Of a DNA stretch of 64,000 nucleotides, positions 1 through 64,000 are shown one piece after another. The position numbers and the translations under genes are program-made. Under the pieces are notes generated by a model. That model ran no database searches, was not told where the DNA came from, and saw only the letters and a list, made by a program, of their open reading frames with translations. Source of the stretch: Xanthomonas bromi (GTDB lineage: Bacteria; Pseudomonadota; Gammaproteobacteria; Xanthomonadales; Xanthomonadaceae); NCBI RefSeq assembly GCF_900092025.1, contig NZ_FLTX01000023.1, positions 62,001-126,000 of the forward strand. The letters run 5' to 3'. Numbering within the stretch: position 1 is the first letter of the stretch; each line of letters begins with the position of its first letter.

Positions 1-90
1 AGCAACAAGGCGGTGCAACGGCGGTGCGGTCACGACGGCGTACTTGGCGAGGAAGACAACAGGCAACAGCTGCGGGCTGACATGCAGAAA

Positions 91-108
91 GCCCGCCTTG
101 CGGCGGGC
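91..108 (-). terminator. Rho-independent terminator after yidC
   Basis: A 7-bp G+C stem (GCCCGCC / GGCGGGC) with a 4-base loop lies just beyond the yidC stop codon. Read on the minus strand it is followed by a short TTTC run, so it fits a weak intrinsic terminator of the yidC transcript. The 90 bases before it show no supportable gene. Confidence 0.6.
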
Positions 109-118
109 CTTCTTGAAC

Positions 119-1846
119 TTACTTGGCGTTGGCCTGGATGATCTTGCTCGGCTTCTCGCCGTGCTGGCGGATCATCCACCACTGGATCAACAAACCCAGA
201 CCGCCGTTGACGACCCAGTACAGCACCAGACCGGCCGGCATGAAGGCCATCATGACGCCGAACACCAGCGGCATGAATTGCATCATCTTGGCCTGCATCG
301 GATCCATGCCCGGAGTCGGGGTCAGCTTCTGCGTCGCCCACATGATCGAAATGTTCAAAATCGGCAGGATGAAGTACGGGTCGCGTGCGGTCAGATCCTG
401 GATCCAGCCCAGCCACGGCGCCTGACGCAGTTCCACCGACTCCACCAGCACCCAGTACAGCGCGAAGAAGATCGGCATCTGGATCAGCAGCGGCAGGCAT
501 CCGCCCATCGGGTTGATCTTTTCTTTCTTGAACAGCTCCATCGTCGCTTGCTGGTACTTGACGCGATCGTCGCCGTAGCGCTCCTTCAGCTGCGCCAGGC
601 GCGGCTGGAAGCGGCGCATCTTGGCACCGGATTTGTACTGGGCGGCCGACAGCGGATACAGCGCCAGGCGCAGCAGCAACACCAGGCCGATGATGGCCCA
701 GCCCCAGTTGTGCAGGAAGCTGTGCAGATGGCTCAGCACCCAAAACAGGCCCTGGCCGATGATGGCCATGATCGAAAAGCGGCTGTAATCGACCACACGG
801 TCCAAGCCCTTCACGTCTTCCTTGGCGATCAGGCTGACCAGCTTCGGGCCCACCCACAGGCGCGCTTCGGTGGTCGCGCTTTGATTCGGCGCCACCGTGA
901 AGGCCGGGCCGCGCAGCTCGACGACATCACGCGGGCCGTCCTGGGCCAGCACATACAGCGAGGCCTGATCCTTCTGCGGAATCCACGCGGTGAAAAAGTG
1001 ATGCTGCAGCAGCGCCACCCAACCACCGGTGATCTGGCGATTCAGGCCACCGTCGTCCATATAGTCCTTGAACGCACGGCGCTCGTAGCCTTCCTGCGGG
1101 CTGTACCACGTCGCCCCGTTGAAGCTGAAGGAATCCGGGTTGGTCATGCCGCGGCTGAGGATGGTCGGCACCCGGCTCAGCTTGCGGAATACATAGCCGT
1201 TCCATGCGGCGTCGCTCTTGTTGATCACTTCATCCTTGATCGAGATCGCATAGCGGCCGCGCTCCAGGGTGAAGGTACGTCGGATCGACACGCCGTTGGG
1301 GCCATTCCAGATAAACGGCACCACCAGGGTGTTCTGGCCCTTGGCCAGTTCGAAGCTGGTGCCCGGCTGTTCGGCACGGAAGCCGCCCACGCCCGGTACT
1401 GGCGAATGATTGTCGCTGGCCCAGCCGCTGGTGGCGTTGTACGGGTGCACCGGATCTTCGGTCAGCAAGCTGACCGGCGCCGTGCCGTCCTTGGTCTGCG
1501 GGAACTGCAGCAGTTCGGCGTCGAGCACGCTGCGGCCATCCAGCTTCAGGCGCAACACGTCCGAGGTCAGGGTGACCACCGGCGCGGCACCGGCCGCTGC
1601 CGGTGTCGCAGTGGTGCTGCTGGTCGCCGGAACCGCACCCGGCACGCCGGCCTGCGGAACGGCCTGGGCAGCGGGCACGTTGGCGGCGCTCGGTGTTGCC
1701 GCATCCAGATCACGTGCCGTCGGGACCGACTGCGTTGCAGCCGCCACGGGCGCATTGGCTGCGGCCTTTTCCTTGCCCCACTCCATCCACAGCAGCGCCG
1801 CGACCATCAGCCAGGCAAAAATCAGGAAAACACGGGTCTGGTTCAT
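119..1846 (-). CDS. yidC: Membrane protein insertase YidC
   Basis: YidC (Oxa1 family) inserts and folds inner-membrane proteins, alone or with SecYEG. The 575-residue product is of normal length for a Gram-negative YidC. It opens with an N-terminal membrane anchor ([20 protein letters not shown]), continues with a low-complexity Ala/Pro linker and a large periplasmic beta domain (about residues 80-340), and ends with the conserved hydrophobic core carrying typical blocks such as [20 protein letters not shown] and MKMMQF-like/MPLVFG segments. It follows rnpA by only 25 bp on the same strand, so rpmH-rnpA-yidC is likely one operon. The yidD gene that often sits between rnpA and yidC is absent here. 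Confidence 0.97.
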
Positions 1847-1871
1847 CGGGCAGCAACTCGCTCAGTCGGAA

Positions 1872-2309
1872 CTACAGTTCCGGCTCTGTCGGGGAAAGGG
1901 AGGATGGGTGCATCGTCCTGGCGGGCGGCATTGTGCCGGGCGCAGCAGGTAGGGGCAATGCGCCGGCACGGCGCAGCAGACGCAGGAAGGCGTCGCGGAT
2001 CTGTGGATTGGTCGCTTTTGCCGCTGCCGAGCGCACCACGATGACGTAATCGCCACCGGCCAACTCGGGCAATAGATGCCGCATGGCATCGCGCAACACA
2101 CGCTTGATGCGGTTACGGCCGACCGCGCGCGGATCGACCTTGCGCGACACCGCCATGCCCAGACGCGGCGGCGTATCGCCAGAGCGCCAGTGCAGGCTCA
2201 GCAGCGGATCCGAGGTGCGACGTGCGTTATCGAAAACGACTGTATATTGCGCACGCGTACGAACCCGCGCAGAGCGAGGAAATCGCCTGCACGGGTTCGA
2301 TGCGTTCAC
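1872..2309 (-). CDS. rnpA: Ribonuclease P protein component
   Basis: RnpA is the protein subunit of RNase P, which matures the 5' ends of tRNAs. The family signature is visible: the aromatic FDNARR-type N-terminal patch, then the RNR motif region ([17 protein letters not shown]). I chose the GTG start at 2309, which gives 145 residues. The longer open frame starts at a TTG inside the rpmH stop region and would add 14 residues unlike the family. The C-terminus carries about 25 extra Pro/Ala/Ser-rich residues beyond the RNase P fold. It lies 38 bp downstream of rpmH and 25 bp upstream of yidC. Confidence 0.93.
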
Positions 2310-2347
2310 TGTAAAGGCTGCCTCGGCCGCAGGGAGCGGCGCGGCAA

Positions 2348-2488
2348 TCAAGCGCTCAGGCGCTTGCGGCCCTTGGCGCGGCGGCGAGCCAGGATCTTGC
2401 GACCGTCGGCGGTTGCCATACGTGCCCGGAAGCCATGGTCGCGTGCTCGCTTGAGGTTGCTGGGTTGGAAAGTACGCTTGGTGGCCAT
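2348..2488 (-). CDS. rpmH: 50S ribosomal protein L34
   Basis: This 46-codon gene is small and very basic. Translation gives [20 protein letters not shown] followed by [20 protein letters not shown] and RKRLSA, the textbook L34 sequence (TFQPS, FRARM, [15 protein letters not shown]). L34 is a component of the large ribosomal subunit. The gene heads the rpmH-rnpA-yidC operon and diverges from dnaA across a 242-bp gap, the conserved arrangement next to many bacterial origins. Confidence 0.97.
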
Positions 2489-2596
2489 GGGGCCCTCTGC
2501 ATGAATGGAGACGAATAGAACCGGCAATTCTATAGGCCCGCGACAGCCAGGGTCAACACCCCGCAGGCTTTACCGCAGGTGATGATGACCGCCGCC

Positions 2597-2617
2597 TGTG
2601 GATGGACCTGTGAATAA
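2597..2617. promoter_or_regulatory. Two degenerate DnaA boxes in the rpmH-dnaA gap
   Basis: TGTGGATGG (2597-2605, two mismatches to TGTGGATAA) and TGTGAATAA (2609-2617, one mismatch) lie in direct orientation 12 bp apart in the 2489-2730 gap between divergent rpmH and dnaA. DnaA commonly autoregulates its own gene through such boxes. Their use here as an autoregulatory site or part of the origin is inference. Confidence 0.5.
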
Positions 2618-2730
2618 CTCTGGGAAAACCCTGCCCCCAGTGCTAGTCTGGTCCATCCTCTTTTCACTACCGGGCTGCGTGCACGGCGCCTTGCTGCGCG
2701 CCGCAGCCAGCAACAGATGATCACACTTTG

Positions 2731-4059
2731 ATGGATGCTTGGCCCCGCTGTCTGGAACGTCTCGAAGCCGAATTCCCGCCCGAAGATGTCCACACTTGGT
2801 TGAAACCCCTGCAAGCCGAAGACCGCGGCGACAGCATCGTGCTGTATGCCCCGAATGCCTTCATCGTCGACCAGGTCCGCGAACGTTACCTGCCACGCAT
2901 CCGCGAGCTGCTGACATACTTTGCAGCCAATGGCGAGGTCGCGTTGGCGGTGGGGTCACGTCCGCGTGCACCGGAACCTGCTCCGGCACCGATGGCTGCG
3001 CCCAGTGCGCCGGTCGCCGCGCCGATCGTGCCGTTCGCCGGCAACCTGGATTCGCACTACACCTTCGCCAATTTCGTCGAAGGTCGCAGCAACCAGCTCG
3101 GGCTGGCCGCCGCCATCCAGGCTGCGCAGAAGCCCGGCGACCGCGCGCACAACCCGCTGCTGCTGTACGGCAGCACCGGCCTGGGCAAGACTCACCTGAT
3201 GTTTGCTGCCGGTAACGCGCTGCGTCAGGCCAATCCGGCCGCCAAGGTCATGTACCTGCGCTCGGAGCAGTTCTTCAGCGCGATGATCCGGGCGTTGCAG
3301 GACAAGGCGATGGACCAGTTCAAGCGCCAGTTCCAGCAGATCGACGCGCTGTTGATCGACGATATCCAGTTTTTCGCCGGCAAGGACCGCACGCAGGAAG
3401 AGTTCTTCCACACCTTCAACGCGCTGTTCGACGGCCGCCAGCAGATCATCCTGACCTGCGACCGCTACCCGCGCGAAGTCGAGGGCCTTGAGCCGCGGCT
3501 CAAGTCGCGCCTGGCCTGGGGCCTGTCGGTGGCGATCGACCCGCCGGATTTCGAAACCCGCGCGGCGATCGTGCTGGCCAAGGCGCGCGAGCGCGGCGCC
3601 GACATTCCCGACGACGTGGCGTTTTTAATCGCCAAGAAGATGCGCTCGAACGTGCGCGATCTGGAAGGTGCGCTCAACACGCTGGTGGCTCGCGCCAACT
3701 TCACCGGGCGCTCGATCACCGTGGAATTCGCCCAGGAGACGCTGCGCGACCTGCTGCGCGCCCAGCAGCAGGCGATCGGCATCCCCAACATCCAGAAGAC
3801 CGTGGCGGACTACTACGGCCTGCAGATGAAGGATCTGCTCTCCAAGCGCCGCACCCGGTCGCTGGCGCGTCCGCGCCAGGTCGCGATGGCGTTGGCCAAG
3901 GAATTGACCGAACACAGCCTGCCCGAGATTGGCGATGCGTTTGCCGGTCGTGACCACACCACCGTGCTGCATGCCTGCCGGCAGATCCGCACGCTGATGG
4001 AAGCCGACGGCAAGCTGCGCGAGGACTGGGAAAAGCTGATTCGCAAGCTCAGCGAGTGA
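2731..4059 (+). CDS. dnaA: Chromosomal replication initiator DnaA
   Basis: DnaA binds 9-bp boxes at oriC and melts the origin. The protein has 442 residues when started at the ATG at 2731; a TTG one codon upstream is less likely. Domain I ([20 protein letters not shown]) is followed by a Pro/Ala linker. The AAA+ domain has Walker [10 protein letters not shown] (about residues 147-155) and Walker [10 protein letters not shown] (about 208-216). The C-terminal helix-turn-helix domain IV has the signature [16 protein letters not shown]. The flanking gaps hold DnaA boxes, as expected at an origin. Confidence 0.98.
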
Positions 4060-4336
4060 GTCGGCCGCCTTGCTGACGGCATGCATGGAAGAAATGCATG
4101 GAAACGTTGGGGTCAAATGCGGGAGAATCTGTGGATAACGTTGCGCCGTGGTTCGAGCAGAAAACTATCCACAGGTTTTACCGCAAGGCCAGGCGCGCTA
4201 ATCCAACGACTTTCAGGCGCTGAATTGTCTTTGGAAACAAGTAGTTACGGTGGTTATCCGCTGAAAACGGCCCTACCATCACCACCAAGCTTTTGATTTA
4301 TTCCATATCTTTTAAAGCATAGGGGCACGGAACCAC
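4060..4336. other. dnaA-dnaN intergenic region, candidate oriC
   Basis: This 277-bp gap holds a perfect DnaA box TGTGGATAA (4130-4138), a one-mismatch box CTATCCACA (4165-4173, opposite orientation) and a weaker TTATCCGCT (4254-4262). It ends in an A+T-rich run before the dnaN start. The dnaA-dnaN gap is a usual oriC position in bacteria; assigning origin function here is inference from the boxes and context. Confidence 0.6.
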
Positions 4337-5437
4337 ATGCGTTTTACACTGCAGCGCGAAGCCTTCCTCAAACCGTTGGCCCAGGTGGTCAATGTGGTCG
4401 AACGCCGTCAAACCCTGCCTGTGCTGGCCAATCTGCTGGTGCAGGTCAAGGACGGACAGGTGTCGTTGACGGGCACAGACCTGGAAGTTGAAATGATCTC
4501 GCGCACGATGGTGGAGGATGCGCAGGACGGCGAAACCACGATTCCTGCCCGCAAGCTGTTCGACATCCTGCGTGCCCTCCCCGACGGTAGCCGCGTGACC
4601 ATTTCGCAGACTGGGGACAAGGTCACGGTGCAGGCGGGACGTAGCCGCTTCACGTTGGCGACACTGCCGGCCAACGACTTCCCGTCCGTGGACGAAGTGG
4701 AGGCGACCGAACGCGTGGCGGTGCCCGAAGCCGGTCTGAAAGAGCTGATTGAGCGCACTGCATTTGCGATGGCGCAGCAGGACGTCCGTTATTACCTTAA
4801 CGGCCTGTTGTTCGACCTGCGCGATGGCTTGCTGCGCTGCGTGGCTACCGACGGTCACCGTTTGGCGCTGTGCGAGATGGAATTGGAAAAGGCAGGCGGC
4901 GCCAAGCGTCAGATCATCGTGCCTCGCAAGGGCGTGACTGAGCTGCAACGCTTGCTGGAGGGGGCTGATCGTGAGGTGGAGCTGGAAGTGGGTCGCAGCC
5001 ATATCCGTGTCAAGCGCGGTGATGTGACCTTTACCTCGAAGCTGATCGACGGCCGCTTCCCGGACTACGAGGCGGTGATTCCGATCGGTGCTGACCGTGA
5101 GGTCAAGGTGGATCGTGAAGCCCTGCGTGCATCGCTGCAGCGTGCCGCCATTCTGTCCAATGAAAAGTACCGAGGCGTGCGTGTGGAAGTATCTCCGGGT
5201 CAGTTGAAGATCAGCGCGCATAACCCTGAGCAGGAAGAAGCGCAGGAAGAGATCGAGGCGGACACCAAGGTCGACGATTTGGCGATCGGCTTCAACGTCA
5301 ACTATCTGCTCGACGCGCTGTCGGCGTTGCGCGATGAGCACGTGGTGATCCAGCTGCGCGATGCGAATTCGTCCGCACTGGTGCGTGAGGCAAGCAGCGA
5401 GAAGTCGCGTCACGTGGTGATGCCGCTGCGTCTCTGA
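4337..5437 (+). CDS. dnaN: DNA polymerase III beta subunit (sliding clamp)
   Basis: DnaN forms the ring-shaped processivity clamp for DNA polymerase III. The 366-residue product matches the family length. It shows the three-fold repeated clamp architecture, starting with MRFTLQREAFLKPLAQVVNV and ending with the conserved C-terminal VVMPLRL. Typical blocks are RQTLPVLANLLV and FTSKLIDGRFPDYEAVIP. It lies 277 bp behind dnaA. A strong hairpin terminator and a parS palindrome follow within 50 bp, so the transcript probably ends there rather than continuing into recF. Confidence 0.98.
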   Translation: MRFTLQREAFLKPLAQVVNVVERRQTLPVLANLLVQVKDGQVSLTGTDLEVEMISRTMVEDAQDGETTIPARKLFDILRALPDGSRVTISQTGDKVTVQAGRSRFTLATLPANDFPSVDEVEATERVAVPEAGLKELIERTAFAMAQQDVRYYLNGLLFDLRDGLLRCVATDGHRLALCEMELEKAGGAKRQIIVPRKGVTELQRLLEGADREVELEVGRSHIRVKRGDVTFTSKLIDGRFPDYEAVIPIGADREVKVDREALRASLQRAAILSNEKYRGVRVEVSPGQLKISAHNPEQEEAQEEIEADTKVDDLAIGFNVNYLLDALSALRDEHVVIQLRDANSSALVREASSEKSRHVVMPLRL

Positions 5438-5442
5438 CGCTT

Positions 5443-5458
5443 CGTTCCACGTGGAACA
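5443..5458. promoter_or_regulatory. parS centromere-like site 1 (ParB binding)
   Basis: The sequence CGTTCCACGTGGAACA contains the perfect 14-bp palindrome GTTCCACGTGGAAC, the core of the chromosomal parS consensus used by ParB in Pseudomonas-type gammaproteobacteria. It sits between the dnaN stop codon and the dnaN terminator. Two further perfect copies lie in recF at 6951 and 7578. Confidence 0.9.
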
Positions 5459-5463
5459 CGAGA

Positions 5464-5487
5464 AGCCCGGCGAATGCCGGGCTTTTT
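5464..5487 (+). terminator. Terminator after dnaN
   Basis: The stem AGCCCGG / CCGGGCT with a 6-base loop is followed by five T residues, a classical intrinsic terminator about 27 bp after the dnaN stop codon. Confidence 0.85.
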
Positions 5488-6197
5488 ATCTGGGATGTCC
5501 GGGCGCCTTTGCTGTGCCTGGCTTCGTTGACTCAACCGCCTGTGCCGGCCATCGCGCATGATTGGCTACAGCGCTGCGAAGACTTCCAGCAAACAAGGCA
5601 AAAAACAGTCATTGAAGCAAGGGCCACGTTCAGCACGACGGTGTTGCATGGACCAGATGCTGACATTCGCTGTGGGCGGTTTTGCTTTCGCGCAGCGCCT
5701 CCACAAGCAGCGATGAGAGGACCCAACCTCTGTCAAAGTGGTCTGCGATGCTGTCCAGGTACGTAGCCTCGGCTTCGTCGGGCTGCCTGAAAGTGCTCAG
5801 GGCCTGCCAAGGTCATCAATGAGGCCGTCGTGAAGCCCGCCGTGATCCACGCGATCTACTGGCAGAGACACGACAGCCGTGGTGTGCGCTGGTCCCAAGT
5901 GACGTGGGGCTGGCATGAACCGACAAGAAGATCGCAACACGCAAGTCAATCTCAGCGGGGCCGGTTCGAGTTTCCAGTCCTCTCACGCCGTTATCAAACA
6001 AGGCATGCCTTGTCTCAGGATACCAACGTAGCGCGAAATCATCCGGGGCCCGATCCCCCGGCAAAACAAACTGACTTGAAAACTAGCGTGCACTTAACCT
6101 GTCTGAACGAGTTCAGCGCACAAGCTGGTTCACTCCTGTCTGCGTTCCGCTGGGTTCCCTGACCAAAGTGTATGGCCCATTGACGCCCTTTTTTGAC
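5488..6197. other. Gene-free stretch between dnaN and recF
   Basis: About 700 bp without a gene I can support. Open frames at 5509-5766, 5830-6162 (plus) and 5816-6064 (minus) exist, but their products are Arg/Ser/His-rich, resemble no family I know and lack convincing ribosome-binding sites. The stretch may be decayed or structural DNA of the origin region. Confidence 0.5.
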
Positions 6198-6414
6198 TTA
6201 TGCACATCGCCCTTTGCTTTTAAATCTAGAAATAATTTAAGAGCTTAGTGGTGGTGGTAGGGGCAGATTTCGCTTAAAACCATATCAAAGCGTTGTTTTT
6301 AAAGCTTTTTATGGGGTTGAAACCCTGTGCTTATCACCCTGTTTGCAGCTCTATAAGTTGTGGATAAGGCCAAAGCGGCCTGACGACCTTGCTTTTATCC
6401 ACACGTTATCCCCT
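6198..6414. other. AT-rich stretch with DnaA boxes upstream of recF
   Basis: The DNA from about 6180 to 6330 is visibly A+T-rich (for example TTTTAAATCTAGAAATAATT at 6218-6237) in a G+C-rich genome. Next to it are two perfect DnaA boxes of opposite orientation, TGTGGATAA (6359-6367) and TTATCCACA (6395-6403). Weaker boxes are TTATGCACA (6198-6206, one mismatch) and TTATCCCCT (6406-6414). An AT-rich patch adjoining DnaA boxes is the usual shape of an unwinding element. It may be the origin itself, one half of a bipartite origin, or a DnaA-controlled recF promoter. Confidence 0.55.
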
Positions 6415-6520
6415 GCTTATCTCTCGCCCACCTATGCGCGTCCCTGCACGGGTTGCGTGCCGATCACGTATCCTTCGATTCGACCGGCACGCCGGATTAC
6501 ATCCCAGAGCACACCGATCG

Positions 6521-7627
6521 ATGCATGTAGTGCGGTTGTCCATTCATCGGCTTCGTCGGTTCCAAACCGTGGAGCTGCATCCCGCCCGTGCATTGAATCT
6601 GCTGACCGGCGACAACGGCGCGGGTAAGACCAGCGTGCTTGAGGCCTTGCACCTGATGGCATACGGCCGCAGCTTCCGTGCCAGGGTCAGGGACGGCCTG
6701 ATCCAGCAAGGCGCGAACGACCTTGAAGTCTTCGTGGAATGGAAGGAAGGCGGCGGTGCTGCAGGCGAACGGACACGTCGAGCTGGCTTGCGTCATAGCG
6801 GGCAGGAATGGACGGGTCGTCTGGACGGCGAGGACGTGGCACAGCTGGGCACGTTATGTGCGGCGCTGGCCGTGGTGACCTTCGAGCCCGGCAGCCATGT
6901 GTTGATCAGTGGAAGTGGCGAGCCGCGCCGGCGCTTCCTGGATTGGGGGCTGTTCCACGTGGAACCCGATTTCCTGGCGCTGTGGCGACGCTACGCGCGG
7001 GCGCTCAAGCAGCGCAATGCGCTATTGAAGCAAGGGGCGCAGCCACGCATGCTGGATGCCTGGGATCATGAACTAGCCGAAGCAGGCGAAACCTTGACGT
7101 CCCGGCGCATGCGCTACCTGGAGCGTCTACAGGATCGGCTGATCCCGGTGGCAAACACGATCGCGCCATCGCTCGGCTTGTCGGCACTGACGTTCGCCCC
7201 AGGCTGGAAGCGCCACGAGATCTCGCTTGCAGACGCACTTTTGTTGGCCCGCGAGCGCGACCGCCAAAATGGCTACACCTCACAAGGCCCGCACCGCGCG
7301 GACTGGGTGCCCAGCTTCGACGTGCTTCCTGGCAAAGACGCACTGTCTCGCGGCCAGGCCAAGCTTACGGCCCTCGCCTGCTTACTTGCGCAGGCCGAAG
7401 ACTTTGCGCTTGAGCGCGGCGAATGGCCGGTGATCGCGTTGGATGATCTGGGGTCGGAGCTGGATCGGCACCACCAGGCGCGCGTCTTGCGGCGGCTTGT
7501 CTCCGCGCCAGCGCAAGTGCTGATCACCGCAACCGAAACCCCACCTGGACTCGCAGACGCCGGGGCGCTATTGCACCGGTTCCACGTGGAACACGGCGAG
7601 GTCGCGCTGCAAGCCTCCTCGGACTGA
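6521..7627 (+). CDS. recF: DNA replication and repair protein RecF
   Basis: RecF is an SMC-like ATPase that loads RecA at gaps behind stalled forks, together with RecO and RecR. I chose the ATG at 6521 (MHVVRLSIHRLRRFQTVELH), giving 368 residues; the open frame extends upstream but family similarity starts here. Walker A is GDNGAGKTSVLEAL (about residues 29-42). The ABC-type signature lies in the LSRGQAKLTALA block and Walker B in VIALDDLGSELD. Two perfect parS palindromes lie inside the coding sequence, both encoding Phe-His-Val-Glu. It is followed by gyrB after 113 bp. Confidence 0.96.
   Translation: MHVVRLSIHRLRRFQTVELHPARALNLLTGDNGAGKTSVLEALHLMAYGRSFRARVRDGLIQQGANDLEVFVEWKEGGGAAGERTRRAGLRHSGQEWTGRLDGEDVAQLGTLCAALAVVTFEPGSHVLISGSGEPRRRFLDWGLFHVEPDFLALWRRYARALKQRNALLKQGAQPRMLDAWDHELAEAGETLTSRRMRYLERLQDRLIPVANTIAPSLGLSALTFAPGWKRHEISLADALLLARERDRQNGYTSQGPHRADWVPSFDVLPGKDALSRGQAKLTALACLLAQAEDFALERGEWPVIALDDLGSELDRHHQARVLRRLVSAPAQVLITATETPPGLADAGALLHRFHVEHGEVALQASSD
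6951..6966. promoter_or_regulatory. parS site 2 (inside recF)
   Basis: TGTTCCACGTGGAACC has the perfect GTTCCACGTGGAAC palindrome and lies within the recF coding frame, where it encodes LFHVEP. It is about 1.5 kb from parS site 1. Confidence 0.9.
7578..7593. promoter_or_regulatory. parS site 3 (3' end of recF)
   Basis: GGTTCCACGTGGAACA has the same perfect 14-bp palindrome, about 35 bp before the recF stop codon, where it encodes RFHVEH. With sites 1 and 2 it makes a cluster of three parS within 2.2 kb beside the origin. Confidence 0.9.
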
Positions 7628-7654
7628 GCGCAACGGCCGGGGTGGGCCGACTGG

Positions 7655-10185
<2,531 letters not shown>

Positions 10186-10252
10186 GCCGCCAGCGCCGAC
10201 CGGCACGTCGCAACCGCGGCGTGCCGGTCCGTGCGGTGTTCGCAGGACGACG

Positions 10253-11089
10253 ATGCGCACAGATCTTCCACCGCCCCCGGCACCACGCACGGTTGCCGGC
10301 AAGGCGCCGCTGCTACCCGTACTCGTGGGGTTTTGGGTCGATGTGCTCATCGCCGCCGGCCTGTTGCTGAGCTTGAGCGTGGCCGGCTTCGCGTTGTGGG
10401 GCGCGGTGCGTGCCTTCAGCCAGGTGCAGGCGGCCAAGGCACAGGGCCTGACGCCGTCGTCGACCGAGATCATGGCCGCCATCGGCCAACCCGGCGTGCT
10501 GGTGCAGCTACTGACTGCGCTGGTCAGCACGGCCACACCGGCGCTGCTGTTGTACTACTGGCGTCGCCGCGCCACCGCTGCCGAACAGACCGCCTCGCGG
10601 GCTGCCGCGCGCCGTGCGTCCACCTGGGGCTGGACGGCCCTGATTGCCGCCGCCGTGTTCCTGCTCAGCAATCTGGTCAGCGCGGCGGCCTCGGCGTTGG
10701 GCATCAAACCGGTGCCGACCAACCTGCCGTTGATGGAAGAAGCGCTCCAGCAATGGCCGTTGGCATTGACGCTGTTTGCGGTGGTCATCGCGCCGGCCTA
10801 CGAAGAACTGCTGTTCCGGCGCGTGCTGTTCGGGCGCCTGCTCAATGCGGGTCGCCCATGGCTGGGCATCGTGCTGAGCGGTGCGATTTTCGCCCTGGTG
10901 CACGAGGTCCCCGGCATCAGCGGCAATGGCCCAGCGGCTATCGCCCAGCTGTGGCTGGTGTACGGCAGCATGGGCGCAGCGTTCGCGTGGCTGTATTGGC
11001 GTACCGGCACGCTCTGGGCACCGATCGCCGCGCATGGCATCAATAACGCCACCGCGCTGGTGGCGTTGTACTTCTTCGGGCTTGGCTGA
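10253..11089 (+). CDS. CPBP family intramembrane metalloprotease
   Basis: This is a polytopic inner-membrane protein of the CPBP (CAAX protease and bacteriocin-processing) family; its substrate is unknown. The 278-residue chain has about seven hydrophobic segments. It carries the three family motifs: EELLFRR (E184-E185...R189), FALVHE with H217, and HGINN (H261-N265), which form the putative metal site. It starts 67 bp after gyrB, also on the plus strand, and may be partly read through from it. Such proteins process prenylated or leader peptides or act in self-immunity; nothing nearby shows which. Confidence 0.85.
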   Translation: MRTDLPPPPAPRTVAGKAPLLPVLVGFWVDVLIAAGLLLSLSVAGFALWGAVRAFSQVQAAKAQGLTPSSTEIMAAIGQPGVLVQLLTALVSTATPALLLYYWRRRATAAEQTASRAAARRASTWGWTALIAAAVFLLSNLVSAAASALGIKPVPTNLPLMEEALQQWPLALTLFAVVIAPAYEELLFRRVLFGRLLNAGRPWLGIVLSGAIFALVHEVPGISGNGPAAIAQLWLVYGSMGAAFAWLYWRTGTLWAPIAAHGINNATALVALYFFGLG

Positions 11090-11277
11090 GCCGAATGGCG
11101 GCTAGACGCGACTGCCCTGCCGCAGCAGCGCGAGACGGTACCTGACGACCGAATCGATCCGCACTCTTTAAAGCCCGATCGCCACCGGATACCCGCCCTT
11201 TGTCGGCCGCATGGGGCCGTTTGACGAAACGTTAAGCCGGGCCTGCCAAAATGCCTCCAGAGTCCTAGGGAGATCGC

Positions 11278-12084
11278 ATGAAAGTCAGGCTGTTGATCGT
11301 TGTTGCCGTCCTTGCACTGACGGCGTGTGCCACCACAACTTCGCCAACCGGCCGCCGACAGGTGGTAGGTGGCGTATCGCAACAGCAATTGGACCAGTTG
11401 GGTGCGCAGTCCTTCGCGCAGACCAAGGCCAAGGAAAAAGTCAGTACCGACGGCAAGCAGAACGCCTACGTGCAGTGCGTGGTCAACGCGCTGGTTGGGC
11501 AGTTGCCGCCGCAATGGCGCGAAACCCAATGGGAAACCGCGCTGTTCGTGGATGACGAAGCCAATGCGTTCGCCCTGCCCGGCGGCAAGGTCGGCGTGAA
11601 CACCGGTATCTTCACCGTCGCCAAAAGCCAGGACCAGCTCGCCGCCGTGCTCGGACACGAGATCGGCCATGTCATTTCGCGCCACCACGAAGAGCGCATC
11701 ACCCGTCAGCTCGGCGCACAGACGGGCCTGGGCATCATCGGCGCGCTCGCCGGCGCCGCCTATGGCGACGGGGCGGCCAGCGCGGTCAATCAGGTGGGCG
11801 GTATGACCGCCCAAACAGTGTTCCTGCTGCCTGGTTCGCGCACCCAGGAAAGCGAAGCCGATGTGGTCGGCCAACGTCTGATGGCCCAGGCCGGGTTCGA
11901 TCCGGCCCAGGCAGTGACGCTGTGGCAGAACATGATGGCCGCCAGCGGCAATCGCCAACCGCAGTGGTTATCGACCCACCCCGACCCTGCCAACCGCATC
12001 CGCGAACTGCAGGCCGACGTTGGTCAGCTCGAGCCGGTGTACCAGCAGGCCAAGCAGGCCGGGCGCGTGCCGCGGTGTGGCTAG
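11278..12084 (+). CDS. M48 family lipoprotein metallopeptidase
   Basis: A periplasmic or outer-membrane zinc protease resembling LoiP/YcaL/BepA-type envelope quality-control peptidases. The N-terminus is a lipoprotein signal with lipobox LTAC (Cys17). The zinc motif HEIGH is at residues 127-131, and the second metal-ligand segment SEADVVGQRLM follows with the usual spacing. The tail has the family-typical STHPDPANRIRELQ. It has 268 residues and a good AGGGAG-like ribosome site upstream. The substrate is probably a misfolded outer-membrane protein, by family analogy. Confidence 0.88.
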   Translation: MKVRLLIVVAVLALTACATTTSPTGRRQVVGGVSQQQLDQLGAQSFAQTKAKEKVSTDGKQNAYVQCVVNALVGQLPPQWRETQWETALFVDDEANAFALPGGKVGVNTGIFTVAKSQDQLAAVLGHEIGHVISRHHEERITRQLGAQTGLGIIGALAGAAYGDGAASAVNQVGGMTAQTVFLLPGSRTQESEADVVGQRLMAQAGFDPAQAVTLWQNMMAASGNRQPQWLSTHPDPANRIRELQADVGQLEPVYQQAKQAGRVPRCG

Positions 12085-12361
12085 AACCACTAACAGGATC
12101 TGCCTGGCTTCCGCCAATCCATGCGGGCACTGACCTGGATTCAACGACTGCCGCATTACACTGCGGGCGCAGGTGCCGCGACCGGTGAGTGGCTGTTAGC
12201 TGCGCTAAGATTTTCGTTCCACGTTCCCGCTTGCCGCACCACAACATGGAAACCGTTTTCGGGAACTGAGACTTTCTGCTAAGTTTGCCGGCTCAGATTT
12301 TCCGTACAGCGCCTATTCCGCTTTTTCGTACCGCCCGACGGCGGATCGTCCGAGGTCAAAC

Positions 12362-13555
12362 ATGAAACTGCTCAACCGCAAGCAAGCCCTGTTGTCCCTG
12401 TTCATTGCCGCGTCGCTGGGTGGGGCTGTCGTCACCGATGCGGTCGCACAGTCGGATCGTTCCTCGGAACGCGCCAGCCGCAAATCCAAAAGCGGCAAGG
12501 CCGAGGAGCTGTACCCGCAGTCGCCCCGTCAGGCACCGACGATCAAGCCGTCGTCGAAGTTGAGCAGCAAGCTGCAGAAGCTGATCGAAACCTTCAACAA
12601 GGGCGAAGACTACCCGGGCGTGCGGACCCAGGCCGATGAGATCCTGGCCAACAGCGCTGCCAACGACGCCGACAAGGCGCTGGCCGCTCAGCTGGCCGCG
12701 CAGGCTGCCTACAACCTGAACGACGCCGCCGCTGCCAAGAAATATCTGCAGCAGGCGATCGGTCTGAACGCGCTGGACAACAACGGCCAGTTCCAGTCGA
12801 TGCTGATGCTGGCGCAGTTGCAGATGCAGGACAACCAGCAGGCCGAAGGTCTGGCCACGCTTGATAAGTACCTCGAAGAGAGCAAGTCGCAGCGTCCGGA
12901 GGATCTGATCCTCAAGGGCCAGGCGCTGTACCAGGCCGAGCGCTATAAGGAGGCGATTCCGGTGTTGAAGCAGGCAATTGCTGCGTCGCCCGAGCCCAAG
13001 GACACCTGGAACCAGTTGCTGATGGCCTCATACGCCGAAGCCGGCCAGACCGGTGAGGCGATCGCTGCTGCCGAGGCGCTTGCTGCCAAGACGCCGAACG
13101 ACAAGAAAGCCCAGCTCAACCTGGCCAGCATGTACATGCAGGCCGACCAGATGGACAAGGCCGCAGGCGTGATGGACAAGCTGCGTGCCTCCGGGCAGTT
13201 GACCGAAGAAAAGGAATACAAGCAGTTGTATTCCATCTACGCCAACACCGAGAACAAGGAAAAGGACGTCATCGCTGTCATCAATGAAGGTATGCAAAAG
13301 GGCATCCTCAAGCCTGATTATCAGACATACCTTGCGCTGGCGCAGTCGTATTACTACAGCGACGATGTGCCGAAGGCGATCGAAAACTGGCAGAAGGCCG
13401 CACCGCTTTCCAAGGACGGCGAGACCTATTTGAATCTGGCCAAGGCACTGCACTCGGAAGGTCGCATCCCGGAGGCCAAGCAGGCCGCACAGCAGGCGAT
13501 CGCCAAGGGCGTTAAAAAACCCGAAGACGCCAAGAAGATCATCAACCTGAAGTAA
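12362..13555 (+). CDS. Secreted tetratricopeptide-repeat protein upstream of tonB
   Basis: The protein has 397 residues. A signal peptide (MKLLNRKQALLSLFIAASLG, cleaved near AVAQS) is followed by a Lys/Ser-rich linker and a run of helical TPR-like repeats from about residue 70 to the end, with recognisable units such as DLILKGQALYQAERYKEAIP and ETYLNLAKALHSEGRIPEAK. TPR proteins are protein-protein scaffolds; here the location is periplasmic. It directly precedes tonB on the same strand (152-bp gap). The position suggests a supporting role in TonB-dependent uptake, but no partner can be read from the sequence. Confidence 0.8.
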   Translation: MKLLNRKQALLSLFIAASLGGAVVTDAVAQSDRSSERASRKSKSGKAEELYPQSPRQAPTIKPSSKLSSKLQKLIETFNKGEDYPGVRTQADEILANSAANDADKALAAQLAAQAAYNLNDAAAAKKYLQQAIGLNALDNNGQFQSMLMLAQLQMQDNQQAEGLATLDKYLEESKSQRPEDLILKGQALYQAERYKEAIPVLKQAIAASPEPKDTWNQLLMASYAEAGQTGEAIAAAEALAAKTPNDKKAQLNLASMYMQADQMDKAAGVMDKLRASGQLTEEKEYKQLYSIYANTENKEKDVIAVINEGMQKGILKPDYQTYLALAQSYYYSDDVPKAIENWQKAAPLSKDGETYLNLAKALHSEGRIPEAKQAAQQAIAKGVKKPEDAKKIINLK

Positions 13556-13661
13556 AGAAGAAAATAAACCCCCGAAATCCCTGTGTTTTTAGTGGTTGCA
13601 GGACTCGGGATTGGTATAAGCTTGGGAGTTCCTGCGGTGTCAGAGCCGTCCGAAAACCTGG

Positions 13662-13679
13662 GGATCATCACAGTGATCC
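13662..13679. promoter_or_regulatory. Inverted repeat upstream of tonB
   Basis: GGATCA-N6-TGATCC lies 28 bp before the tonB start codon. It could be an operator or a leader hairpin. It does not resemble a Fur box, so no regulator is assigned. Confidence 0.3.
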
Positions 13680-13707
13680 GGGCCCCCACTGAAAGAGCCA
13701 TTGGCGC

Positions 13708-14379
13708 ATGACGGAACAACTCGTTATCCACAGGCATGACTACGATGCCGGGAACCAGGGCCTGAGCTGGGCCCGCATTATCGGCATTGCTTTTGTAATT
13801 GCTTTGCACCTCACTGCACTGATGATGTTGCTGATCCCTGCAGTGGCGCCGAAGGCTCCGGCAGAGAAGGAGCGCACCACCACGGTGACGTTGGTGGATG
13901 CACCGCCGCCTCCCCCGCCGCCGCCGCCGCCGCCGCCGCCGGAAGACAAGCCGCCGCCGCCGGTCAAGAATCTGTCGCCGCCGAAGCCGTCACCGGTTCC
14001 GCCGCCGCCGGAAGCTCCGGTGGTCGACGTTCCCGAACCGCGTCCGAGCGATATCGTCACGCCGCCGAGCCCGCCGAGCCCTCCGGCTCAGCCGAGCGAC
14101 ATTGGCGCCAGCGTCGATATCTCGTCCAAGAACATGAACCCGCCGAAGTATCCGCCTGCTGCATTCCGTGCCGGCGTCCAAGGCGAGGTCATCCTGATCG
14201 TGGATGTGGATGCAAGCGGCAACGTGACCAACGTGTCGGTCGAAAAGTCCAGCCGCAACCGCGACCTTGACCGTGCCGCGATGGACGCAGCACGCAAGTG
14301 GAAGTTCAACGCCTCCACTGTCAACGGGCAGAAAGCCGCCGGACGCGTCCGCGTCCCGGTCAACTTTGCTCTGAACTGA
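13708..14379 (+). CDS. tonB: Energy transducer TonB
   Basis: TonB couples the proton motive force, captured by ExbB-ExbD, to outer-membrane TonB-dependent receptors. The 223-residue product has a long cytoplasmic N-terminus before its single membrane helix (about residues 25-50). A Pro-rich periplasmic spacer (about 66-130, with 13 consecutive prolines) follows, then the C-terminal TonB fold (KYPPAAFRAGVQGEVILIVD ... RKWKFNASTVNG). It heads tonB-exbB-exbD1-exbD2. Xanthomonas genomes typically encode very many TonB-dependent receptors, so this system serves many outer-membrane partners, one of which is at 53768-56440. Confidence 0.96.
   Translation: MTEQLVIHRHDYDAGNQGLSWARIIGIAFVIALHLTALMMLLIPAVAPKAPAEKERTTTVTLVDAPPPPPPPPPPPPPEDKPPPPVKNLSPPKPSPVPPPPEAPVVDVPEPRPSDIVTPPSPPSPPAQPSDIGASVDISSKNMNPPKYPPAAFRAGVQGEVILIVDVDASGNVTNVSVEKSSRNRDLDRAAMDAARKWKFNASTVNGQKAAGRVRVPVNFALN
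13915..13941 (+). repeat. (CCG)9 trinucleotide tract in tonB
   Basis: Nine uninterrupted CCG units encode prolines in the TonB periplasmic spacer. Slippage here would change the spacer length by whole residues without breaking the frame. Confidence 0.9.
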
Positions 14380-14463
14380 TCCACGGGCCGGCTGTGGTCG
14401 GCCCAGGATCCTGTCTTCCTTTCGCTCCACCCTTCATCACCACACACAACAAAGGTAAGCGTC

Positions 14464-15225
14464 ATGCTGCAGGAATTCTTTATCGCCGCCGCTGCAGGGG
14501 GCTCCAATCCGTCGGCCGCTCTGTCGCAGATGGGCTTCGAGCACTTGATCACCGAAATGACCTCCAGCCCAGGCGACTTCGCCGTGTCTTGGGTCGTGTT
14601 GATCACCCTGATCGCCATGTCCGCTGCCTCCTGGTACTGGACTGTCATCAATATCTTCCGCGCCACCCGTCTGAAGAGCGCGGCTGACCGCGTCACCACC
14701 GCGTTCTGGGATGCCCCGAATGCACAGGACGCCATCCGCGCCATGGAAGCGCAGCCGGCGTCCGAGCCGTTCTCCAAGATCGCGCTTGACGCAGCTCAGG
14801 CTGCAGCGCACCACCAGCGCGCAGAAGGCAGCACCGGTGGCATGGGCGAGAGCCTGAGCCGTTCGGAGTTCGTCGACCGTGCCCTGCGTCAGGCCGTGAC
14901 CCGCGAAAGCACCAAGCTGCAGTCGGGCATGACCCTGCTGGCGACCGTCGGTGCGACCGCGCCGTTCGTCGGTCTGCTCGGTACCGTGTGGGGCATCTAT
15001 GGCGCGCTGATCAAGATCGGTGCAACCGGTTCGGCCTCCATCGACGCCGTTGCCGGCCCGGTGGGCGAAGCGCTGATCATGACCGCGATCGGTCTGTTCG
15101 TCGCCATCCCGGCCGTGTTCGCGTTCAACTTCTTCTCCAAGGTCAACAGCTCGGTGATCGCCAAGTTCGACACCTTCGCCCACGACCTGCACGACTTCTT
15201 CGCCACCGGTTCGCGCGTCCGCTAA
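14464..15225 (+). CDS. exbB: Biopolymer transport protein ExbB
   Basis: ExbB (MotA/TolQ/ExbB proton-channel family) forms the inner-membrane pentamer that energises TonB. It has 253 residues, with three membrane helices: one near residues 40-60 (SWVVLITLIAMSAASWYWTV) and two C-terminal ones flanking the conserved loop ATVGATAPFVGLLGTVWGIY. The block EALIMTAIGLFVAIPAVFAFNF is also family-typical. The gene follows tonB by 84 bp and precedes exbD1 by 46 bp. Confidence 0.96.
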   Translation: MLQEFFIAAAAGGSNPSAALSQMGFEHLITEMTSSPGDFAVSWVVLITLIAMSAASWYWTVINIFRATRLKSAADRVTTAFWDAPNAQDAIRAMEAQPASEPFSKIALDAAQAAAHHQRAEGSTGGMGESLSRSEFVDRALRQAVTRESTKLQSGMTLLATVGATAPFVGLLGTVWGIYGALIKIGATGSASIDAVAGPVGEALIMTAIGLFVAIPAVFAFNFFSKVNSSVIAKFDTFAHDLHDFFATGSRVR

Positions 15226-15271
15226 TCCGGTCGTAAAGAACGCCTTCGCAACGATTTAGACGGAGCCCGTT

Positions 15272-15694
<423 letters not shown>

Positions 15695-15697
15695 GCC

Positions 15698-16111
15698 ATG
15701 GCATTTAGTACAGGTGGTGGCCGTGGCCCGATGGCCGACATCAACGTCACGCCGCTGGTGGACGTGATGCTGGTGCTGCTGATCATCTTCATCGTGACCG
15801 CGCCGATCATGACCTACCCGATCGCCGTGGATCTGCCGCAGCGGGTGCTCAACCCGCCACCGCAGACGACCGAACCGCCGCCGCCGATCGAATTGCGCAT
15901 CGACGCCAGCAACCAGGTGTTCTGGAACAACAGCCCGACCCCGGTCGATGCGTTGCAACAGAAGATGGAAGAAGTGGTGCAGGCCGATCCGACCAATCAG
16001 CCGGAACTGCGCATCGATGCAAATCCGGATGCGGAGTACGAGGTGATGGCCAAGGTACTGGCCGCTGCGAAGAACTCGCAGATGAAGAAAATCGGCTTCA
16101 TGCAGCAGTAA
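15698..16111 (+). CDS. exbD2: Biopolymer transport protein ExbD2
   Basis: This second ExbD paralogue has 137 residues, with the intact membrane helix and Asp ([20 protein letters not shown]) and a periplasmic domain that differs from ExbD1 ([20 protein letters not shown]). In Xanthomonas campestris, exbD2 has been reported to be dispensable for iron uptake but needed for plant responses. It closes the operon; a strong terminator follows 44 bp later. A third, deleted copy lies at 16703-17059. Confidence 0.94.
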
Positions 16112-16155
16112 ACGGTTCTGCAAGACCGCAACACAACAGTCATGACGCGACTGCG

Positions 16156-16185
16156 ACGCCACCGGAAACGGTGGCGTTTTTTTTT
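16156..16185 (+). terminator. Terminator of the tonB-exb operon
   Basis: A 9-bp perfect stem (ACGCCACCG / CGGTGGCGT) with a GAAA loop is followed by nine T residues, a strong intrinsic terminator. Confidence 0.93.
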
Positions 16186-16702
16186 GTGTCTGCTGTCTGC
16201 ATCGCGGCATCTAAAACTACACCTGTGTCGCAGCGATCTCGATCGCTTTGCACCGAAGCAGTTGCGCGGTTGTTGCTGCAGGAAAGTTGCCGGTCACGCC
16301 CTTCGTTTACTGCCAGATGGCACGCAACGGAGTGATACATGTCGATGGGATTGTTGCGCCCACTGCCCGGCTATGCACCAGGTGCGCACTGGTCATGAGC
16401 GTTGCGGCCTGCCTTTTGCGCGTATGACGCGCAGAAGGCGCGTCATACATTGACTCGACTGTCCGCAAGGCGGCCAACGCTTGTTGGCGCTCGATTGCCG
16501 ACTTCCTGGATCCCGCACGCGTTGCTCTCCGCGCTTGGGCGCGTGTCAACGCCCAGGCATGCGCGCCAAGCCGATGCCCTGCTCTGCGAGGGCACCCCGC
16601 TCCGCTCAGGCGCGCACGCACATGCGTCGCGTTGCCGACGTTAGTGGCAGGTGTATGCCGCCCGGCTGTGCAGCGCCTACGATCCCACCCCAGGAGGCAG
16701 TC
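16186..16702. other. Gene-free gap before the third exbD copy
   Basis: About 520 bp. Open frames here have no recognisable product, and no promoter or repeat stands out. A sequence CCCAGGAGGCAGTC with a strong AGGAGG ribosome site ends the gap, just before the exbD-like ATG at 16703. Confidence 0.5.
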
Positions 16703-17059
16703 ATGGCTTTCAGCACGATCGGGAATCGGGGACTGCTGGCGGAGATCAATGTCACGCCGCTGGTGACGCGAACCATCACGGTGGCTCTGCCGCGGCACAG
16801 TTCGCAAGCCGAGACACGACTGGAGCCGCCTGCACCCATCGCCTTGCGTGTGGATGCGGACGGCCAACTGTTCTGGAATGCCAGCCCGATGAAGCTGCAG
16901 CAATTCCAGTCCATGCTGATCGGGCAGATGCAGGAAACCGCGGGAAATCAGCCGGAACAGCGCATCGCCGCAAGTGCCGACGCCGAGTACGCAGTGATGG
17001 CGAGCGTGCTGGCGGCAGCAAAGAATGCACAGGTGCAGCGCATTGCGTTCGTACAGTAA
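16703..17059 (+). pseudogene. exbD paralogue lacking its transmembrane helix
   Basis: The 118-residue frame aligns with ExbD2 along its whole length. It starts MAFSTIGNRGLLAEINVTPL and shares the FWNASP and DAEYAVMASVLAAAKNAQVQ blocks. Right after NVTPLV, about 18 residues are missing, exactly the membrane helix with the essential Asp, and TRTITVALP follows. The frame stays open and a strong AGGAGG ribosome site is kept. The product could not anchor in the membrane or carry protons as ExbD does. It may be a pseudogene after an in-frame deletion, or a soluble ExbD-like periplasmic-domain protein. It has no signal peptide. Confidence 0.8.
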
Positions 17060-17066
17060 ATGTTTT

Positions 17067-17087
17067 CCAAGAGCGCTTTGCTCTTGG
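17067..17087 (+). terminator. Hairpin after the exbD-like gene
   Basis: CCAAGAGC / GCTCTTGG stem with a 5-base loop starts 8 bp past the stop codon but lacks a T run. A second hairpin, GCGATGCGG / CCGCATCGC, lies at 17113-17140. One of them may end the converging transcripts of the exbD copy and pdxJ. Confidence 0.4.
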
Positions 17088-17321
17088 CCAAGTGCAATGA
17101 AAACAACAACAGGCGATGCGGGGCCCAGTCGCCGCATCGCGTCTTTGTACGCCCAACGGAATGGTGAGGGATCAAGGTGGTTACTTGCCGCCAGCAGGTT
17201 GAAGTGACGGATCAAACACCACCTCGTAAAGTGACTGCGCAGCACGCAGCACGCAGCTCACACGCACGCGTTATTGCCAACACAGTGATTGGTCATCGGA
17301 CGCCGCCGTTACCGCACGGAC

Positions 17322-18089
17322 TCAGGCGGTGACGTGGCCGCCGTGCAGAATGCCGACATACGCACGCACGCTCGCATCCAACCCTTGATACAGGGCTTCG
17401 CTGATCAAGGCGTGGCCGATGGACACTTCGCGCACGCCCGGGACAGCGGCGAGAAAATCGCCCAGGTTGGCCTGCGATAAATCATGCCCTGCATTGATGC
17501 CCAGGCCAGCGGCATGGGCGCGCTGCGCGGCATCGGCGAACAGCGTCAATGCGGTATCCGCCTGCCCGCTGGCATGCGCGTGCGCATACGGGCCGGTGTA
17601 CAACTCGATACGGTCTGCACCGAGCAGGGCCGCGCTGGCGATGTCCGGGTTACCGGCATCGACGAACAGGCTGACACGGCTGCCCAGCGCCTTGAACGCG
17701 GCGATCAACTCGGCGAGTTGCGTGGTGTCCTGCGCAAAATCGAACCCGTGGTCGGACGTCAGTTGCCCGTCGCCGTCCGGCACCAGCGTGATTTGTTCGG
17801 GGCGTGTGGCGCGGCACAACGCCAGCAGCCCCGGATAGCCTGTCCGTGGCGGCGCGAACGGGTTGCCTTCGATATTGAATTCGACAGCGTGCTCGCGCGT
17901 CAGCGCACTGAGCGCCAACACGTCGTCGGCACGGATATGGCGCTGGTCCGGGCGCGGGTGCACGGTGATGCCGTGCGCACCGGCCGCGATGCAGGTGCGT
18001 GCGGCCTGCACCACATCCGGGCCGGTGCCACCGCGCGAATTGCGCAGGACCGCGATCTTGTTGACGTTGACGCTGAGCTGGGTGGTCAT
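17322..18089 (-). CDS. pdxJ: Pyridoxine 5'-phosphate synthase
   Basis: PdxJ condenses 1-deoxy-D-xylulose 5-phosphate with 3-amino-2-oxopropyl phosphate to pyridoxine 5'-phosphate, the last ring-forming step of DXP-dependent vitamin B6 synthesis. The 255-residue (beta/alpha)8 protein shows the family blocks [55 protein letters not shown] and [14 protein letters not shown]. It lies 10 bp behind a small membrane-protein gene on the same strand and so is probably cotranscribed with it. Confidence 0.96.
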
Positions 18090-18099
18090 ACGATCGCCG

Positions 18100-18369
18100 T
18101 CAGGCCTGCGGCGTGCTGTCGCGTGCTGCGGCAGCGGCGGCCGACTTGCGCGCGTCGGCCAGTTCGCGCAGGCGGCGCAACTCGGCCGGGTCGATCATGC
18201 TGCTGGTATCGCGTTGGGTGTCGCCCATGCGCGAGGCGAACCAGCCGCGCGTCCACAACAGCAGCAGCACCAACGCCACCAGCAGCGAGACCACCAGCAA
18301 CCACACATGCGGCGTGCTGAAGGCCAGCACCAGCGCACCCAGTGCCATAAGCAGAAACAGCCAGTGCAT
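18100..18369 (-). CDS. Small membrane protein upstream of pdxJ
   Basis: The 89-residue product starts [20 protein letters not shown] and has two close hydrophobic helices (about residues 3-20 and 22-40). A charged, Ala-rich cytoplasmic tail follows ([20 protein letters not shown]). I do not recognise a named family. The ATG at 18369 has an AGCTTGT-type leader with GGGGAGCTTG as a fair ribosome site. Spacing to pdxJ is 10 bp, so the two form an operon; a functional link to B6 synthesis is not implied. Confidence 0.65.
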
Positions 18370-18443
18370 GACAAGCTCCCCGTTGAGTGGCGGCAGTGTA
18401 GCGCCGGGCACGGCGCGGTTCCACGTGGGCGCGCCGTTGCTGG

Positions 18444-19904
18444 TCAGAGCAGCGGCGACAGCAGCCGTGCGCCCGCCTCCGGCAGGCGTGAACGCCATAA
18501 CGGCCGATGCGGCACGAAGCGCACTTCCTGCGCCTGTTCCATGTCGGTGCCGATCAGCCCGGCCACCTCCGCCGCGACCGCCTGATCGCGGAACAGCATC
18601 GACAGTTCGAAATTGAGACGGAAGCTGCGGCTGTCGAAATTGGCGCTGCCGACGATGCACACATCGTCGTCGGTCAGTAGCGCCTTGGTGTGCAGCATGC
18701 GCGGGCCGTATTCGTAGATACGCACGCCTGCCTCGAGCAGCTCGTCGAAATACGACCGTGCCGCGTAGGTGACCAGGCGCGAATCGCTCACCCGCGGCAC
18801 CAGCAGGCGCACGTCCAGCCCGCCGAGCGCGGCCGAGGTCAGCGCCATGCGGGCGGCTTCGCCGGGGACGAAATACGGGGTGACCAGCCACACCCGGTGC
18901 TTGGCCTCATGGATGGCTGCAACCATCAGGCGGTGGATCGCTTCCCACGACGAATCCGGTCCGGACACCAGCACCTGCGCATCTACGCTGCCCTGCGCGC
19001 GGGTGGGCACATCGTCCGGCCACAGCTGCTGGCCGTGGAAGGCGGCGCGGCCCTGGCCGGTGGCATAGAGCCAATCCTCCAGGAACACCAGCTGCAGACT
19101 GCGCACCACATGGCCTTGCAGGCGCACGTGCAGATCGCGATACGCATCCTTGCGCACCTGCTCGTTTTCGTCGTCGGTAACGTTGATGCCGCCGGTGAAG
19201 CCGATCCGGCCATCGATGACGATCACCTTGCGGTGGGTGCGCAGGTTCAGCCACGGCCGCTTGAAGGGCTTGAGCAGCTGCGATGGGTGGAACCAGGCGG
19301 TTTCCACCCCGGCCTGCCGCAGCGTGCGCAACACGCGCCGGGTCATCGCCGACGAGCCCACCGCATCCATCAGCAGGCGCACCTTGACCCCGGCGCGGGC
19401 GCGCTCCATCAGCGCAGCGCAGATCGCGGTGCCGCTGTGGTCGGGCTGGAAGATGTAGTACTCCAGATGGATGTGGTCGCGCGCATGACCGATCGCGTCG
19501 ATGATGGCGGCGTACGTCGCAGCGCCATCCACCAGCCAATGCACTTCGGTGGCGCTGCTGGGCGCCAGCCCGGTGGTGGACTGAGCGATCTTGGCCAGCT
19601 CCGTGCAGTCGGCATCCGGGGGGCAGACGGTGCTGTAGCTCTCCATGCCCGAGCGCGAGCGTCCGCGCCGCAACCGCTGCCGCTTCACTTTTTGCGGGCC
19701 CAGCCAGTAGTAGATCAACAGTCCCAGGTACGGCAGCGCCGCCAGCGACAGTACCCAGCTCAGCGTGGCCACCGGCTCGCGCTTTTGCAACACGATCCAG
19801 CTGGCGATCCACAGCAGATAGAGCAGGTAGGCGGCGAGAAGGAGCGCTTCGAGGTGGGGAATGTTGGCCAGCCAATCCCACGCGCCCTGTGCAAGTGCGA
19901 GCAT
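18444..19904 (-). CDS. cls: Cardiolipin synthase (phospholipase D family)
   Basis: Cardiolipin synthase transfers a phosphatidyl group between two phosphatidylglycerols at the inner membrane. The 486-residue protein has two N-terminal membrane helices (AALLLAAYLLYLLWIASWIV and ATLSWVLSLAALPYLGLLIY). Two HKD phospholipase D motifs follow: HRKVIVIDGRIGFTGGINVT (about residue 222) and HTKALLTDDDVCIVGSANFD (about residue 404). This is the standard ClsA-type layout. The gene stands alone, with about 75 bp to the small gene downstream. Confidence 0.93.
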   Translation of the reverse strand: MLALAQGAWDWLANIPHLEALLLAAYLLYLLWIASWIVLQKREPVATLSWVLSLAALPYLGLLIYYWLGPQKVKRQRLRRGRSRSGMESYSTVCPPDADCTELAKIAQSTTGLAPSSATEVHWLVDGAATYAAIIDAIGHARDHIHLEYYIFQPDHSGTAICAALMERARAGVKVRLLMDAVGSSAMTRRVLRTLRQAGVETAWFHPSQLLKPFKRPWLNLRTHRKVIVIDGRIGFTGGINVTDDENEQVRKDAYRDLHVRLQGHVVRSLQLVFLEDWLYATGQGRAAFHGQQLWPDDVPTRAQGSVDAQVLVSGPDSSWEAIHRLMVAAIHEAKHRVWLVTPYFVPGEAARMALTSAALGGLDVRLLVPRVSDSRLVTYAARSYFDELLEAGVRIYEYGPRMLHTKALLTDDDVCIVGSANFDSRSFRLNFELSMLFRDQAVAAEVAGLIGTDMEQAQEVRFVPHRPLWRSRLPEAGARLLSPLL

Positions 19905-20297
19905 GCGCGGATTCTACGGGGCGCACGCGGTGTTGCGATGACCGTAGGCTGCCTGAGTGACCGATGCGGCGACTTCAGAAGTGCTACTCCAACGCTGCCA
20001 CTGCCGCCTTGCTCGCCCTGCTGCCCATCAAGCCGGCGCGACGTCCCCCCTGCTCTGCCAATGTCGGCATCTTGCCCATGCCCATCTCAACCTGCATGAC
20101 ACGCGCCAGCCATCGCTAGACCGCGCTGCAGCGAGGATTGAGCAATGCGCTTGCGCAGTATCAACGTGCGTTCGAGGTTGGACGTTCGGCACGTGCCGAC
20201 CTCGTGCTGCAACCCTTTCACGCCATCAGGTTGTAACCACTTGCTGGAGGTCGTGCACCGCTCGGGAACCAACGCCGAAGCAGACAGTGCAGAACGA
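19905..20297. other. Gap between cls and the radical SAM gene
   Basis: About 390 bp without a supportable gene. The frames that cross it are antisense to flanking genes or lack family similarity. Both neighbours are on the minus strand, so this gap should hold the cls promoter; no clear hexamers are visible. Confidence 0.45.
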
Positions 20298-21425
20298 TCA
20301 AAACAAGTCCAGTTGCGGTGTGTCCGGTTTGGGTGGCCGGAACTGCGTGGTATCGAGCTTTGGCAATCGCCCGAATCCAAGGCGTCGATACGCGATGGAA
20401 AAACGTTGCGCGATCAGCTCAGCAAACGGGCCTTCGCCGACCATGCGCTGACCGAAGCGGCTGTCGTAGTCCTTGCCGCCGCGCATTTGCTGGATCAGGC
20501 TCATGACATGCTTGGCGCGATCGGGATAATGCAGCGCAAGCCACTCGCGCCATAACTGGGTGAGCTCATGCGGCAAACGCAGCAGCACGTACCCGGCCGC
20601 GCGCGCGCCATGAGCCTTGGCCGCTTCCAGGATGCGCTCGAGTTCCTTGTCGTTGATCATCGGGATGACCGGAGCGACCAGGACGCCGACCGGCACGCCG
20701 GCAGCGTGCAGCGTCTGCATTGCGCGTAGCCGTGCATGCGGCGCGGCGGCACGTGGCTCCATCTTGGCCGCAAGACGATTGTCGAGCGTGGTGACCGAGA
20801 AATACACCGACACCAGGTTGTGCTGCGCCATCTCGGCAAGCACATCGATGTCGCGTTCGATCAAGGCCGCCTTGGTCACGAAGCTGACAGGGTGCCGGGC
20901 TTCTGCGAGGACGTCCAGGCATTGCCGGGAAATCCCGTAACGCCGCTCGGCGGGCTGGTAAGCGTCGGTATTGATCCCCAACGCGATCGGCGAACACTGG
21001 TAGGAAGGGCGTGCGATCTCGGCACGCAGCAGGGCTGCCGCATTCGGCTTGGCGAAGATCCGCGTCTCGAAATCCAGTCCCGGCGACAGATCCAGATACG
21101 CGTGCGACGGTCTGGCAAAGCAGTACACGCACCCGTGCTCACATCCCCGATAAGGATTCACGGACTGCGAAAACCCGATGTCGGGCGAGTTGTTGCGGCT
21201 GATGATGCTGCGTGCGGCTTCTTCGGCCACCACGGTCTTGGGGCGAATGGCAGTTTCGCCATCGGCATCGACCGTGCCCCAGCCATCGTCTATTTCAACG
21301 GCGGTGGCGACCGAGAAGCGACCAGGCACGTAGGCGTTGGTGCCGCGCCCCTTGACGACCGTGCGCGAACTGCGCACATCCTGCTCAGCTGCATCGGTCG
21401 TACTCGGGGAAGAAGTCTTTTGCAT
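20298..21425 (-). CDS. PA0069 family radical SAM protein
   Basis: A radical SAM enzyme of unknown substrate, related to the spore photoproduct lyase-like / Rv2578c group. The iron-sulfur motif is NPYRGCEHGCVYCFARPSHA, with Cys95, Cys99 and Cys102. It continues with LGINTDAYQPAE, a SAM-barrel core, and a C-terminal domain with YDSRFGQRMVGEG. I chose the ATG at 21425 (MQKTSSPS), giving 375 residues; a longer open frame to 21518 adds a stretch not seen in the family. No neighbour suggests the substrate. Confidence 0.88.
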   Translation of the reverse strand: MQKTSSPSTTDAAEQDVRSSRTVVKGRGTNAYVPGRFSVATAVEIDDGWGTVDADGETAIRPKTVVAEEAARSIISRNNSPDIGFSQSVNPYRGCEHGCVYCFARPSHAYLDLSPGLDFETRIFAKPNAAALLRAEIARPSYQCSPIALGINTDAYQPAERRYGISRQCLDVLAEARHPVSFVTKAALIERDIDVLAEMAQHNLVSVYFSVTTLDNRLAAKMEPRAAAPHARLRAMQTLHAAGVPVGVLVAPVIPMINDKELERILEAAKAHGARAAGYVLLRLPHELTQLWREWLALHYPDRAKHVMSLIQQMRGGKDYDSRFGQRMVGEGPFAELIAQRFSIAYRRLGFGRLPKLDTTQFRPPKPDTPQLDLF

Positions 21426-21591
21426 GCGGTTAGTATTCTTACTAACGATGCGTGGTGCAAGCAATGCCCACGGCAGTGACGAGCGAGCACAAGCGCTAGA
21501 GCGCAACGCAGGGCGCACGCCAAGGAGGCTGTCCAGATGCAGGAATCGGCAATCAGCAACCGCAACCGCCGCCGCTGCGATTCCCGATTCC

Positions 21592-22218
21592 CTATTCCCC
21601 GCCGTAAAGCGCCTGCGCCGACTGAAACAGGATCCAGCTGGTGGCGATGAACTTGTCGCCGCCGACCGGGCGGTTGCCGCGGTGGGTGTGGGTGAAGGCG
21701 GTGGGAGCGATCAACAGGCTGCCGGTGCGCGGGCGCGCCTTGCGTTGCTGGAACAGGAATTCGGTTTCGCCTTGCTCGAAGTCGTCATTGAGATAGAGCG
21801 TCCACAACAGATGCCGATGCAGCGTGTCGGCACCGGCATCGCGCGGATACAACTCGCAATGCCAATACGGGTAGCCGCCCTGGTCGGCGATATACCACTG
21901 CAGATTGATCGCGCCCGGGCGCAGGCAGGTACGCGCCAGATCGCCCAGCGCCTGGTCGCTCATCTGCACGATGTCCTCGGCCACCAGGCGATGCGGGGTG
22001 CCATCGGCCGTGGTGACTTGCAGCATCAACGGTGAGATCAGGGCCTGCGGATACTGCCGCAGATAAGCGAGCACGCCGTCGAACACGGCGTGTTGCAGGC
22101 GGCTTTCCACTGCCGCCCATTCGGCCATACCACTGATGCGTAAGTCGCGGCTGCGTTTGAGGTCTGGGAACACACCGCCACCGATGCGGCCTGGATGCAG
22201 CTGCTGGCTCTGGCGCAT
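21592..22218 (-). CDS. 2OG-Fe(II) oxygenase (prolyl hydroxylase-like)
   Basis: The frame encodes 208 residues of a 2-oxoglutarate/iron(II) dioxygenase related to prolyl 4-hydroxylases. Family-type blocks are LQWYIADQGGYPYWHCELYP, LLWTLYLNDDFEQGETEFLF and GSLLIAPTAFTHTHRGNRPV. Candidate metal ligands are H120 (in HCE) and a His of the THTH segment. The start looks incomplete: a different frame just upstream (ATG at 22274) encodes MSQPDFIQITDDAISRED, an N-terminus expected for this family, and meets this frame at 22218-22221 with a one-base frame mismatch. The gene may be frameshifted, or it may start at 22218. Confidence 0.7.
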   Translation of the reverse strand: MRQSQQLHPGRIGGGVFPDLKRSRDLRISGMAEWAAVESRLQHAVFDGVLAYLRQYPQALISPLMLQVTTADGTPHRLVAEDIVQMSDQALGDLARTCLRPGAINLQWYIADQGGYPYWHCELYPRDAGADTLHRHLLWTLYLNDDFEQGETEFLFQQRKARPRTGSLLIAPTAFTHTHRGNRPVGGDKFIATSWILFQSAQALYGGE

Positions 22219-22487
22219 GAATCTTCGCGCGAGATGGCGTCGTCGGTGATCTGGATGAAATCAGGTTGGCTCATGCGCTTGACCATAGCAATCTGGCGCG
22301 CCGGCTGCAGCGTTCGCCATGCACTGCGCACAGGCTGGATCCGCGCGCGACGTTGTCGACATCACCCGCGCTTGGCGGCGTGGCGACACCGCGCATGGGA
22401 GACGCGCGGCGCTGATAGGCGGTGTCCTGCCCGCTTCGTTTGTTGCCGGTTGCTCGTGTCGCGTGTTGGGCATGCAACGCAGCAAAG

Positions 22488-22513
22488 AAAAACCCCGCCG
22501 AAGCAGGGTTTTT
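22488..22513. terminator. Terminator after the FadL-type porin gene
   Basis: AAAAACCC ... GGGTTTTT with a short inner stem and CGAA loop lies 26 bp past the fadL-like stop. On the minus strand it reads as a hairpin followed by five T residues; it could also work in the other direction. Confidence 0.85.
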
Positions 22514-22538
22514 CGTCAAACAACGCGTACTGCGACGA

Positions 22539-23879
22539 TCAGAACTTGTAGTTGATCGACGCGGCCAGCACGTCGCCCTTCACGTCGTAGCTGCCAGCCA
22601 GACGGTCGCCGGTGGCGCTGCGGGTGTCGCTGGTCGGGTCGCTGGTGAATAGGTGGGTGTAACCGAAGTTGTATTCGGTCTGCGCCGACGGACGCCAGCT
22701 CATACCCAGCGACACCCACTTGCGGCTCGCGTCCGGCACGCGCACGTCGCGGTGCTCGGCCGTGGTCGGGGTCTGGTCGTAGGCCAGGCCGCCGCGCAGG
22801 GTCAGCGTGTCGCTCATGCGGTAGTCGGCACCGATCGAGGCGAAGGTGGTGTCGCGGTAGGAGAAGTCCAGCACGCTGTCGGGCTGGTTGGAGGCGAAGT
22901 CCACCGTCACCTGGTCGAACTTGCTCCAGGCGGTGCGGGTGACGTCGGCCATGATCGACCACTGCTCGTTCACGTTATGCGTGAAGCTGGCGGTGGCGCT
23001 GGCCGGCAGCTTGACGGTGGCGCGGCCCTTGGTGTCGACGAAGGTGCCCGGTGCGGCCGCGTTCAGCACGGCGGCCGCACTGCCCGGCACGGTGAAGTCG
23101 GCGGTGCCGTCGGTGATCTTGTGTTCCACCTGCGAGCGGTAGCTGAAGCCGATGTGGGTGTTCTCATCGATGCTGAACAAGCCACCCAGGGTGAAGCCCA
23201 CTTCGGTGCTGTCGCCCTTGATGCGCGAATAGCCATCGGCGCTGCCCGGCGCGAAGCCCGGCACGCGGCGCGCAGCCAGCACGCTGCCGAAATCCACCGC
23301 GTTGGCCAGGTCGATATCCAGACGCTCGGCGAACACCGAGGCACCGAAGGACACGTACGGGTTCACGTCATAGGAGAACGCGACGTTGAAGTCGATCGCC
23401 TGCAGCTCGGTCTTGGTGCCGTGGTAACGGCCGACCCAGTCGCGGTCGTATTCGGTCTTGAAGCCGAACGGCACGGTCAGCGAGGTGCCCAGGTGCATGT
23501 TGTCGTTCTCGCCGAACGGCACGTGGAAGTACATCGCCGGGACCGGCGCGATCATGCCGGCATCGCCGCCGTTGCCGCCGGAGACCGGGGCGCCGTTGGC
23601 GTAGTTGGCCGATTCAGGCTGGAATTTGGCCGAGAAGCTGATGGCGCTGACGTCGGCCTGGAACAGGCGACCGTCCAACTGGCGCATGCCGGCCGGGTTG
23701 TTGACCATGATGGAGGCATCGTCCGGGGCGCTGCCCGAACCTGCGAATGCGCGGCCAAGGCCCTTGGCGCTGTTTTCCTTCAGCTGGAATGCGGCGCCCT
23801 GCGCCTGACCAACGGCCAGTACGCCAGCGATACCGACGGCCAACAGGGTGGCGCGGCTGAGAGTGGAAGCAGTAGACAT
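22539..23879 (-). CDS. fadL: FadL-type outer-membrane fatty acid transporter
   Basis: FadL-family proteins are 14-strand beta barrels that import long-chain fatty acids and other hydrophobic molecules. I chose the ATG at 23879, preceded by CCGGAGAG, giving 446 residues. The signal peptide (MSTASTLSRATLLAVGIAGV ... AQGA) is followed by the diagnostic mature N-terminus AAFQLKENSAKGLGRAFAGS and SIMVNNPAGMRQLDG, the NPA motif of the hatch. The chain ends in beta-strand-rich sequence with aromatic Phe at the C-terminus (AASINYKF). Exact substrate is not readable. Confidence 0.9.
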   Translation of the reverse strand: MSTASTLSRATLLAVGIAGVLAVGQAQGAAFQLKENSAKGLGRAFAGSGSAPDDASIMVNNPAGMRQLDGRLFQADVSAISFSAKFQPESANYANGAPVSGGNGGDAGMIAPVPAMYFHVPFGENDNMHLGTSLTVPFGFKTEYDRDWVGRYHGTKTELQAIDFNVAFSYDVNPYVSFGASVFAERLDIDLANAVDFGSVLAARRVPGFAPGSADGYSRIKGDSTEVGFTLGGLFSIDENTHIGFSYRSQVEHKITDGTADFTVPGSAAAVLNAAAPGTFVDTKGRATVKLPASATASFTHNVNEQWSIMADVTRTAWSKFDQVTVDFASNQPDSVLDFSYRDTTFASIGADYRMSDTLTLRGGLAYDQTPTTAEHRDVRVPDASRKWVSLGMSWRPSAQTEYNFGYTHLFTSDPTSDTRSATGDRLAGSYDVKGDVLAASINYKF

Positions 23880-24096
23880 AAGTTGTAGCTCTCCGGATAA
23901 GGACTGCAATGGTCGATTCAGCGCCCGCGTCCAGCACCAACCCAGTGCCCGGACCGCGCCGGAGACCCCCCCCGACATACGACGCCGTACGCAGTATACC
24001 TATGACGATTAACCGAACAATAACGAATCGCACGCTGAACGCGCCGTCAGGTTAGGGGTGGGTTCAGCAGCGTGGACCGGCTATTGTCCCCCTCCG

Positions 24097-24789
24097 ATGT
24101 TCGTCTCTCTCCCGTCCCGCAAGAAACCCACGCCCCGCTGGGCGGTGCCGCTGCTGTTTGCGACGGTGTGGCTGGCGTATCTGTGGTCGATCAGCCGGCC
24201 GGGCGAGGCGCGCAATACGCTATGGCTGGACTGGGGCGCACTCTCCAGCGGCGTCTCCAATCTGGGCGACTGGTTGGCCACGTTGCGCGACGGCAGCGTG
24301 CTGCGGCTGTTCACTGCGCTGTTTCTGCACGCCGATTGGTCGCATCTTCTGGGCAACCTGGTGTTCTTGCTGATCTTCGGGCTGCCGGCCGAGCGCATCC
24401 TGGGGCCGTGGCGGTTGTTGTTGCTGTTTCTGGTCGGCGGCGCGGCCTCCAACCTGGCGGCGATCTTTGCCATCGGCACGCCGGACCGGGTGATCATCGG
24501 CGCTTCGGGCGCGGTGTCGGCATTGATCGGCACGTATCTGGCGCTGTTTCCGGGCGCCAAGCTGGGCGTGGTGCTGCCACTGGGTGTGTTTCTGGAATTC
24601 ATTCGTGTGCCGGCGCCGCTGCTGATCGGTGCCTGGGCACTGCTGCAGGTGGTGTTCGCCTACATCGGCCCGGCCTTCGGCATGGTGGCGTGGTCGGCGC
24701 ATATCGCCGGCTTCGTGTTCGGCATCGTGTACGGCTTGTACGTGCGCGCGGCGATCGCGCGGCGGCTGCGCAAGCGCCACGGCTTCTGA
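24097..24789 (+). CDS. Rhomboid family intramembrane serine protease
   Basis: A polytopic membrane protease of the rhomboid family. The ATG at 24097 gives 230 residues. Motifs are WSHLLGNLVFLLIFGLPAER (conserved HLLGN), the catalytic Ser in GASGAVSALIG (Ser137) and the catalytic His in SAHIAGFVFG (His202). The first start in the frame (24058) is an unlikely alternative. In Gram-negatives the natural substrates are mostly unknown; proposed roles are in membrane-protein quality control. Confidence 0.88.
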   Translation: MFVSLPSRKKPTPRWAVPLLFATVWLAYLWSISRPGEARNTLWLDWGALSSGVSNLGDWLATLRDGSVLRLFTALFLHADWSHLLGNLVFLLIFGLPAERILGPWRLLLLFLVGGAASNLAAIFAIGTPDRVIIGASGAVSALIGTYLALFPGAKLGVVLPLGVFLEFIRVPAPLLIGAWALLQVVFAYIGPAFGMVAWSAHIAGFVFGIVYGLYVRAAIARRLRKRHGF

Positions 24790-24892
24790 GGCATGCAGCA
24801 CGCGTGGTGGCGAGCTGAGCAGGCTTCGATCGCTGCGCGGCCGGCGCACCAGCGCGCGAGGGCGCGCACGTCGGCGGCCGGGCGCGCGCGCC

Positions 24893-24898
24893 TATAAT
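24893..24898 (+). promoter_or_regulatory. -10 element of a likely leaderless transcript
   Basis: A perfect TATAAT ends six bases before the ATG of the DUF1820 gene. A start of transcription at the usual 6-8 bases downstream would fall on the ATG itself, and there is no room for a ribosome-binding site. Confidence 0.55.
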
Positions 24899-24904
24899 CG
24901 CGGC

Positions 24905-25225
24905 ATGTCCAAGTCTCTGTACAAAGTCACCTTCCTCAATCACGGCAAGGTCTACGAGCTCTACGCGCGCGAGGTCACCGGCAGCCATCTGTGGGGCTTC
25001 AACCAGATCGGCGAGCTGGTCTTCGACGTGCACGACGGCCTGGTGGTGGACCCCACCGAAGAGCGCCTGCGCGAAGAATTCGGCAACACCAAGACCTTGC
25101 ACCTGCCGATGCAGAGCATCGTGCGGATCGAAGAAGTGGAAAAGAAAGGCCAGTCGGTGATCCGCGATGCCACCACCGGCGACAAGGTGGTCACCTCGTT
25201 CCCCTCACCGATCAAGCCACGCTGA
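24905..25225 (+). CDS. DUF1820 family protein
   Basis: A conserved 106-residue soluble protein of unknown function. It starts MSKSLYKVTFLNHGKVYELY and has the family-typical EVTGSHLWGFNQIGELVFDV and VDPTEERLREEFGNTKTLHL blocks, with a C-terminal KKGQSVIRDATTGDKVV. A perfect TATAAT six bases upstream suggests a leaderless mRNA. Its stop codon overlaps the next start (TGATG at 25223-25227), so the two genes are translationally coupled. Confidence 0.9.
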   Translation: MSKSLYKVTFLNHGKVYELYAREVTGSHLWGFNQIGELVFDVHDGLVVDPTEERLREEFGNTKTLHLPMQSIVRIEEVEKKGQSVIRDATTGDKVVTSFPSPIKPR

Positions 25226-26211
25226 TGCGCATCCTGGTGCCCGACGACTACCAGGGGGCGGTGCGCCACCTGCCCTGCCTGCAGCGACTGGAGGGGCACG
25301 ACGTGCAGGTGCTCGGCGCGTTGGCCACCGATCCCAACGAATGGGCCGAGCGCCTGGTCGAAGCCGATGCGCTGGTGCTGATCCGCGAGCGCACCCGTGT
25401 GGATGCGGCCCTGTTGCGGCGCTTGCCGCGGCTCAAGTTGATCAGCCAGACCGGACGCGTCGGCACGCATGTGGATGTGGCAGCGTGCACCGAGTTCGGG
25501 GTGGCGGTGGCCGAGGGCGTCGGTTCGCCGGTGGCACCGGCCGAGCTGACCTGGGCGCTGATCCTGTCGGCCAGCCGTCGGCTGACCGAATATCAGCATG
25601 CGCTGCATCAAGGCCGCTGGCAGGCGCTTGGCGATCCGGGCTTGGGCCGCGTGCTGCATGGGCGCACGCTGGGGATCTGGAGTTATGGGCGCATCGGCCA
25701 ACGCGTGGCCGGGTTCGGGCGGGCGTTCGGCATGCAGGTGCTGGTCTGGGGCGGCGACGCGTCGTGCGCGCAGGCTGCGCGCGATGGCTACGCAATTGCG
25801 GGCAGCCGCCAGGAGCTGTTCGAGCGGAGCGATGTGCTGTCGCTGCATCGCCGGCTCACTGCGCAGACGCGCCATCAGGTGACCGCGCAGGATCTGGGCC
25901 GCATGCGCCCGGATGCCTTGCTGGTCAACACCAGCCGTGCCGAATTACTCGCCCCTGGCGCATTGCTGGCCGCGCTGGATGCCGGCCGGCCCGGGCAAGC
26001 GGCGGTGGATGTGTTCGAACGCGAGCCGGTACTGGACCCGCGCGATGCGCTGCTGCAGCACCCGCGCCTGCTGGCGACACCGCATCTGGGGTATGTGGAG
26101 CGCGACAGCTACGCGCTGTATTTCGAAGCCGCCTTCGACAATGTGCTGGCCTTCGCAGCCGGTACGCCGCGCAATCTGGTCAATCCGGACGTGTTGGCAC
26201 CAACGCGCTAG
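25225..26211 (+). CDS. D-2-hydroxyacid dehydrogenase family protein
   Basis: An NAD-dependent oxidoreductase of the D-2-hydroxyacid dehydrogenase family (phosphoglycerate dehydrogenase/glyoxylate reductase relatives). The 328-residue product has the Rossmann motif GIWSYGRIGQRVAGFGRAFG, where the canonical first Gly-x-Gly is GIWSYG. The catalytic triad region comprises Arg in NTSRAELL, Glu in VFEREPV, and His in TPHLGYVERDSY. The start codon overlaps the DUF1820 stop. Substrate unknown. Confidence 0.9.
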   Translation: MRILVPDDYQGAVRHLPCLQRLEGHDVQVLGALATDPNEWAERLVEADALVLIRERTRVDAALLRRLPRLKLISQTGRVGTHVDVAACTEFGVAVAEGVGSPVAPAELTWALILSASRRLTEYQHALHQGRWQALGDPGLGRVLHGRTLGIWSYGRIGQRVAGFGRAFGMQVLVWGGDASCAQAARDGYAIAGSRQELFERSDVLSLHRRLTAQTRHQVTAQDLGRMRPDALLVNTSRAELLAPGALLAALDAGRPGQAAVDVFEREPVLDPRDALLQHPRLLATPHLGYVERDSYALYFEAAFDNVLAFAAGTPRNLVNPDVLAPTR

Positions 26212-26797
26212 CGCGTATTGCGTGGTGAATCGAACATGCAGAGGCCAAGAGCCATGCACGCGGCTGGCGCAGCAATGCGCACGGAAACGCATGGACAGGT
26301 TTGCACGCGCGTTGGATTGGGAGGACTTCAACCGGCGTCCGACACGGTGCTGCAGGCCGCAGGGAACCCATGCAACTGGTCGATCTGTAACGCGCGATGA
26401 TCGCGCGATCAATGCACGCTGAGCGAGCGATTGAACGAGGCAAACGCGCCTGTTTACGTGCAAACATCTCCTGTAGCGTGCACAGACATTCCATCCGGGA
26501 TGGCGATGACGCGTCCCACAAAGGCGGCGTTCTGCAAGCGACGGGTGCTGTTACTCACGGACCACGGTGACGGACAGTCCGGGATGCAACACCGAATACG
26601 CGTGCGCTGCACTGCAGTCATTACGGCAGTCAGCAAGCCACGCAGCATCAACAACGCGATAACCGCAGGACGCACTGCATGTTGTGCAAATACAGACGCC
26701 GCTTGGTCGGACATACTGCGCGCAGCACTGCACACGCTGCGGTTAACGCGCGTGCGATCCGCAGCCAGCTGATCGCACGCGCATCTGTTCGTAGCGC
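26212..26797. other. Gap between convergent dehydrogenase and ctp genes
   Basis: About 590 bp. No open frame has a recognisable product, and no terminator with a T run is clear. It separates two convergent genes and looks like decayed or non-coding DNA. Confidence 0.5.
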
Positions 26798-28354
26798 TTA
26801 CTTAGTGGGTTCAGCCGGAGTCGATTTGTCTGTCGGTGCGGCCGGCTCGGCAGGTGTCTGTTTGTCCGCAGGTGCTGCCGGCTTGGCGGGTTCAGCTGGA
26901 GCCGCTGGCTTGGTTTTCTCGCTTGGCGCGCCCGGCTTGGCCTTGTCGGTGGCCGCCGGGCGCGCTGCCGCCGGCTTCGGCTCGGTGGCTGCCTTGGTGG
27001 CTGCCCTCGCCTTCTGCGCGGCCTGGGCTTTTGCCTTGAGCGCCGCCTGCGCCTTGGCGGCCGAGCCGGGCTGCTTGAGTTCGGACAGCGCCGCAGCAAT
27101 CGGGCCGTCGCCGGGCAGCACGTCGCCGGCGCTGTAGCCCTCTTCGCCTTCGTCGTCGCCGCGCAGATGGCCCGGCAAGGTGGCTTCGCTGTAGTCGGTC
27201 AGGCTGGCCGGCACATTGGCATCGCCCGGCTGCGGTTCGGGCATGAGTTGCACTTCCGGCACGATGCCGCTGGCCTGGATCGACTTGCCGCTGGGCGTGT
27301 AATAACGCGCAGTGGTGAGCTTGACCGAATCGCCGTTATCCAGCGGCAGCACGGTCTGCACCGAGCCCTTGCCGAAGGTGCGGCTGCCGATGATGCGTGC
27401 GCGCTTGTTGTCGCGCAGCGCGCCGGCCAGCACTTCCGACGCACTGGCCGAGCCGGCGTCCACCAGTACCACCACCGGTGCGCCGCTCAGCAGGTCGCCC
27501 GGGGTGGCGTCGAACTTGGCATCGCTGATGGAGATGCGCCCGCGGGTGCTGACGATGTTGCCCTTGTCGAGCAGATCGTCGGCCACCTGCACCGCCGAGG
27601 TCAGCAAACCGCCGGGATTGCTGCGCAGATCCAGCACCAGGCCGCGCAACTTGCCGCCGGCCTGCAGCTGCTTGAGGTTCTTCTGGAAATCGGCGCCGGT
27701 GTCGGCCTGGAAGGTGCTGATGCGGATGTAGCCGTAGCCCGGCTCCAGCATCCTGCTGCGCACGCTGGCCACGCGGATGGTTTCGCGCTGCAGGGTCACA
27801 TCGAACGGCTTGGGCGTCTTGTCGCGCATGATGGTCAGGACCACCTTGCTGCCGGATTCGCCGCGCAGCGGTTCCATCGCCTTGCTGGCGTCGATCGGCT
27901 TGCCGTCGATGGCCACGATCACATCGCCGGCGCGGAGGCCGGCGCGTGCCGCCGGCGTGTCGTCGATCGGCGCGATCACCTTGAGCGTGTTGTCCTGCTG
28001 TTGCAGCAATTCCACGCCGATGCCGTCGTAGGCGCCGGTGGCCTGTTCGTCGAAGGCTTCGGCGTCTTCCTTGTCGAAATAGGTGCTGTGCGGGTCCAGG
28101 TCAGACAGCAGCCCGCGCACGGCAGCGTGCATCAGCTTCTTGTCTTCGACCGGGTCGACGTAGGCCTGCTTGACCGCGTTGTACACCGCCACGAGGCGGC
28201 GGATCTCATCCAGCGGCACCTTGGAGACAGCGGCTTCATTGGCTTCCGGATCGTCCGCGGTGGCCTGGGCGGCGGCGGGGCCGGCCTTTTGCGCCCAAGC
28301 GGGCAACGCGAACAGGGCCAGCGACAGGGCAACGGACAGGACGGCTACGCGCAT
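26798..28354 (-). CDS. ctp: Carboxyl-terminal processing protease (S41)
   Basis: A periplasmic S41 tail-specific protease. The start at 28354 gives a 518-residue product with signal peptide MRVAVLSVALSLALFALPAW (cleaved after AWA). A PDZ domain follows (GVELLQQQDNTLKVIAPIDD through DVTLQRETIRVASV). The catalytic Ser lies in AGSASASEVLAGALRD (about residue 307) and the Lys in FGKGSVQTVLPL (about 329). The last about 80 residues are a Lys/Pro/Ala-rich low-complexity tail. The gene lies about 105 bp downstream of the EnvC-like gene on the same strand, a conserved pairing. Confidence 0.93.
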   Translation of the reverse strand: MRVAVLSVALSLALFALPAWAQKAGPAAAQATADDPEANEAAVSKVPLDEIRRLVAVYNAVKQAYVDPVEDKKLMHAAVRGLLSDLDPHSTYFDKEDAEAFDEQATGAYDGIGVELLQQQDNTLKVIAPIDDTPAARAGLRAGDVIVAIDGKPIDASKAMEPLRGESGSKVVLTIMRDKTPKPFDVTLQRETIRVASVRSRMLEPGYGYIRISTFQADTGADFQKNLKQLQAGGKLRGLVLDLRSNPGGLLTSAVQVADDLLDKGNIVSTRGRISISDAKFDATPGDLLSGAPVVVLVDAGSASASEVLAGALRDNKRARIIGSRTFGKGSVQTVLPLDNGDSVKLTTARYYTPSGKSIQASGIVPEVQLMPEPQPGDANVPASLTDYSEATLPGHLRGDDEGEEGYSAGDVLPGDGPIAAALSELKQPGSAAKAQAALKAKAQAAQKARAATKAATEPKPAAARPAATDKAKPGAPSEKTKPAAPAEPAKPAAPADKQTPAEPAAPTDKSTPAEPTK

Positions 28355-28458
28355 GAAGCACTCCGACAAAGAGATAAGGTGCCCCGCAGCGCGGAGCTGA
28401 CCGGATTATGCGCGAAGCAGCGGTAAATCCGCGTTGAATTGCAGGCACCGCGCCGCGC

Positions 28459-29694
28459 TCAGCGGCGTTGCAGCCAGCTCGATGGATCCACCGGTTGTCC
28501 GTTGCGACGCAATTCGAAGTACAGCGCCGGCACGCCCTGCCCGCCCGAACTGCCGACCTTGGCCACCGCCTCGCCGCGTTTGATCGCCGCGCCGGCATCG
28601 CGCAGCAAGGTGTCGTTGTGCGCGTACAGGCTCATGTAGCCGTTGCCGTGATCCACGATCAGGATCATGCCGTAGCCGGTCATCCAGTCGGAAAACACCA
28701 CTGTGCCATCGGCCACTGCGGTGACGGTGGTGCCCTTGGGCGCGCCGATCAGCACGCCCTTGCTGGTGTGGCCATCGGGCAAGGTGGCATTGAAGCGGGC
28801 CAGCAGATTGCCCGACACCGGCCAGCTGAGCCCACCGACCTTGGGGGCCGGTGCGCTGGAGACCACCTTCGGTGGCGTCTTGCCGGGGCGATCGGGGCGC
28901 TCGGTCTTGCCGCGTTTGGCCTGTGCGGCGGCTTCGGCGGCGGCGCGTTTGGCAGCGGCGCGACGTTCGGCTTCGGCCTTGGCGGCAGCCGCGCGCAGGT
29001 TGGCGAGCAGCTGTTCCAGCGCCTTGGCATCCTGGCCGATCGCCTTTTCGCGGTCGGCGCGTTGTTTGTAGCGATCGTCCAGTTGCGCGACGGTGGCCGC
29101 CTGTTGCGAACGATCCTTCTGCAAGGTGGCGGCCTGCGCCTTCTGCTGGGCACGCGCTGCATCCAGCGCCTGGCGTCGGGTGGCGATGTCCTGTTCCACC
29201 TTTGCCAGGGCATCCAGCTGCGTGGTCAAGGCGTGGATGCGCTGCGCACGCGCGTTTTGCACATAGCGGTGATCGGCCAGCATGCGCGTGGCATCGCCGA
29301 CCGTGTCCTGCGACAGCAGCACTTTCAACGGCGCGTTGCGGCCCACCTGATCGGCGGCGCGCAACAAGGCCGCCAGCTGCGCGCGCTGGCTCTGCAGGCC
29401 ACGCTGCAACTGCGCGCGCTCCTGCTGCAGGGTGGAAAGATGTTGTTCCTGCGCACGCATCGCCGCTTCGGTCTCGGTCAATGCGCGTGCGGTCTTGGCC
29501 ACTTTCTCATCGGCCTGGCGCAATTGTTGCGAGGCGGTGCCGCGCTTGCCTTCCAGTTCGCGCCGATCGGCGCTGATGGTCTTGAGCTCGTCGCGCAACT
29601 GCTGCAGCTTGCGCTCGGTCTCGCGTTGGCTCTGCGCGCTTGCGCCCATGCTGCCCAGCAAGGTGCAGGCCAGCACGCACGTTGCCAGCCACAT
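28459..29694 (-). CDS. EnvC-like murein hydrolase activator (M23/LytM domain)
   Basis: EnvC-type proteins activate cell-division amidases at the septum. The ATG at 29694 gives 411 residues with a signal peptide (MWLATCVLACTLLGSMGASA). Long coiled coils (about residues 22-250, Gln/Arg/Lys-rich) follow, then a C-terminal LytM domain. The first metal motif reads HTSKGVLIGA instead of HxGxD, so the zinc site looks degenerate, as in amidase activators. An alternative start at 29856 would overlap the divergent gene. It precedes the ctp gene in a likely operon. Confidence 0.85.
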   Translation of the reverse strand: MWLATCVLACTLLGSMGASAQSQRETERKLQQLRDELKTISADRRELEGKRGTASQQLRQADEKVAKTARALTETEAAMRAQEQHLSTLQQERAQLQRGLQSQRAQLAALLRAADQVGRNAPLKVLLSQDTVGDATRMLADHRYVQNARAQRIHALTTQLDALAKVEQDIATRRQALDAARAQQKAQAATLQKDRSQQAATVAQLDDRYKQRADREKAIGQDAKALEQLLANLRAAAAKAEAERRAAAKRAAAEAAAQAKRGKTERPDRPGKTPPKVVSSAPAPKVGGLSWPVSGNLLARFNATLPDGHTSKGVLIGAPKGTTVTAVADGTVVFSDWMTGYGMILIVDHGNGYMSLYAHNDTLLRDAGAAIKRGEAVAKVGSSGGQGVPALYFELRRNGQPVDPSSWLQRR

Positions 29695-29854
29695 CCGTCC
29701 ACGTCCGGTGGCAGGAGCGAGCGGCAGGCGCGGCAGCGGTGCGGGCGAAGGAGGCAACGAAAGATCCAGTGACTTCAGGCAGGTGCGCGATTGTAGCCAA
29801 GCATGATGTGATCGCCGCCACGCCCCAGACAACCGCCGCCGTGCGAGGTTCAGC

Positions 29855-30454
29855 ATGAAGCTCCGAATTCTTCTCCTGGCACTGTCCCTGGTCTGCACGA
29901 GCGCCTGGGCCGAGGACATCAGCAAGGTCAACGGCAAAATCAGCGCAGACGCCGGCAAGACCTATGGCGCCCTGGATACGGTCAACGGCTCCATCGAGAT
30001 CGGCGTCGGTGCGCAAACCAGGACCGTGGAAACGGTCAACGGCTCGATCACGCTGGGCCAGAAAGTGACCGTGTCCGGTGGGCTGGAAACGGTCAACGGC
30101 AGCATCCTCACCGAGCGCGGCAGCCAGGTCAGCGGTGGCGCAGAAACCGTGAACGGCAGCATTGGCCTGGTGGGAACCGAGCTGGGCAAGGGCATCGAGA
30201 CGGTCAACGGCGATATCACCGTCGGGGTGGGCTCGCATGTACGCGGCGGCATCGAAGTGACCAAGCCGAACTTCGGTTTTTCGTTTCAGCCCTCGCGCAA
30301 ACCGCGTGTGGTGATCGGCCCGGATGCGGTGGTCGATGGACCGCTGCACTTCGAGCGCGAGGTCAATCTGTTCGTGCACCGCAGCGCCAAGATCGGCGCG
30401 GTGAGCGGCGCCACGGCACGCAGTTTCGATAGCGACGTGGCGCCGAAGGACTGA
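29855..30454 (+). CDS. Secreted repeat protein with VNGSI rungs
   Basis: A 199-residue secreted protein with signal peptide MKLRILLLALSLVCTSAWAE. Between residues 25 and 119 it has six VNG-centred repeats (VNG at 25, 43, 61, 80, 99 and 117; core ETVNGSI) spaced 18-19 residues apart, the period of a right-handed beta-helix or beta-roll. The tail contains a Phe-rich spacer and a DGPLHFEREVNLFVHRSAKI segment resembling bactofilin/DUF4097-like beta solenoids. I assign no enzyme function; a structural or matrix role in the envelope is inference. It diverges from the EnvC-like gene. Confidence 0.7.
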   Translation: MKLRILLLALSLVCTSAWAEDISKVNGKISADAGKTYGALDTVNGSIEIGVGAQTRTVETVNGSITLGQKVTVSGGLETVNGSILTERGSQVSGGAETVNGSIGLVGTELGKGIETVNGDITVGVGSHVRGGIEVTKPNFGFSFQPSRKPRVVIGPDAVVDGPLHFEREVNLFVHRSAKIGAVSGATARSFDSDVAPKD

Positions 30455-30630
30455 CCCACGCAGCACGCACCTGCATGCGTGTGCCGGACCGAGGGCGTCT
30501 GCTGCAGGCGCACCGCCCGGCCGCCCGGCCACAATGCGTATGGCAGGGACCGATGCACCACCCCAGCCGCGCTCACCCCACTATCCGTCGCAGGCTCTAA
30601 GATCTGAATTCCGCTGCGCGAGGAGTTCCG

Positions 30631-32427
30631 ATGCCCCACAAGATCCTGTTGTGCCTGGCCGCGACGCTGGCCCTGGCTGGCTGCAAACGCGAACCCGCCG
30701 ATGCGCCCACTGCGCCTGCGACGCAGACGCCGGCCGATAGCGCACCCAGCGCGCCGGTCAGCCGCCACGCCTTCTCCCCGGAATTGACCACCGGCGACTT
30801 CGCCGAACTGGTCAAGACGCTGGCGTCGGACGACTTCGAAGGCCGCGGTCCGGGCACGCCCGGTGAAGAAAAGACCGTGACCTACATCCGCGACCAGATG
30901 CAGCGCATCGGGCTGCAGCCGGGCAATGGAGACAGCTGGTTCCAGGAGGTGCCGATGGTGGAAACCACTGCCGATCCGGCCACCGCGCCCAGCCTGCGCA
31001 GCGGCGAGAAGACCCGCGCCCTCGTCGTCGGCACCGACATCGTGGTCGGCACGCGCACCGGCCAGGCCGAGGTCAAGCTAGACAACAGCGAGCTGGTCTT
31101 CGTCGGTTACGGCGTGGATGCGCCCGAGCAGCAGTGGAACGACTACGCGGGCCAGGACTGGAAGGGCAAGACGGTGGTGATGTTCGTCAACGACCCGGGC
31201 TTCCATACCGACGATGCCAAGCTGTTCGACGGCAAACGCATGACCTACTACGGGCGCTGGACCTACAAGTTCGAAGAAGCCGCACGCAAGGGCGCTGCTG
31301 CAGCGTTGATCGTGCACGACACGCCCGGTGCCAGCTACGGCTGGGACGTGGTGAAAAACTCCTGGTCCGGCCCGCAATACGACCTGCCGGCCAAGGACGA
31401 CCCCGACCCGCGCCTGCCGGTGCAGGGCTGGATCAGCGCCGAGACCGCCAAGCAGTTGTTCGCCAATGCCGGGCTGGACCTGGCACAGGCCTACAAGGAC
31501 GCCAGCAAGCGCGGCTTCAAGCCGGTGCCGTTGAAGGCCAGCTGGTCGGTGGATCTCAAGAGCACCATCGCGGCGAAGACCTCGCGCAACGTGGTCGGCG
31601 TGCTGCCGGGCACCAGCCATGCCGACGAGGCGGTGCTGTACATGGCGCACTGGGACCACCTGGGCAAGCATCCGGGCGAAAGCGGCGACAACATCTACAA
31701 CGGCGCGGTGGACAACGCCACCGGTGTGGCCGGCATCCTGGAAATCGCCGATGCGTTCGCGCATCAGGACCCCAAACCGGCGCGGTCGGTCGTGTTCCTG
31801 GCAGTGACGCTGGAAGAATCCGGCCTGCTCGGTTCCAAGTACTACGTGGCCAACCCGAGCTTCCCGTTGGACAAGATTGCCGCGGTGATCAATCTGGATG
31901 CGATGTCGGTGGCCGGGCGGGCGCGCGATGTCACCGTGGTGGGCATGGGGAGCTCGGAATTGGAGGACATCCTCAAGCCGATCGCCGCGATGCAGGGCCG
32001 CACCCTGCACGCCGAAGCCACGCCGCAAAATGGCTCGTACTTCCGCTCGGATCACTTCAATTTCGCCAAGGCCGGCGTGCCGGCGTTGTATGCCGACGGT
32101 GGCGAAGACCTGCGCGAAGGCGGCACCGCTGCCGGACGTGCCGCGGCCGAGGACTACGGGCGCCACCGCTACCACGCACCTGGCGACGAATACGACGCTG
32201 CTACCTGGAAGCTCGATGGCACCATCGAAGACCTGCAGGTGGTCTACGGCGTAGGCAAGGAAGTGGCAGCCACCGAACGGTGGCCCAACTGGTACCCCGG
32301 CAACCCGTTCAGGGCCGCACGCGACCGCATGCGGGCCAACAAGCCCGGTGCGGGCACCGCGCCGGCGCAGCCGGCCGACGCTGACACCACGGAGACGCAG
32401 GCGAAGAAGGCCCAATCTCCACGCTGA
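30631..32427 (+). CDS. M28 family lipoprotein aminopeptidase
   Basis: A zinc aminopeptidase of the M28 family, predicted to be anchored in the envelope. The 598-residue product has lipobox LAGC (Cys18), then a PA-type insert region (residues about 110-270). The catalytic core has the metal ligands in MAHWDHLG, the bridging Asp in NGAVDNATGVAGILEIADAF, the catalytic EE in VTLEESGLLGSKYY, and further ligands in NLDAM and RSDHFNFAKAGVPAL. The tail is Ala/Pro-rich. The substrates, likely exported peptides, are not readable. A perfect hairpin terminator follows. Confidence 0.92.
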   Translation: MPHKILLCLAATLALAGCKREPADAPTAPATQTPADSAPSAPVSRHAFSPELTTGDFAELVKTLASDDFEGRGPGTPGEEKTVTYIRDQMQRIGLQPGNGDSWFQEVPMVETTADPATAPSLRSGEKTRALVVGTDIVVGTRTGQAEVKLDNSELVFVGYGVDAPEQQWNDYAGQDWKGKTVVMFVNDPGFHTDDAKLFDGKRMTYYGRWTYKFEEAARKGAAAALIVHDTPGASYGWDVVKNSWSGPQYDLPAKDDPDPRLPVQGWISAETAKQLFANAGLDLAQAYKDASKRGFKPVPLKASWSVDLKSTIAAKTSRNVVGVLPGTSHADEAVLYMAHWDHLGKHPGESGDNIYNGAVDNATGVAGILEIADAFAHQDPKPARSVVFLAVTLEESGLLGSKYYVANPSFPLDKIAAVINLDAMSVAGRARDVTVVGMGSSELEDILKPIAAMQGRTLHAEATPQNGSYFRSDHFNFAKAGVPALYADGGEDLREGGTAAGRAAAEDYGRHRYHAPGDEYDAATWKLDGTIEDLQVVYGVGKEVAATERWPNWYPGNPFRAARDRMRANKPGAGTAPAQPADADTTETQAKKAQSPR

Positions 32428-32511
32428 GGCTGCGCAGACATGGCTGCCGCGCGGTGGCAGCCATGCACCAGCCAGATGGTTCGCGCCGGCAGCAGTGAAC
32501 AACCATCCGTC

Positions 32512-32545
32512 ACACAAAGGGCCTCCACGCGGAGGCCCTTTGTGT
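32512..32545. terminator. Bidirectional hairpin terminator
   Basis: A perfect 15-bp stem (ACACAAAGGGCCTCC / GGAGGCCCTTTGTGT) with an ACGC loop carries A runs on one side and T runs on the other. It can end the M28 gene and transcripts from the opposite direction. The rest of the gap to 32736 holds nothing recognisable. Confidence 0.9.
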
Positions 32546-32736
32546 TGCTGCGTCCCTGGCGTCTGGCGAAGCCAGATGCCAGGGTTCAGATGTGATCCAG
32601 CGCTATCGGTCGCTTGCTGCAGGCCAACCCGTGCCTAAGATCTAAAGCGGCGGGGCGGCGCGCCGCGGACGTGTACGCCTCTGCAACGAGTGGATCTACG
32701 CTATGGGCTCGGCACGCGCACGCGATGCGCCTTGCC

Positions 32737-33183
32737 TCAATCGTTATCCACGCTCACCACGTGGCCGTCTTCCGGATCCACATGCAGTTCGACCTTCTGC
32801 CCGTTGCGCTTGGCATCGGCCTTCCACAAGCCATCCTTGAACTTGAGGTGGTGCACATCGGCATAGCCGCCAGTGGAGAGCGATGCGCGCACATCGGCTT
32901 CGCTGAGCTTGGATGTGGTCTGGGCGCCGTAGACGCGGCCAGTGACCGGGTCGATGTGCACGTCCACATCCTTGCCGTCGCCGCTGCGCGCATCTGCGGT
33001 CCACACGCCATGCTTGAACTTGACGTCATGCACCTTGGTGTAGCCCTTTGCGGTGAGCATGCTGGTGACCTCAACGGAGGTGAGCGCTTTGGCCGACTTG
33101 TCAGCCGCCGCCTGCGCGAACGCACCGTGCGAGACCAGGGCAAGTGCGCCGATCAGCGCGGTCTTCATCAATCGCTGTGTCAT
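32737..33183 (-). CDS. Secreted PepSY-domain protein
   Basis: A 148-residue exported protein. I chose the ATG at 33183 (MTQRLMKTALIGALALVSHG, signal peptide cleaved after AFA). Two successive PepSY-like units follow: LTSVEVTSMLTAKGYTKVHD ... VDVHIDPVTGRVYGAQ and LSEADVRASLSTGGYADVHH ... VELHVDPEDGHVVSVDND. PepSY domains are thought to inhibit peptidases in the periplasm, and the M28 peptidase gene is next door in convergent orientation; a functional link is only inference. Confidence 0.85.
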   Translation of the reverse strand: MTQRLMKTALIGALALVSHGAFAQAAADKSAKALTSVEVTSMLTAKGYTKVHDVKFKHGVWTADARSGDGKDVDVHIDPVTGRVYGAQTTSKLSEADVRASLSTGGYADVHHLKFKDGLWKADAKRNGQKVELHVDPEDGHVVSVDND

Positions 33184-33486
33184 GAGACTGCTCCTGCAGT
33201 GAAGTGCGCTCATGCTGGACGGCACACAATCGCCATCAGGTGAAAACGTGCAGGGAGCCGCAACAAAAATTCAGTTAGCTGAAATGCCAACGCGCCACTT
33301 CACCCACGCTGCACGGATTATTTACATTGTGATTCGCCATCACCATCGAGCGCGCCTTTTCACCGCGCATCACGGCCGGGTGGCGACCAGGCAACGCCTG
33401 CTCGCCACGTGGCCGATGACACCCCTCCACGCGTGCTGCGTACGCCCAAAGAACAAAGCCTGTTTGCGGCGGCTGGGTGGTTGGGG

Positions 33487-34587
33487 TCAGCGTGTTGTGC
33501 GTGCAGCAGAGGTACGTGCGGCGGCAGCAGCAGGAGCACGCGTCGCTCGGGCAGCCTGTGGCGACAGGATCGCCATTTGCGGCTTGTTGGTACCGTCCTT
33601 GTTGGGATGCACGTTGTACGAATAGGTGGTGTTCCACCATGAACCGGCCGCCCACCAGGTCCAGCCCAGCCATACATCGGCGTTGGTGTTCATGTACGCC
33701 AGCATGCCTTGCAGCGCCTGGTTGCAGACCGCGTTGTTGGCGGTGCCGAATTCGCCCAGGAAGCCCCGCTTGCGGTTGGTGCGCAGCCACCCGGTGAAGT
33801 TGCGCAAACGCTCGGCACCAATCGTGCTGCTGACGCAGGTGCTACTGGTACCGCTCGAATCTGCGTCCAGATACTGATGCACTTCAAAGGCGTAGCGATT
33901 GAGCGGGTCGTAGAGGGATGCGAGCGCGGTGGCGTTGGAGTAACCATCCGTGGTCGGCGAATACCAACTATGCGCGCCGGTCCACAATGCGCCCGGTACC
34001 AGAATCAGGTTATTGGCGCCGGTCCTGCGGATTGCCTCGATGGCGGCCTGCGCTGCGCCGGCCCATTCGCTGGCCGAAATATTGTTGGGCTCATTCATCA
34101 GCCCGAACATCACCGCATTGTCGCTTTTGAATGCCAGTGCGAGGCGACGCCATATATCGGTAAACGTGGACACCGGTACTTGCGGGCTCCCGATCTTGTA
34201 GCCTTGATACTTGGCGTAGTTATGCAGATCGATCACCAAATACATGCCGGCTGCCTTGGCACGTGCCACCGCCTGTTGCACCAGCGCCAGCTGCGCCGGA
34301 TCCAGCTCGCCGCGCGCGGTGGGTTGCAGGCGTTCCCACAGGATCGGCAGGCGAATGGTGTTCATGCCGACGCCGGCGAAATAGGTGTAATCGCTGGCCG
34401 CCGCGTACATATAGTCCTTGTTGAGAACTCCGGGCTTTTTGGAAGATGCGAATTCGGCACCCGACAGATTGACGCCGGCATAGGTAAGCGCGCGCTTCTG
34501 CGCGTGGGCAAGCGGCAGGCTGGCGAACATGATGAAAAGCAGCGTAGAGCGCACGAGCGTGCGCAGCGAGAAAGACAAGGCAGACAT
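33487..34587 (-). CDS. GH5 endoglucanase, copy 1
   Basis: A secreted glycoside hydrolase family 5 cellulase, cleaving beta-1,4-glucan in plant cell walls. The ATG at 34587 follows GAAGGAG; 366 residues. Signal peptide about residues 1-30 (cut after AHA). The acid/base Glu166 lies in FGLMNEPN, the nucleophile Glu279 in GFLGEFGTAN. It is a catalytic domain only, with no linker or carbohydrate-binding module. The tail (about residues 343-366) is Ala/Arg/Thr-rich and unlike the other two copies. It is the last of three tandem GH5 genes. Confidence 0.93.
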   Translation of the reverse strand: MSALSFSLRTLVRSTLLFIMFASLPLAHAQKRALTYAGVNLSGAEFASSKKPGVLNKDYMYAAASDYTYFAGVGMNTIRLPILWERLQPTARGELDPAQLALVQQAVARAKAAGMYLVIDLHNYAKYQGYKIGSPQVPVSTFTDIWRRLALAFKSDNAVMFGLMNEPNNISASEWAGAAQAAIEAIRRTGANNLILVPGALWTGAHSWYSPTTDGYSNATALASLYDPLNRYAFEVHQYLDADSSGTSSTCVSSTIGAERLRNFTGWLRTNRKRGFLGEFGTANNAVCNQALQGMLAYMNTNADVWLGWTWWAAGSWWNTTYSYNVHPNKDGTNKPQMAILSPQAARATRAPAAAAARTSAARTTR

Positions 34588-35218
34588 AAACAACTCCTTC
34601 GACGGCGGTGGGAGATGCGAGTACGTGCTTGCGCGTCGCGTGATGCGTTGCATCCGCTTGAGTCGGTGCATCTGCTGTGCCCAATTGCTGCGCACGATGA
34701 ATAGAGCGCCAATCTGCGAACTGCATCGCAGTCACACTCTGTAAGTCGGGTTTTTGAGATCGATAGACCTCACAAAACCATCGCGCTGCGTTTGCGCAAT
34801 GGCATCGAGCGCTCCGCGGCGCTGTCGATTTTGCGTCGTATGGACGTGTCCGCCGTCAGCGGCATGGCGTCATCTCCATGACGCCATGCCGCTGTTGAAA
34901 AACCCGAGGACGAGACGGGATCGGCTGTATCGACTTTCTCGTACAGATGCGACGAAACAGCCGGCCGGCATGGCAACGGTCAGTCCGGCAAGACGCGTGC
35001 GCTCGGCGCTTGGGATACCCGTGATGGGTGTTGCGCCGATTCCCCGCAGCGCCGGTCTGGGAGGTCCCTGGCCGTGTTGTTGCGGGTAACACGGCTGAAA
35101 ACGACGCTACAACCAACAGCCGGTCGCGGCAGTGACCTGGCAGCCATCACGCGTACGCTCCGGTGGCTGCGCCGTTCACGCCCATCCGACGATTGCTCGC
35201 TGGTGAGATGGGCCGCGC
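34588..35218. other. Gap between GH5 copies 1 and 2
   Basis: About 630 bp with no supportable gene. It should contain the promoter of GH5 copy 1 (minus strand). No PIP box (GCGAA-N15-GCGAA on this strand) or clear promoter was seen. Confidence 0.45.
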
Positions 35219-36271
35219 TTAATTGGTAATCCGGCGCGCACGCGGACTCAATATCGACATCTGCGGTTTGTCGCGACCTTGCGCATCCGGATGCACGTTG
35301 AACGGATATGCCTCGCCCCACCACGCACCTGCCGCCCACCAGGACCAGCCCAGCCAGACATCGCTGTTGGATTCGAGATAGCCCAGCATGCCGTTGAGCG
35401 CCAGATTGCAGGTGACACTTTTGCCGGTACCGAACTCACCGAGAAACCCGCGTTTTTTGTTCAGACGCAGCCATTCGGTGAAGCTGCGCAGCCGCTCGCC
35501 CCCTATCGTGGCGCTGACGCACGCGCCGCTGGTGCCGCTGGAATCGGTATCCAGGTATTGATGCGCCTCGATGGCATAGCGATTAAGTGGGTCGCGAATG
35601 GATGCCAGTGCCACTGCATTGGATTGCCCAGCCACCGTGGAATACCAGCTGTGGGCGCCTGTCCACAACGCACCCGGCACCAGAATCAGATTATTGGCGC
35701 CGGTTTTGCGAATCGTATCGATCGACGCCTGTGCGGCGGTTGCCCACGACTGCGGGCTGATGTCGTAAGGCTCATTCATCAGCCCGAAGATCACCGCGTT
35801 GTCGCTCTTGAAGGCGATTGCCAGTCGTCGCCACAGATCGTTGAAGGTGCTGATCGGCACGTTCGTGCTGCCGATGGTGTGGCCGTAGTACTTGGCGTAG
35901 TTATGCACATCCACGATCAAGGACATGTTTGTCGCCTTGGCATTGGCGACCGCCTGCCGGATCAACGCCAGCTGCGTAGGATCCAGCTCGCCACCGGCCT
36001 TGGGCTGCAGGCGTTCCCACAGGATCGGCAAGCGCACGATGTTCATATGCTTGCCAGCGAAGTACGCATACTCATCGGCTGACGGATAGCGGTAGTCGAT
36101 GTTGAGCACGCCCGGTTTTTGCGAGGATTTGATTTCGGCGCCGGAGAGATTGACGCCGGCATACTTCAGGCCGCCTGTGCCTTGCGCCTGCGCAAGTGGC
36201 ATGACGGCAAGCAACAGCAAAGACAGCGCGCGGCAATGCAGCCCGCGCCTACGCTTGGTATGGGACAGCAT
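35219..36271 (-). CDS. GH5 endoglucanase, copy 2
   Basis: This second GH5 cellulase has 350 residues. The signal peptide covers residues 1-30 (MLSHTKRRRGLHCRALSLLL ... AQAQ). Catalytic Glu167 is in FGLMNEPY and Glu279 in GFLGEFGTGK. It keeps the same block order as copies 1 and 3 (YAGVNLSGAE, LPILWERLQP, GALWTGAHSWYS, VWLGWSWWAAGAWW) and is closer to copy 1. No binding module is present. Its own promoter must lie in the 36272-37008 gap. Confidence 0.93.
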   Translation of the reverse strand: MLSHTKRRRGLHCRALSLLLLAVMPLAQAQGTGGLKYAGVNLSGAEIKSSQKPGVLNIDYRYPSADEYAYFAGKHMNIVRLPILWERLQPKAGGELDPTQLALIRQAVANAKATNMSLIVDVHNYAKYYGHTIGSTNVPISTFNDLWRRLAIAFKSDNAVIFGLMNEPYDISPQSWATAAQASIDTIRKTGANNLILVPGALWTGAHSWYSTVAGQSNAVALASIRDPLNRYAIEAHQYLDTDSSGTSGACVSATIGGERLRSFTEWLRLNKKRGFLGEFGTGKSVTCNLALNGMLGYLESNSDVWLGWSWWAAGAWWGEAYPFNVHPDAQGRDKPQMSILSPRARRITN

Positions 36272-37008
36272 GGGGCACTCCTAAGATTCTGTGTGCGGGA
36301 GACGTGTGCAGCGACGACGCGTTGATGCGGGCGTGAGCACGCTCGGTACAACAGCAACGCGTCCATCACCAGACTAGGCGTATCCGCCCGCACAAACTAC
36401 GGCCACGAGGTACCAATCCGCCAAGCTGAGCAGTGACGCGCAGTTATGCTGTCGAAGCGCGCACGCATGGCCCGAAAGCGACGCGATTGCTTGCAGACGC
36501 TTCAATCGAAATGGCGGCGCGCCATGATGTACTCGATGGCGTGTTGCACATCGCGCGCGATTGCTGTCGTTCTCTTTGCAACCCCTCTGCGCCGCAGCGC
36601 TCATCCTTCAATCGGGATGCCTTGCTTCACTGGCAACGCAAATGCACGTGTCGCGCAAATACCAACAGGCAGAGACAGTGCGTAGACGATCTCGGGCTCA
36701 GCAGACGCGATGGCGCGGCAACGGAGACATCGCTTGCACGCAGTCCACGCGGATCGGCGTGCGTGTGTCACACCACTGCGCATGTGAGATGGCAGTGTTC
36801 TACCGCAACGTGCACGAGCGCCTCGGAGATATCGCCGACACGCAATGGGCGGTTGTTGCAAATCATCGGAACGCGCACGTGGGCAAAACGCAGCGTTGGG
36901 CTGGCGATCGATCAGCTCCGGCTTCTGCTATCGCTGTCCACATACAGCCAGCGGCGCTCTGCTTTTCCTCCAAGTAGGCTGCGCCATGCGGCACACGCCA
37001 AGAGGCAC
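36272..37008. other. Gap between GH5 copies 2 and 3
   Basis: About 740 bp. Several open frames cross it, but none gives a recognisable protein. It should hold the promoter of GH5 copy 2. No IS ends or long repeats were noticed. Confidence 0.45.
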
Positions 37009-37010
37009 AC

Positions 37011-37043
37011 AAAAAAAGTGGCCGCAACGCCGGTTGCGACCAC
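37011..37043 (-). terminator. Terminator after GH5 copy 3
   Basis: GTGGCCGCAAC / GTTGCGACCAC stem (one mismatch, GCCG loop) is followed on the minus strand by seven T residues, 20 bp past the stop codon. Confidence 0.88.
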
Positions 37044-37062
37044 GGTCTACCTGCGTCGCAGA

Positions 37063-38136
37063 TTACTTGCCGGCGCGGTGTGCGTACTTGCTCAGGATCG
37101 CCATCTGCGGCTTGTCGCTGCCGTCCTTGCCCGGCTGCACGGTGAATGGGTAGTCCGGCTTCCACCAGGAACCAGCCGCCCACCAGGTCCAGCCCAGCCA
37201 GACGTCGCTGTTCTCCTCCATGTAGGTCAGCATGCCTTCCAGCGCCTTGTCGCAGACGGGATTGTTGGCTGTGGCGAATTCGCCCAGGAAGCCCTTCTGC
37301 TTGTTCTCGCGCAACCACGACGTAAAGCCCTGCAGCTTTTCTTGGCCCACCGAATCGCTGGTGCAGACCGGCTTGGTGCCGCTGTAGTCGTTATCCAGGT
37401 ATTGGTGCGCTTCGAAGGCCAGATTGTTGCCAGGGTCCTTGAGGATCGCCAGCGCCTTGGCGTTGGAGACGCCGTAGCTGGTACTGCGCCAGCTGTGTGC
37501 GCCTGTGTACGCGGTGCCCGGCACCAGGATCAGATTCTTCGCACCGGTCTTGCGGATTGCGTTGATCGCTCCCTGCGCGGCATTGGCCCAATCGGGTGCG
37601 GAGATGCCATTGGGCTCGTTCATCAACCCGAAGATCACCGCCTTGTCGTCCTTGAACTCCAGCGCCAGCCGGCGCCACAGATCGGCCAGTGCGGCGGCGG
37701 GGACTTCATTGGTCCCGATGCGCTTGCCGTTGTACGTGGCGTAGTTATGCAGATCCAGGATCAGGAACTGCTTGTTGGCCTTCGCCGCCTCCAGCGATTT
37801 CTTGATCAGCCCGATCTGGGCCGTGTCCAGATCGCCGTTGAGCTCTGGCTGCACGCGCTCCCATAAAAAAGGCAGGCGCACCGTATTCATGCCCTTGCCG
37901 GCGAAATAGCTGAAATCCGAAGCGGCAGGATAGGTGTAGTCCTTGAACAAGGTGCCAGGCTTTTTGCGTGAGTTGAACTCGGCGCCGGATAGATTGACGC
38001 CGACATATTTCAGGCCGGCGGTTTGCTTCTTCGGGCCAGCCGGCTCCTTGGCCTGGATTAACGGACTAGCAGCGAGCAAGGTCAACGCGAGCGCGGCGGT
38101 GCGCAAGCGCGGGAAGTGCGGGGGAGTGCGGAACAT
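37063..38136 (-). CDS. GH5 endoglucanase, copy 3
   Basis: This third GH5 cellulase has 357 residues from the ATG at 38136, chosen because AAGGAG lies 6 bp upstream; two earlier in-frame ATGs lack it. Signal peptide about residues 1-30 (ALALTLLAASPLIQA). Catalytic Glu174 is in FGLMNEPNG and Glu286 in GFLGEFATAN. It is the most divergent of the three copies, with a Lys/Pro linker (KEPAGPKKQT) after the signal. It has its own terminator, so each copy is probably transcribed separately. Confidence 0.93.
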   Translation of the reverse strand: MFRTPPHFPRLRTAALALTLLAASPLIQAKEPAGPKKQTAGLKYVGVNLSGAEFNSRKKPGTLFKDYTYPAASDFSYFAGKGMNTVRLPFLWERVQPELNGDLDTAQIGLIKKSLEAAKANKQFLILDLHNYATYNGKRIGTNEVPAAALADLWRRLALEFKDDKAVIFGLMNEPNGISAPDWANAAQGAINAIRKTGAKNLILVPGTAYTGAHSWRSTSYGVSNAKALAILKDPGNNLAFEAHQYLDNDYSGTKPVCTSDSVGQEKLQGFTSWLRENKQKGFLGEFATANNPVCDKALEGMLTYMEENSDVWLGWTWWAAGSWWKPDYPFTVQPGKDGSDKPQMAILSKYAHRAGK

Positions 38137-38444
38137 GGAAGTCTCCTTCGGCATCGACATGGGCGGCCGCAGGGGGAGGGCACGGCCGGTAGAGATGGTG
38201 CAGGGCGATCAGCTGTTGCGTGAGCCTAGAAGCTCGCACGTTAGCGCGCCATTCACGCGCCACGTGCGGATTTGATCGCCTGCGGACACGCGCCAGGCGC
38301 ATCATGCCGCGGTGGTAGCGTCGCAAGAGACCAGGTAAGACGCACTGTCGCAGGAGTGCGACCTTCGCGCGTTTTAAGCTATCGATCCTTTCCGTCTGTT
38401 GTTGGCGCACCTTGCCGATGACGCATCACCCCGGAGTTTTCCTC

Positions 38445-39503
38445 ATGAGCACAGCCCACGCCTACGCTGCCCAGGCCGCCCATCAACCACTTGCCCCGTT
38501 TGTGTTCGAACGTCGCGCGCCCGGTCCTGACGATGTGCAGATCGATATCGCCTATTGCGGTGTCTGTCACTCCGACCTGCACACCGCGCGCAACGAATGG
38601 CACAACACGCTATACCCGTCCGTCCCGGGCCACGAAATCGTTGGCCGCGTGACCGCCGTCGGCAATGCGGTGACCGGTTTCAAGGTCGGCGACCTGGCCG
38701 GCGTCGGTTGCATGGTCGACAGCTGCCGTAGCTGCGCCTCCTGCCAGGAGGGCGAAGAGCAGTACTGCGAAGCCGGCTTCACCGGTACCTACAACGGGCC
38801 GATGTTCGGCGGCGGCAAGAACACCTATGGCGGCTACTCCGACCATATCGTGGTCGACCAGAAGTACGTGCTGCGCATCTCGCACACCGACAACCTGGCC
38901 GCGGTGGCACCGCTGCTGTGCGCCGGCATCACCACCTATTCGCCGCTGGCGCACTGGAAGGTGGGTCCGGGTCAGAAGGTGGGCGTGGTCGGCCTGGGCG
39001 GCCTGGGCCACATGGCAGTGAAGATCGCCAAGGCGATGGGCGCTACCGTGGTGCTGTTCACCACCTCCGAAAGCAAGCGCGCCGACGCGTTGCGTCTGGG
39101 CGCCAGCGAAGTGGTGATCTCCAAGGACGAAGCGCAAATGGCGGCGCAGGCCAGCACGCTGGATTTCATCCTCAACACCGTGGCCGCCCCGCATAACCTG
39201 GACCCGTTCCTCAACGCACTCAAGCGCGATGGCGCGATGGTGCTGGTCGGCGTGCCGGAGGAGTCGCACCCGTCGCCGAGCGTGTTCAATCTGATCATGA
39301 AGCGCCGCACGCTAGCCGGTTCGCTGATCGGCGGCATTCGTCAGACTCAGGAAATGTTGGATTTCTGCGCCAAGCACAACATCGTCTCGGACATCGAAAC
39401 CATTCGTGCCGACGAAATCAACACCGCCTACGAGCGCATGCTCAAGAGCGACGTGAAGTACCGCTTCGTGATCGACATGGCCTCGCTGGATAAGGCGGCC
39501 TAA
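38445..39503 (+). CDS. NAD(P)-dependent zinc alcohol dehydrogenase
   Basis: A medium-chain zinc dehydrogenase of the cinnamyl-alcohol/YahK-type NADP-dependent aldehyde reductase group. The ATG at 38445 gives 352 residues. The catalytic zinc ligands are in YCGVCHSDLH and GHEIVGRV. The structural zinc Cys cluster is in VDSCRSCASCQEGEEQYCEA. The Rossmann motif is GVVGLGGLGHMAVKIAKAMG. It probably reduces aldehydes such as those released from plant walls, which is inference from family and location next to cellulases. Confidence 0.93.
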   Translation: MSTAHAYAAQAAHQPLAPFVFERRAPGPDDVQIDIAYCGVCHSDLHTARNEWHNTLYPSVPGHEIVGRVTAVGNAVTGFKVGDLAGVGCMVDSCRSCASCQEGEEQYCEAGFTGTYNGPMFGGGKNTYGGYSDHIVVDQKYVLRISHTDNLAAVAPLLCAGITTYSPLAHWKVGPGQKVGVVGLGGLGHMAVKIAKAMGATVVLFTTSESKRADALRLGASEVVISKDEAQMAAQASTLDFILNTVAAPHNLDPFLNALKRDGAMVLVGVPEESHPSPSVFNLIMKRRTLAGSLIGGIRQTQEMLDFCAKHNIVSDIETIRADEINTAYERMLKSDVKYRFVIDMASLDKAA

Positions 39504-39689
39504 GTCGGGATTGCGACAGGGTGTTATGTCACTGCCTGCATCCTTTTTGGATGCGGGCGGTGGTATGTGAGGAGTTATGTAATTTGCTGAGTCGCCGATT
39601 GGATTTACATTCAGGGTATCAGGCCACTGCTTGTCGCTCGTTCAAAGCGATGTAAATTTTATTTGACGCCCATTAGTATAAAAATCAAG

Positions 39690-40391
39690 CTAAGTAAATC
39701 GACGGACTTGGCTTGAATGAGTTATTAGATTCTCTGTATGCTGAGACGATATCAAAATATATTTGGATCCATAGGCAATTAAGAACCCAGAGTTGTACGG
39801 TACTGTCATTTTTGTAGGTTCACCGTCGGCATCGATCACATACTCATGCTCAATGCGAAATTTGGAAACAACGCCGGCGACGCAAACTTCATCAGGCTTG
39901 CCGAGAGGATGGAAAAATAATGGACCTCCAGAAAACCCTTCATTGTTGATTGCATCAATATGGAGAATCTGCGGGTCGTGGAGTTTAAACGAAGAAACTG
40001 TCCCTTTCTTTGCATACGCGCAAGGCATGCCGCCCATAAAATTTCCAACGTCTCCCCACATTTTGTACGGAAAACCTAGGAAGTATACGTCTTGTCCCCA
40101 CACAAGACCTGCAATAGTTGGAGTAACAGTTAAAGCAGCCGAGCTAAGTCGCTGACGCAATTTCAGGACAGAGATATCGATTTCACCTCTTCCGTGTCCA
40201 ACGACCTCAGCACTTAAGATTTGCCACTTGTCAGCATGAAAAATTGCGATTTTAAAATCTGGACTTTCTTGGTTGAGTAGGTGGCGTGCGGTCACCAAGA
40301 ATTCTTCTCCGTCAACCTCCAGAGTAAACACTGTGCCGTACGCCTCTGCCTTAATAAAAAAGGTGCGTAGCAAGATGTTGGAAGTAACCAT
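39690..40391 (-). CDS. Trypsin-like serine protease in a low-G+C cassette
   Basis: The 233-residue product has a chymotrypsin/trypsin-like triad: His37 in TARHLL, Asp72 in GEIDISVLKL and Ser154 in NEGFSGGPLFF. It has no signal peptide and so is predicted cytoplasmic. The coding DNA is A+T-rich (19 of 60 bases are G or C at 39721-39780), unlike both neighbours. It follows the ParB-like gene by 29 bp on the same strand. Cytoplasmic trypsin-like proteases of this type occur in bacterial conflict systems, but a defence role is only inference. The DNA from 39504 to 39689 is also A+T-rich and gene-free. Confidence 0.75.
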   Translation of the reverse strand: MVTSNILLRTFFIKAEAYGTVFTLEVDGEEFLVTARHLLNQESPDFKIAIFHADKWQILSAEVVGHGRGEIDISVLKLRQRLSSAALTVTPTIAGLVWGQDVYFLGFPYKMWGDVGNFMGGMPCAYAKKGTVSSFKLHDPQILHIDAINNEGFSGGPLFFHPLGKPDEVCVAGVVSKFRIEHEYVIDADGEPTKMTVPYNSGFLIAYGSKYILISSQHTENLITHSSQVRRFT

Positions 40392-40420
40392 GAAAGCTCA
40401 CACCTGAATTATCTTGAAAT

Positions 40421-40963
40421 TCAAAAAATATTTGGCTTGAATGGAGCGCTAGGTAGCGACAGCAACCATACGTTATGTGAAGTTTTCAAGGCTGGATGGT
40501 TGTGCCGAATCATGCCGCGAAGATAGGCGAGACGCATATGGCCCTCTATCAGTTGATTTGGATGCATCGCTGCGCCCTTTGGGTGCTTCAAGCCTGACGA
40601 GTCAGGAGCCACTATGATCGGCTTGGGCGATGTGCCATTAGTGAGCATGTGCATTGCTAGCCATGTGTTTTTACGCATCTGATCCCTGAATAGTTCGTCT
40701 CCCCAGTAATCGAGCGTCTCTAGCCAATTGTCAAAATGGCCAATCTTCAAGATTTCTGCATTGCTTAGGCTGGCTTGCGTAAAGACGAACTGCTCGATTG
40801 ACCTATCCAACCAATAGGTTTCGAAATCTCGCCAATGTCTGTGTACCCAACTTTCGACGACACACCGTGGAAAGTTGATTAATCGTGTCGGCCAACGAGC
40901 GTAGTAGTGCTCAAATGACTCGGCGCCGGAGTCACCATGGCACTTCACTGAAGGGACAATCAT
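40421..40963 (-). CDS. ParB/Srx-fold-like hypothetical protein
   Basis: A 180-residue protein rich in Trp and His, from low-G+C DNA. I recognise no named family as a whole. Residues 113-152 look like the ParB/sulfiredoxin fold: PKPIIVAPDSSG (PIIV strand) and then NQLIEGHMRLAYLRGMIRHN, matching the ParB Box pattern of hydrophobic-(E/D)GxxR-x2-A. The N-terminal 110 residues are helical. It begins only 16 bp behind gltD and runs into the trypsin-like protease gene, so both are probably transcribed from the glt operon. Function unknown. Confidence 0.55.
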   Translation of the reverse strand: MIVPSVKCHGDSGAESFEHYYARWPTRLINFPRCVVESWVHRHWRDFETYWLDRSIEQFVFTQASLSNAEILKIGHFDNWLETLDYWGDELFRDQMRKNTWLAMHMLTNGTSPKPIIVAPDSSGLKHPKGAAMHPNQLIEGHMRLAYLRGMIRHNHPALKTSHNVWLLSLPSAPFKPNIF

Positions 40964-40979
40964 GTTCCCGGCTGATAGC

Positions 40980-42590
<1,611 letters not shown>

Positions 42591-45500
42591 CTAGGCGGCG
42601 CGCCGCAGCGACTCAGTGAGCGACTCGATGCTGGCGGCCTTGGGTTTGACCAGCCAGAACTTGCCGATGTAGTCCCGGAACTCGTCCAGGATCTGTTGCG
42701 CCCAGATGCTGCCGGTGAGCTCGCGGTGGCGGCTGATCAGGGTGTGCAGGTGCTGGCGATGGTTCTCGAAGCCTTCGGCGGAGACGCGGTGGATGTCGAT
42801 CAGTTCGTGGTTGTAGCGGTCCACGAAGTCGCGTTCGATATCCAGCACGTAGGCCAGGCCGCCGGTGAAGCCGGCGCCGAAGTTCAGGCCGACCTTGCCC
42901 AGCACCAGCACCACGCCGTCGGTCATGTATTCGCAGCAGTGATCGCCGGCGCCTTCCACCACCGCCAGTGCGCCGGAGTTGCGCACCGCAAAGCGTTCGC
43001 CCGCGCGGCCAGCGGCGAACAACTCGCCGCCGGTCGCGCCGTACAGGCAGGTGTTGCCGACGATCGGCGTGCTGCGGGCTTCGAAGCGCGCACCGCGCGG
43101 CGGACGCACCACCAGCCGGCCGCCGGCCATGCCCTTGCCGACGTAGTCGTTGGCTTCGCCTTCCAGCTCCAGTTGCAGGCCGCCGGCATTGAACGCGCCG
43201 AAGCTCTGCCCGGCGCTGCCGCGGAAGCGCAGGTTCAACGGCGCATCGCTCATGCCGTGGTTGCCATGCGCACGTGCGATGGCACCGGACAGGCGCGCAC
43301 CGATCGAGCGGTCGGTGTTGTGGATCAGGAAGCGATGGTCGCCGCCGGTCTTGTGGGCGATGGCATCGGCCAGCAAGCCATCCATCTGGGTCGCCAGGCT
43401 GTCCGGCGATTCGTACAGGCGCTGGGCGGCGCAATGGCTGCCGTCGTACTGCGCATGCGTGAGCAGGCGCGAGAGGTCGACCTTGACGCCCGGACGCGGC
43501 GAGACTTCCAGCTGCTCCAGCAGGTCGGTGCGGCCGACGATCTCGTCCAGCGAGCGCACGCCCAGGTACGACAGCCACTGCCGCACTTCTTCGGCCAGCA
43601 GGCGGAAGAAATGCTCCACGCGTTCCGGCAGGCCGGTGAAGTAGCCGGCACGCAGGCGCTCGTCCTGGGTGGCCACGCCGGTGGCGCAGTTGTTGAGGTG
43701 GCAGATGCGCAGGTACTTGCAGCCCAGCACGATCATCGGCGCGGTGCCGAAGCCGAAGCTGTCGGCACCGAGCAGCGCGGCCTTGACCACGTCCAGGCCG
43801 GTCTTCAGGCCGCCGTCGGTCTGCAGGATGGTGCGTGCGCGCAGGTCGTTGGCCACCAGGGCCTGGTGCGACTCGGCCACGCCCAGTTCCCACGGCACGC
43901 CGGCATAGCGGATCGAGCTGACCGGGCTGGCCCCGGTGCCGCCGTCATGGCCGGACACGGTGATCAGGTCGGCGCCGGCCTTGACCACGCCGGCGGCGAT
44001 CGTGCCGACACCGGCATGCGCCACCAGCTTCACCGACACCAGCGCGGTCGGGTTGACCTGCTTGAGGTCGTAGATCAGCTGGGCGAGGTCTTCGATGGAA
44101 TAGATGTCGTGATGCGGTGGCGGCGAGATCAGGCCGATGCCGGGCTTGGCGTAGCGCAGCCGCGCGATCAGCTCGTTGACCTTGTGGCCGGGTAGCTGGC
44201 CGCCTTCGCCGGGCTTGGCGCCCTGGGCGACCTTGATCTGCAGCACCTCGGCATTGACCAGATATTCCGGCGTCACGCCGAAGCGGCCGGAGGCCACCTG
44301 CTTGATCTTGGAGCGCTTCTCGGTGCCGTAGCGGGCCGGGTCTTCGCCGCCTTCGCCGGAGTTGCTGCGCCCGCCCAGGCGGTTCATTGCGATGGCCAGC
44401 GCCTCGTGCGCTTCGGGCGACAACGCGCCCAGGCTGATCGCAGCGCTATCGAAGCGACGCAGCACGTCGCTGGCCGGGGCGACCTCGTCCAGCGGGGTCG
44501 GGATGTCGGCACGCTTGAGCTGCACCAGATCGCGCAGCGTGGAGGCCGGGCGCGCATGCACCGCATCCACGTACTTCTGCCAGTCGCCCGCATCGCCGGT
44601 GCGGGTGGCGCGCTGCAGCGTCATGACCACGTCCGGGTTGTACATGTGGTACTCGCCGCCGTGCACGTACTTGAGCAGGCCGCCCACTTCCGGCTTGAGC
44701 TGGTCGTTCCAGGCGCGTGCGGTGAGCTCGCGCGCCTCGGTATCCAGCCGCGACAGACCGACGCCGCCAATGCGCGCAGGCGTGTCGGCAAAGCACAGTT
44801 CCACTACGTCCGGGTCCAGCCCGACGATTTCGAACAACTGCGCGCCGCGGTAGCTGGCGATGGTGCAGATGCCCATCTTGGAGATGATCTTGGACAGGCC
44901 CTTGTAGATACCCTTGCGGTAGCGGCGGCCGATCTGCGACTGCTCGCCGCCCTTGCTCAGCTGCAGGATGCCGCGCCGGCCCAGGTCGAACAGGGTCTGG
45001 TAGGCCAGGTACGGATACACCGCGGTGGCGCCGAAGCCGAGCAGGCAGGCCATGTGGTGCGCATCGCGCGCGGTGCCGGTTTCGATGATCAGGTTGACGT
45101 CGCAGCGCAGGCCCACCTTGCATAGGTGGTGATGCACCGCGCCGGTGGCCAGCAGCGCATGCGCCATCGGCCGGTCCGGCACCGGGTAACGGTCCGACAG
45201 CAGCAGCATCACCGCACCGGCGCGCGCGGCCGCTTCCACTTCCTGGCAGATGCGTTCCAGGCCGGCCTTGAGGCCTTCCTCCACGCTGTAGGACAGGTCG
45301 ATCAGGCGGTTGCGCTCGACGTACTGCTCCATTTTGAGCAGCTGGCGCAGCTTGCGCTGGCTGAGCACCGGCGAGTTGAGGATGACGTGGTTCACCGTCT
45401 CCGCACCGGCATGGAAGATGTTGGTCTCCTTGCCGAGCTGGGTGGTGAGCGACATCGCGATGCCTTCACGCAGCGGGTCGATCGGCGGGTTGGTGACCTG

Positions 45501-47063
45501 CGCGAACGCCTGGCGGAAGTAGTCGTACAGCGGCCGGGTCTGGCGGCTGAGCACCGCCATCGGGGTGTCGTCGCCCATCGAGCCGGTGGCTTCCTGCTCG
45601 GTCTCGGCCAGCGGGCGCAGGATCTGCTCCACTTCCTCGGTGCTGAGCTGGAACAGCTTGTGGTAGCTGCGCAAGGTCTGCTCGCTGAAGGGTTCTTCCA
45701 CCAGCGAGGGGTCGATCAGTTCGGTCTGCAGATAGGTCACGCCCTGCTGCAGCCATTGCTTGTACGGCGCGCGCGCGCGGTTGATGCGGTCGATGGCGTC
45801 CGAGTCCAGCAGGTCGCCGCGCTTGAGGTCGATCGCCATCATCTCGCCCGGGCCCAGCTTGCCCTTACGGGTGATGCGCTCGGCCGGCAGTTCCCACACG
45901 CCAGCCTCGGAGGCCACCAGGAAATGACGGTCGGAGGTCAGCATCCAGCGCGCCGGGCGCAGGCCGTTGCGGTCGAGCATGCAGGCGGCATAGCGGCTGT
46001 CGCAGGCCACGATGCCGGCCGGGCCGTCCCACGGCTCGGTGTTCAGGCCGTAGAACTCGTAGAACGCGGCCAGATCGGCGTCCTTGAACTCCAGCGATTG
46101 GGTGGCCGGCGGCACCAGGATGCGCAACGCCTGCAGCAGGTCCATGCCACCGGCGATCAGCAGCTCCAGCATGTTGTCCAGGCTCTGCGAATCGGAGCCG
46201 TGCATGGAGATCACTGGATCGAATTCGGCGATATCGAAGCGTGGGGTCTGCCACACCTTGCAGCGCGCCTGCGCCCAGCGGCGGTTGCCTTCGATGGTGT
46301 TGATTTCGCCGTTGTGGGCGAGCAGCCGGAACGGATGCGCCAGCGGCCAGCGCGGCAGCGTGTTGGTGGAAAAGCGCTGGTGGAAGACAATCGCGCTGGA
46401 TGAGAGGTCGCTGCGCTGCAGGTCCGGGTAGAACGTGCTCAGTTTGTCCGGCAGCACCATGCCCTTGTAGCTGATGCCATTGGGAGAGAGCGTGGTGACA
46501 TAGAATTCCGCCACCTCGCGCAACGCCTGCTCGGCGCGGCGGCGCGCCAGGAACAGCGCCAGCGTAAAGACGTCTTCGGTCTGCTGCGCACCGGCATCGA
46601 CAAACACCTGCTCGATGCGGGGTAACGTATCGCGCGCCAGCTGGCCGCACACGCTGTCGTCGGTGGGCACCACGCGCCAGCCGCGAAACTGTACGCCTGC
46701 GCTGAGCAACTGGCTTTCCAGTTCGGTGCGACAGCGCGCCGCTTGGACCTCGTCCAGTGGCAGGAACACCACACCAGCCGCGTAGCGCGTGCCCAACGTG
46801 ATGCCGGCATCGCGTGCCAGCCCGCGCAGGAACGCATCGGGTTTGCGAATCAATAAGCCGCAGCCATCGCCGGTGAGCCCGTCGGCAGCCACGCCGCCGC
46901 GGTGGGTCATGCGCGAGAGCGCCGCAATCGCGGTATCGACCAGCGAACGGGAAGGCTGGTCGTCCAGCTGGGCGACCATGCCAAAACCACAGGCGTCGCG
47001 TTCGTCGCGCGCGCTGTTGTAGAGACCGTCGTCGTTGAGCCCTTGGCGAGTGCGGGGGGCCAT
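42591..47063 (-). CDS. gltB: Glutamate synthase large subunit
   Basis: GltB makes glutamate from glutamine and 2-oxoglutarate. The 1490-residue protein carries a 24-residue propeptide and then the nucleophile Cys25 (RDERDACGFGMVAQ). In order follow: the class II amidotransferase (25-about 430), the central domain, the FMN-binding synthase domain (LSPEAHEALAIAMN, GVGTIAAGVVKAGADLITVS), and the 3Fe-4S cysteines in CKYLRICHLNNCATG. The C-terminal GXGXG domain ends the chain. It stands first in the operon, 130 bp ahead of gltD with the palindromic repeat between them. Confidence 0.97.
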   Translation of the reverse strand: MAPRTRQGLNDDGLYNSARDERDACGFGMVAQLDDQPSRSLVDTAIAALSRMTHRGGVAADGLTGDGCGLLIRKPDAFLRGLARDAGITLGTRYAAGVVFLPLDEVQAARCRTELESQLLSAGVQFRGWRVVPTDDSVCGQLARDTLPRIEQVFVDAGAQQTEDVFTLALFLARRRAEQALREVAEFYVTTLSPNGISYKGMVLPDKLSTFYPDLQRSDLSSSAIVFHQRFSTNTLPRWPLAHPFRLLAHNGEINTIEGNRRWAQARCKVWQTPRFDIAEFDPVISMHGSDSQSLDNMLELLIAGGMDLLQALRILVPPATQSLEFKDADLAAFYEFYGLNTEPWDGPAGIVACDSRYAACMLDRNGLRPARWMLTSDRHFLVASEAGVWELPAERITRKGKLGPGEMMAIDLKRGDLLDSDAIDRINRARAPYKQWLQQGVTYLQTELIDPSLVEEPFSEQTLRSYHKLFQLSTEEVEQILRPLAETEQEATGSMGDDTPMAVLSRQTRPLYDYFRQAFAQVTNPPIDPLREGIAMSLTTQLGKETNIFHAGAETVNHVILNSPVLSQRKLRQLLKMEQYVERNRLIDLSYSVEEGLKAGLERICQEVEAAARAGAVMLLLSDRYPVPDRPMAHALLATGAVHHHLCKVGLRCDVNLIIETGTARDAHHMACLLGFGATAVYPYLAYQTLFDLGRRGILQLSKGGEQSQIGRRYRKGIYKGLSKIISKMGICTIASYRGAQLFEIVGLDPDVVELCFADTPARIGGVGLSRLDTEARELTARAWNDQLKPEVGGLLKYVHGGEYHMYNPDVVMTLQRATRTGDAGDWQKYVDAVHARPASTLRDLVQLKRADIPTPLDEVAPASDVLRRFDSAAISLGALSPEAHEALAIAMNRLGGRSNSGEGGEDPARYGTEKRSKIKQVASGRFGVTPEYLVNAEVLQIKVAQGAKPGEGGQLPGHKVNELIARLRYAKPGIGLISPPPHHDIYSIEDLAQLIYDLKQVNPTALVSVKLVAHAGVGTIAAGVVKAGADLITVSGHDGGTGASPVSSIRYAGVPWELGVAESHQALVANDLRARTILQTDGGLKTGLDVVKAALLGADSFGFGTAPMIVLGCKYLRICHLNNCATGVATQDERLRAGYFTGLPERVEHFFRLLAEEVRQWLSYLGVRSLDEIVGRTDLLEQLEVSPRPGVKVDLSRLLTHAQYDGSHCAAQRLYESPDSLATQMDGLLADAIAHKTGGDHRFLIHNTDRSIGARLSGAIARAHGNHGMSDAPLNLRFRGSAGQSFGAFNAGGLQLELEGEANDYVGKGMAGGRLVVRPPRGARFEARSTPIVGNTCLYGATGGELFAAGRAGERFAVRNSGALAVVEGAGDHCCEYMTDGVVLVLGKVGLNFGAGFTGGLAYVLDIERDFVDRYNHELIDIHRVSAEGFENHRQHLHTLISRHRELTGSIWAQQILDEFRDYIGKFWLVKPKAASIESLTESLRRAA

Positions 47064-47264
47064 GTCTGCCTCTTAGCGATCTGGGAGAGCGGCGACGACG
47101 TTGCAGCGCTCGATCCGTGGAGCGTTTCGAAGAGGTCACCGGATGATCGACTAGACCACAGTTGATGCGGTGCCGCAATACACCGTTACAGCTGCAACGA
47201 GAGCTGCGCAAATCCTTGCGCCATCAGGCTTGGCGCCGGTCTTGCGACAGGCGCCAACGCCCTA

Positions 47265-47645
47265 TCAGCCGCAACGCACCGAGGTGACGACGTTCTTGGC
47301 GTCCACTTCCAGATTGAGCCGTTCGCCGTTGAATTCCATCGTGGTCATCTGGCCGGGTTTGAGCACGCGCACCGACTTGGCGCCGGCATCGCTGCGTGCC
47401 TGTTCGCTCACCGCATCGGTCAACGGCTGGCCCACCAGCGATTGCACCTGGGTGGCATCGCAGCTGCCGATCGGCGGCGCGTCCGGCGCTGCATCCGGTG
47501 CGGGCGCAGTGGCTTGTTCGGCCGCATGCTGGGCCTTGGCGGCGACGGCCTCCTGCTCATCGGGTTGCGGTTTGTTGCAGGCAGTCAATGCAATCAGCAC
47601 AACCAGGGTGCAAGTCAGACGGGCAAGAGGCAGAACAGCGCGCAT
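47265..47645 (-). CDS. Lipoprotein, I78 family peptidase inhibitor-like
   Basis: The ATG at 47645 gives 126 residues. Lipobox LTAC (Cys23) is followed by an Ala/Pro linker. The C-terminal 70 residues fit the I78 inhibitor domain: CDATQVQSLVGQPLTDAVSE, RVLKPGQMTTMEFNGERLNL and the closing VTSVRCG. I78 proteins inhibit serine proteases in the periplasm. It stands alone, divergent from the topoisomerase gene. Confidence 0.8.
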   Translation of the reverse strand: MRAVLPLARLTCTLVVLIALTACNKPQPDEQEAVAAKAQHAAEQATAPAPDAAPDAPPIGSCDATQVQSLVGQPLTDAVSEQARSDAGAKSVRVLKPGQMTTMEFNGERLNLEVDAKNVVTSVRCG

Positions 47646-47790
47646 CGATGACTCCAGCAAAGGGGATGCCCAAGCATAAGCACAAAGCCGTGCGAGGGGC
47701 ATGGCTTGCGCACACGGCGTTGTCATTACGTTGACGCGGCCTAGTCTTGCGGCGCTGAACAATCGCGGCCAGTCCTTCGATCTGTGTGCA

Positions 47791-48993
47791 ATGAAAGCCA
47801 AACGTGTTCCTCGTCATGCCGTAGTCGCTGCCAGCACCGCCGGCCAGCTCGCCGCGGTGACCACCGGCGGCGCCGTCGCCACGGCCGTTGTGGCAAGCGC
47901 GGCCGCCGTCGCGCAAGCCAAGGCCACTGCGCGCGCGGCCGGGCTCACTTATGTCAACGATCAACAGCCGGGTATCAGCCGCCGCAAGGCCGGCAAAAGC
48001 TTCAGCTACCGCGATGCCGATGGGCAACGCATCGGCGATGCCGACACCTTGCAACGCATCCGTTCGCTGGCCATTCCGCCGGCGTATACGGAAGTGTGGA
48101 TTTGCGCCAAACCGAATGGCCACCTGCAAGCCACCGGTCGAGATGCGCGGCGACGCAAGCAATATCGCTATCACATCGATTGGGCGCAGGTGCGTGGCGA
48201 AGGCAAGTTCGAACGCGTGATCGCCTTCGGCACCGCGCTGCCCAAACTACGGCGGCGTCTGCGACGCGATCTGGCCTTGCCGGGCTTTCCGCGCGAGAAG
48301 GTGCTGGCGATTGTGGTCGCGCTACTGGCCGACACCCTGGTGCGCGTGGGCAATGCCGAATATGCGCGCAGCAACCGCTCGTATGGACTCACCACGCTGC
48401 GCAACCGGCATATGGAATTTCTCAAGGGCGGCCGCGCCAGGCTGAAATTCCGCGGCAAGAGCGGGCAGGACCACGATATCGAAGTGGACGACAAGCAGCT
48501 GGTCAAGCTGATTCGCGAATGCCAGCAATTGCCGGGGCAATCGCTGTTTCAATACCGCGACGACGACGGCACCTTGCAGCCGGTGGATTCGGGGCAGGTC
48601 AACGACTATCTGCGCGAGGCGATGGGCGAGGACTTCACCGCCAAGGATTTCCGCACCTGGGGCGGCACGTTGGCCGCGTTGCAGCGCCTGGCACGGCTGC
48701 CGTTGCCCGAGCGCAGCAGCGAGCGCGCACTCAAACAGCTGCAGAACGATGTCATCCGCGAGGTTGCCGATGCCTTGGGCAACACGCCCTCGGTCTGTCG
48801 CAAGGCCTATATCGACCCATGTGTGTTCGAAGGTTGGCGTGCGGGCCAGTTGCAGGCAATGGCCACCGGCGTGCGCGGCGAGCGGCAGTGGGAAGCGGCC
48901 ACGTTGAAGTTCTTGACTGCCTCGCGTAGCAAGCAACGCAAGGCCAGTAAGGCAGACACCCCGAAGCTCGGCGGCCGTAAGCGTGCGGCGTGA
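47791..48993 (+). CDS. DNA topoisomerase IB
   Basis: A eukaryotic-like (poxvirus-type) type IB topoisomerase, which relaxes supercoils through a 3'-phosphotyrosyl intermediate. The ATG at 47791 gives 400 residues. It has an Ala-rich N-terminal extension (about 50 residues) and then FSYRDADGQRIGD and RNRHMEFLKGGRARLKFRGK. Active-site blocks are DFRTWGGTLAAL and the catalytic Tyr340 in VCRKAYIDPCVFEGW. The C-terminus is Lys-rich. Several gammaproteobacteria carry such an enzyme besides their type IA enzymes. Confidence 0.93.
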   Translation: MKAKRVPRHAVVAASTAGQLAAVTTGGAVATAVVASAAAVAQAKATARAAGLTYVNDQQPGISRRKAGKSFSYRDADGQRIGDADTLQRIRSLAIPPAYTEVWICAKPNGHLQATGRDARRRKQYRYHIDWAQVRGEGKFERVIAFGTALPKLRRRLRRDLALPGFPREKVLAIVVALLADTLVRVGNAEYARSNRSYGLTTLRNRHMEFLKGGRARLKFRGKSGQDHDIEVDDKQLVKLIRECQQLPGQSLFQYRDDDGTLQPVDSGQVNDYLREAMGEDFTAKDFRTWGGTLAALQRLARLPLPERSSERALKQLQNDVIREVADALGNTPSVCRKAYIDPCVFEGWRAGQLQAMATGVRGERQWEAATLKFLTASRSKQRKASKADTPKLGGRKRAA

Positions 48994-49248
48994 TGCTGTG
49001 CTTCGCCCCGATAGCGCGGGTGAGATAGTCGGCAGCCACAGGCTGCCGGCGCTGATTGGCTAGCTGTAGATCCAGCGCGTGACCGCGTGCTTGGTGTTGC
49101 GGCGCACGCATTGTGTTGGCAGCGATCACTCGTCTGCAATCTGTTTTTGACAGCGCTGCGTCCAGGCATCGCACAACAAGCTTAATCGTCCACCGCATCA
49201 CGTCGCAGCGCATCCATCCGGCAGCATCCGTGCGCGGCCATCGGCGAG

Positions 49249-49827
49249 TCAGTGCGCGTACGTGCGGCGCTGCAGGCGATAGGTCGTCGCTGGCGGGATG
49301 TTCCAATATGTCCGCCCGATCCTGACCGCCTCCAGATCCAGCGCATCGAGAATATGTGCTGGCACCGAGCATTGGAAGCCGTAGGTAAACAGATACATGC
49401 GTCCGTCCGGCTTGAGATGCATGAACGCGCCACGCACGATGGCGGCAACCTGATGTGCGGGCATGTTCAAGAAGCCAAGGCCGCACACGACCGCATCCAC
49501 ACAAGCCCCATCGAAGTGGGAGAGCGATTCAAGATCGGAAACGTCCATCTGCACCACTGTTGCGCGCGGGAAGCGGTGCGTGAGCAACGATGAGAACGTG
49601 TGGTTGTATTCAAGCAGGATCAGGTTCTTTTCGCGCACACCCTTGTCGACCATTGCCTGGGTAAATGCGCCGGTACCGGGGCCAAGTTCAAGCACACGCC
49701 CGGTCCGTTCCGAGAGCTCGGACGTGATGACGGAAGCGAGCGCACGGCCGGAGGGGAGGATCGCCGCAACCGAGCAAGGGGCAGCGATCCATTCGCGAAG
49801 AAACGAAGCCATATACGAACGTGCCAT
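49249..49827 (-). CDS. pmtA: Phospholipid N-methyltransferase-like protein
   Basis: A class I SAM-dependent methyltransferase of 192 residues with motif I in VLELGPGTGAFTQAMVDKGV. The N-terminus (MARSYMASFLREWIAAPCSV) and the APCSVAAILPSGRALA block, and no membrane segment, resemble the PmtA branch that methylates phosphatidylethanolamine, earlier labelled rRNA-dimethylase-like. The Xanthomonas PmtA is known to make monomethyl-PE. Confidence in the exact substrate is moderate. Confidence 0.75.
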   Translation of the reverse strand: MARSYMASFLREWIAAPCSVAAILPSGRALASVITSELSERTGRVLELGPGTGAFTQAMVDKGVREKNLILLEYNHTFSSLLTHRFPRATVVQMDVSDLESLSHFDGACVDAVVCGLGFLNMPAHQVAAIVRGAFMHLKPDGRMYLFTYGFQCSVPAHILDALDLEAVRIGRTYWNIPPATTYRLQRRTYAH

Positions 49828-50918
49828 CTGACCTCACTAACGTTGAAAGAGTTGAGCGCAATCTGCAGGACGCAATCGTCATACGGTAGATGGTGACACG
49901 CCTTCGGCACCACGACGCCAGGATGCCAATCTGTCCGCCGTCTGTCGTTAATGCCGGACCATGATGGAACGTTGAGCCGCCATCAGCATCGACTCCATCG
50001 CGGGAGCAAGATAACGGATCTACTTTGCAACTGTGCGCGGAAGCGAACATCGCAAGCGATCCACGATGGCTGCCGTTGACGGAATAGACTGCGCAACGGC
50101 CAAGCAGGCAGGCCATTGATACAGCACTTTGCCAGCCAGCCTTGCATCCGGTTCCTGCCTGTGTCGCCACACTGTTGCCTCGCGACGCGTGGGGATGCGC
50201 TGCGCGTGCTTGCTGCAGAGCGATCTTCGGGGCCACGAGACAGTCACCCAGCACCGCCTCTTCGAGCGCATTACGGGGGATGGGCGGCTGCTACAGCGTG
50301 CCGCCGTAATCCTGCGACAGCTGCTGTGGATTCCGCAAGAGCAAGCGACAGCCAAACGTGGCACGCGAGCAAAGCGTTCTAGGTTCGCTCACCCATGCCT
50401 AAGCGATGGCGTTGCGCAGCGCTTCCCCCATCGAAGCTTGCCGACGCCACCAACGGCAGTGCTAACAAGCCCGGCCCGATACCTGAAGGCGGCGTTCGTT
50501 CCGAAGCGCACAGCTGTCCCAGTGCGCTTGAAGAATTCTTCAACGGACTAAAAGTTCTTTGATGGTCGCTTCAAACGATGCAACCCAACCGACGTTCGCT
50601 GACGCTTGAGATGCGCTAGTCGCTCGCTCAGGGCGCCGACCTTGCCAACGCCATCGCGTTGGCTGCTCACGCGCAACGCCAGAGGTGGCGTGGGCCCGGC
50701 TGCTTTCATCACCGCCCCTGACGGTGGGCTGATTAGTGACCGGCCGGCGGCCAGTATTCGGGAATCTATGCGCTGGCAATCCGCGCATAGCGGCGGCGTG
50801 ACATTGGCGCACCAACAGCCGCTGTCACGTGGCCGTTAAACGCTATCGCTGGCGCGCGATGGGCAAAGCGCGGCGGCTGCGATGGCCAGCAACCGCTTCA
50901 CAGCCAAGCGCCTCGCCG
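49828..50918. other. Long gap without a supportable gene
   Basis: About 1.1 kb. Frames at 50129-50551, 49688-50254 and 50540-50815 exist but give low-complexity Arg/Ser/Ala products with no family likeness. The stretch precedes a short lipoprotein gene and an IS remnant and may be decayed DNA. Confidence 0.5.
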
Positions 50919-51263
50919 TCAGCCGCAATACACCGCAGTGATGTTGTTGTTCGGGCCAGTTTCGATGCTCAGGTGATCGCCGCCACTTTCGCTGGCGCCC
51001 TGCGCCGGGTCTGCCAGGCCGCTGGCGGTAGTGCCGCCGCTGGCGCGTTCACCACGCCGCACGCTGACCTGCAGGCTGTCGCTATCGACGCGCGCACGCT
51101 CCACCGTTTGCGCGGCCGCGGCCAGACCCACGATGCCGCGGACCTTTTCGATATGGCACTGGCCGGAAATCGCGCCATCGATGGGTTGCACCTGCGCCAC
51201 TTGGTTGGAGGCACAGGCCGATAGCAACAACACCGCAGCGAGCGGGGCAAGGGTGCGGATCAT
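50919..51263 (-). CDS. Small lipoprotein with I78-like features
   Basis: 114 residues from the ATG at 51263. Lipobox LSAC (Cys17) follows a short leader. The mature part contains HIEKVRGIVGLAAAAQTVER and ends GPNNNITAVYCG, with one C-terminal Cys like the lipoprotein at 47265-47645. The middle is Gly/Ser-rich. Relation to the I78 inhibitors is suspected, but the match is weaker. Confidence 0.65.
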   Translation of the reverse strand: MIRTLAPLAAVLLLSACASNQVAQVQPIDGAISGQCHIEKVRGIVGLAAAAQTVERARVDSDSLQVSVRRGERASGGTTASGLADPAQGASESGGDHLSIETGPNNNITAVYCG

Positions 51264-51324
51264 CGGAGATCTCCAGCGGAAGAATGGCGCAAGCGTGAAG
51301 AACCCGTTGTTGGTATGGCATGAA

Positions 51325-51560
51325 GGCCGCCTGCGGGGGCGCTGCACCCGCTATGACGTGTTCTGCGCGGTGCTGTAGTTGCTCAAGAGCGGTTGCCAGT
51401 GGCGGATGTTGCCGGAGGCGTTCCCCAAATGGCGCACGGTGCATGCGTACTTCCGGATCTGGAGCGAAGTGGACGCCGATGGGGTGAGCCTGCTGGAGCG
51501 GGCATTAAAAAAATCAGGTTGGCGCGGCCCGCGAGAAACGGGGGCGCAGCGCATGCAGCA
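51325..51560 (+). pseudogene. IS5-family transposase fragment
   Basis: The translation includes RYDVFCAVL, an in-frame TAG (51376-51378), then LLKSGCQWRMLPEAFPKWRT, VHAYFRIWSEVDADGVSLLE and RALKK. This is the N-terminal part of an IS5-type transposase. After it comes the A7 slippery run (51507-51513) typical of the family's frameshift, with the downstream frame reading NQVGAAREKRGRSACS before similarity ends. The stop codon and the truncated end make it a dead remnant. Confidence 0.85.
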
Positions 51561-51829
51561 TGGATCAGCAGGCGTGGCACCGGCGGCGCTGCAGGCATTG
51601 GCCGGCCAGCAACGCGCATTGGCCAACCGGCAGGCGACGCTGGCCCGCAAGCAAATCGCCGCGCAGGCGCGCGCGACAGGCGAGGCGCTGCAGGTGCTGC
51701 GCGATGCGTTGAAGAGCGGGCTGGCCACGCAGGTTGTCGGCCAATCGCACTGAGCCCAACTCACCGCTGCAGGGCGCCAATGCCGCCGTGCTCGCCGATA
51801 CTGTGCGGCAGGCAGACGGCGAGCAGGCG

Positions 51830-52910
51830 ATGACGTACCGGGTTGTGGTGTTGGGCGGTTTCGGGCATTTCGGTGCGCGCATCGTGCGGGCGCTGGCGGT
51901 CACCCCGCAGATGCACGTGATTGCGGCCGGCCGTCATCCCTCTGAGGTCGCCGTGCACTGGCCGGACGCCGCACCGGGCCGTATTTCGACGTGCCGGCTG
52001 GATCGCGATGCCGCCGATTTCACGACCCGGCTGGCGGCCACCGGCGCCAATGCGGTGGTGCACACGGCCGGCCCATTCCAGGGGCAGGCCTATGCGGTCG
52101 GCCTTAGCTGCCTGCAGGCCGGCATGCATTACATCGATCTGGCCGATGGCCGCGCCTGCGCGTCAGGCACAGCGCGTCGCCATCAGCGGCGCCAGCACCT
52201 TGCCGGCGCTCTCCAGCGCGGTGATCGACGCGCTGTTGCCGCGCTTTTCTGCCTTGCACGAAATCCGCATGGTGATCGCGCCTGCGCAGGGCACGCCGCT
52301 GGGGCTGGCCACCGTGCGTGCGGTGCTCTCGTATTGCGGCACGCCGTTTACGTGCTGGAGCGAGGGCCGTTGGCAGACCGTGGTGGGCTGGGCAGCGCCG
52401 CAGCGTGTGCCGTTCGCACAGTTGGCGCCGCGGCTGGCATCGCCCTGCGATGTGCCCGACCACGACCTGCTGCCGCAGCGTTATCCCGGCGTGCGGACGG
52501 TGCAGTTTCGCGCCGCGCTGGAAGTGCCCTTCCTGCAACGTTGCATGGCGGCCATCGCCTGGTTGCGCCAGCACGGCGTGCCGCTGCCGATGGCGCGGCT
52601 GGCCGCGGTCCTTGCGCACGCCGGGCGCTGGTTCGACCGCTTCGGCACCGACCTTGGCGGCATGCGCGTGGAGTTGGCCGGCGAACACGATGGCCAGCCG
52701 CTCACCGTGCGCTGGGATCTCACCGCGGCGATGCTGCACGGACCGGAGATCCCCTGTTTCGCCGCGATCCTGCTGGTGCGCAAACTTGCGACAGGGCAGG
52801 TGATGCCGAGCGGCGCGCACGCCTGCATGGGGCTGCTGACCCTGGCCGAGTTCGAACAGGAATTTGCTGCCTGGCAGATGCGGACAGCAGTGGTGGAAGC
52901 GCGCCCGTAA
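51830..52910 (+). pseudogene. Saccharopine dehydrogenase-like gene, frameshifted
   Basis: The 5' part, from ATG 51830, encodes a Rossmann start MTYRVVVLGGFGHFGARIVR and on to VVHTAGPFQGQAYAVGLSCL and YIDLADGR. The 3' part continues in another frame with QRVAISGASTLPALSSAVID, WQTVVGWAAPQRVP and MHGP-like LLVRKLATGQVMPSGAHACM to the stop at 52910. The switch falls at about 52150-52175 and some residues also seem missing there. The intact family is an NAD(P)-dependent oxidoreductase of about 360-380 residues. An IS5 remnant lies just upstream. Confidence 0.8.
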
Positions 52911-52971
52911 GTGCTACCGCGGGTTGCACAGCTCACTCCACTCCCAAATCTCCATTCCCAAATCCCCGGCA

Positions 52972-53757
52972 TCACACCTCGCGCACCGTTCGAAACGCGT
53001 CCATATCCGCAAACGTGCAAAAATGAAAACGCGGGATCGTGATCGGGCCTGCGGCCGCCAGCCGCTTGAGCCAGTCGCCCACTGCAGCGCGGTAGGCGGC
53101 CTGTTCTGCCCTATCGAGCGTTTCGCACAGGTAGGCCAACGAGATATGAAACTGGAAATTGACGTAGTCCGGGCGTTGCAGGCGGGTCAGCGTCATCAAC
53201 CCCTGGCGCGCGGCTTCCAGGCGCTGTGCGGTCTGTGCATCGGCAGGGCGCAGCGGGATGAGCAGATTGTCGTTGTTGCCGGTCTTTGCCGCAGCCGGAT
53301 TCACCACAAAGCTGCACGCACCCAGCGGCGCCGCAGTGCGTTGGGTCAGCCGCGCAAGAAAATCGGCATTGATCTCGCTCAACGCCACATCGCGCGTCAG
53401 ATCGCTTGGCCATGGCCCGCCGGCGCGGTCGATCTCGTTGACCCCGCCCAGCAGGGTCACGTGATAACTGCTGGGCGGCAGCAGCGCAAATTTGTTCGCG
53501 AAGCGCTTCTCGGGCAGTTCGCGGTAGATGTCCAATACGCGGTCGAAGCTGTCGTAGCCGTCGCCCTGTTGTTCAAGATGACCAACGAAGGTATTGCCGG
53601 CAAATGCCATCGGCCGCCGCGAGCGCAAAAACTTGCTGCCCACATCCGGCGGCGGTGTATTGGCCAACGCAGGCAGGCCGCTGGTCAGCAGCGCGGCGCT
53701 GGCGGTAGCGGCCATCAGATGGCGGCGGCTGATGCGGGTGTCCAGAAACGACGACAT
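52972..53757 (-). CDS. Tat-exported 2H phosphoesterase-like protein (DUF1868)
   Basis: The 261-residue product has a Tat-type signal: twin arginine in SRRHLMAA (Arg11-Arg12) and a hydrophobic run to ALANT. The mature part shows the two H-x-(T/S) motifs of the 2H phosphoesterase fold: H99-V-T101 in SSYHVTLLGGV and H204-I-S206 in FQFHISLAYL. Related enzymes open cyclic phosphodiesters. It lies 10 bp behind the TonB-dependent receptor gene on the same strand, so the two are an operon; the pair may import and process one phosphorylated compound. Confidence 0.85.
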   Translation of the reverse strand: MSSFLDTRISRRHLMAATASAALLTSGLPALANTPPPDVGSKFLRSRRPMAFAGNTFVGHLEQQGDGYDSFDRVLDIYRELPEKRFANKFALLPPSSYHVTLLGGVNEIDRAGGPWPSDLTRDVALSEINADFLARLTQRTAAPLGACSFVVNPAAAKTGNNDNLLIPLRPADAQTAQRLEAARQGLMTLTRLQRPDYVNFQFHISLAYLCETLDRAEQAAYRAAVGDWLKRLAAAGPITIPRFHFCTFADMDAFRTVREV

Positions 53758-53767
53758 GGGAAAATCC

Positions 53768-56440
53768 TCAGAGTTTGACGTTGATGCCGAGCATCACGGT
53801 GGGGGCCATCTTCCAGGCCGATTGCACGTATTCCTGGTGGCGGCCGATGCGGTACTCGTAGCCCTGGCCGGCCAGGTTGAGCACATCCAGGCTCACTGCC
53901 ATTGCCGGCGAGACGTCCCAGGCCAGTTTAAGATCGAGACGGTCCAGCGGTTGCTGGTCGCGGTTGCGATAGAACTCCTGCTGGCTGCTGTAGTTGGGGT
54001 AGCGGTCGTCCCACAGCTCGCCGGTGCGGCTCCAGGCCAGCGTGCTGCGCAGCGGCCCGCGGGCGTAATTCAGGGTCAGGTTCCACAACTGCCTGGGTTG
54101 CTGCGGCAGTACGTCCAGCGTGGTGCGGGTGCCATCGCCGAGCACCACCGGGTAGTCCACGTGCAGGAACGTCACATTGGCCCCGACCGACAGCCCGGCA
54201 AGCGCGGGCAGCCACGGGCCGAGTTCCTTGATCGCGCCGAGTTCGGCGCCGCGCATGCGCACCGGGCGGTCGGTGTTGCGCGGCTGGGTGACCAGCACCG
54301 GCTGGCCGTCGATGTCCTGCAGCTGGCCGTAGCGGAAGATCTCGTTGTCGATGGTCTTGTGGAACAGGGCGATCGACAGCAGGCTGCCGCCGTCGTCGAA
54401 GGTCCAGTCGTGGCCAAGGTCCAGATTCTGCGAGCGGCGTGGTTGCAGGTCCGGGTTGCCCTGGTTGAGCGTCGGCGGGGTGCTGCCCAGCGTGAGCACG
54501 CCGCCGTTGAGCGCCATCTGGTCCAGCCGCGGCCGCCCGATCGAGCGCGAGGCGCCAACGCGCAAGGTGCCGTTGGCGCTGGTCTGCCACTGGCCGGATA
54601 GCGACGGCAGCCAGTTGCGGTAGGTCCGTTGCGCCCCGAGCGCGGTCCACACGTTACCGCTCAGCTGCTGACCGGTGCTGCCGAAGCGCGTCTGTTCCAG
54701 GCGCACGCCACCGGCCAGGCGCCAGCCTTCGCCGCGCCACTGTGCCTGGGCGAAGCCGGCGCGTACCTGCTCGTCGACGGCGTAACTGCCGCTGTTCTGC
54801 GCGGTGGTGTCCACCACTGCGCGCGCCTGGCCGGCAACCGCATCCCAGCGGGCATCGGCCAGCGCCGGGGCGATGGTCAGCATCGGCGTGGTGCCGCCCA
54901 CCAGTGCGCAGGTCGGGCTGCCCAGTACATCGGCCAGCGAATACGGCAACCCGCTCCAGGTGGTGCGCTGGAACGCGGTCTGCATGTGCGTGCGCACCTG
55001 ACGCAGGCCCCAGGCCAAGCCCAGTCCCTGGCTGTCTTCGTCCATGTTGCGCCGCAGTTCCAGTTGCAGGTCGCTGACCCGCTCGGCGTGGGTCGTGCGT
55101 TCCTGCTGGTGGTTGAGGTTGGCGTACCGGGTTGGGTCGTCGGCCAGGGCCGGATTCACCGGCGTGAAGGCGGCCAGTTCGCCGCTCCAGTCGAAGCCGT
55201 ACGCCAAGCGGTTTTGCTGGAAGCGATCCCAGGTCTGCGGGTTGTCCACCGTGGCCCGCGAGGCGCTTGCGCGCAGCGCGGCGCGCCACTGTGCCGGCAG
55301 CTCGGCCAGCAGTTCGCCGTTGATGCCGGACGGGCCGCGCTTCCAGCGTAACTGCCCCAACTCGACGAGCTGGTTGAGGTTGTCCAGCGTGCCGCTTTCC
55401 GGGCCGGTGCGGGTCAGGCGCGCGCTGTTCTGCACCTGCGCGGCCTGGGTATCGCGGTCGTAGGCTTCGCGCTGGCGGAATGCATATCCGGATACATGGC
55501 CGCTGAGCGGGCCGTCCGGCTGCCAATCCACGCGCGCGGTCAGGCCGCGGCGCTCGCGGGTATTGTCGTAGTTGTACCAGCGCCGTTCGCTGGGCACCGC
55601 GTCGCCCACGCCGCCATAGGGCACCTGCGCGCGCGCGCCGTCGGCGTTGTACCAGTTCAGGGCGCCGCCGTTTTCCTGCTGCGGCACCGAGATCTCACGG
55701 CGCCAGAAGCTGGCCGCCCCCAGGAATGCAAATTCGCCGTCACGCCCGAAGCGCCTGCCCCATTTGAGCTCGCCTTCGCCCACCGGCGTGCGGCCGCCAT
55801 AGCGGCTCCCCATCAGGTTGGCGCCGCCCTTGGCCGAGGCGGTCAGCAGGCCGTCCGGGCGACCGAAGCCGGTGGCGGTGACCAGGTTGGTGACCCCGCC
55901 GATCGCGCCGCCGTCGTTTTCCGGCAGCAGCGACTTCACCACATCGATGCGGTCGACGAAGTTCGCCGGTAGCACATCCATCAAGGCCTGGCGGCTGCCG
56001 ATGTCGTTGCTTGCGAATGCAAAGCCGTCGATCAGCATGCTGTTGTAGTTGTAGTTGCCGTTGAGGCCGCGCACGGTCACGTAGCGCGGTTCGCCCTGGT
56101 ACTCCACGGTGCTCACGCCGGTGACGCGGCGCAGCGCATCGCCGACGTTGAAATCCGGCAGCTGCCCGATGCTGTCGGAGGCAACCGAATCCACGATGGT
56201 GGGCGCGGCCTGCTTGGTGGCGATGGCACGGGTGTTCTGTGACTGGAACGAGGTCCGCACCTGCACCGCATCCAGGGTGTGCGCGTTGTCCGGGGCTGGT
56301 GCGTCAGCATCGACCGGCGTCTCGGCCGCGCTGGCCGGCCCGGGAAGCCAGCCGGTCAAGACCAGCGACAACGCATGCCGGGGCTGCGGGCAAGACGGTG
56401 GGCTGCAATGGAGGCGGGAATGAGGCCGCAATGGGCGCAT
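53768..56440 (-). CDS. TonB-dependent receptor
   Basis: A large outer-membrane transporter, 890 residues with a signal peptide (about 1-40) starting at ATG 56440. The TonB box region is HTLDAVQVRTSFQSQ. The plug domain has SDSIGQLPDFNVGDALRRVTGVSTVEY and RYVTVRGLNGNYNYN. The barrel (about 200-890) ends with the aromatic-terminal strands. The plug motifs are those of the Caulobacter-type receptor subfamily. It is cotranscribed with the 2H-like gene and diverges from a ROK regulator, which suggests a sugar or sugar-phosphate ligand. Confidence 0.93.
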   Translation of the reverse strand: MRPLRPHSRLHCSPPSCPQPRHALSLVLTGWLPGPASAAETPVDADAPAPDNAHTLDAVQVRTSFQSQNTRAIATKQAAPTIVDSVASDSIGQLPDFNVGDALRRVTGVSTVEYQGEPRYVTVRGLNGNYNYNSMLIDGFAFASNDIGSRQALMDVLPANFVDRIDVVKSLLPENDGGAIGGVTNLVTATGFGRPDGLLTASAKGGANLMGSRYGGRTPVGEGELKWGRRFGRDGEFAFLGAASFWRREISVPQQENGGALNWYNADGARAQVPYGGVGDAVPSERRWYNYDNTRERRGLTARVDWQPDGPLSGHVSGYAFRQREAYDRDTQAAQVQNSARLTRTGPESGTLDNLNQLVELGQLRWKRGPSGINGELLAELPAQWRAALRASASRATVDNPQTWDRFQQNRLAYGFDWSGELAAFTPVNPALADDPTRYANLNHQQERTTHAERVSDLQLELRRNMDEDSQGLGLAWGLRQVRTHMQTAFQRTTWSGLPYSLADVLGSPTCALVGGTTPMLTIAPALADARWDAVAGQARAVVDTTAQNSGSYAVDEQVRAGFAQAQWRGEGWRLAGGVRLEQTRFGSTGQQLSGNVWTALGAQRTYRNWLPSLSGQWQTSANGTLRVGASRSIGRPRLDQMALNGGVLTLGSTPPTLNQGNPDLQPRRSQNLDLGHDWTFDDGGSLLSIALFHKTIDNEIFRYGQLQDIDGQPVLVTQPRNTDRPVRMRGAELGAIKELGPWLPALAGLSVGANVTFLHVDYPVVLGDGTRTTLDVLPQQPRQLWNLTLNYARGPLRSTLAWSRTGELWDDRYPNYSSQQEFYRNRDQQPLDRLDLKLAWDVSPAMAVSLDVLNLAGQGYEYRIGRHQEYVQSAWKMAPTVMLGINVKL

Positions 56441-56485
56441 GGCACGATCCGACGTCGGACGGCTCCGAGGCGGGCCGCAGGCGGA

Positions 56486-56508
56486 TTAAATTAAGCTTGT
56501 TAATTAAA
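56486..56508. promoter_or_regulatory. AT-rich inverted repeat between receptor and ROK genes
   Basis: TTAAATTAA-GCTTG-TTAATTAAA, two 9-base arms matching at eight positions, lies between the divergent starts (6 bp before the ROK ATG and 46 bp from the receptor ATG). Its AT content and placement fit an operator bound by the ROK protein. Confidence 0.55.
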
Positions 56509-56514
56509 GTGATT

Positions 56515-57690
56515 ATGACAACGACAGAACTTTCGCCGCTATTCTTCGCAAATGCGGCCATCCGTTCGCGCTACCGTCGCCGCAGCGACGGCCACGCCGC
56601 CGGTCCCAGCGAGCGCCTGCTGCTGAATCTGATTCGCCGTGCCGGGCAGATCGAACGTGCGGACCTGCCGCGCGCCAGCGGGCTCAGCGTGCCCGGCACC
56701 AAGGGCATCATCGACCCGCTGGTGGCCCATGGCCTGCTGCAGCTAGGGCCGTCGCTGCGGCGTGGCCGCGGCCAGCCCAGCGCGCAGGTGAGTCTGGTGC
56801 CCGGTTATGCCTACAGCATCGGGGTGTCGTTGATGGTCGATGGCATTGCCGTGGTGTTGATCGACTTCGCCGGGCAGGTCTGTGGCCAACGCGAGCACAC
56901 CGCTTTCCCTTTGACCCTGGCGGTGGTGCGCGCGCACCTGCCCGCGCTGGTAGAGGTGGTGCTGCAGGGCGCAGGCGTGGACCGGCAGCGCGTGTTTGGC
57001 GTCGGTCTGAGCATGACCGGGCCGCGGATCGGCGACGGCACCCGGGTCAATCCGCCGCTGTCGCTGGCAGCGGAATGGATGCAGGTCGAGTTGGACCGGT
57101 TGGTCGCCGACTGCCTGCAGCTGCCGGTCTGGATGGACAACGATGCCCACTGCGCCGCCTTGGCCGAAGCGGTGTACGGGGTGGGCCGGCAATCGCCGGA
57201 TCTTGTCTATCTGTACATCGCCGACGGCTTTGCCGCAGGCGTGATCGCGGCGGGCAGCGTGCGCCGCGGCGCGCATGCGAATGCGGGCGAACTTGGCCGC
57301 ATTTCCGCCATCACCGGCATGCCGCGACCCACCCTGGAAAGCCTGCGTCAGGCGCTGGTCGCCGACGGCCATGTATTGCCGGACCTGCACGCCATGCTGC
57401 GGCACTACGATGCGGCATGGCCACAGATTGAGGCCTGGTTGGATGCGGTCCAACCCACCGTGACCCTGGCGGTGGCCGCCATCATCGCGTTGATCGACCC
57501 GCCGACGATCGTCTTCGGCGCACGCCTGCCTGCCGATCTGGCGCAGCGGTTGATCGCCCGCATCGCCTTCGAATCGGCGCCGCGGCGTGGCGTCGCATCG
57601 CCATATCCGTCCCTGCTGGTGGGGCAGGTGCACGCACAGGCCACGGTGCTGGGCGCAGCCATGCTGCCGTTCAAGGAAACCCTGTTCTAG
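56515..57690 (+). CDS. ROK family transcriptional regulator
   Basis: A sugar-responsive repressor of the ROK family (NagC/Mlc/XylR-like). The ATG at 56515 gives 391 residues. The N-terminal winged helix (RLLLNLIRRAGQIERADLPRASGLSVPG) precedes the ROK domain: GVGLSMTGPRIGDGTRVNPP, WMDNDAHCAALAEAVYGVGR and HANAGELGRISAITGM. The cysteine-rich zinc motif seen in many ROK kinases is not apparent. It probably controls the divergent TonB-dependent receptor/2H pair through the inverted repeat at 56486-56508. Confidence 0.9.
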   Translation: MTTTELSPLFFANAAIRSRYRRRSDGHAAGPSERLLLNLIRRAGQIERADLPRASGLSVPGTKGIIDPLVAHGLLQLGPSLRRGRGQPSAQVSLVPGYAYSIGVSLMVDGIAVVLIDFAGQVCGQREHTAFPLTLAVVRAHLPALVEVVLQGAGVDRQRVFGVGLSMTGPRIGDGTRVNPPLSLAAEWMQVELDRLVADCLQLPVWMDNDAHCAALAEAVYGVGRQSPDLVYLYIADGFAAGVIAAGSVRRGAHANAGELGRISAITGMPRPTLESLRQALVADGHVLPDLHAMLRHYDAAWPQIEAWLDAVQPTVTLAVAAIIALIDPPTIVFGARLPADLAQRLIARIAFESAPRRGVASPYPSLLVGQVHAQATVLGAAMLPFKETLF

Positions 57691-57744
57691 CGCAGGCGAT
57701 GCCACACGCCAGCAAGGCCGCCGGCGTTGCACGTGCGGCATCGT

Positions 57745-57769
57745 TTCGCATTGCGGTAGCAGATTTCGC
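57745..57769 (+). promoter_or_regulatory. Perfect PIP box (HrpX binding site)
   Basis: TTCGC-N15-TTCGC is exact (57745-57749 and 57765-57769). HrpX binds such plant-inducible promoter boxes to switch on type III secretion genes. It lies 64 bp before the avrBs2 ATG. A perfect -10 element of the form YANNNT at the standard distance is not present; TACTGG at 57802-57807 is the nearest. Confidence 0.93.
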
Positions 57770-57833
57770 CCTGGTCGGGAATTGTCATATGGCATTGGGT
57801 CTACTGGCCGCCACCAGTGCTCCGGAGCGCATC

Positions 57834-59987
57834 ATGCGTATTGGTCCTTCGCAACTGTCCGTCCCGCCCGCCGCCACCTTGGCAACGCCCACGCACGCCA
57901 CTCCAAGCGCGCCGATGAACGTGCCGCACCTGCCCGGCGGCAACCAGCCACCCGGAACGCGCCCGCGTCGCCGTGCCGCCACGTTGCCGCCTCTGGTGCC
58001 GTTGCCCGACAGCGCGATGACCGGCAAGCAGGCGCTGGTGGCGCTCGACGGAGAATTCTCCGAGCAGCGCCTGGCCGAGGTGCAGGCCAGACAGGTCACC
58101 GTGCAAGCCGCGCAAAGCACGCTTTCCAAGCATCTCGCGCAGGCGGGCACGGCGCGGAAAAGGGATAGCATCGCGGAACGCTTTGCCGCCGGAACATTGC
58201 AGCCCGTCTACCTGGATAGCGCCGCGTTCGCCGCCATGGCGCGTGGCCTACCTGGTCGCGCACGCGCAGCGGCAAGCCCGGTGCTGGTCGATGCGGAACA
58301 CGGCCGCATCATCTTCGATCTGAAACGCGCGTTTGCGCCTGGCGACACCTTCAGTGATGCAGCGCTCACGGCGCTCAGCAAGGTGCTGGATCTGCCCGGC
58401 CAAGGGCTGAACAATCCCGACTGGCTGGTGCCCGCGCCGCCGTCGCGGGCGGCGCGCCGGAAAACCGTGCAGATCCCGCAGTATCGGGGACATCAGATCC
58501 CCACCCAAGATGGCGGCGCCGGGTTTTACAAGCCCGACGATCATCGTCTGCTTGAAGGCAAGAACAAGGAAGTACAGGAACACCTCAAGACGATCGTGCA
58601 CGAGAACTATCTGCGTGCCGACAGCACGAAGGCGATCGGCAAGGACGTCATGGTCCATCGAGGGTTGTACGACCTTCGCCATGGCATTCCGGAAAATTCG
58701 CTCTCTGCAATCGATAACGCGTATGCGCAGGGCTACCGCACCCTGGAACTGGACGTCGGGGTGAGCGCGGACGGCGTGCCGATGCTGTTCCACGACTTCA
58801 CCGTGGGCCGAACGCTGGACCATCCAGATAACCGCCTGATGGCCGACATGCCGTACGCCGAACTGCGCGATCAACCCCTCGTGATTCGTAATCCCGTGGA
58901 TGGCAATTTCGTCAAGACCGATCAACGCCTCGTCAGCATCGATCAGGTGCTGCGGCATGTGATGGGGACCAAACCCGGCATGTCGATCGTGCTGGACTGC
59001 AAGGAGCACATGCCCGAGGACGTCGCCCTGATGCTGCTGAGTCAACCGCAGATGCTTCCGTTCACGGCCATCAAGGTGTATTCGAGCGCCTACAAGGGCG
59101 GATTCGATCAACTGTTTTCAAATTTGTGCAAGCGCCTGCAGATCAACCCGCTGCATTCCAGCGACGAACCGCGGCGTCGCAAGCTCAGGAACGATCTCAG
59201 CAAGATCAAGGTCGTGCCGATCCTGGCGCAGCCCCACATTGAAAACCCGCAGATGCGCAGCGCCTTCCCCGGCGACGACAGCGTCAGCGGCTTGGCCGAT
59301 ACCGCAACCGGCTGGATGCAAAGCTGGAATGGCATGCATCCGGTGATCGCAGAGGCCATGGTTGCCCACCCGGATAGCAAAGCCGGCAAGGCCATGCAGG
59401 AAACCAACGCACGCCTGCAGCAGCCGGGTTCGGGCTATGAGGACGCCGCGTTCAGTGCCGCCTACCGGTTCGAGGACTTTTCGGTGGCGAAGTCCGATGG
59501 AGAGCGTCAATACTTCACCTGGGGGATATTCGGCGAGATCAATCCGGTGGCCGAAGACGGATTCGAGCCGAAACGCGGGACCGCTGGGGCATTTCGCGAT
59601 CAGGGCGACAGCGTGCTCACCGATGAGCCTAACGAAGAGGTGCTGGCACTGCGCGAAAACCGCACGCTGCCACGCGGGCACACCGGTGTGGAGGTGAACA
59701 CTCCACCCGGAACGGTCATCGACACGCAGCGCGATGCCGCGCTTGCCACCTTGCGTCGCCAGGAGTTCACCGCGAGGCAGCAGCAGTCGTTGGACAAACC
59801 GAGCATCGATGCAGTGCGCGAAGGGGCGCGCCTAGATCGCGGTGCTGCTGCGCAGCTGAGGCCGGAAGCACGCGCGGCCATCGACAAGCGTGCTGAAACG
59901 CTCGGCTTACTCACCGAACACTATCGCGGCGCGCCCGTGAGCCATTACCTCAACGAGCAGGCCAAGAACGCCGAGCCGGATGAATGA
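57834..59987 (+). CDS. avrBs2: Type III effector AvrBs2 (glycerophosphodiesterase-like)
   Basis: AvrBs2 is a conserved Xanthomonas type III effector that suppresses plant immunity and is recognised by pepper Bs2. The ATG at 57834 gives 717 residues. The Ser/Pro/Ala-rich N-terminus (MRIGPSQLSVPPAATLATPT) fits a type III secretion signal. The GDPD-like domain has HRGLYDLRHGIPENS (His275, Glu287), YRTLELDVGVSADGVPMLFHD (Glu305, Asp307, His320) and DWL... further on. All expected catalytic residues are present. A perfect PIP box precedes it. The gene ends with an Asn/Glu-rich tail. Confidence 0.93.
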   Translation: MRIGPSQLSVPPAATLATPTHATPSAPMNVPHLPGGNQPPGTRPRRRAATLPPLVPLPDSAMTGKQALVALDGEFSEQRLAEVQARQVTVQAAQSTLSKHLAQAGTARKRDSIAERFAAGTLQPVYLDSAAFAAMARGLPGRARAAASPVLVDAEHGRIIFDLKRAFAPGDTFSDAALTALSKVLDLPGQGLNNPDWLVPAPPSRAARRKTVQIPQYRGHQIPTQDGGAGFYKPDDHRLLEGKNKEVQEHLKTIVHENYLRADSTKAIGKDVMVHRGLYDLRHGIPENSLSAIDNAYAQGYRTLELDVGVSADGVPMLFHDFTVGRTLDHPDNRLMADMPYAELRDQPLVIRNPVDGNFVKTDQRLVSIDQVLRHVMGTKPGMSIVLDCKEHMPEDVALMLLSQPQMLPFTAIKVYSSAYKGGFDQLFSNLCKRLQINPLHSSDEPRRRKLRNDLSKIKVVPILAQPHIENPQMRSAFPGDDSVSGLADTATGWMQSWNGMHPVIAEAMVAHPDSKAGKAMQETNARLQQPGSGYEDAAFSAAYRFEDFSVAKSDGERQYFTWGIFGEINPVAEDGFEPKRGTAGAFRDQGDSVLTDEPNEEVLALRENRTLPRGHTGVEVNTPPGTVIDTQRDAALATLRRQEFTARQQQSLDKPSIDAVREGARLDRGAAAQLRPEARAAIDKRAETLGLLTEHYRGAPVSHYLNEQAKNAEPDE

Positions 59988-60338
59988 CGGCGGCGCAATG
60001 ATTCGTTGCTGACAGGCGCCGTCCTGTTGCCGGATCTTCGCTTGGGCAGCATAACCGGAGGGAGAAGGCGGCGCTGGTGGCGACGGAGACGGCTCCATCA
60101 ACGCTCAGCTGTCGGTGTAACGCATTCTCGTTCTTGTCGGGTCCAGCACCGCAGCGAAGCGCTCCGGCGCGGACGTGCATCGCACTGCCGATGCGCGTGC
60201 GTCTGCGGTCCAGTGGACCGCAGACGCTCAGGCAGTCGCCGCCGCACTCCATGTCTGCCGATGTGCATGCCCTTACACGAGGAGCGTGGCGTTCGCCGCG
60301 GCGCCGACTGCCGGCCTGCCCCTTTGCATCCTGCCGCG
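59988..60338. other. Gap between avrBs2 and the exonuclease gene, with a perfect hairpin
   Basis: About 350 bp between convergent genes. It contains a perfect 13-bp stem GCGTCTGCGGTCC / GGACCGCAGACGC with AGT loop (60199-60227), without a T run. It could act as a terminator hairpin; nothing else is recognised. Confidence 0.5.
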
Positions 60339-62171
60339 CTACGGCGCTTCCAGCACCGCAACTACCTCTCGGTCCTGCGCTTCCACCGCCACCAGCCGCT
60401 GCATCAGCAGCGACAGCGTCACCACATCCTGGTGGTTGTGGTCGGCCACGCGGCGCAGGTTGCGCGCGCTGCCGCCGCGCAGATAGCTCAACCATGCCGC
60501 CGGCGCTTCGGAGCCGGGCAGGTCGTCTTCGCGGACTACGCGCAGCAGTTGCCGTTCGATGGTGGACAGCTTGCAGTTCTCCCAGGTGCCGCGATACCGG
60601 CGGCGTGTGGGGAACAGCAGGTCGACATGGTCCAGCGCAGAAATCGGGTCGCCGCGGCGCGCCAGCCGGTAGCGCGTCTTCAACAGTGGCGCGTCGTAGC
60701 AGCGGCCGTTGTAGCTGGACAACACCGTGCGCGGCGACAGCCAGCTGCGGAACAGATCGAGCATGGCGCTTTCGGCCGCCATCGTGGACATCATCAACTG
60801 ACGCACGCGCAGGCCGCTGCCTTGCACGGCATCGACGTGCCAATCGGCCACCCCGATCATGAAGGCGCGCGTGCCGGTACCGCCGGCAAGGCCGGTGGTT
60901 TCGGTGTCGAAGAACAGCAGGTCCAGCGGATCGACCGCATCCTCGCGTTTGGCGAAGGCCAGCGAGAGCGCTTCGCCGGGAATCGGCTGCGGCAGGAACG
61001 CTTCGATCAACTGCAGGCCCGGTGCGATCTCGTTGCCAGGGAGATAACGGTCGGTGGATGGCGCGCGCAGCGGCGCGTGCGCCGACACCGCGCGCTCGCG
61101 CAGGCCGATCATCTTGCGCAAACCGGCGATCTCGGTGCGTCGCTGCGCCGCCGGTGCCGGCGACATCGATGCCGCCGAGGGTGCCGTTGTGCTACGCGCT
61201 GTTGGCCAACGGCTTGCGATCTCCGCATCCACGGCGACGATTGCATCGGCATCGGTATCGACATCTGACGGCACCGCCGGTCTGTGGCGCACATCGTGCT
61301 CTACCCACGCAAATACCGATGTGTCGCGCGCAGGCGGTGCAGCGGAGGGCGACGGCAAGGTGCGGCGCGTCAGCGTCGGGGCGGCGGCCTGTGCGCGTAC
61401 ATCGTGCGAGCGGCCGGTCACGCCACCATCGCGTGCAGGCGCTGTAGCGCGCGCAGGTGCGCGTGCAGCAGGTGACACGGCGCTGGACACCGCTGCCCGC
61501 TGCGCACGCGTCGGCAGCGCTGCATCGTCCTTGCGCGCTGCAGGCGTCAACCCGCCAACCTGACGGCGGAGCAGGCGCAGACGTTCCGCGCTGACGCCGG
61601 AGGCGCTTCCAGGTGCAGGCGTTGCCCGGTCCTGCGTTGGCGGCGTCGCCGCCGGCGGGGCGATGTCGGTAGCCATGTGCGCACCGCTTGCATGCGTACC
61701 GCCTGAGATAGCGCCAACCGCCGTTGTCTCAACGGCTGCTCGCTTGAGCAATGCCGGCTGCGTCTGTGGCGCAGACGGCTTGGTCGCGCGCGCGCTCGCC
61801 CATGCCGGCGCCACATCGTTCACGTCGCTCTGCGTGATCGTCGGCGTAGCGACGCGCAAGGTTTCAACACGGTGCGCCGCATCCGCCAGACGTGGCTCAT
61901 TCGACAACGGCAAGGCCGGCGCACACGCGGGCACATCGGCCGCAGCAGACGTTGCTGCCGCTGGCGCCATCGGCGAAGACGATGTGCCCGGCCTGGCTGC
62001 ATCAACAGCTGTTTGCGGTATCTCACGCACAAGCGCGGGATCGGCACCTTTCGCACGCGCCGCTGCTGCACCTTGCAGTGCATCGCTGTCAGCAACCACT
62101 GCGGGCGCAGGCACATCCGCATGCCCGGCCTGCCGCCGCAGCAAGCGCAGACGGTCCGCACTCACACTCAT
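60339..62171 (-). CDS. MrfB/YprB-like exonuclease with long disordered N-terminus
   Basis: The ATG at 62171 gives 610 residues. The C-terminal 200 residues are a DEDD-type exonuclease: FFDTETTGLAGGTGTRAFMI (Asp422, Glu424), SSYNGRCYDAPLLKTRYRLA (Asp493) and DHNHQDVVTLSL (Asp582). This matches YprB (MrfB), partner of the YprA (MrfA) helicase in mitomycin C repair in Bacillus. The first about 370 residues are Ala/Thr/Pro/Arg-rich and probably disordered; the motif VSA(D/E)RLRLLRRQ occurs twice there. Its start overlaps the helicase stop (ATGA), so translation is coupled. Confidence 0.8.
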   Translation of the reverse strand: MSVSADRLRLLRRQAGHADVPAPAVVADSDALQGAAAARAKGADPALVREIPQTAVDAARPGTSSSPMAPAAATSAAADVPACAPALPLSNEPRLADAAHRVETLRVATPTITQSDVNDVAPAWASARATKPSAPQTQPALLKRAAVETTAVGAISGGTHASGAHMATDIAPPAATPPTQDRATPAPGSASGVSAERLRLLRRQVGGLTPAARKDDAALPTRAQRAAVSSAVSPAARAPARATAPARDGGVTGRSHDVRAQAAAPTLTRRTLPSPSAAPPARDTSVFAWVEHDVRHRPAVPSDVDTDADAIVAVDAEIASRWPTARSTTAPSAASMSPAPAAQRRTEIAGLRKMIGLRERAVSAHAPLRAPSTDRYLPGNEIAPGLQLIEAFLPQPIPGEALSLAFAKREDAVDPLDLLFFDTETTGLAGGTGTRAFMIGVADWHVDAVQGSGLRVRQLMMSTMAAESAMLDLFRSWLSPRTVLSSYNGRCYDAPLLKTRYRLARRGDPISALDHVDLLFPTRRRYRGTWENCKLSTIERQLLRVVREDDLPGSEAPAAWLSYLRGGSARNLRRVADHNHQDVVTLSLLMQRLVAVEAQDREVVAVLEAP

Positions 62172-64000
62172 GCAAGTACGTCCAGCGCCAGATCGTCGTC
62201 CACCTGGGTGGCATGGCGTAGCGGTGCATCGGCATCGAACAACAGCGCCAGCACCGTCAGCGCCAATGACTTCGGCGATTCGCCCTTGCCCTCCTCGTGC
62301 GCGGCCAGCACCGGGCCCACGCAGGCCGGACAGCCCGCACTGCAATCGCAACGCCGCACCAACTCGTCCGCGCGCTGCAGCAGTTCGGCCTGACGCAGCC
62401 ACAGCGGCTCGCTCAAGCCCACGCCGCCGGGAAAGTTGTCGTACAGATACACCGTGGGTACGAAGGCCTGCTGCAATTCCACCGCGCCTTGTTCGCCTTC
62501 TTCCACGCCGCGCAATTGCCCGCGCCCGGTCTGGTCGGCCACCGCGAACCACGCGCCATCGCCATTGCCGACCGCTTTTTGCAGGTCGCGTGCATCGGCC
62601 ATCACCGCCACCGTGGCCACCACGTGGAGCGCATACGCCGCGCCCAAAAAGCCATCCAGCGCATCCTGCTTGGACGCGAACGCCTTGCCCAAGGTGGCCT
62701 GCGGCAACTGCCACCACACCGCGGTGGTGTGCAGCTCCTGGTCGGGCAGATTCACCGGCCCGTAGCCGATGTTTTCATGCGTGTAGTAGCGGATCTTCTT
62801 GTAGCCGGAGACACGCCGCACCACATGCACCTCGCCATGGTGCGAGTCGCCGCGCCCGGCCACGCCGCCATCGAAGCGGTCCAGCACTTTCAGCTTGGTG
62901 TAGTCGATGCTGTCGGTGTAGTAGTCCACATGCGTGCGCGTCACGTACGCCTTGCGACCTTCCCAATCCAGTCGCTCCACTTGATACGGCGTGCTTTGCA
63001 CCATGTGGATGGCGCCTTCGTACAAGGTGAGCGCGGCGGCCGAATAATCCACCTCGGCGATGATCTGCTGCTTGCCGTCGCTCTTGTCCACCACCACGAA
63101 GTTGCCATCGGCCACCGAGCGCAGGCTCACCGCATTGGCCGGGTAGCTATCGGCGATCCATTCCCAGCGATCGCCTTCCTGATGGATCACTTCGCTTTCG
63201 GCCAATGCCTCCAGAAACACCAGCGGGTCGATCGGCCCGAACGATTCGTCGGCAATGAACGGCAATTCGAACGCCGCGCAGCGGATGTGGTCGAACAGGA
63301 TCAGCGGTTGATCGGGCGCAATGCGTGCGTGCTCGGGCGAGGCATCGGCAAAGAAATCCGGGTGCCGCACCACGTATTGGTCCAGCGGCTGCGAACTGGC
63401 CACCAGCACGCCCAGCGCCGGTTGCTGGCGCCGCCCGGCGCGGCCGAAGCGCTGCCAGGTGGCCGCCACGCTACCGGGGTAGCCATTGAGGATCACCACG
63501 TCCAGCGCGCCGATATCCACGCCCAGTTCCAGCGCAGAGGTGGACACGATGCCGTCGATAGTGCCCGCGCGCATCGCGCGCTCTACCTCGCGCCGCTCGG
63601 TGGGCAGGTAGCCGCCACGGTAGGCACGAATCCGCGCCGGCTTGCGCGGGTCGTGGTCGAAGATGTCTTTGAGGTATTTGGTCAGCACCTCCACCATCAG
63701 CCGCGTCTGCGCAAACACCAGCGTCTTCAGCCCGCTCTTGATGGCGATGCGCGCAATGCGGTTGCTCTGCGAACGCGCCGATGCGCGCAGGCCGAGATCG
63801 GCATTGACCACCGGCGGGTTCCACAACAGCACATGCTTGTCGCCGGTGGGCGCGCCGGATTCGGTGATGGCATGCACCTGTTCTTCGATCAAGGCCTGCG
63901 CGTGCGCATGCGGGTTGCCGATGGTGGCCGAGCACAGGATGAACTGCGGGTTGGCGCCGTAGAAGGCGCAGATGCGCTTGAGCCGGCGCAGCACGTTGGT
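62168..64000 (-). CDS. MrfA/YprA-like DEAD/DEAH helicase (5' end outside window)
   Basis: The C-terminal part of a superfamily 2 helicase; the frame runs off the window end at 64000. Visible blocks are LCSATIGNPHAHAQALIEEQ, FAQTRLMVEVLTKYL, the motif V/VI region STSALELGVDIGALDVVILN and WQRFGRAGRRQQPALGVLVA. The C-terminal DUF1998-type zinc site CDCSAGCPACVGP (four cysteines) follows. In Bacillus, MrfA uses this site in mitomycin C crosslink repair with MrfB, the next gene here. Walker A and B must lie beyond the window. Confidence 0.82.
   Translation of the reverse strand, partial: TNVLRRLKRICAFYGANPQFILCSATIGNPHAHAQALIEEQVHAITESGAPTGDKHVLLWNPPVVNADLGLRASARSQSNRIARIAIKSGLKTLVFAQTRLMVEVLTKYLKDIFDHDPRKPARIRAYRGGYLPTERREVERAMRAGTIDGIVSTSALELGVDIGALDVVILNGYPGSVAATWQRFGRAGRRQQPALGVLVASSQPLDQYVVRHPDFFADASPEHARIAPDQPLILFDHIRCAAFELPFIADESFGPIDPLVFLEALAESEVIHQEGDRWEWIADSYPANAVSLRSVADGNFVVVDKSDGKQQIIAEVDYSAAALTLYEGAIHMVQSTPYQVERLDWEGRKAYVTRTHVDYYTDSIDYTKLKVLDRFDGGVAGRGDSHHGEVHVVRRVSGYKKIRYYTHENIGYGPVNLPDQELHTTAVWWQLPQATLGKAFASKQDALDGFLGAAYALHVVATVAVMADARDLQKAVGNGDGAWFAVADQTGRGQLRGVEEGEQGAVELQQAFVPTVYLYDNFPGGVGLSEPLWLRQAELLQRADELVRRCDCSAGCPACVGPVLAAHEEGKGESPKSLALTVLALLFDADAPLRHATQVDDDLALDVLA

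Follow-up and report, generated by a model that had tools for sequence, protein, structure and literature searches.

Two A+T-rich genes behind gltD in Xanthomonas bromi are very probably separate integron cassettes with decayed attC sites

Introduction

As a rule, an integron cassette can be recognised only as long as it keeps its attC site. The insertion of such cassettes into genomes at attG sites was reportedly described by Loot et al. (Nature Microbiology, 2024); in this process, as in the inserts behind gltD described here, cassettes enter the chromosome outside attI and attC. For Xanthomonas, the main text of PMC12444791 describes an ilvD-intI platform whose cassettes are small genes, mostly of unassigned function, with attC ends; it also records CALINs at seven loci outside the ilvD region, and a pair of cassette genes behind ilvD of X. 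cucurbitae in which no attC can be recognised. Cassettes, CALINs and attG insertion are already known.

The locus analysed here differs from these systems in two respects. Compared with the Xanthomonas cassettes and CALINs in the main text of PMC12444791, its attC sites have been eroded or are gone altogether, and its insert content depends on the species. Whereas attG insertions in E. coli are spread over numerous loci (same main text), here one locus is reused. That main text, supplements excluded, mentions neither gltD nor glutamate synthase, although its CALIN locus named 'NAD(P)/FAD-dependent oxidoreductase' might be gltD by another name. We found no paper joining Xanthomonas, gltD and integrons, and no published description of one chromosomal site that is used again and again and holds cassettes with eroded attC, in a search that took in PMC12444791 without its supplements.

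Results and discussion

Position and composition of the gene pair

The window is a 64-kb stretch of X. bromi DNA in which two genes, here called A and B, follow gltD on the same strand (Table 1), with 16 bp between the gltD stop codon (40980-40982) and B and 29 bp between B and A. The open reading frames and the G+C profile bear out the preliminary description of two A+T-rich minus-strand genes of foreign composition at these spacings, G+C being 0.43-0.51 over 39501-41000 as against 0.59-0.71 in the flanks (500-bp steps, 5 kb on either side). The gene names used here (gltD, gltB, adh, acyltransferase, KfrA, moaE) are presumptive, in part given by eye. No sigma-70-like promoter was found on either strand of 39450-41050 (mean of 2.4 in shuffled sequences), and it is plausible that A and B, as promoterless genes, would be served by read-through from the glt operon. 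The inverted repeat on the adh side was not called as a terminator by the promoter/terminator scan; similar stems are visible by eye in sister genomes.

Table 1. Coordinates of the features at and around the gene pair (positions in the window)
Feature	Position	Strand	Description
gene B	40421-40963	minus	180 aa; stand-alone ParB/sulfiredoxin-fold protein (predicted); motifs GT-x3-PIIV and LIEGHxRL; first cassette after gltD (probable)
gene A	39690-40391	minus	serine protease of the Trypsin_2 family, 233 aa, with triad H37-D72-S154; probably the second cassette
attC-like site, decayed, end of cassette B	40395-40452	minus	B ends within it, its tail PFKPNIF being encoded there; 12.4 bits, E 2
attC-like site, decayed, end of cassette A	39676-39728	minus	entered by the A reading frame; 17.4 bits, E 0.1
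gltD	40980-42551	minus	glutamate synthase small subunit by sequence; frame as listed, true start possibly further in
inverted repeat	39530-39562		bounds the variable segment towards adh; probable bidirectional terminator
alcohol dehydrogenase-like gene (adh, by eye)	38412-39503	plus	transcribed towards gltD; forms the opposite border of the variable segment

Elsewhere in the window, three related cellulase-like genes stand in tandem on the minus strand at 33487-38160 (frames of 402, 350 and 365 aa, by eye), and the window is probably near the replication origin, since a recF-like frame is seen by eye at 6389-7627.

Decayed attC sites at the ends of both genes

An attC covariance model was built from 15 sites in four locus records (L084, L125, L127 and L002) and run unfiltered over both strands of the 64 kb. 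It gave four matches at E≤10, of which the site behind A ranks first and that behind B third; of the other two, one falls within gltB (16.8 bits, E 0.14) and was regarded as a chance match, and the other is a short hairpin at 41040 (E 8.8). Both sites lie on the expected strand at the 3' ends of the genes, and the chance that two of the three best matches would fall within about 60 bp of the expected places on the right strand is, by a hand estimate, about 1e-6. Over 30 gltD-locus records (108,569 bases) these two sites are the sole matches at E≤5, the other 29 records giving none. An attC site at the 3' end, the mark of a cassette, can therefore be assigned to each gene, in both cases as a weak, decayed site. 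A CALIN is defined by two or more recognisable attC sites in the absence of intI; the pair has two sites, at E 0.1 and 2. The last 19 or so residues of the A reading frame are translated from attC-like DNA and are not conserved protein, as are the final few of B.

The secondary tests were mixed. The folding of the two sites is not markedly better than that of shuffled sequences (z -1.0 to -1.6). In half-site alignments over 23 gene ends the B site stands out (p 0.015 and 0.007), while the segment used for A lay off its attC-like site and scored at chance; among the sister inserts L118 (p 0.002), the right half of L105 (p 0.009) and the right half of L143 (p 0.022) stand out, the others being weak.

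The relatives of the two genes carry the argument further. The nearest relative of A (66%) stands between an attC at 6374-6491 and another at 7161-7218, on a 22-kb contig where a pattern search counts 49 attC-like sites, 18 of them in L084 and 31 in L127; the DNA over which A and this relative can be aligned takes in the 3' attC and the 5' core as well. For B, the relative in Lysobacter antibioticus (61%, L017) starts at 6974; two attC sites, at 5860 and 6460, lie no more than 1.1 kb away, and a further weak attC (E 0.29) at 6947 lies over its start. The site at 6460 was itself in the training set, L002 being the same Lysobacter place as L010/L017, and some matches in the arrays of L084, L125, L127 and L002 are in part a product of the training. 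The relative in Stenotrophomonas terrae (63%) starts 4.6 kb after the last of three attC sites. Both genes thus have a relative in or beside an attC array, that of A between two sites and that of B next to them. Elsewhere such sites are sparse: the six other relatives of A (L085-L090) gave no match to the model, which is tuned to the family's own sites, and strong matches occur at two places only (L010/L017 and L014/L016) among 31 B records scanned.

Based on these data, we consider it very probable that A and B are two separate integron cassettes, B then A, head to tail in the gltBD direction, promoterless and with attC sites that have since decayed, at a capture or turnover hot spot behind gltD. 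Independent capture of the two is the best reading, and their adjacency would then be explained by both being gene cassettes.

The gltD 3' end across the genus

gltD was found in all 35 genomes of the genus. The segment behind it holds an A+T-rich insert of more than 500 bp in 16 genomes, in 8 nucleotide clusters, and a G+C-rich insert in 11; of the remainder, three are short (196-351 bp: L097, L103, L122), two are cut by the contig end (L101, L109), two are near-empty (130 and 141 bp) and one is of another kind. The sister of our genome on the gltD tree (support 100/99) carries a different insert. The 13 insert labels, short and cut loci included, require 18 changes on this tree (minimum 12; shuffled mean 22.7), which was built from 718 columns with 13 of its 32 inner branches open and on which recombination of gltD itself would raise the count. 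The gltD 3' end is a turnover hot spot at which species hold different cassette-like genes without recognisable attC, as counted at the gltD locus alone.

Such turnover could also arise if the segment were a general hot spot for foreign DNA, entered by homologous recombination across the flanks or through another element, with the attC traces recording a former residence. We regard this as possible, though we do not favour it. The inserts of 11 of the 35 genomes are G+C-rich and hold, by eye, a longer acyltransferase-like gene (L111-L114, L116, L117, L121, L123, L138, L139, L146; L139 placed in this class from 441 bp), the sister inserts lack attC, the common gltD and adh flanks permit exchange between species, and insert types are mixed on the gltD tree, all of which would fit such a hot spot. 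Against it stands the nearly uniform orientation of the inserts: 14 of the 15 families of reading frames of at least 100 aa in the A+T-rich inserts read with gltD, the fifteenth being a single opposite-strand frame.

The relatives of the sister inserts also speak against a general hot spot. The search for relatives of four insert proteins (L118, L099, L098 and L104) covered 217-247 genomes from the family. That of L118 has five relatives, four with attC in the stretch, three of these between two attC sites, although the closest (70%, L128) has no attC nearby; that of L099 has one relative outside the gltD locus, between two attC sites; that of L098 has three, all with attC in the stretch at distances from 4 bp to 1.2 kb; and that of L104 has none. 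For three insert families, therefore, eight of nine relatives outside the gltD locus have attC in the fetched stretch, four of them between two sites, in a family where attC is widespread; this indicates a cassette pool. At least one attC site was found in 102 of 119 genomes of the family, so that cassettes would be a plentiful source.

The junctions point the same way in part. At the gltD junction L099 has the canonical core letter for letter (GTTATGC), and L100, L102 and L105 share six of its seven letters, two insert clusters in all; these core-like letters are again at odds with a general hot spot. Over 21 loci, five reach at least six of seven letters (seven in L099; six in L100, L102, L105 and L119, the core of L119 lying away from the border), which makes the junction core a weak indication. 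In the window, the core at the border of B and gltD is at chance level, while the region at the 5' border of A aligns with the core of the 66% relative. Because the junction core is absent from the window, insertion by an integrase at gltD is here a step that we infer. A general hot spot can in any case be reconciled with a cassette origin of the genes, and recombination across the shared flanks could also pass inserts from species to species after cassettes had been captured.

In our own genome the order ilvD-intI described for Xanthomonas (PMC12444791, main text) recurs on contig C27 (L126), where an intI copy bearing three in-frame stops stands between ilvD and an attC array; an intI fragment with attC sites is also seen on C67 (L125). 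A match to intI above the curated cut-off was found in 16 of the 35 genus genomes, matches below it being left out of this count because they occur in 14 of 14 control genomes as well. The simplest course would be that an active integrase placed the cassettes behind gltD through a non-attI (attG-type) site and that attC decay then left them stuck behind gltBD.

We tentatively extend this to a specific proposal, in which the gltD 3' end may, in trans, play the part of attI in capturing cassettes: the ilvD platform would supply the integrase for repeated insertion there, the glt promoter would stand in for the integron promoter, and loss of attC would turn cassettes into permanent tail genes of the operon. 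If true, this would be an unrecognised route from cassette to ordinary gene that attC-based searches miss. A fixed chromosomal parking place of this kind, to which the pool shared across the family would go on supplying cassettes that then lose attC, would show how integron cargo turns into stable operon genes and would imply an undercount of cassette-derived genes in surveys, and the gltD 3' end would be a place to seek new small proteins (anti-phage, anti-plasmid, stress).

Constraint on the two proteins

A and B might, as cassettes, be decaying passengers without present function. The decayed attC sites, the three sister genomes that keep just short segments and the stops in our own intI copy would fit this view, which we consider unlikely: both frames are open, and the triad of A and the EGHxR motif of B are intact. 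Because dN against relatives is only 0.27-0.28 (three comparisons) with dS beyond estimation and presumably saturated, constraint on the A and B proteins is suggested, although most of the divergence may predate their arrival here.

The protease A

A matches the Pfam family Trypsin_2 (PF13365; E 2.7e-10, 41.6 bits, cut-off 27.6), and His37, Asp72 and Ser154 are invariant in 8/8 aligned sequences, our own A among them; profile and catalytic triad thus place A among the trypsin-like peptidases, as had been read from the sequence at the outset. The absence of a signal peptide claimed there also stands, the N-terminus running by eye straight into the protease domain. Two PADLOC profiles match, LmuA of Lamassu (E 7e-9) and RT-Protease_XI (E 3e-6), each through the trypsin-like protease domain that they share with A. 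A is a bare protease domain that leaves the remainder of both profiles unmatched: it was rejected as a Lamassu LmuA because the match is limited to profile positions 22-174 of 425, and as a member of the RT-protease systems because the match is confined to the protease part. A is most likely a cytoplasmic trypsin-like protease, as predicted from its sequence, that works independently of B.

Protein B and the ParB/Srx fold

The 180-residue protein had been guessed to adopt a ParB/Srx fold, and this holds: when its predicted structure (pLDDT 96) was compared with 290 chains, the matches, at modest Z, were chiefly to ParB/Noc, sulfiredoxin and Osa. ParB, Noc or sulfiredoxin account for 16 of the 22 matches listed, among which Osa and SspE also appear. 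Residues L138, E140, G141, H142, R144 and L145, in the box I/II motif test, are invariant in 27/27 family members, and in hhalign comparisons with seven ParB sequences boxes I and II fall in register (P 0.008-0.03, at a probability below 5%). B shares with the ParB/Noc CTPases and sulfiredoxin a fold in which boxes I and II can be aligned in register, but it differs from ParB/Noc in having only 180 aa, no ParB_N Pfam match and, by eye, no ParA neighbour. B was rejected as a partition ParB: PF02195 (ParB_N) is not among the eight Pfam families that match any of the 27 members at E≤1, and the one PF02195 match of our own genome lies elsewhere. Searches of B itself against Pfam, PADLOC and NCBIfam matched no model at E≤10.

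Osa is a plasmid fertility-inhibition protein of the ParB/Srx fold (PDB 4ovb, 4o7k) with ATPase/DNase activity. Osa is absent from the PDB sequence matches of B at E≤10, and B here has no plasmid context. GmrS (DUF262) has been assigned to the same fold, and the GmrS/DndB motif DGQQR/DGQHR, (I/V)(I/V)DGQQRL, resembles the LIEGHxRL of B; GmrS is partnered by GmrD, unlike B (available text of PMC4619093). Among the families listed, no DUF262 or DGQHR Pfam model matches a B family member at E≤1. The phage family PHROG 8867, of unassigned function, is matched at E≤0.1 by 10 of the 27 members (best 1.7e-55), the window's own B matching only at E 0.077; tblastn of B against phage records gave no match, and the viral scan for B yielded two loci, one of the same sequence as a Stenotrophomonas contig. 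B is most likely a putative nucleotide-binding ParB/Srx-fold protein of the Osa/GmrS/DndB sort that works independently of A. A role of A or B against foreign DNA is possible.

A and B as one system

The preliminary description had raised the idea of a joint system active in bacterial conflict. Such a system might combine the protease as effector with the ParB-like protein as sensor or regulator and would have been transferred as a unit. The two genes do lie 29 bp apart on one strand and are both foreign in composition, A matches protease parts of PADLOC profiles, and the fold of B recurs among proteins of plasmid conflict and of defence (its structural matches include Osa and SspE, the latter presumably a defence protein); yet we rejected this reading as very improbable, because homologues of A and B were not found together, the outcome that the preliminary description had itself named as fatal to the idea. 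The B reading frame is present in 72/72 B loci and the A reading frame in 7/7 A loci, but an A-like frame occurs in 0/72 of the former, at least four places being counted twice (L010/L017, L011/L019, L012/L021, L014/L016), and a B-like frame in 0/7 of the latter (both at E<10). The genome-contig scan supplied 62 of the 72 B loci, a good many of them from Aeromonas and Photobacterium species; the rest are plasmid, viral or family loci. One Lysobacter genome holds relatives of both genes, on separate contigs. The separate attC-like end of each gene, an LmuA match of the protease part alone and the spread of B relatives over many Aeromonas and Photobacterium species without A also argue against the joint system.

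The B family, for which the searches turned up no Pfam model, is widespread in Aeromonas and Photobacterium (many species; L024-L071, L077), often flanked by the same genes, by eye moaE-like in Photobacterium, and there is probably a vertically kept, uncharacterised ParB/Srx-fold protein. On Hymenobacter plasmids (L007, L008, L009; about 4900-6500) an exonuclease-domain gene precedes the B relative, with a helicase or WYL-domain gene upstream, an arrangement that is possibly a defence module including B. Because the neighbours vary between hosts, from the exonuclease-domain gene of the three Hymenobacter plasmids to genes that by eye are KfrA-like in Pseudoxanthomonas, small membrane-protein-like in Lysobacter and moaE-like in Photobacterium, no recurrent partner was adopted for B. 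The viral scan found no relatives of A; in the phage context, an A-like protease is the last gene (5001-5681 of L090) of the gut phage record NatCom_34192, and two further phage records match alike.
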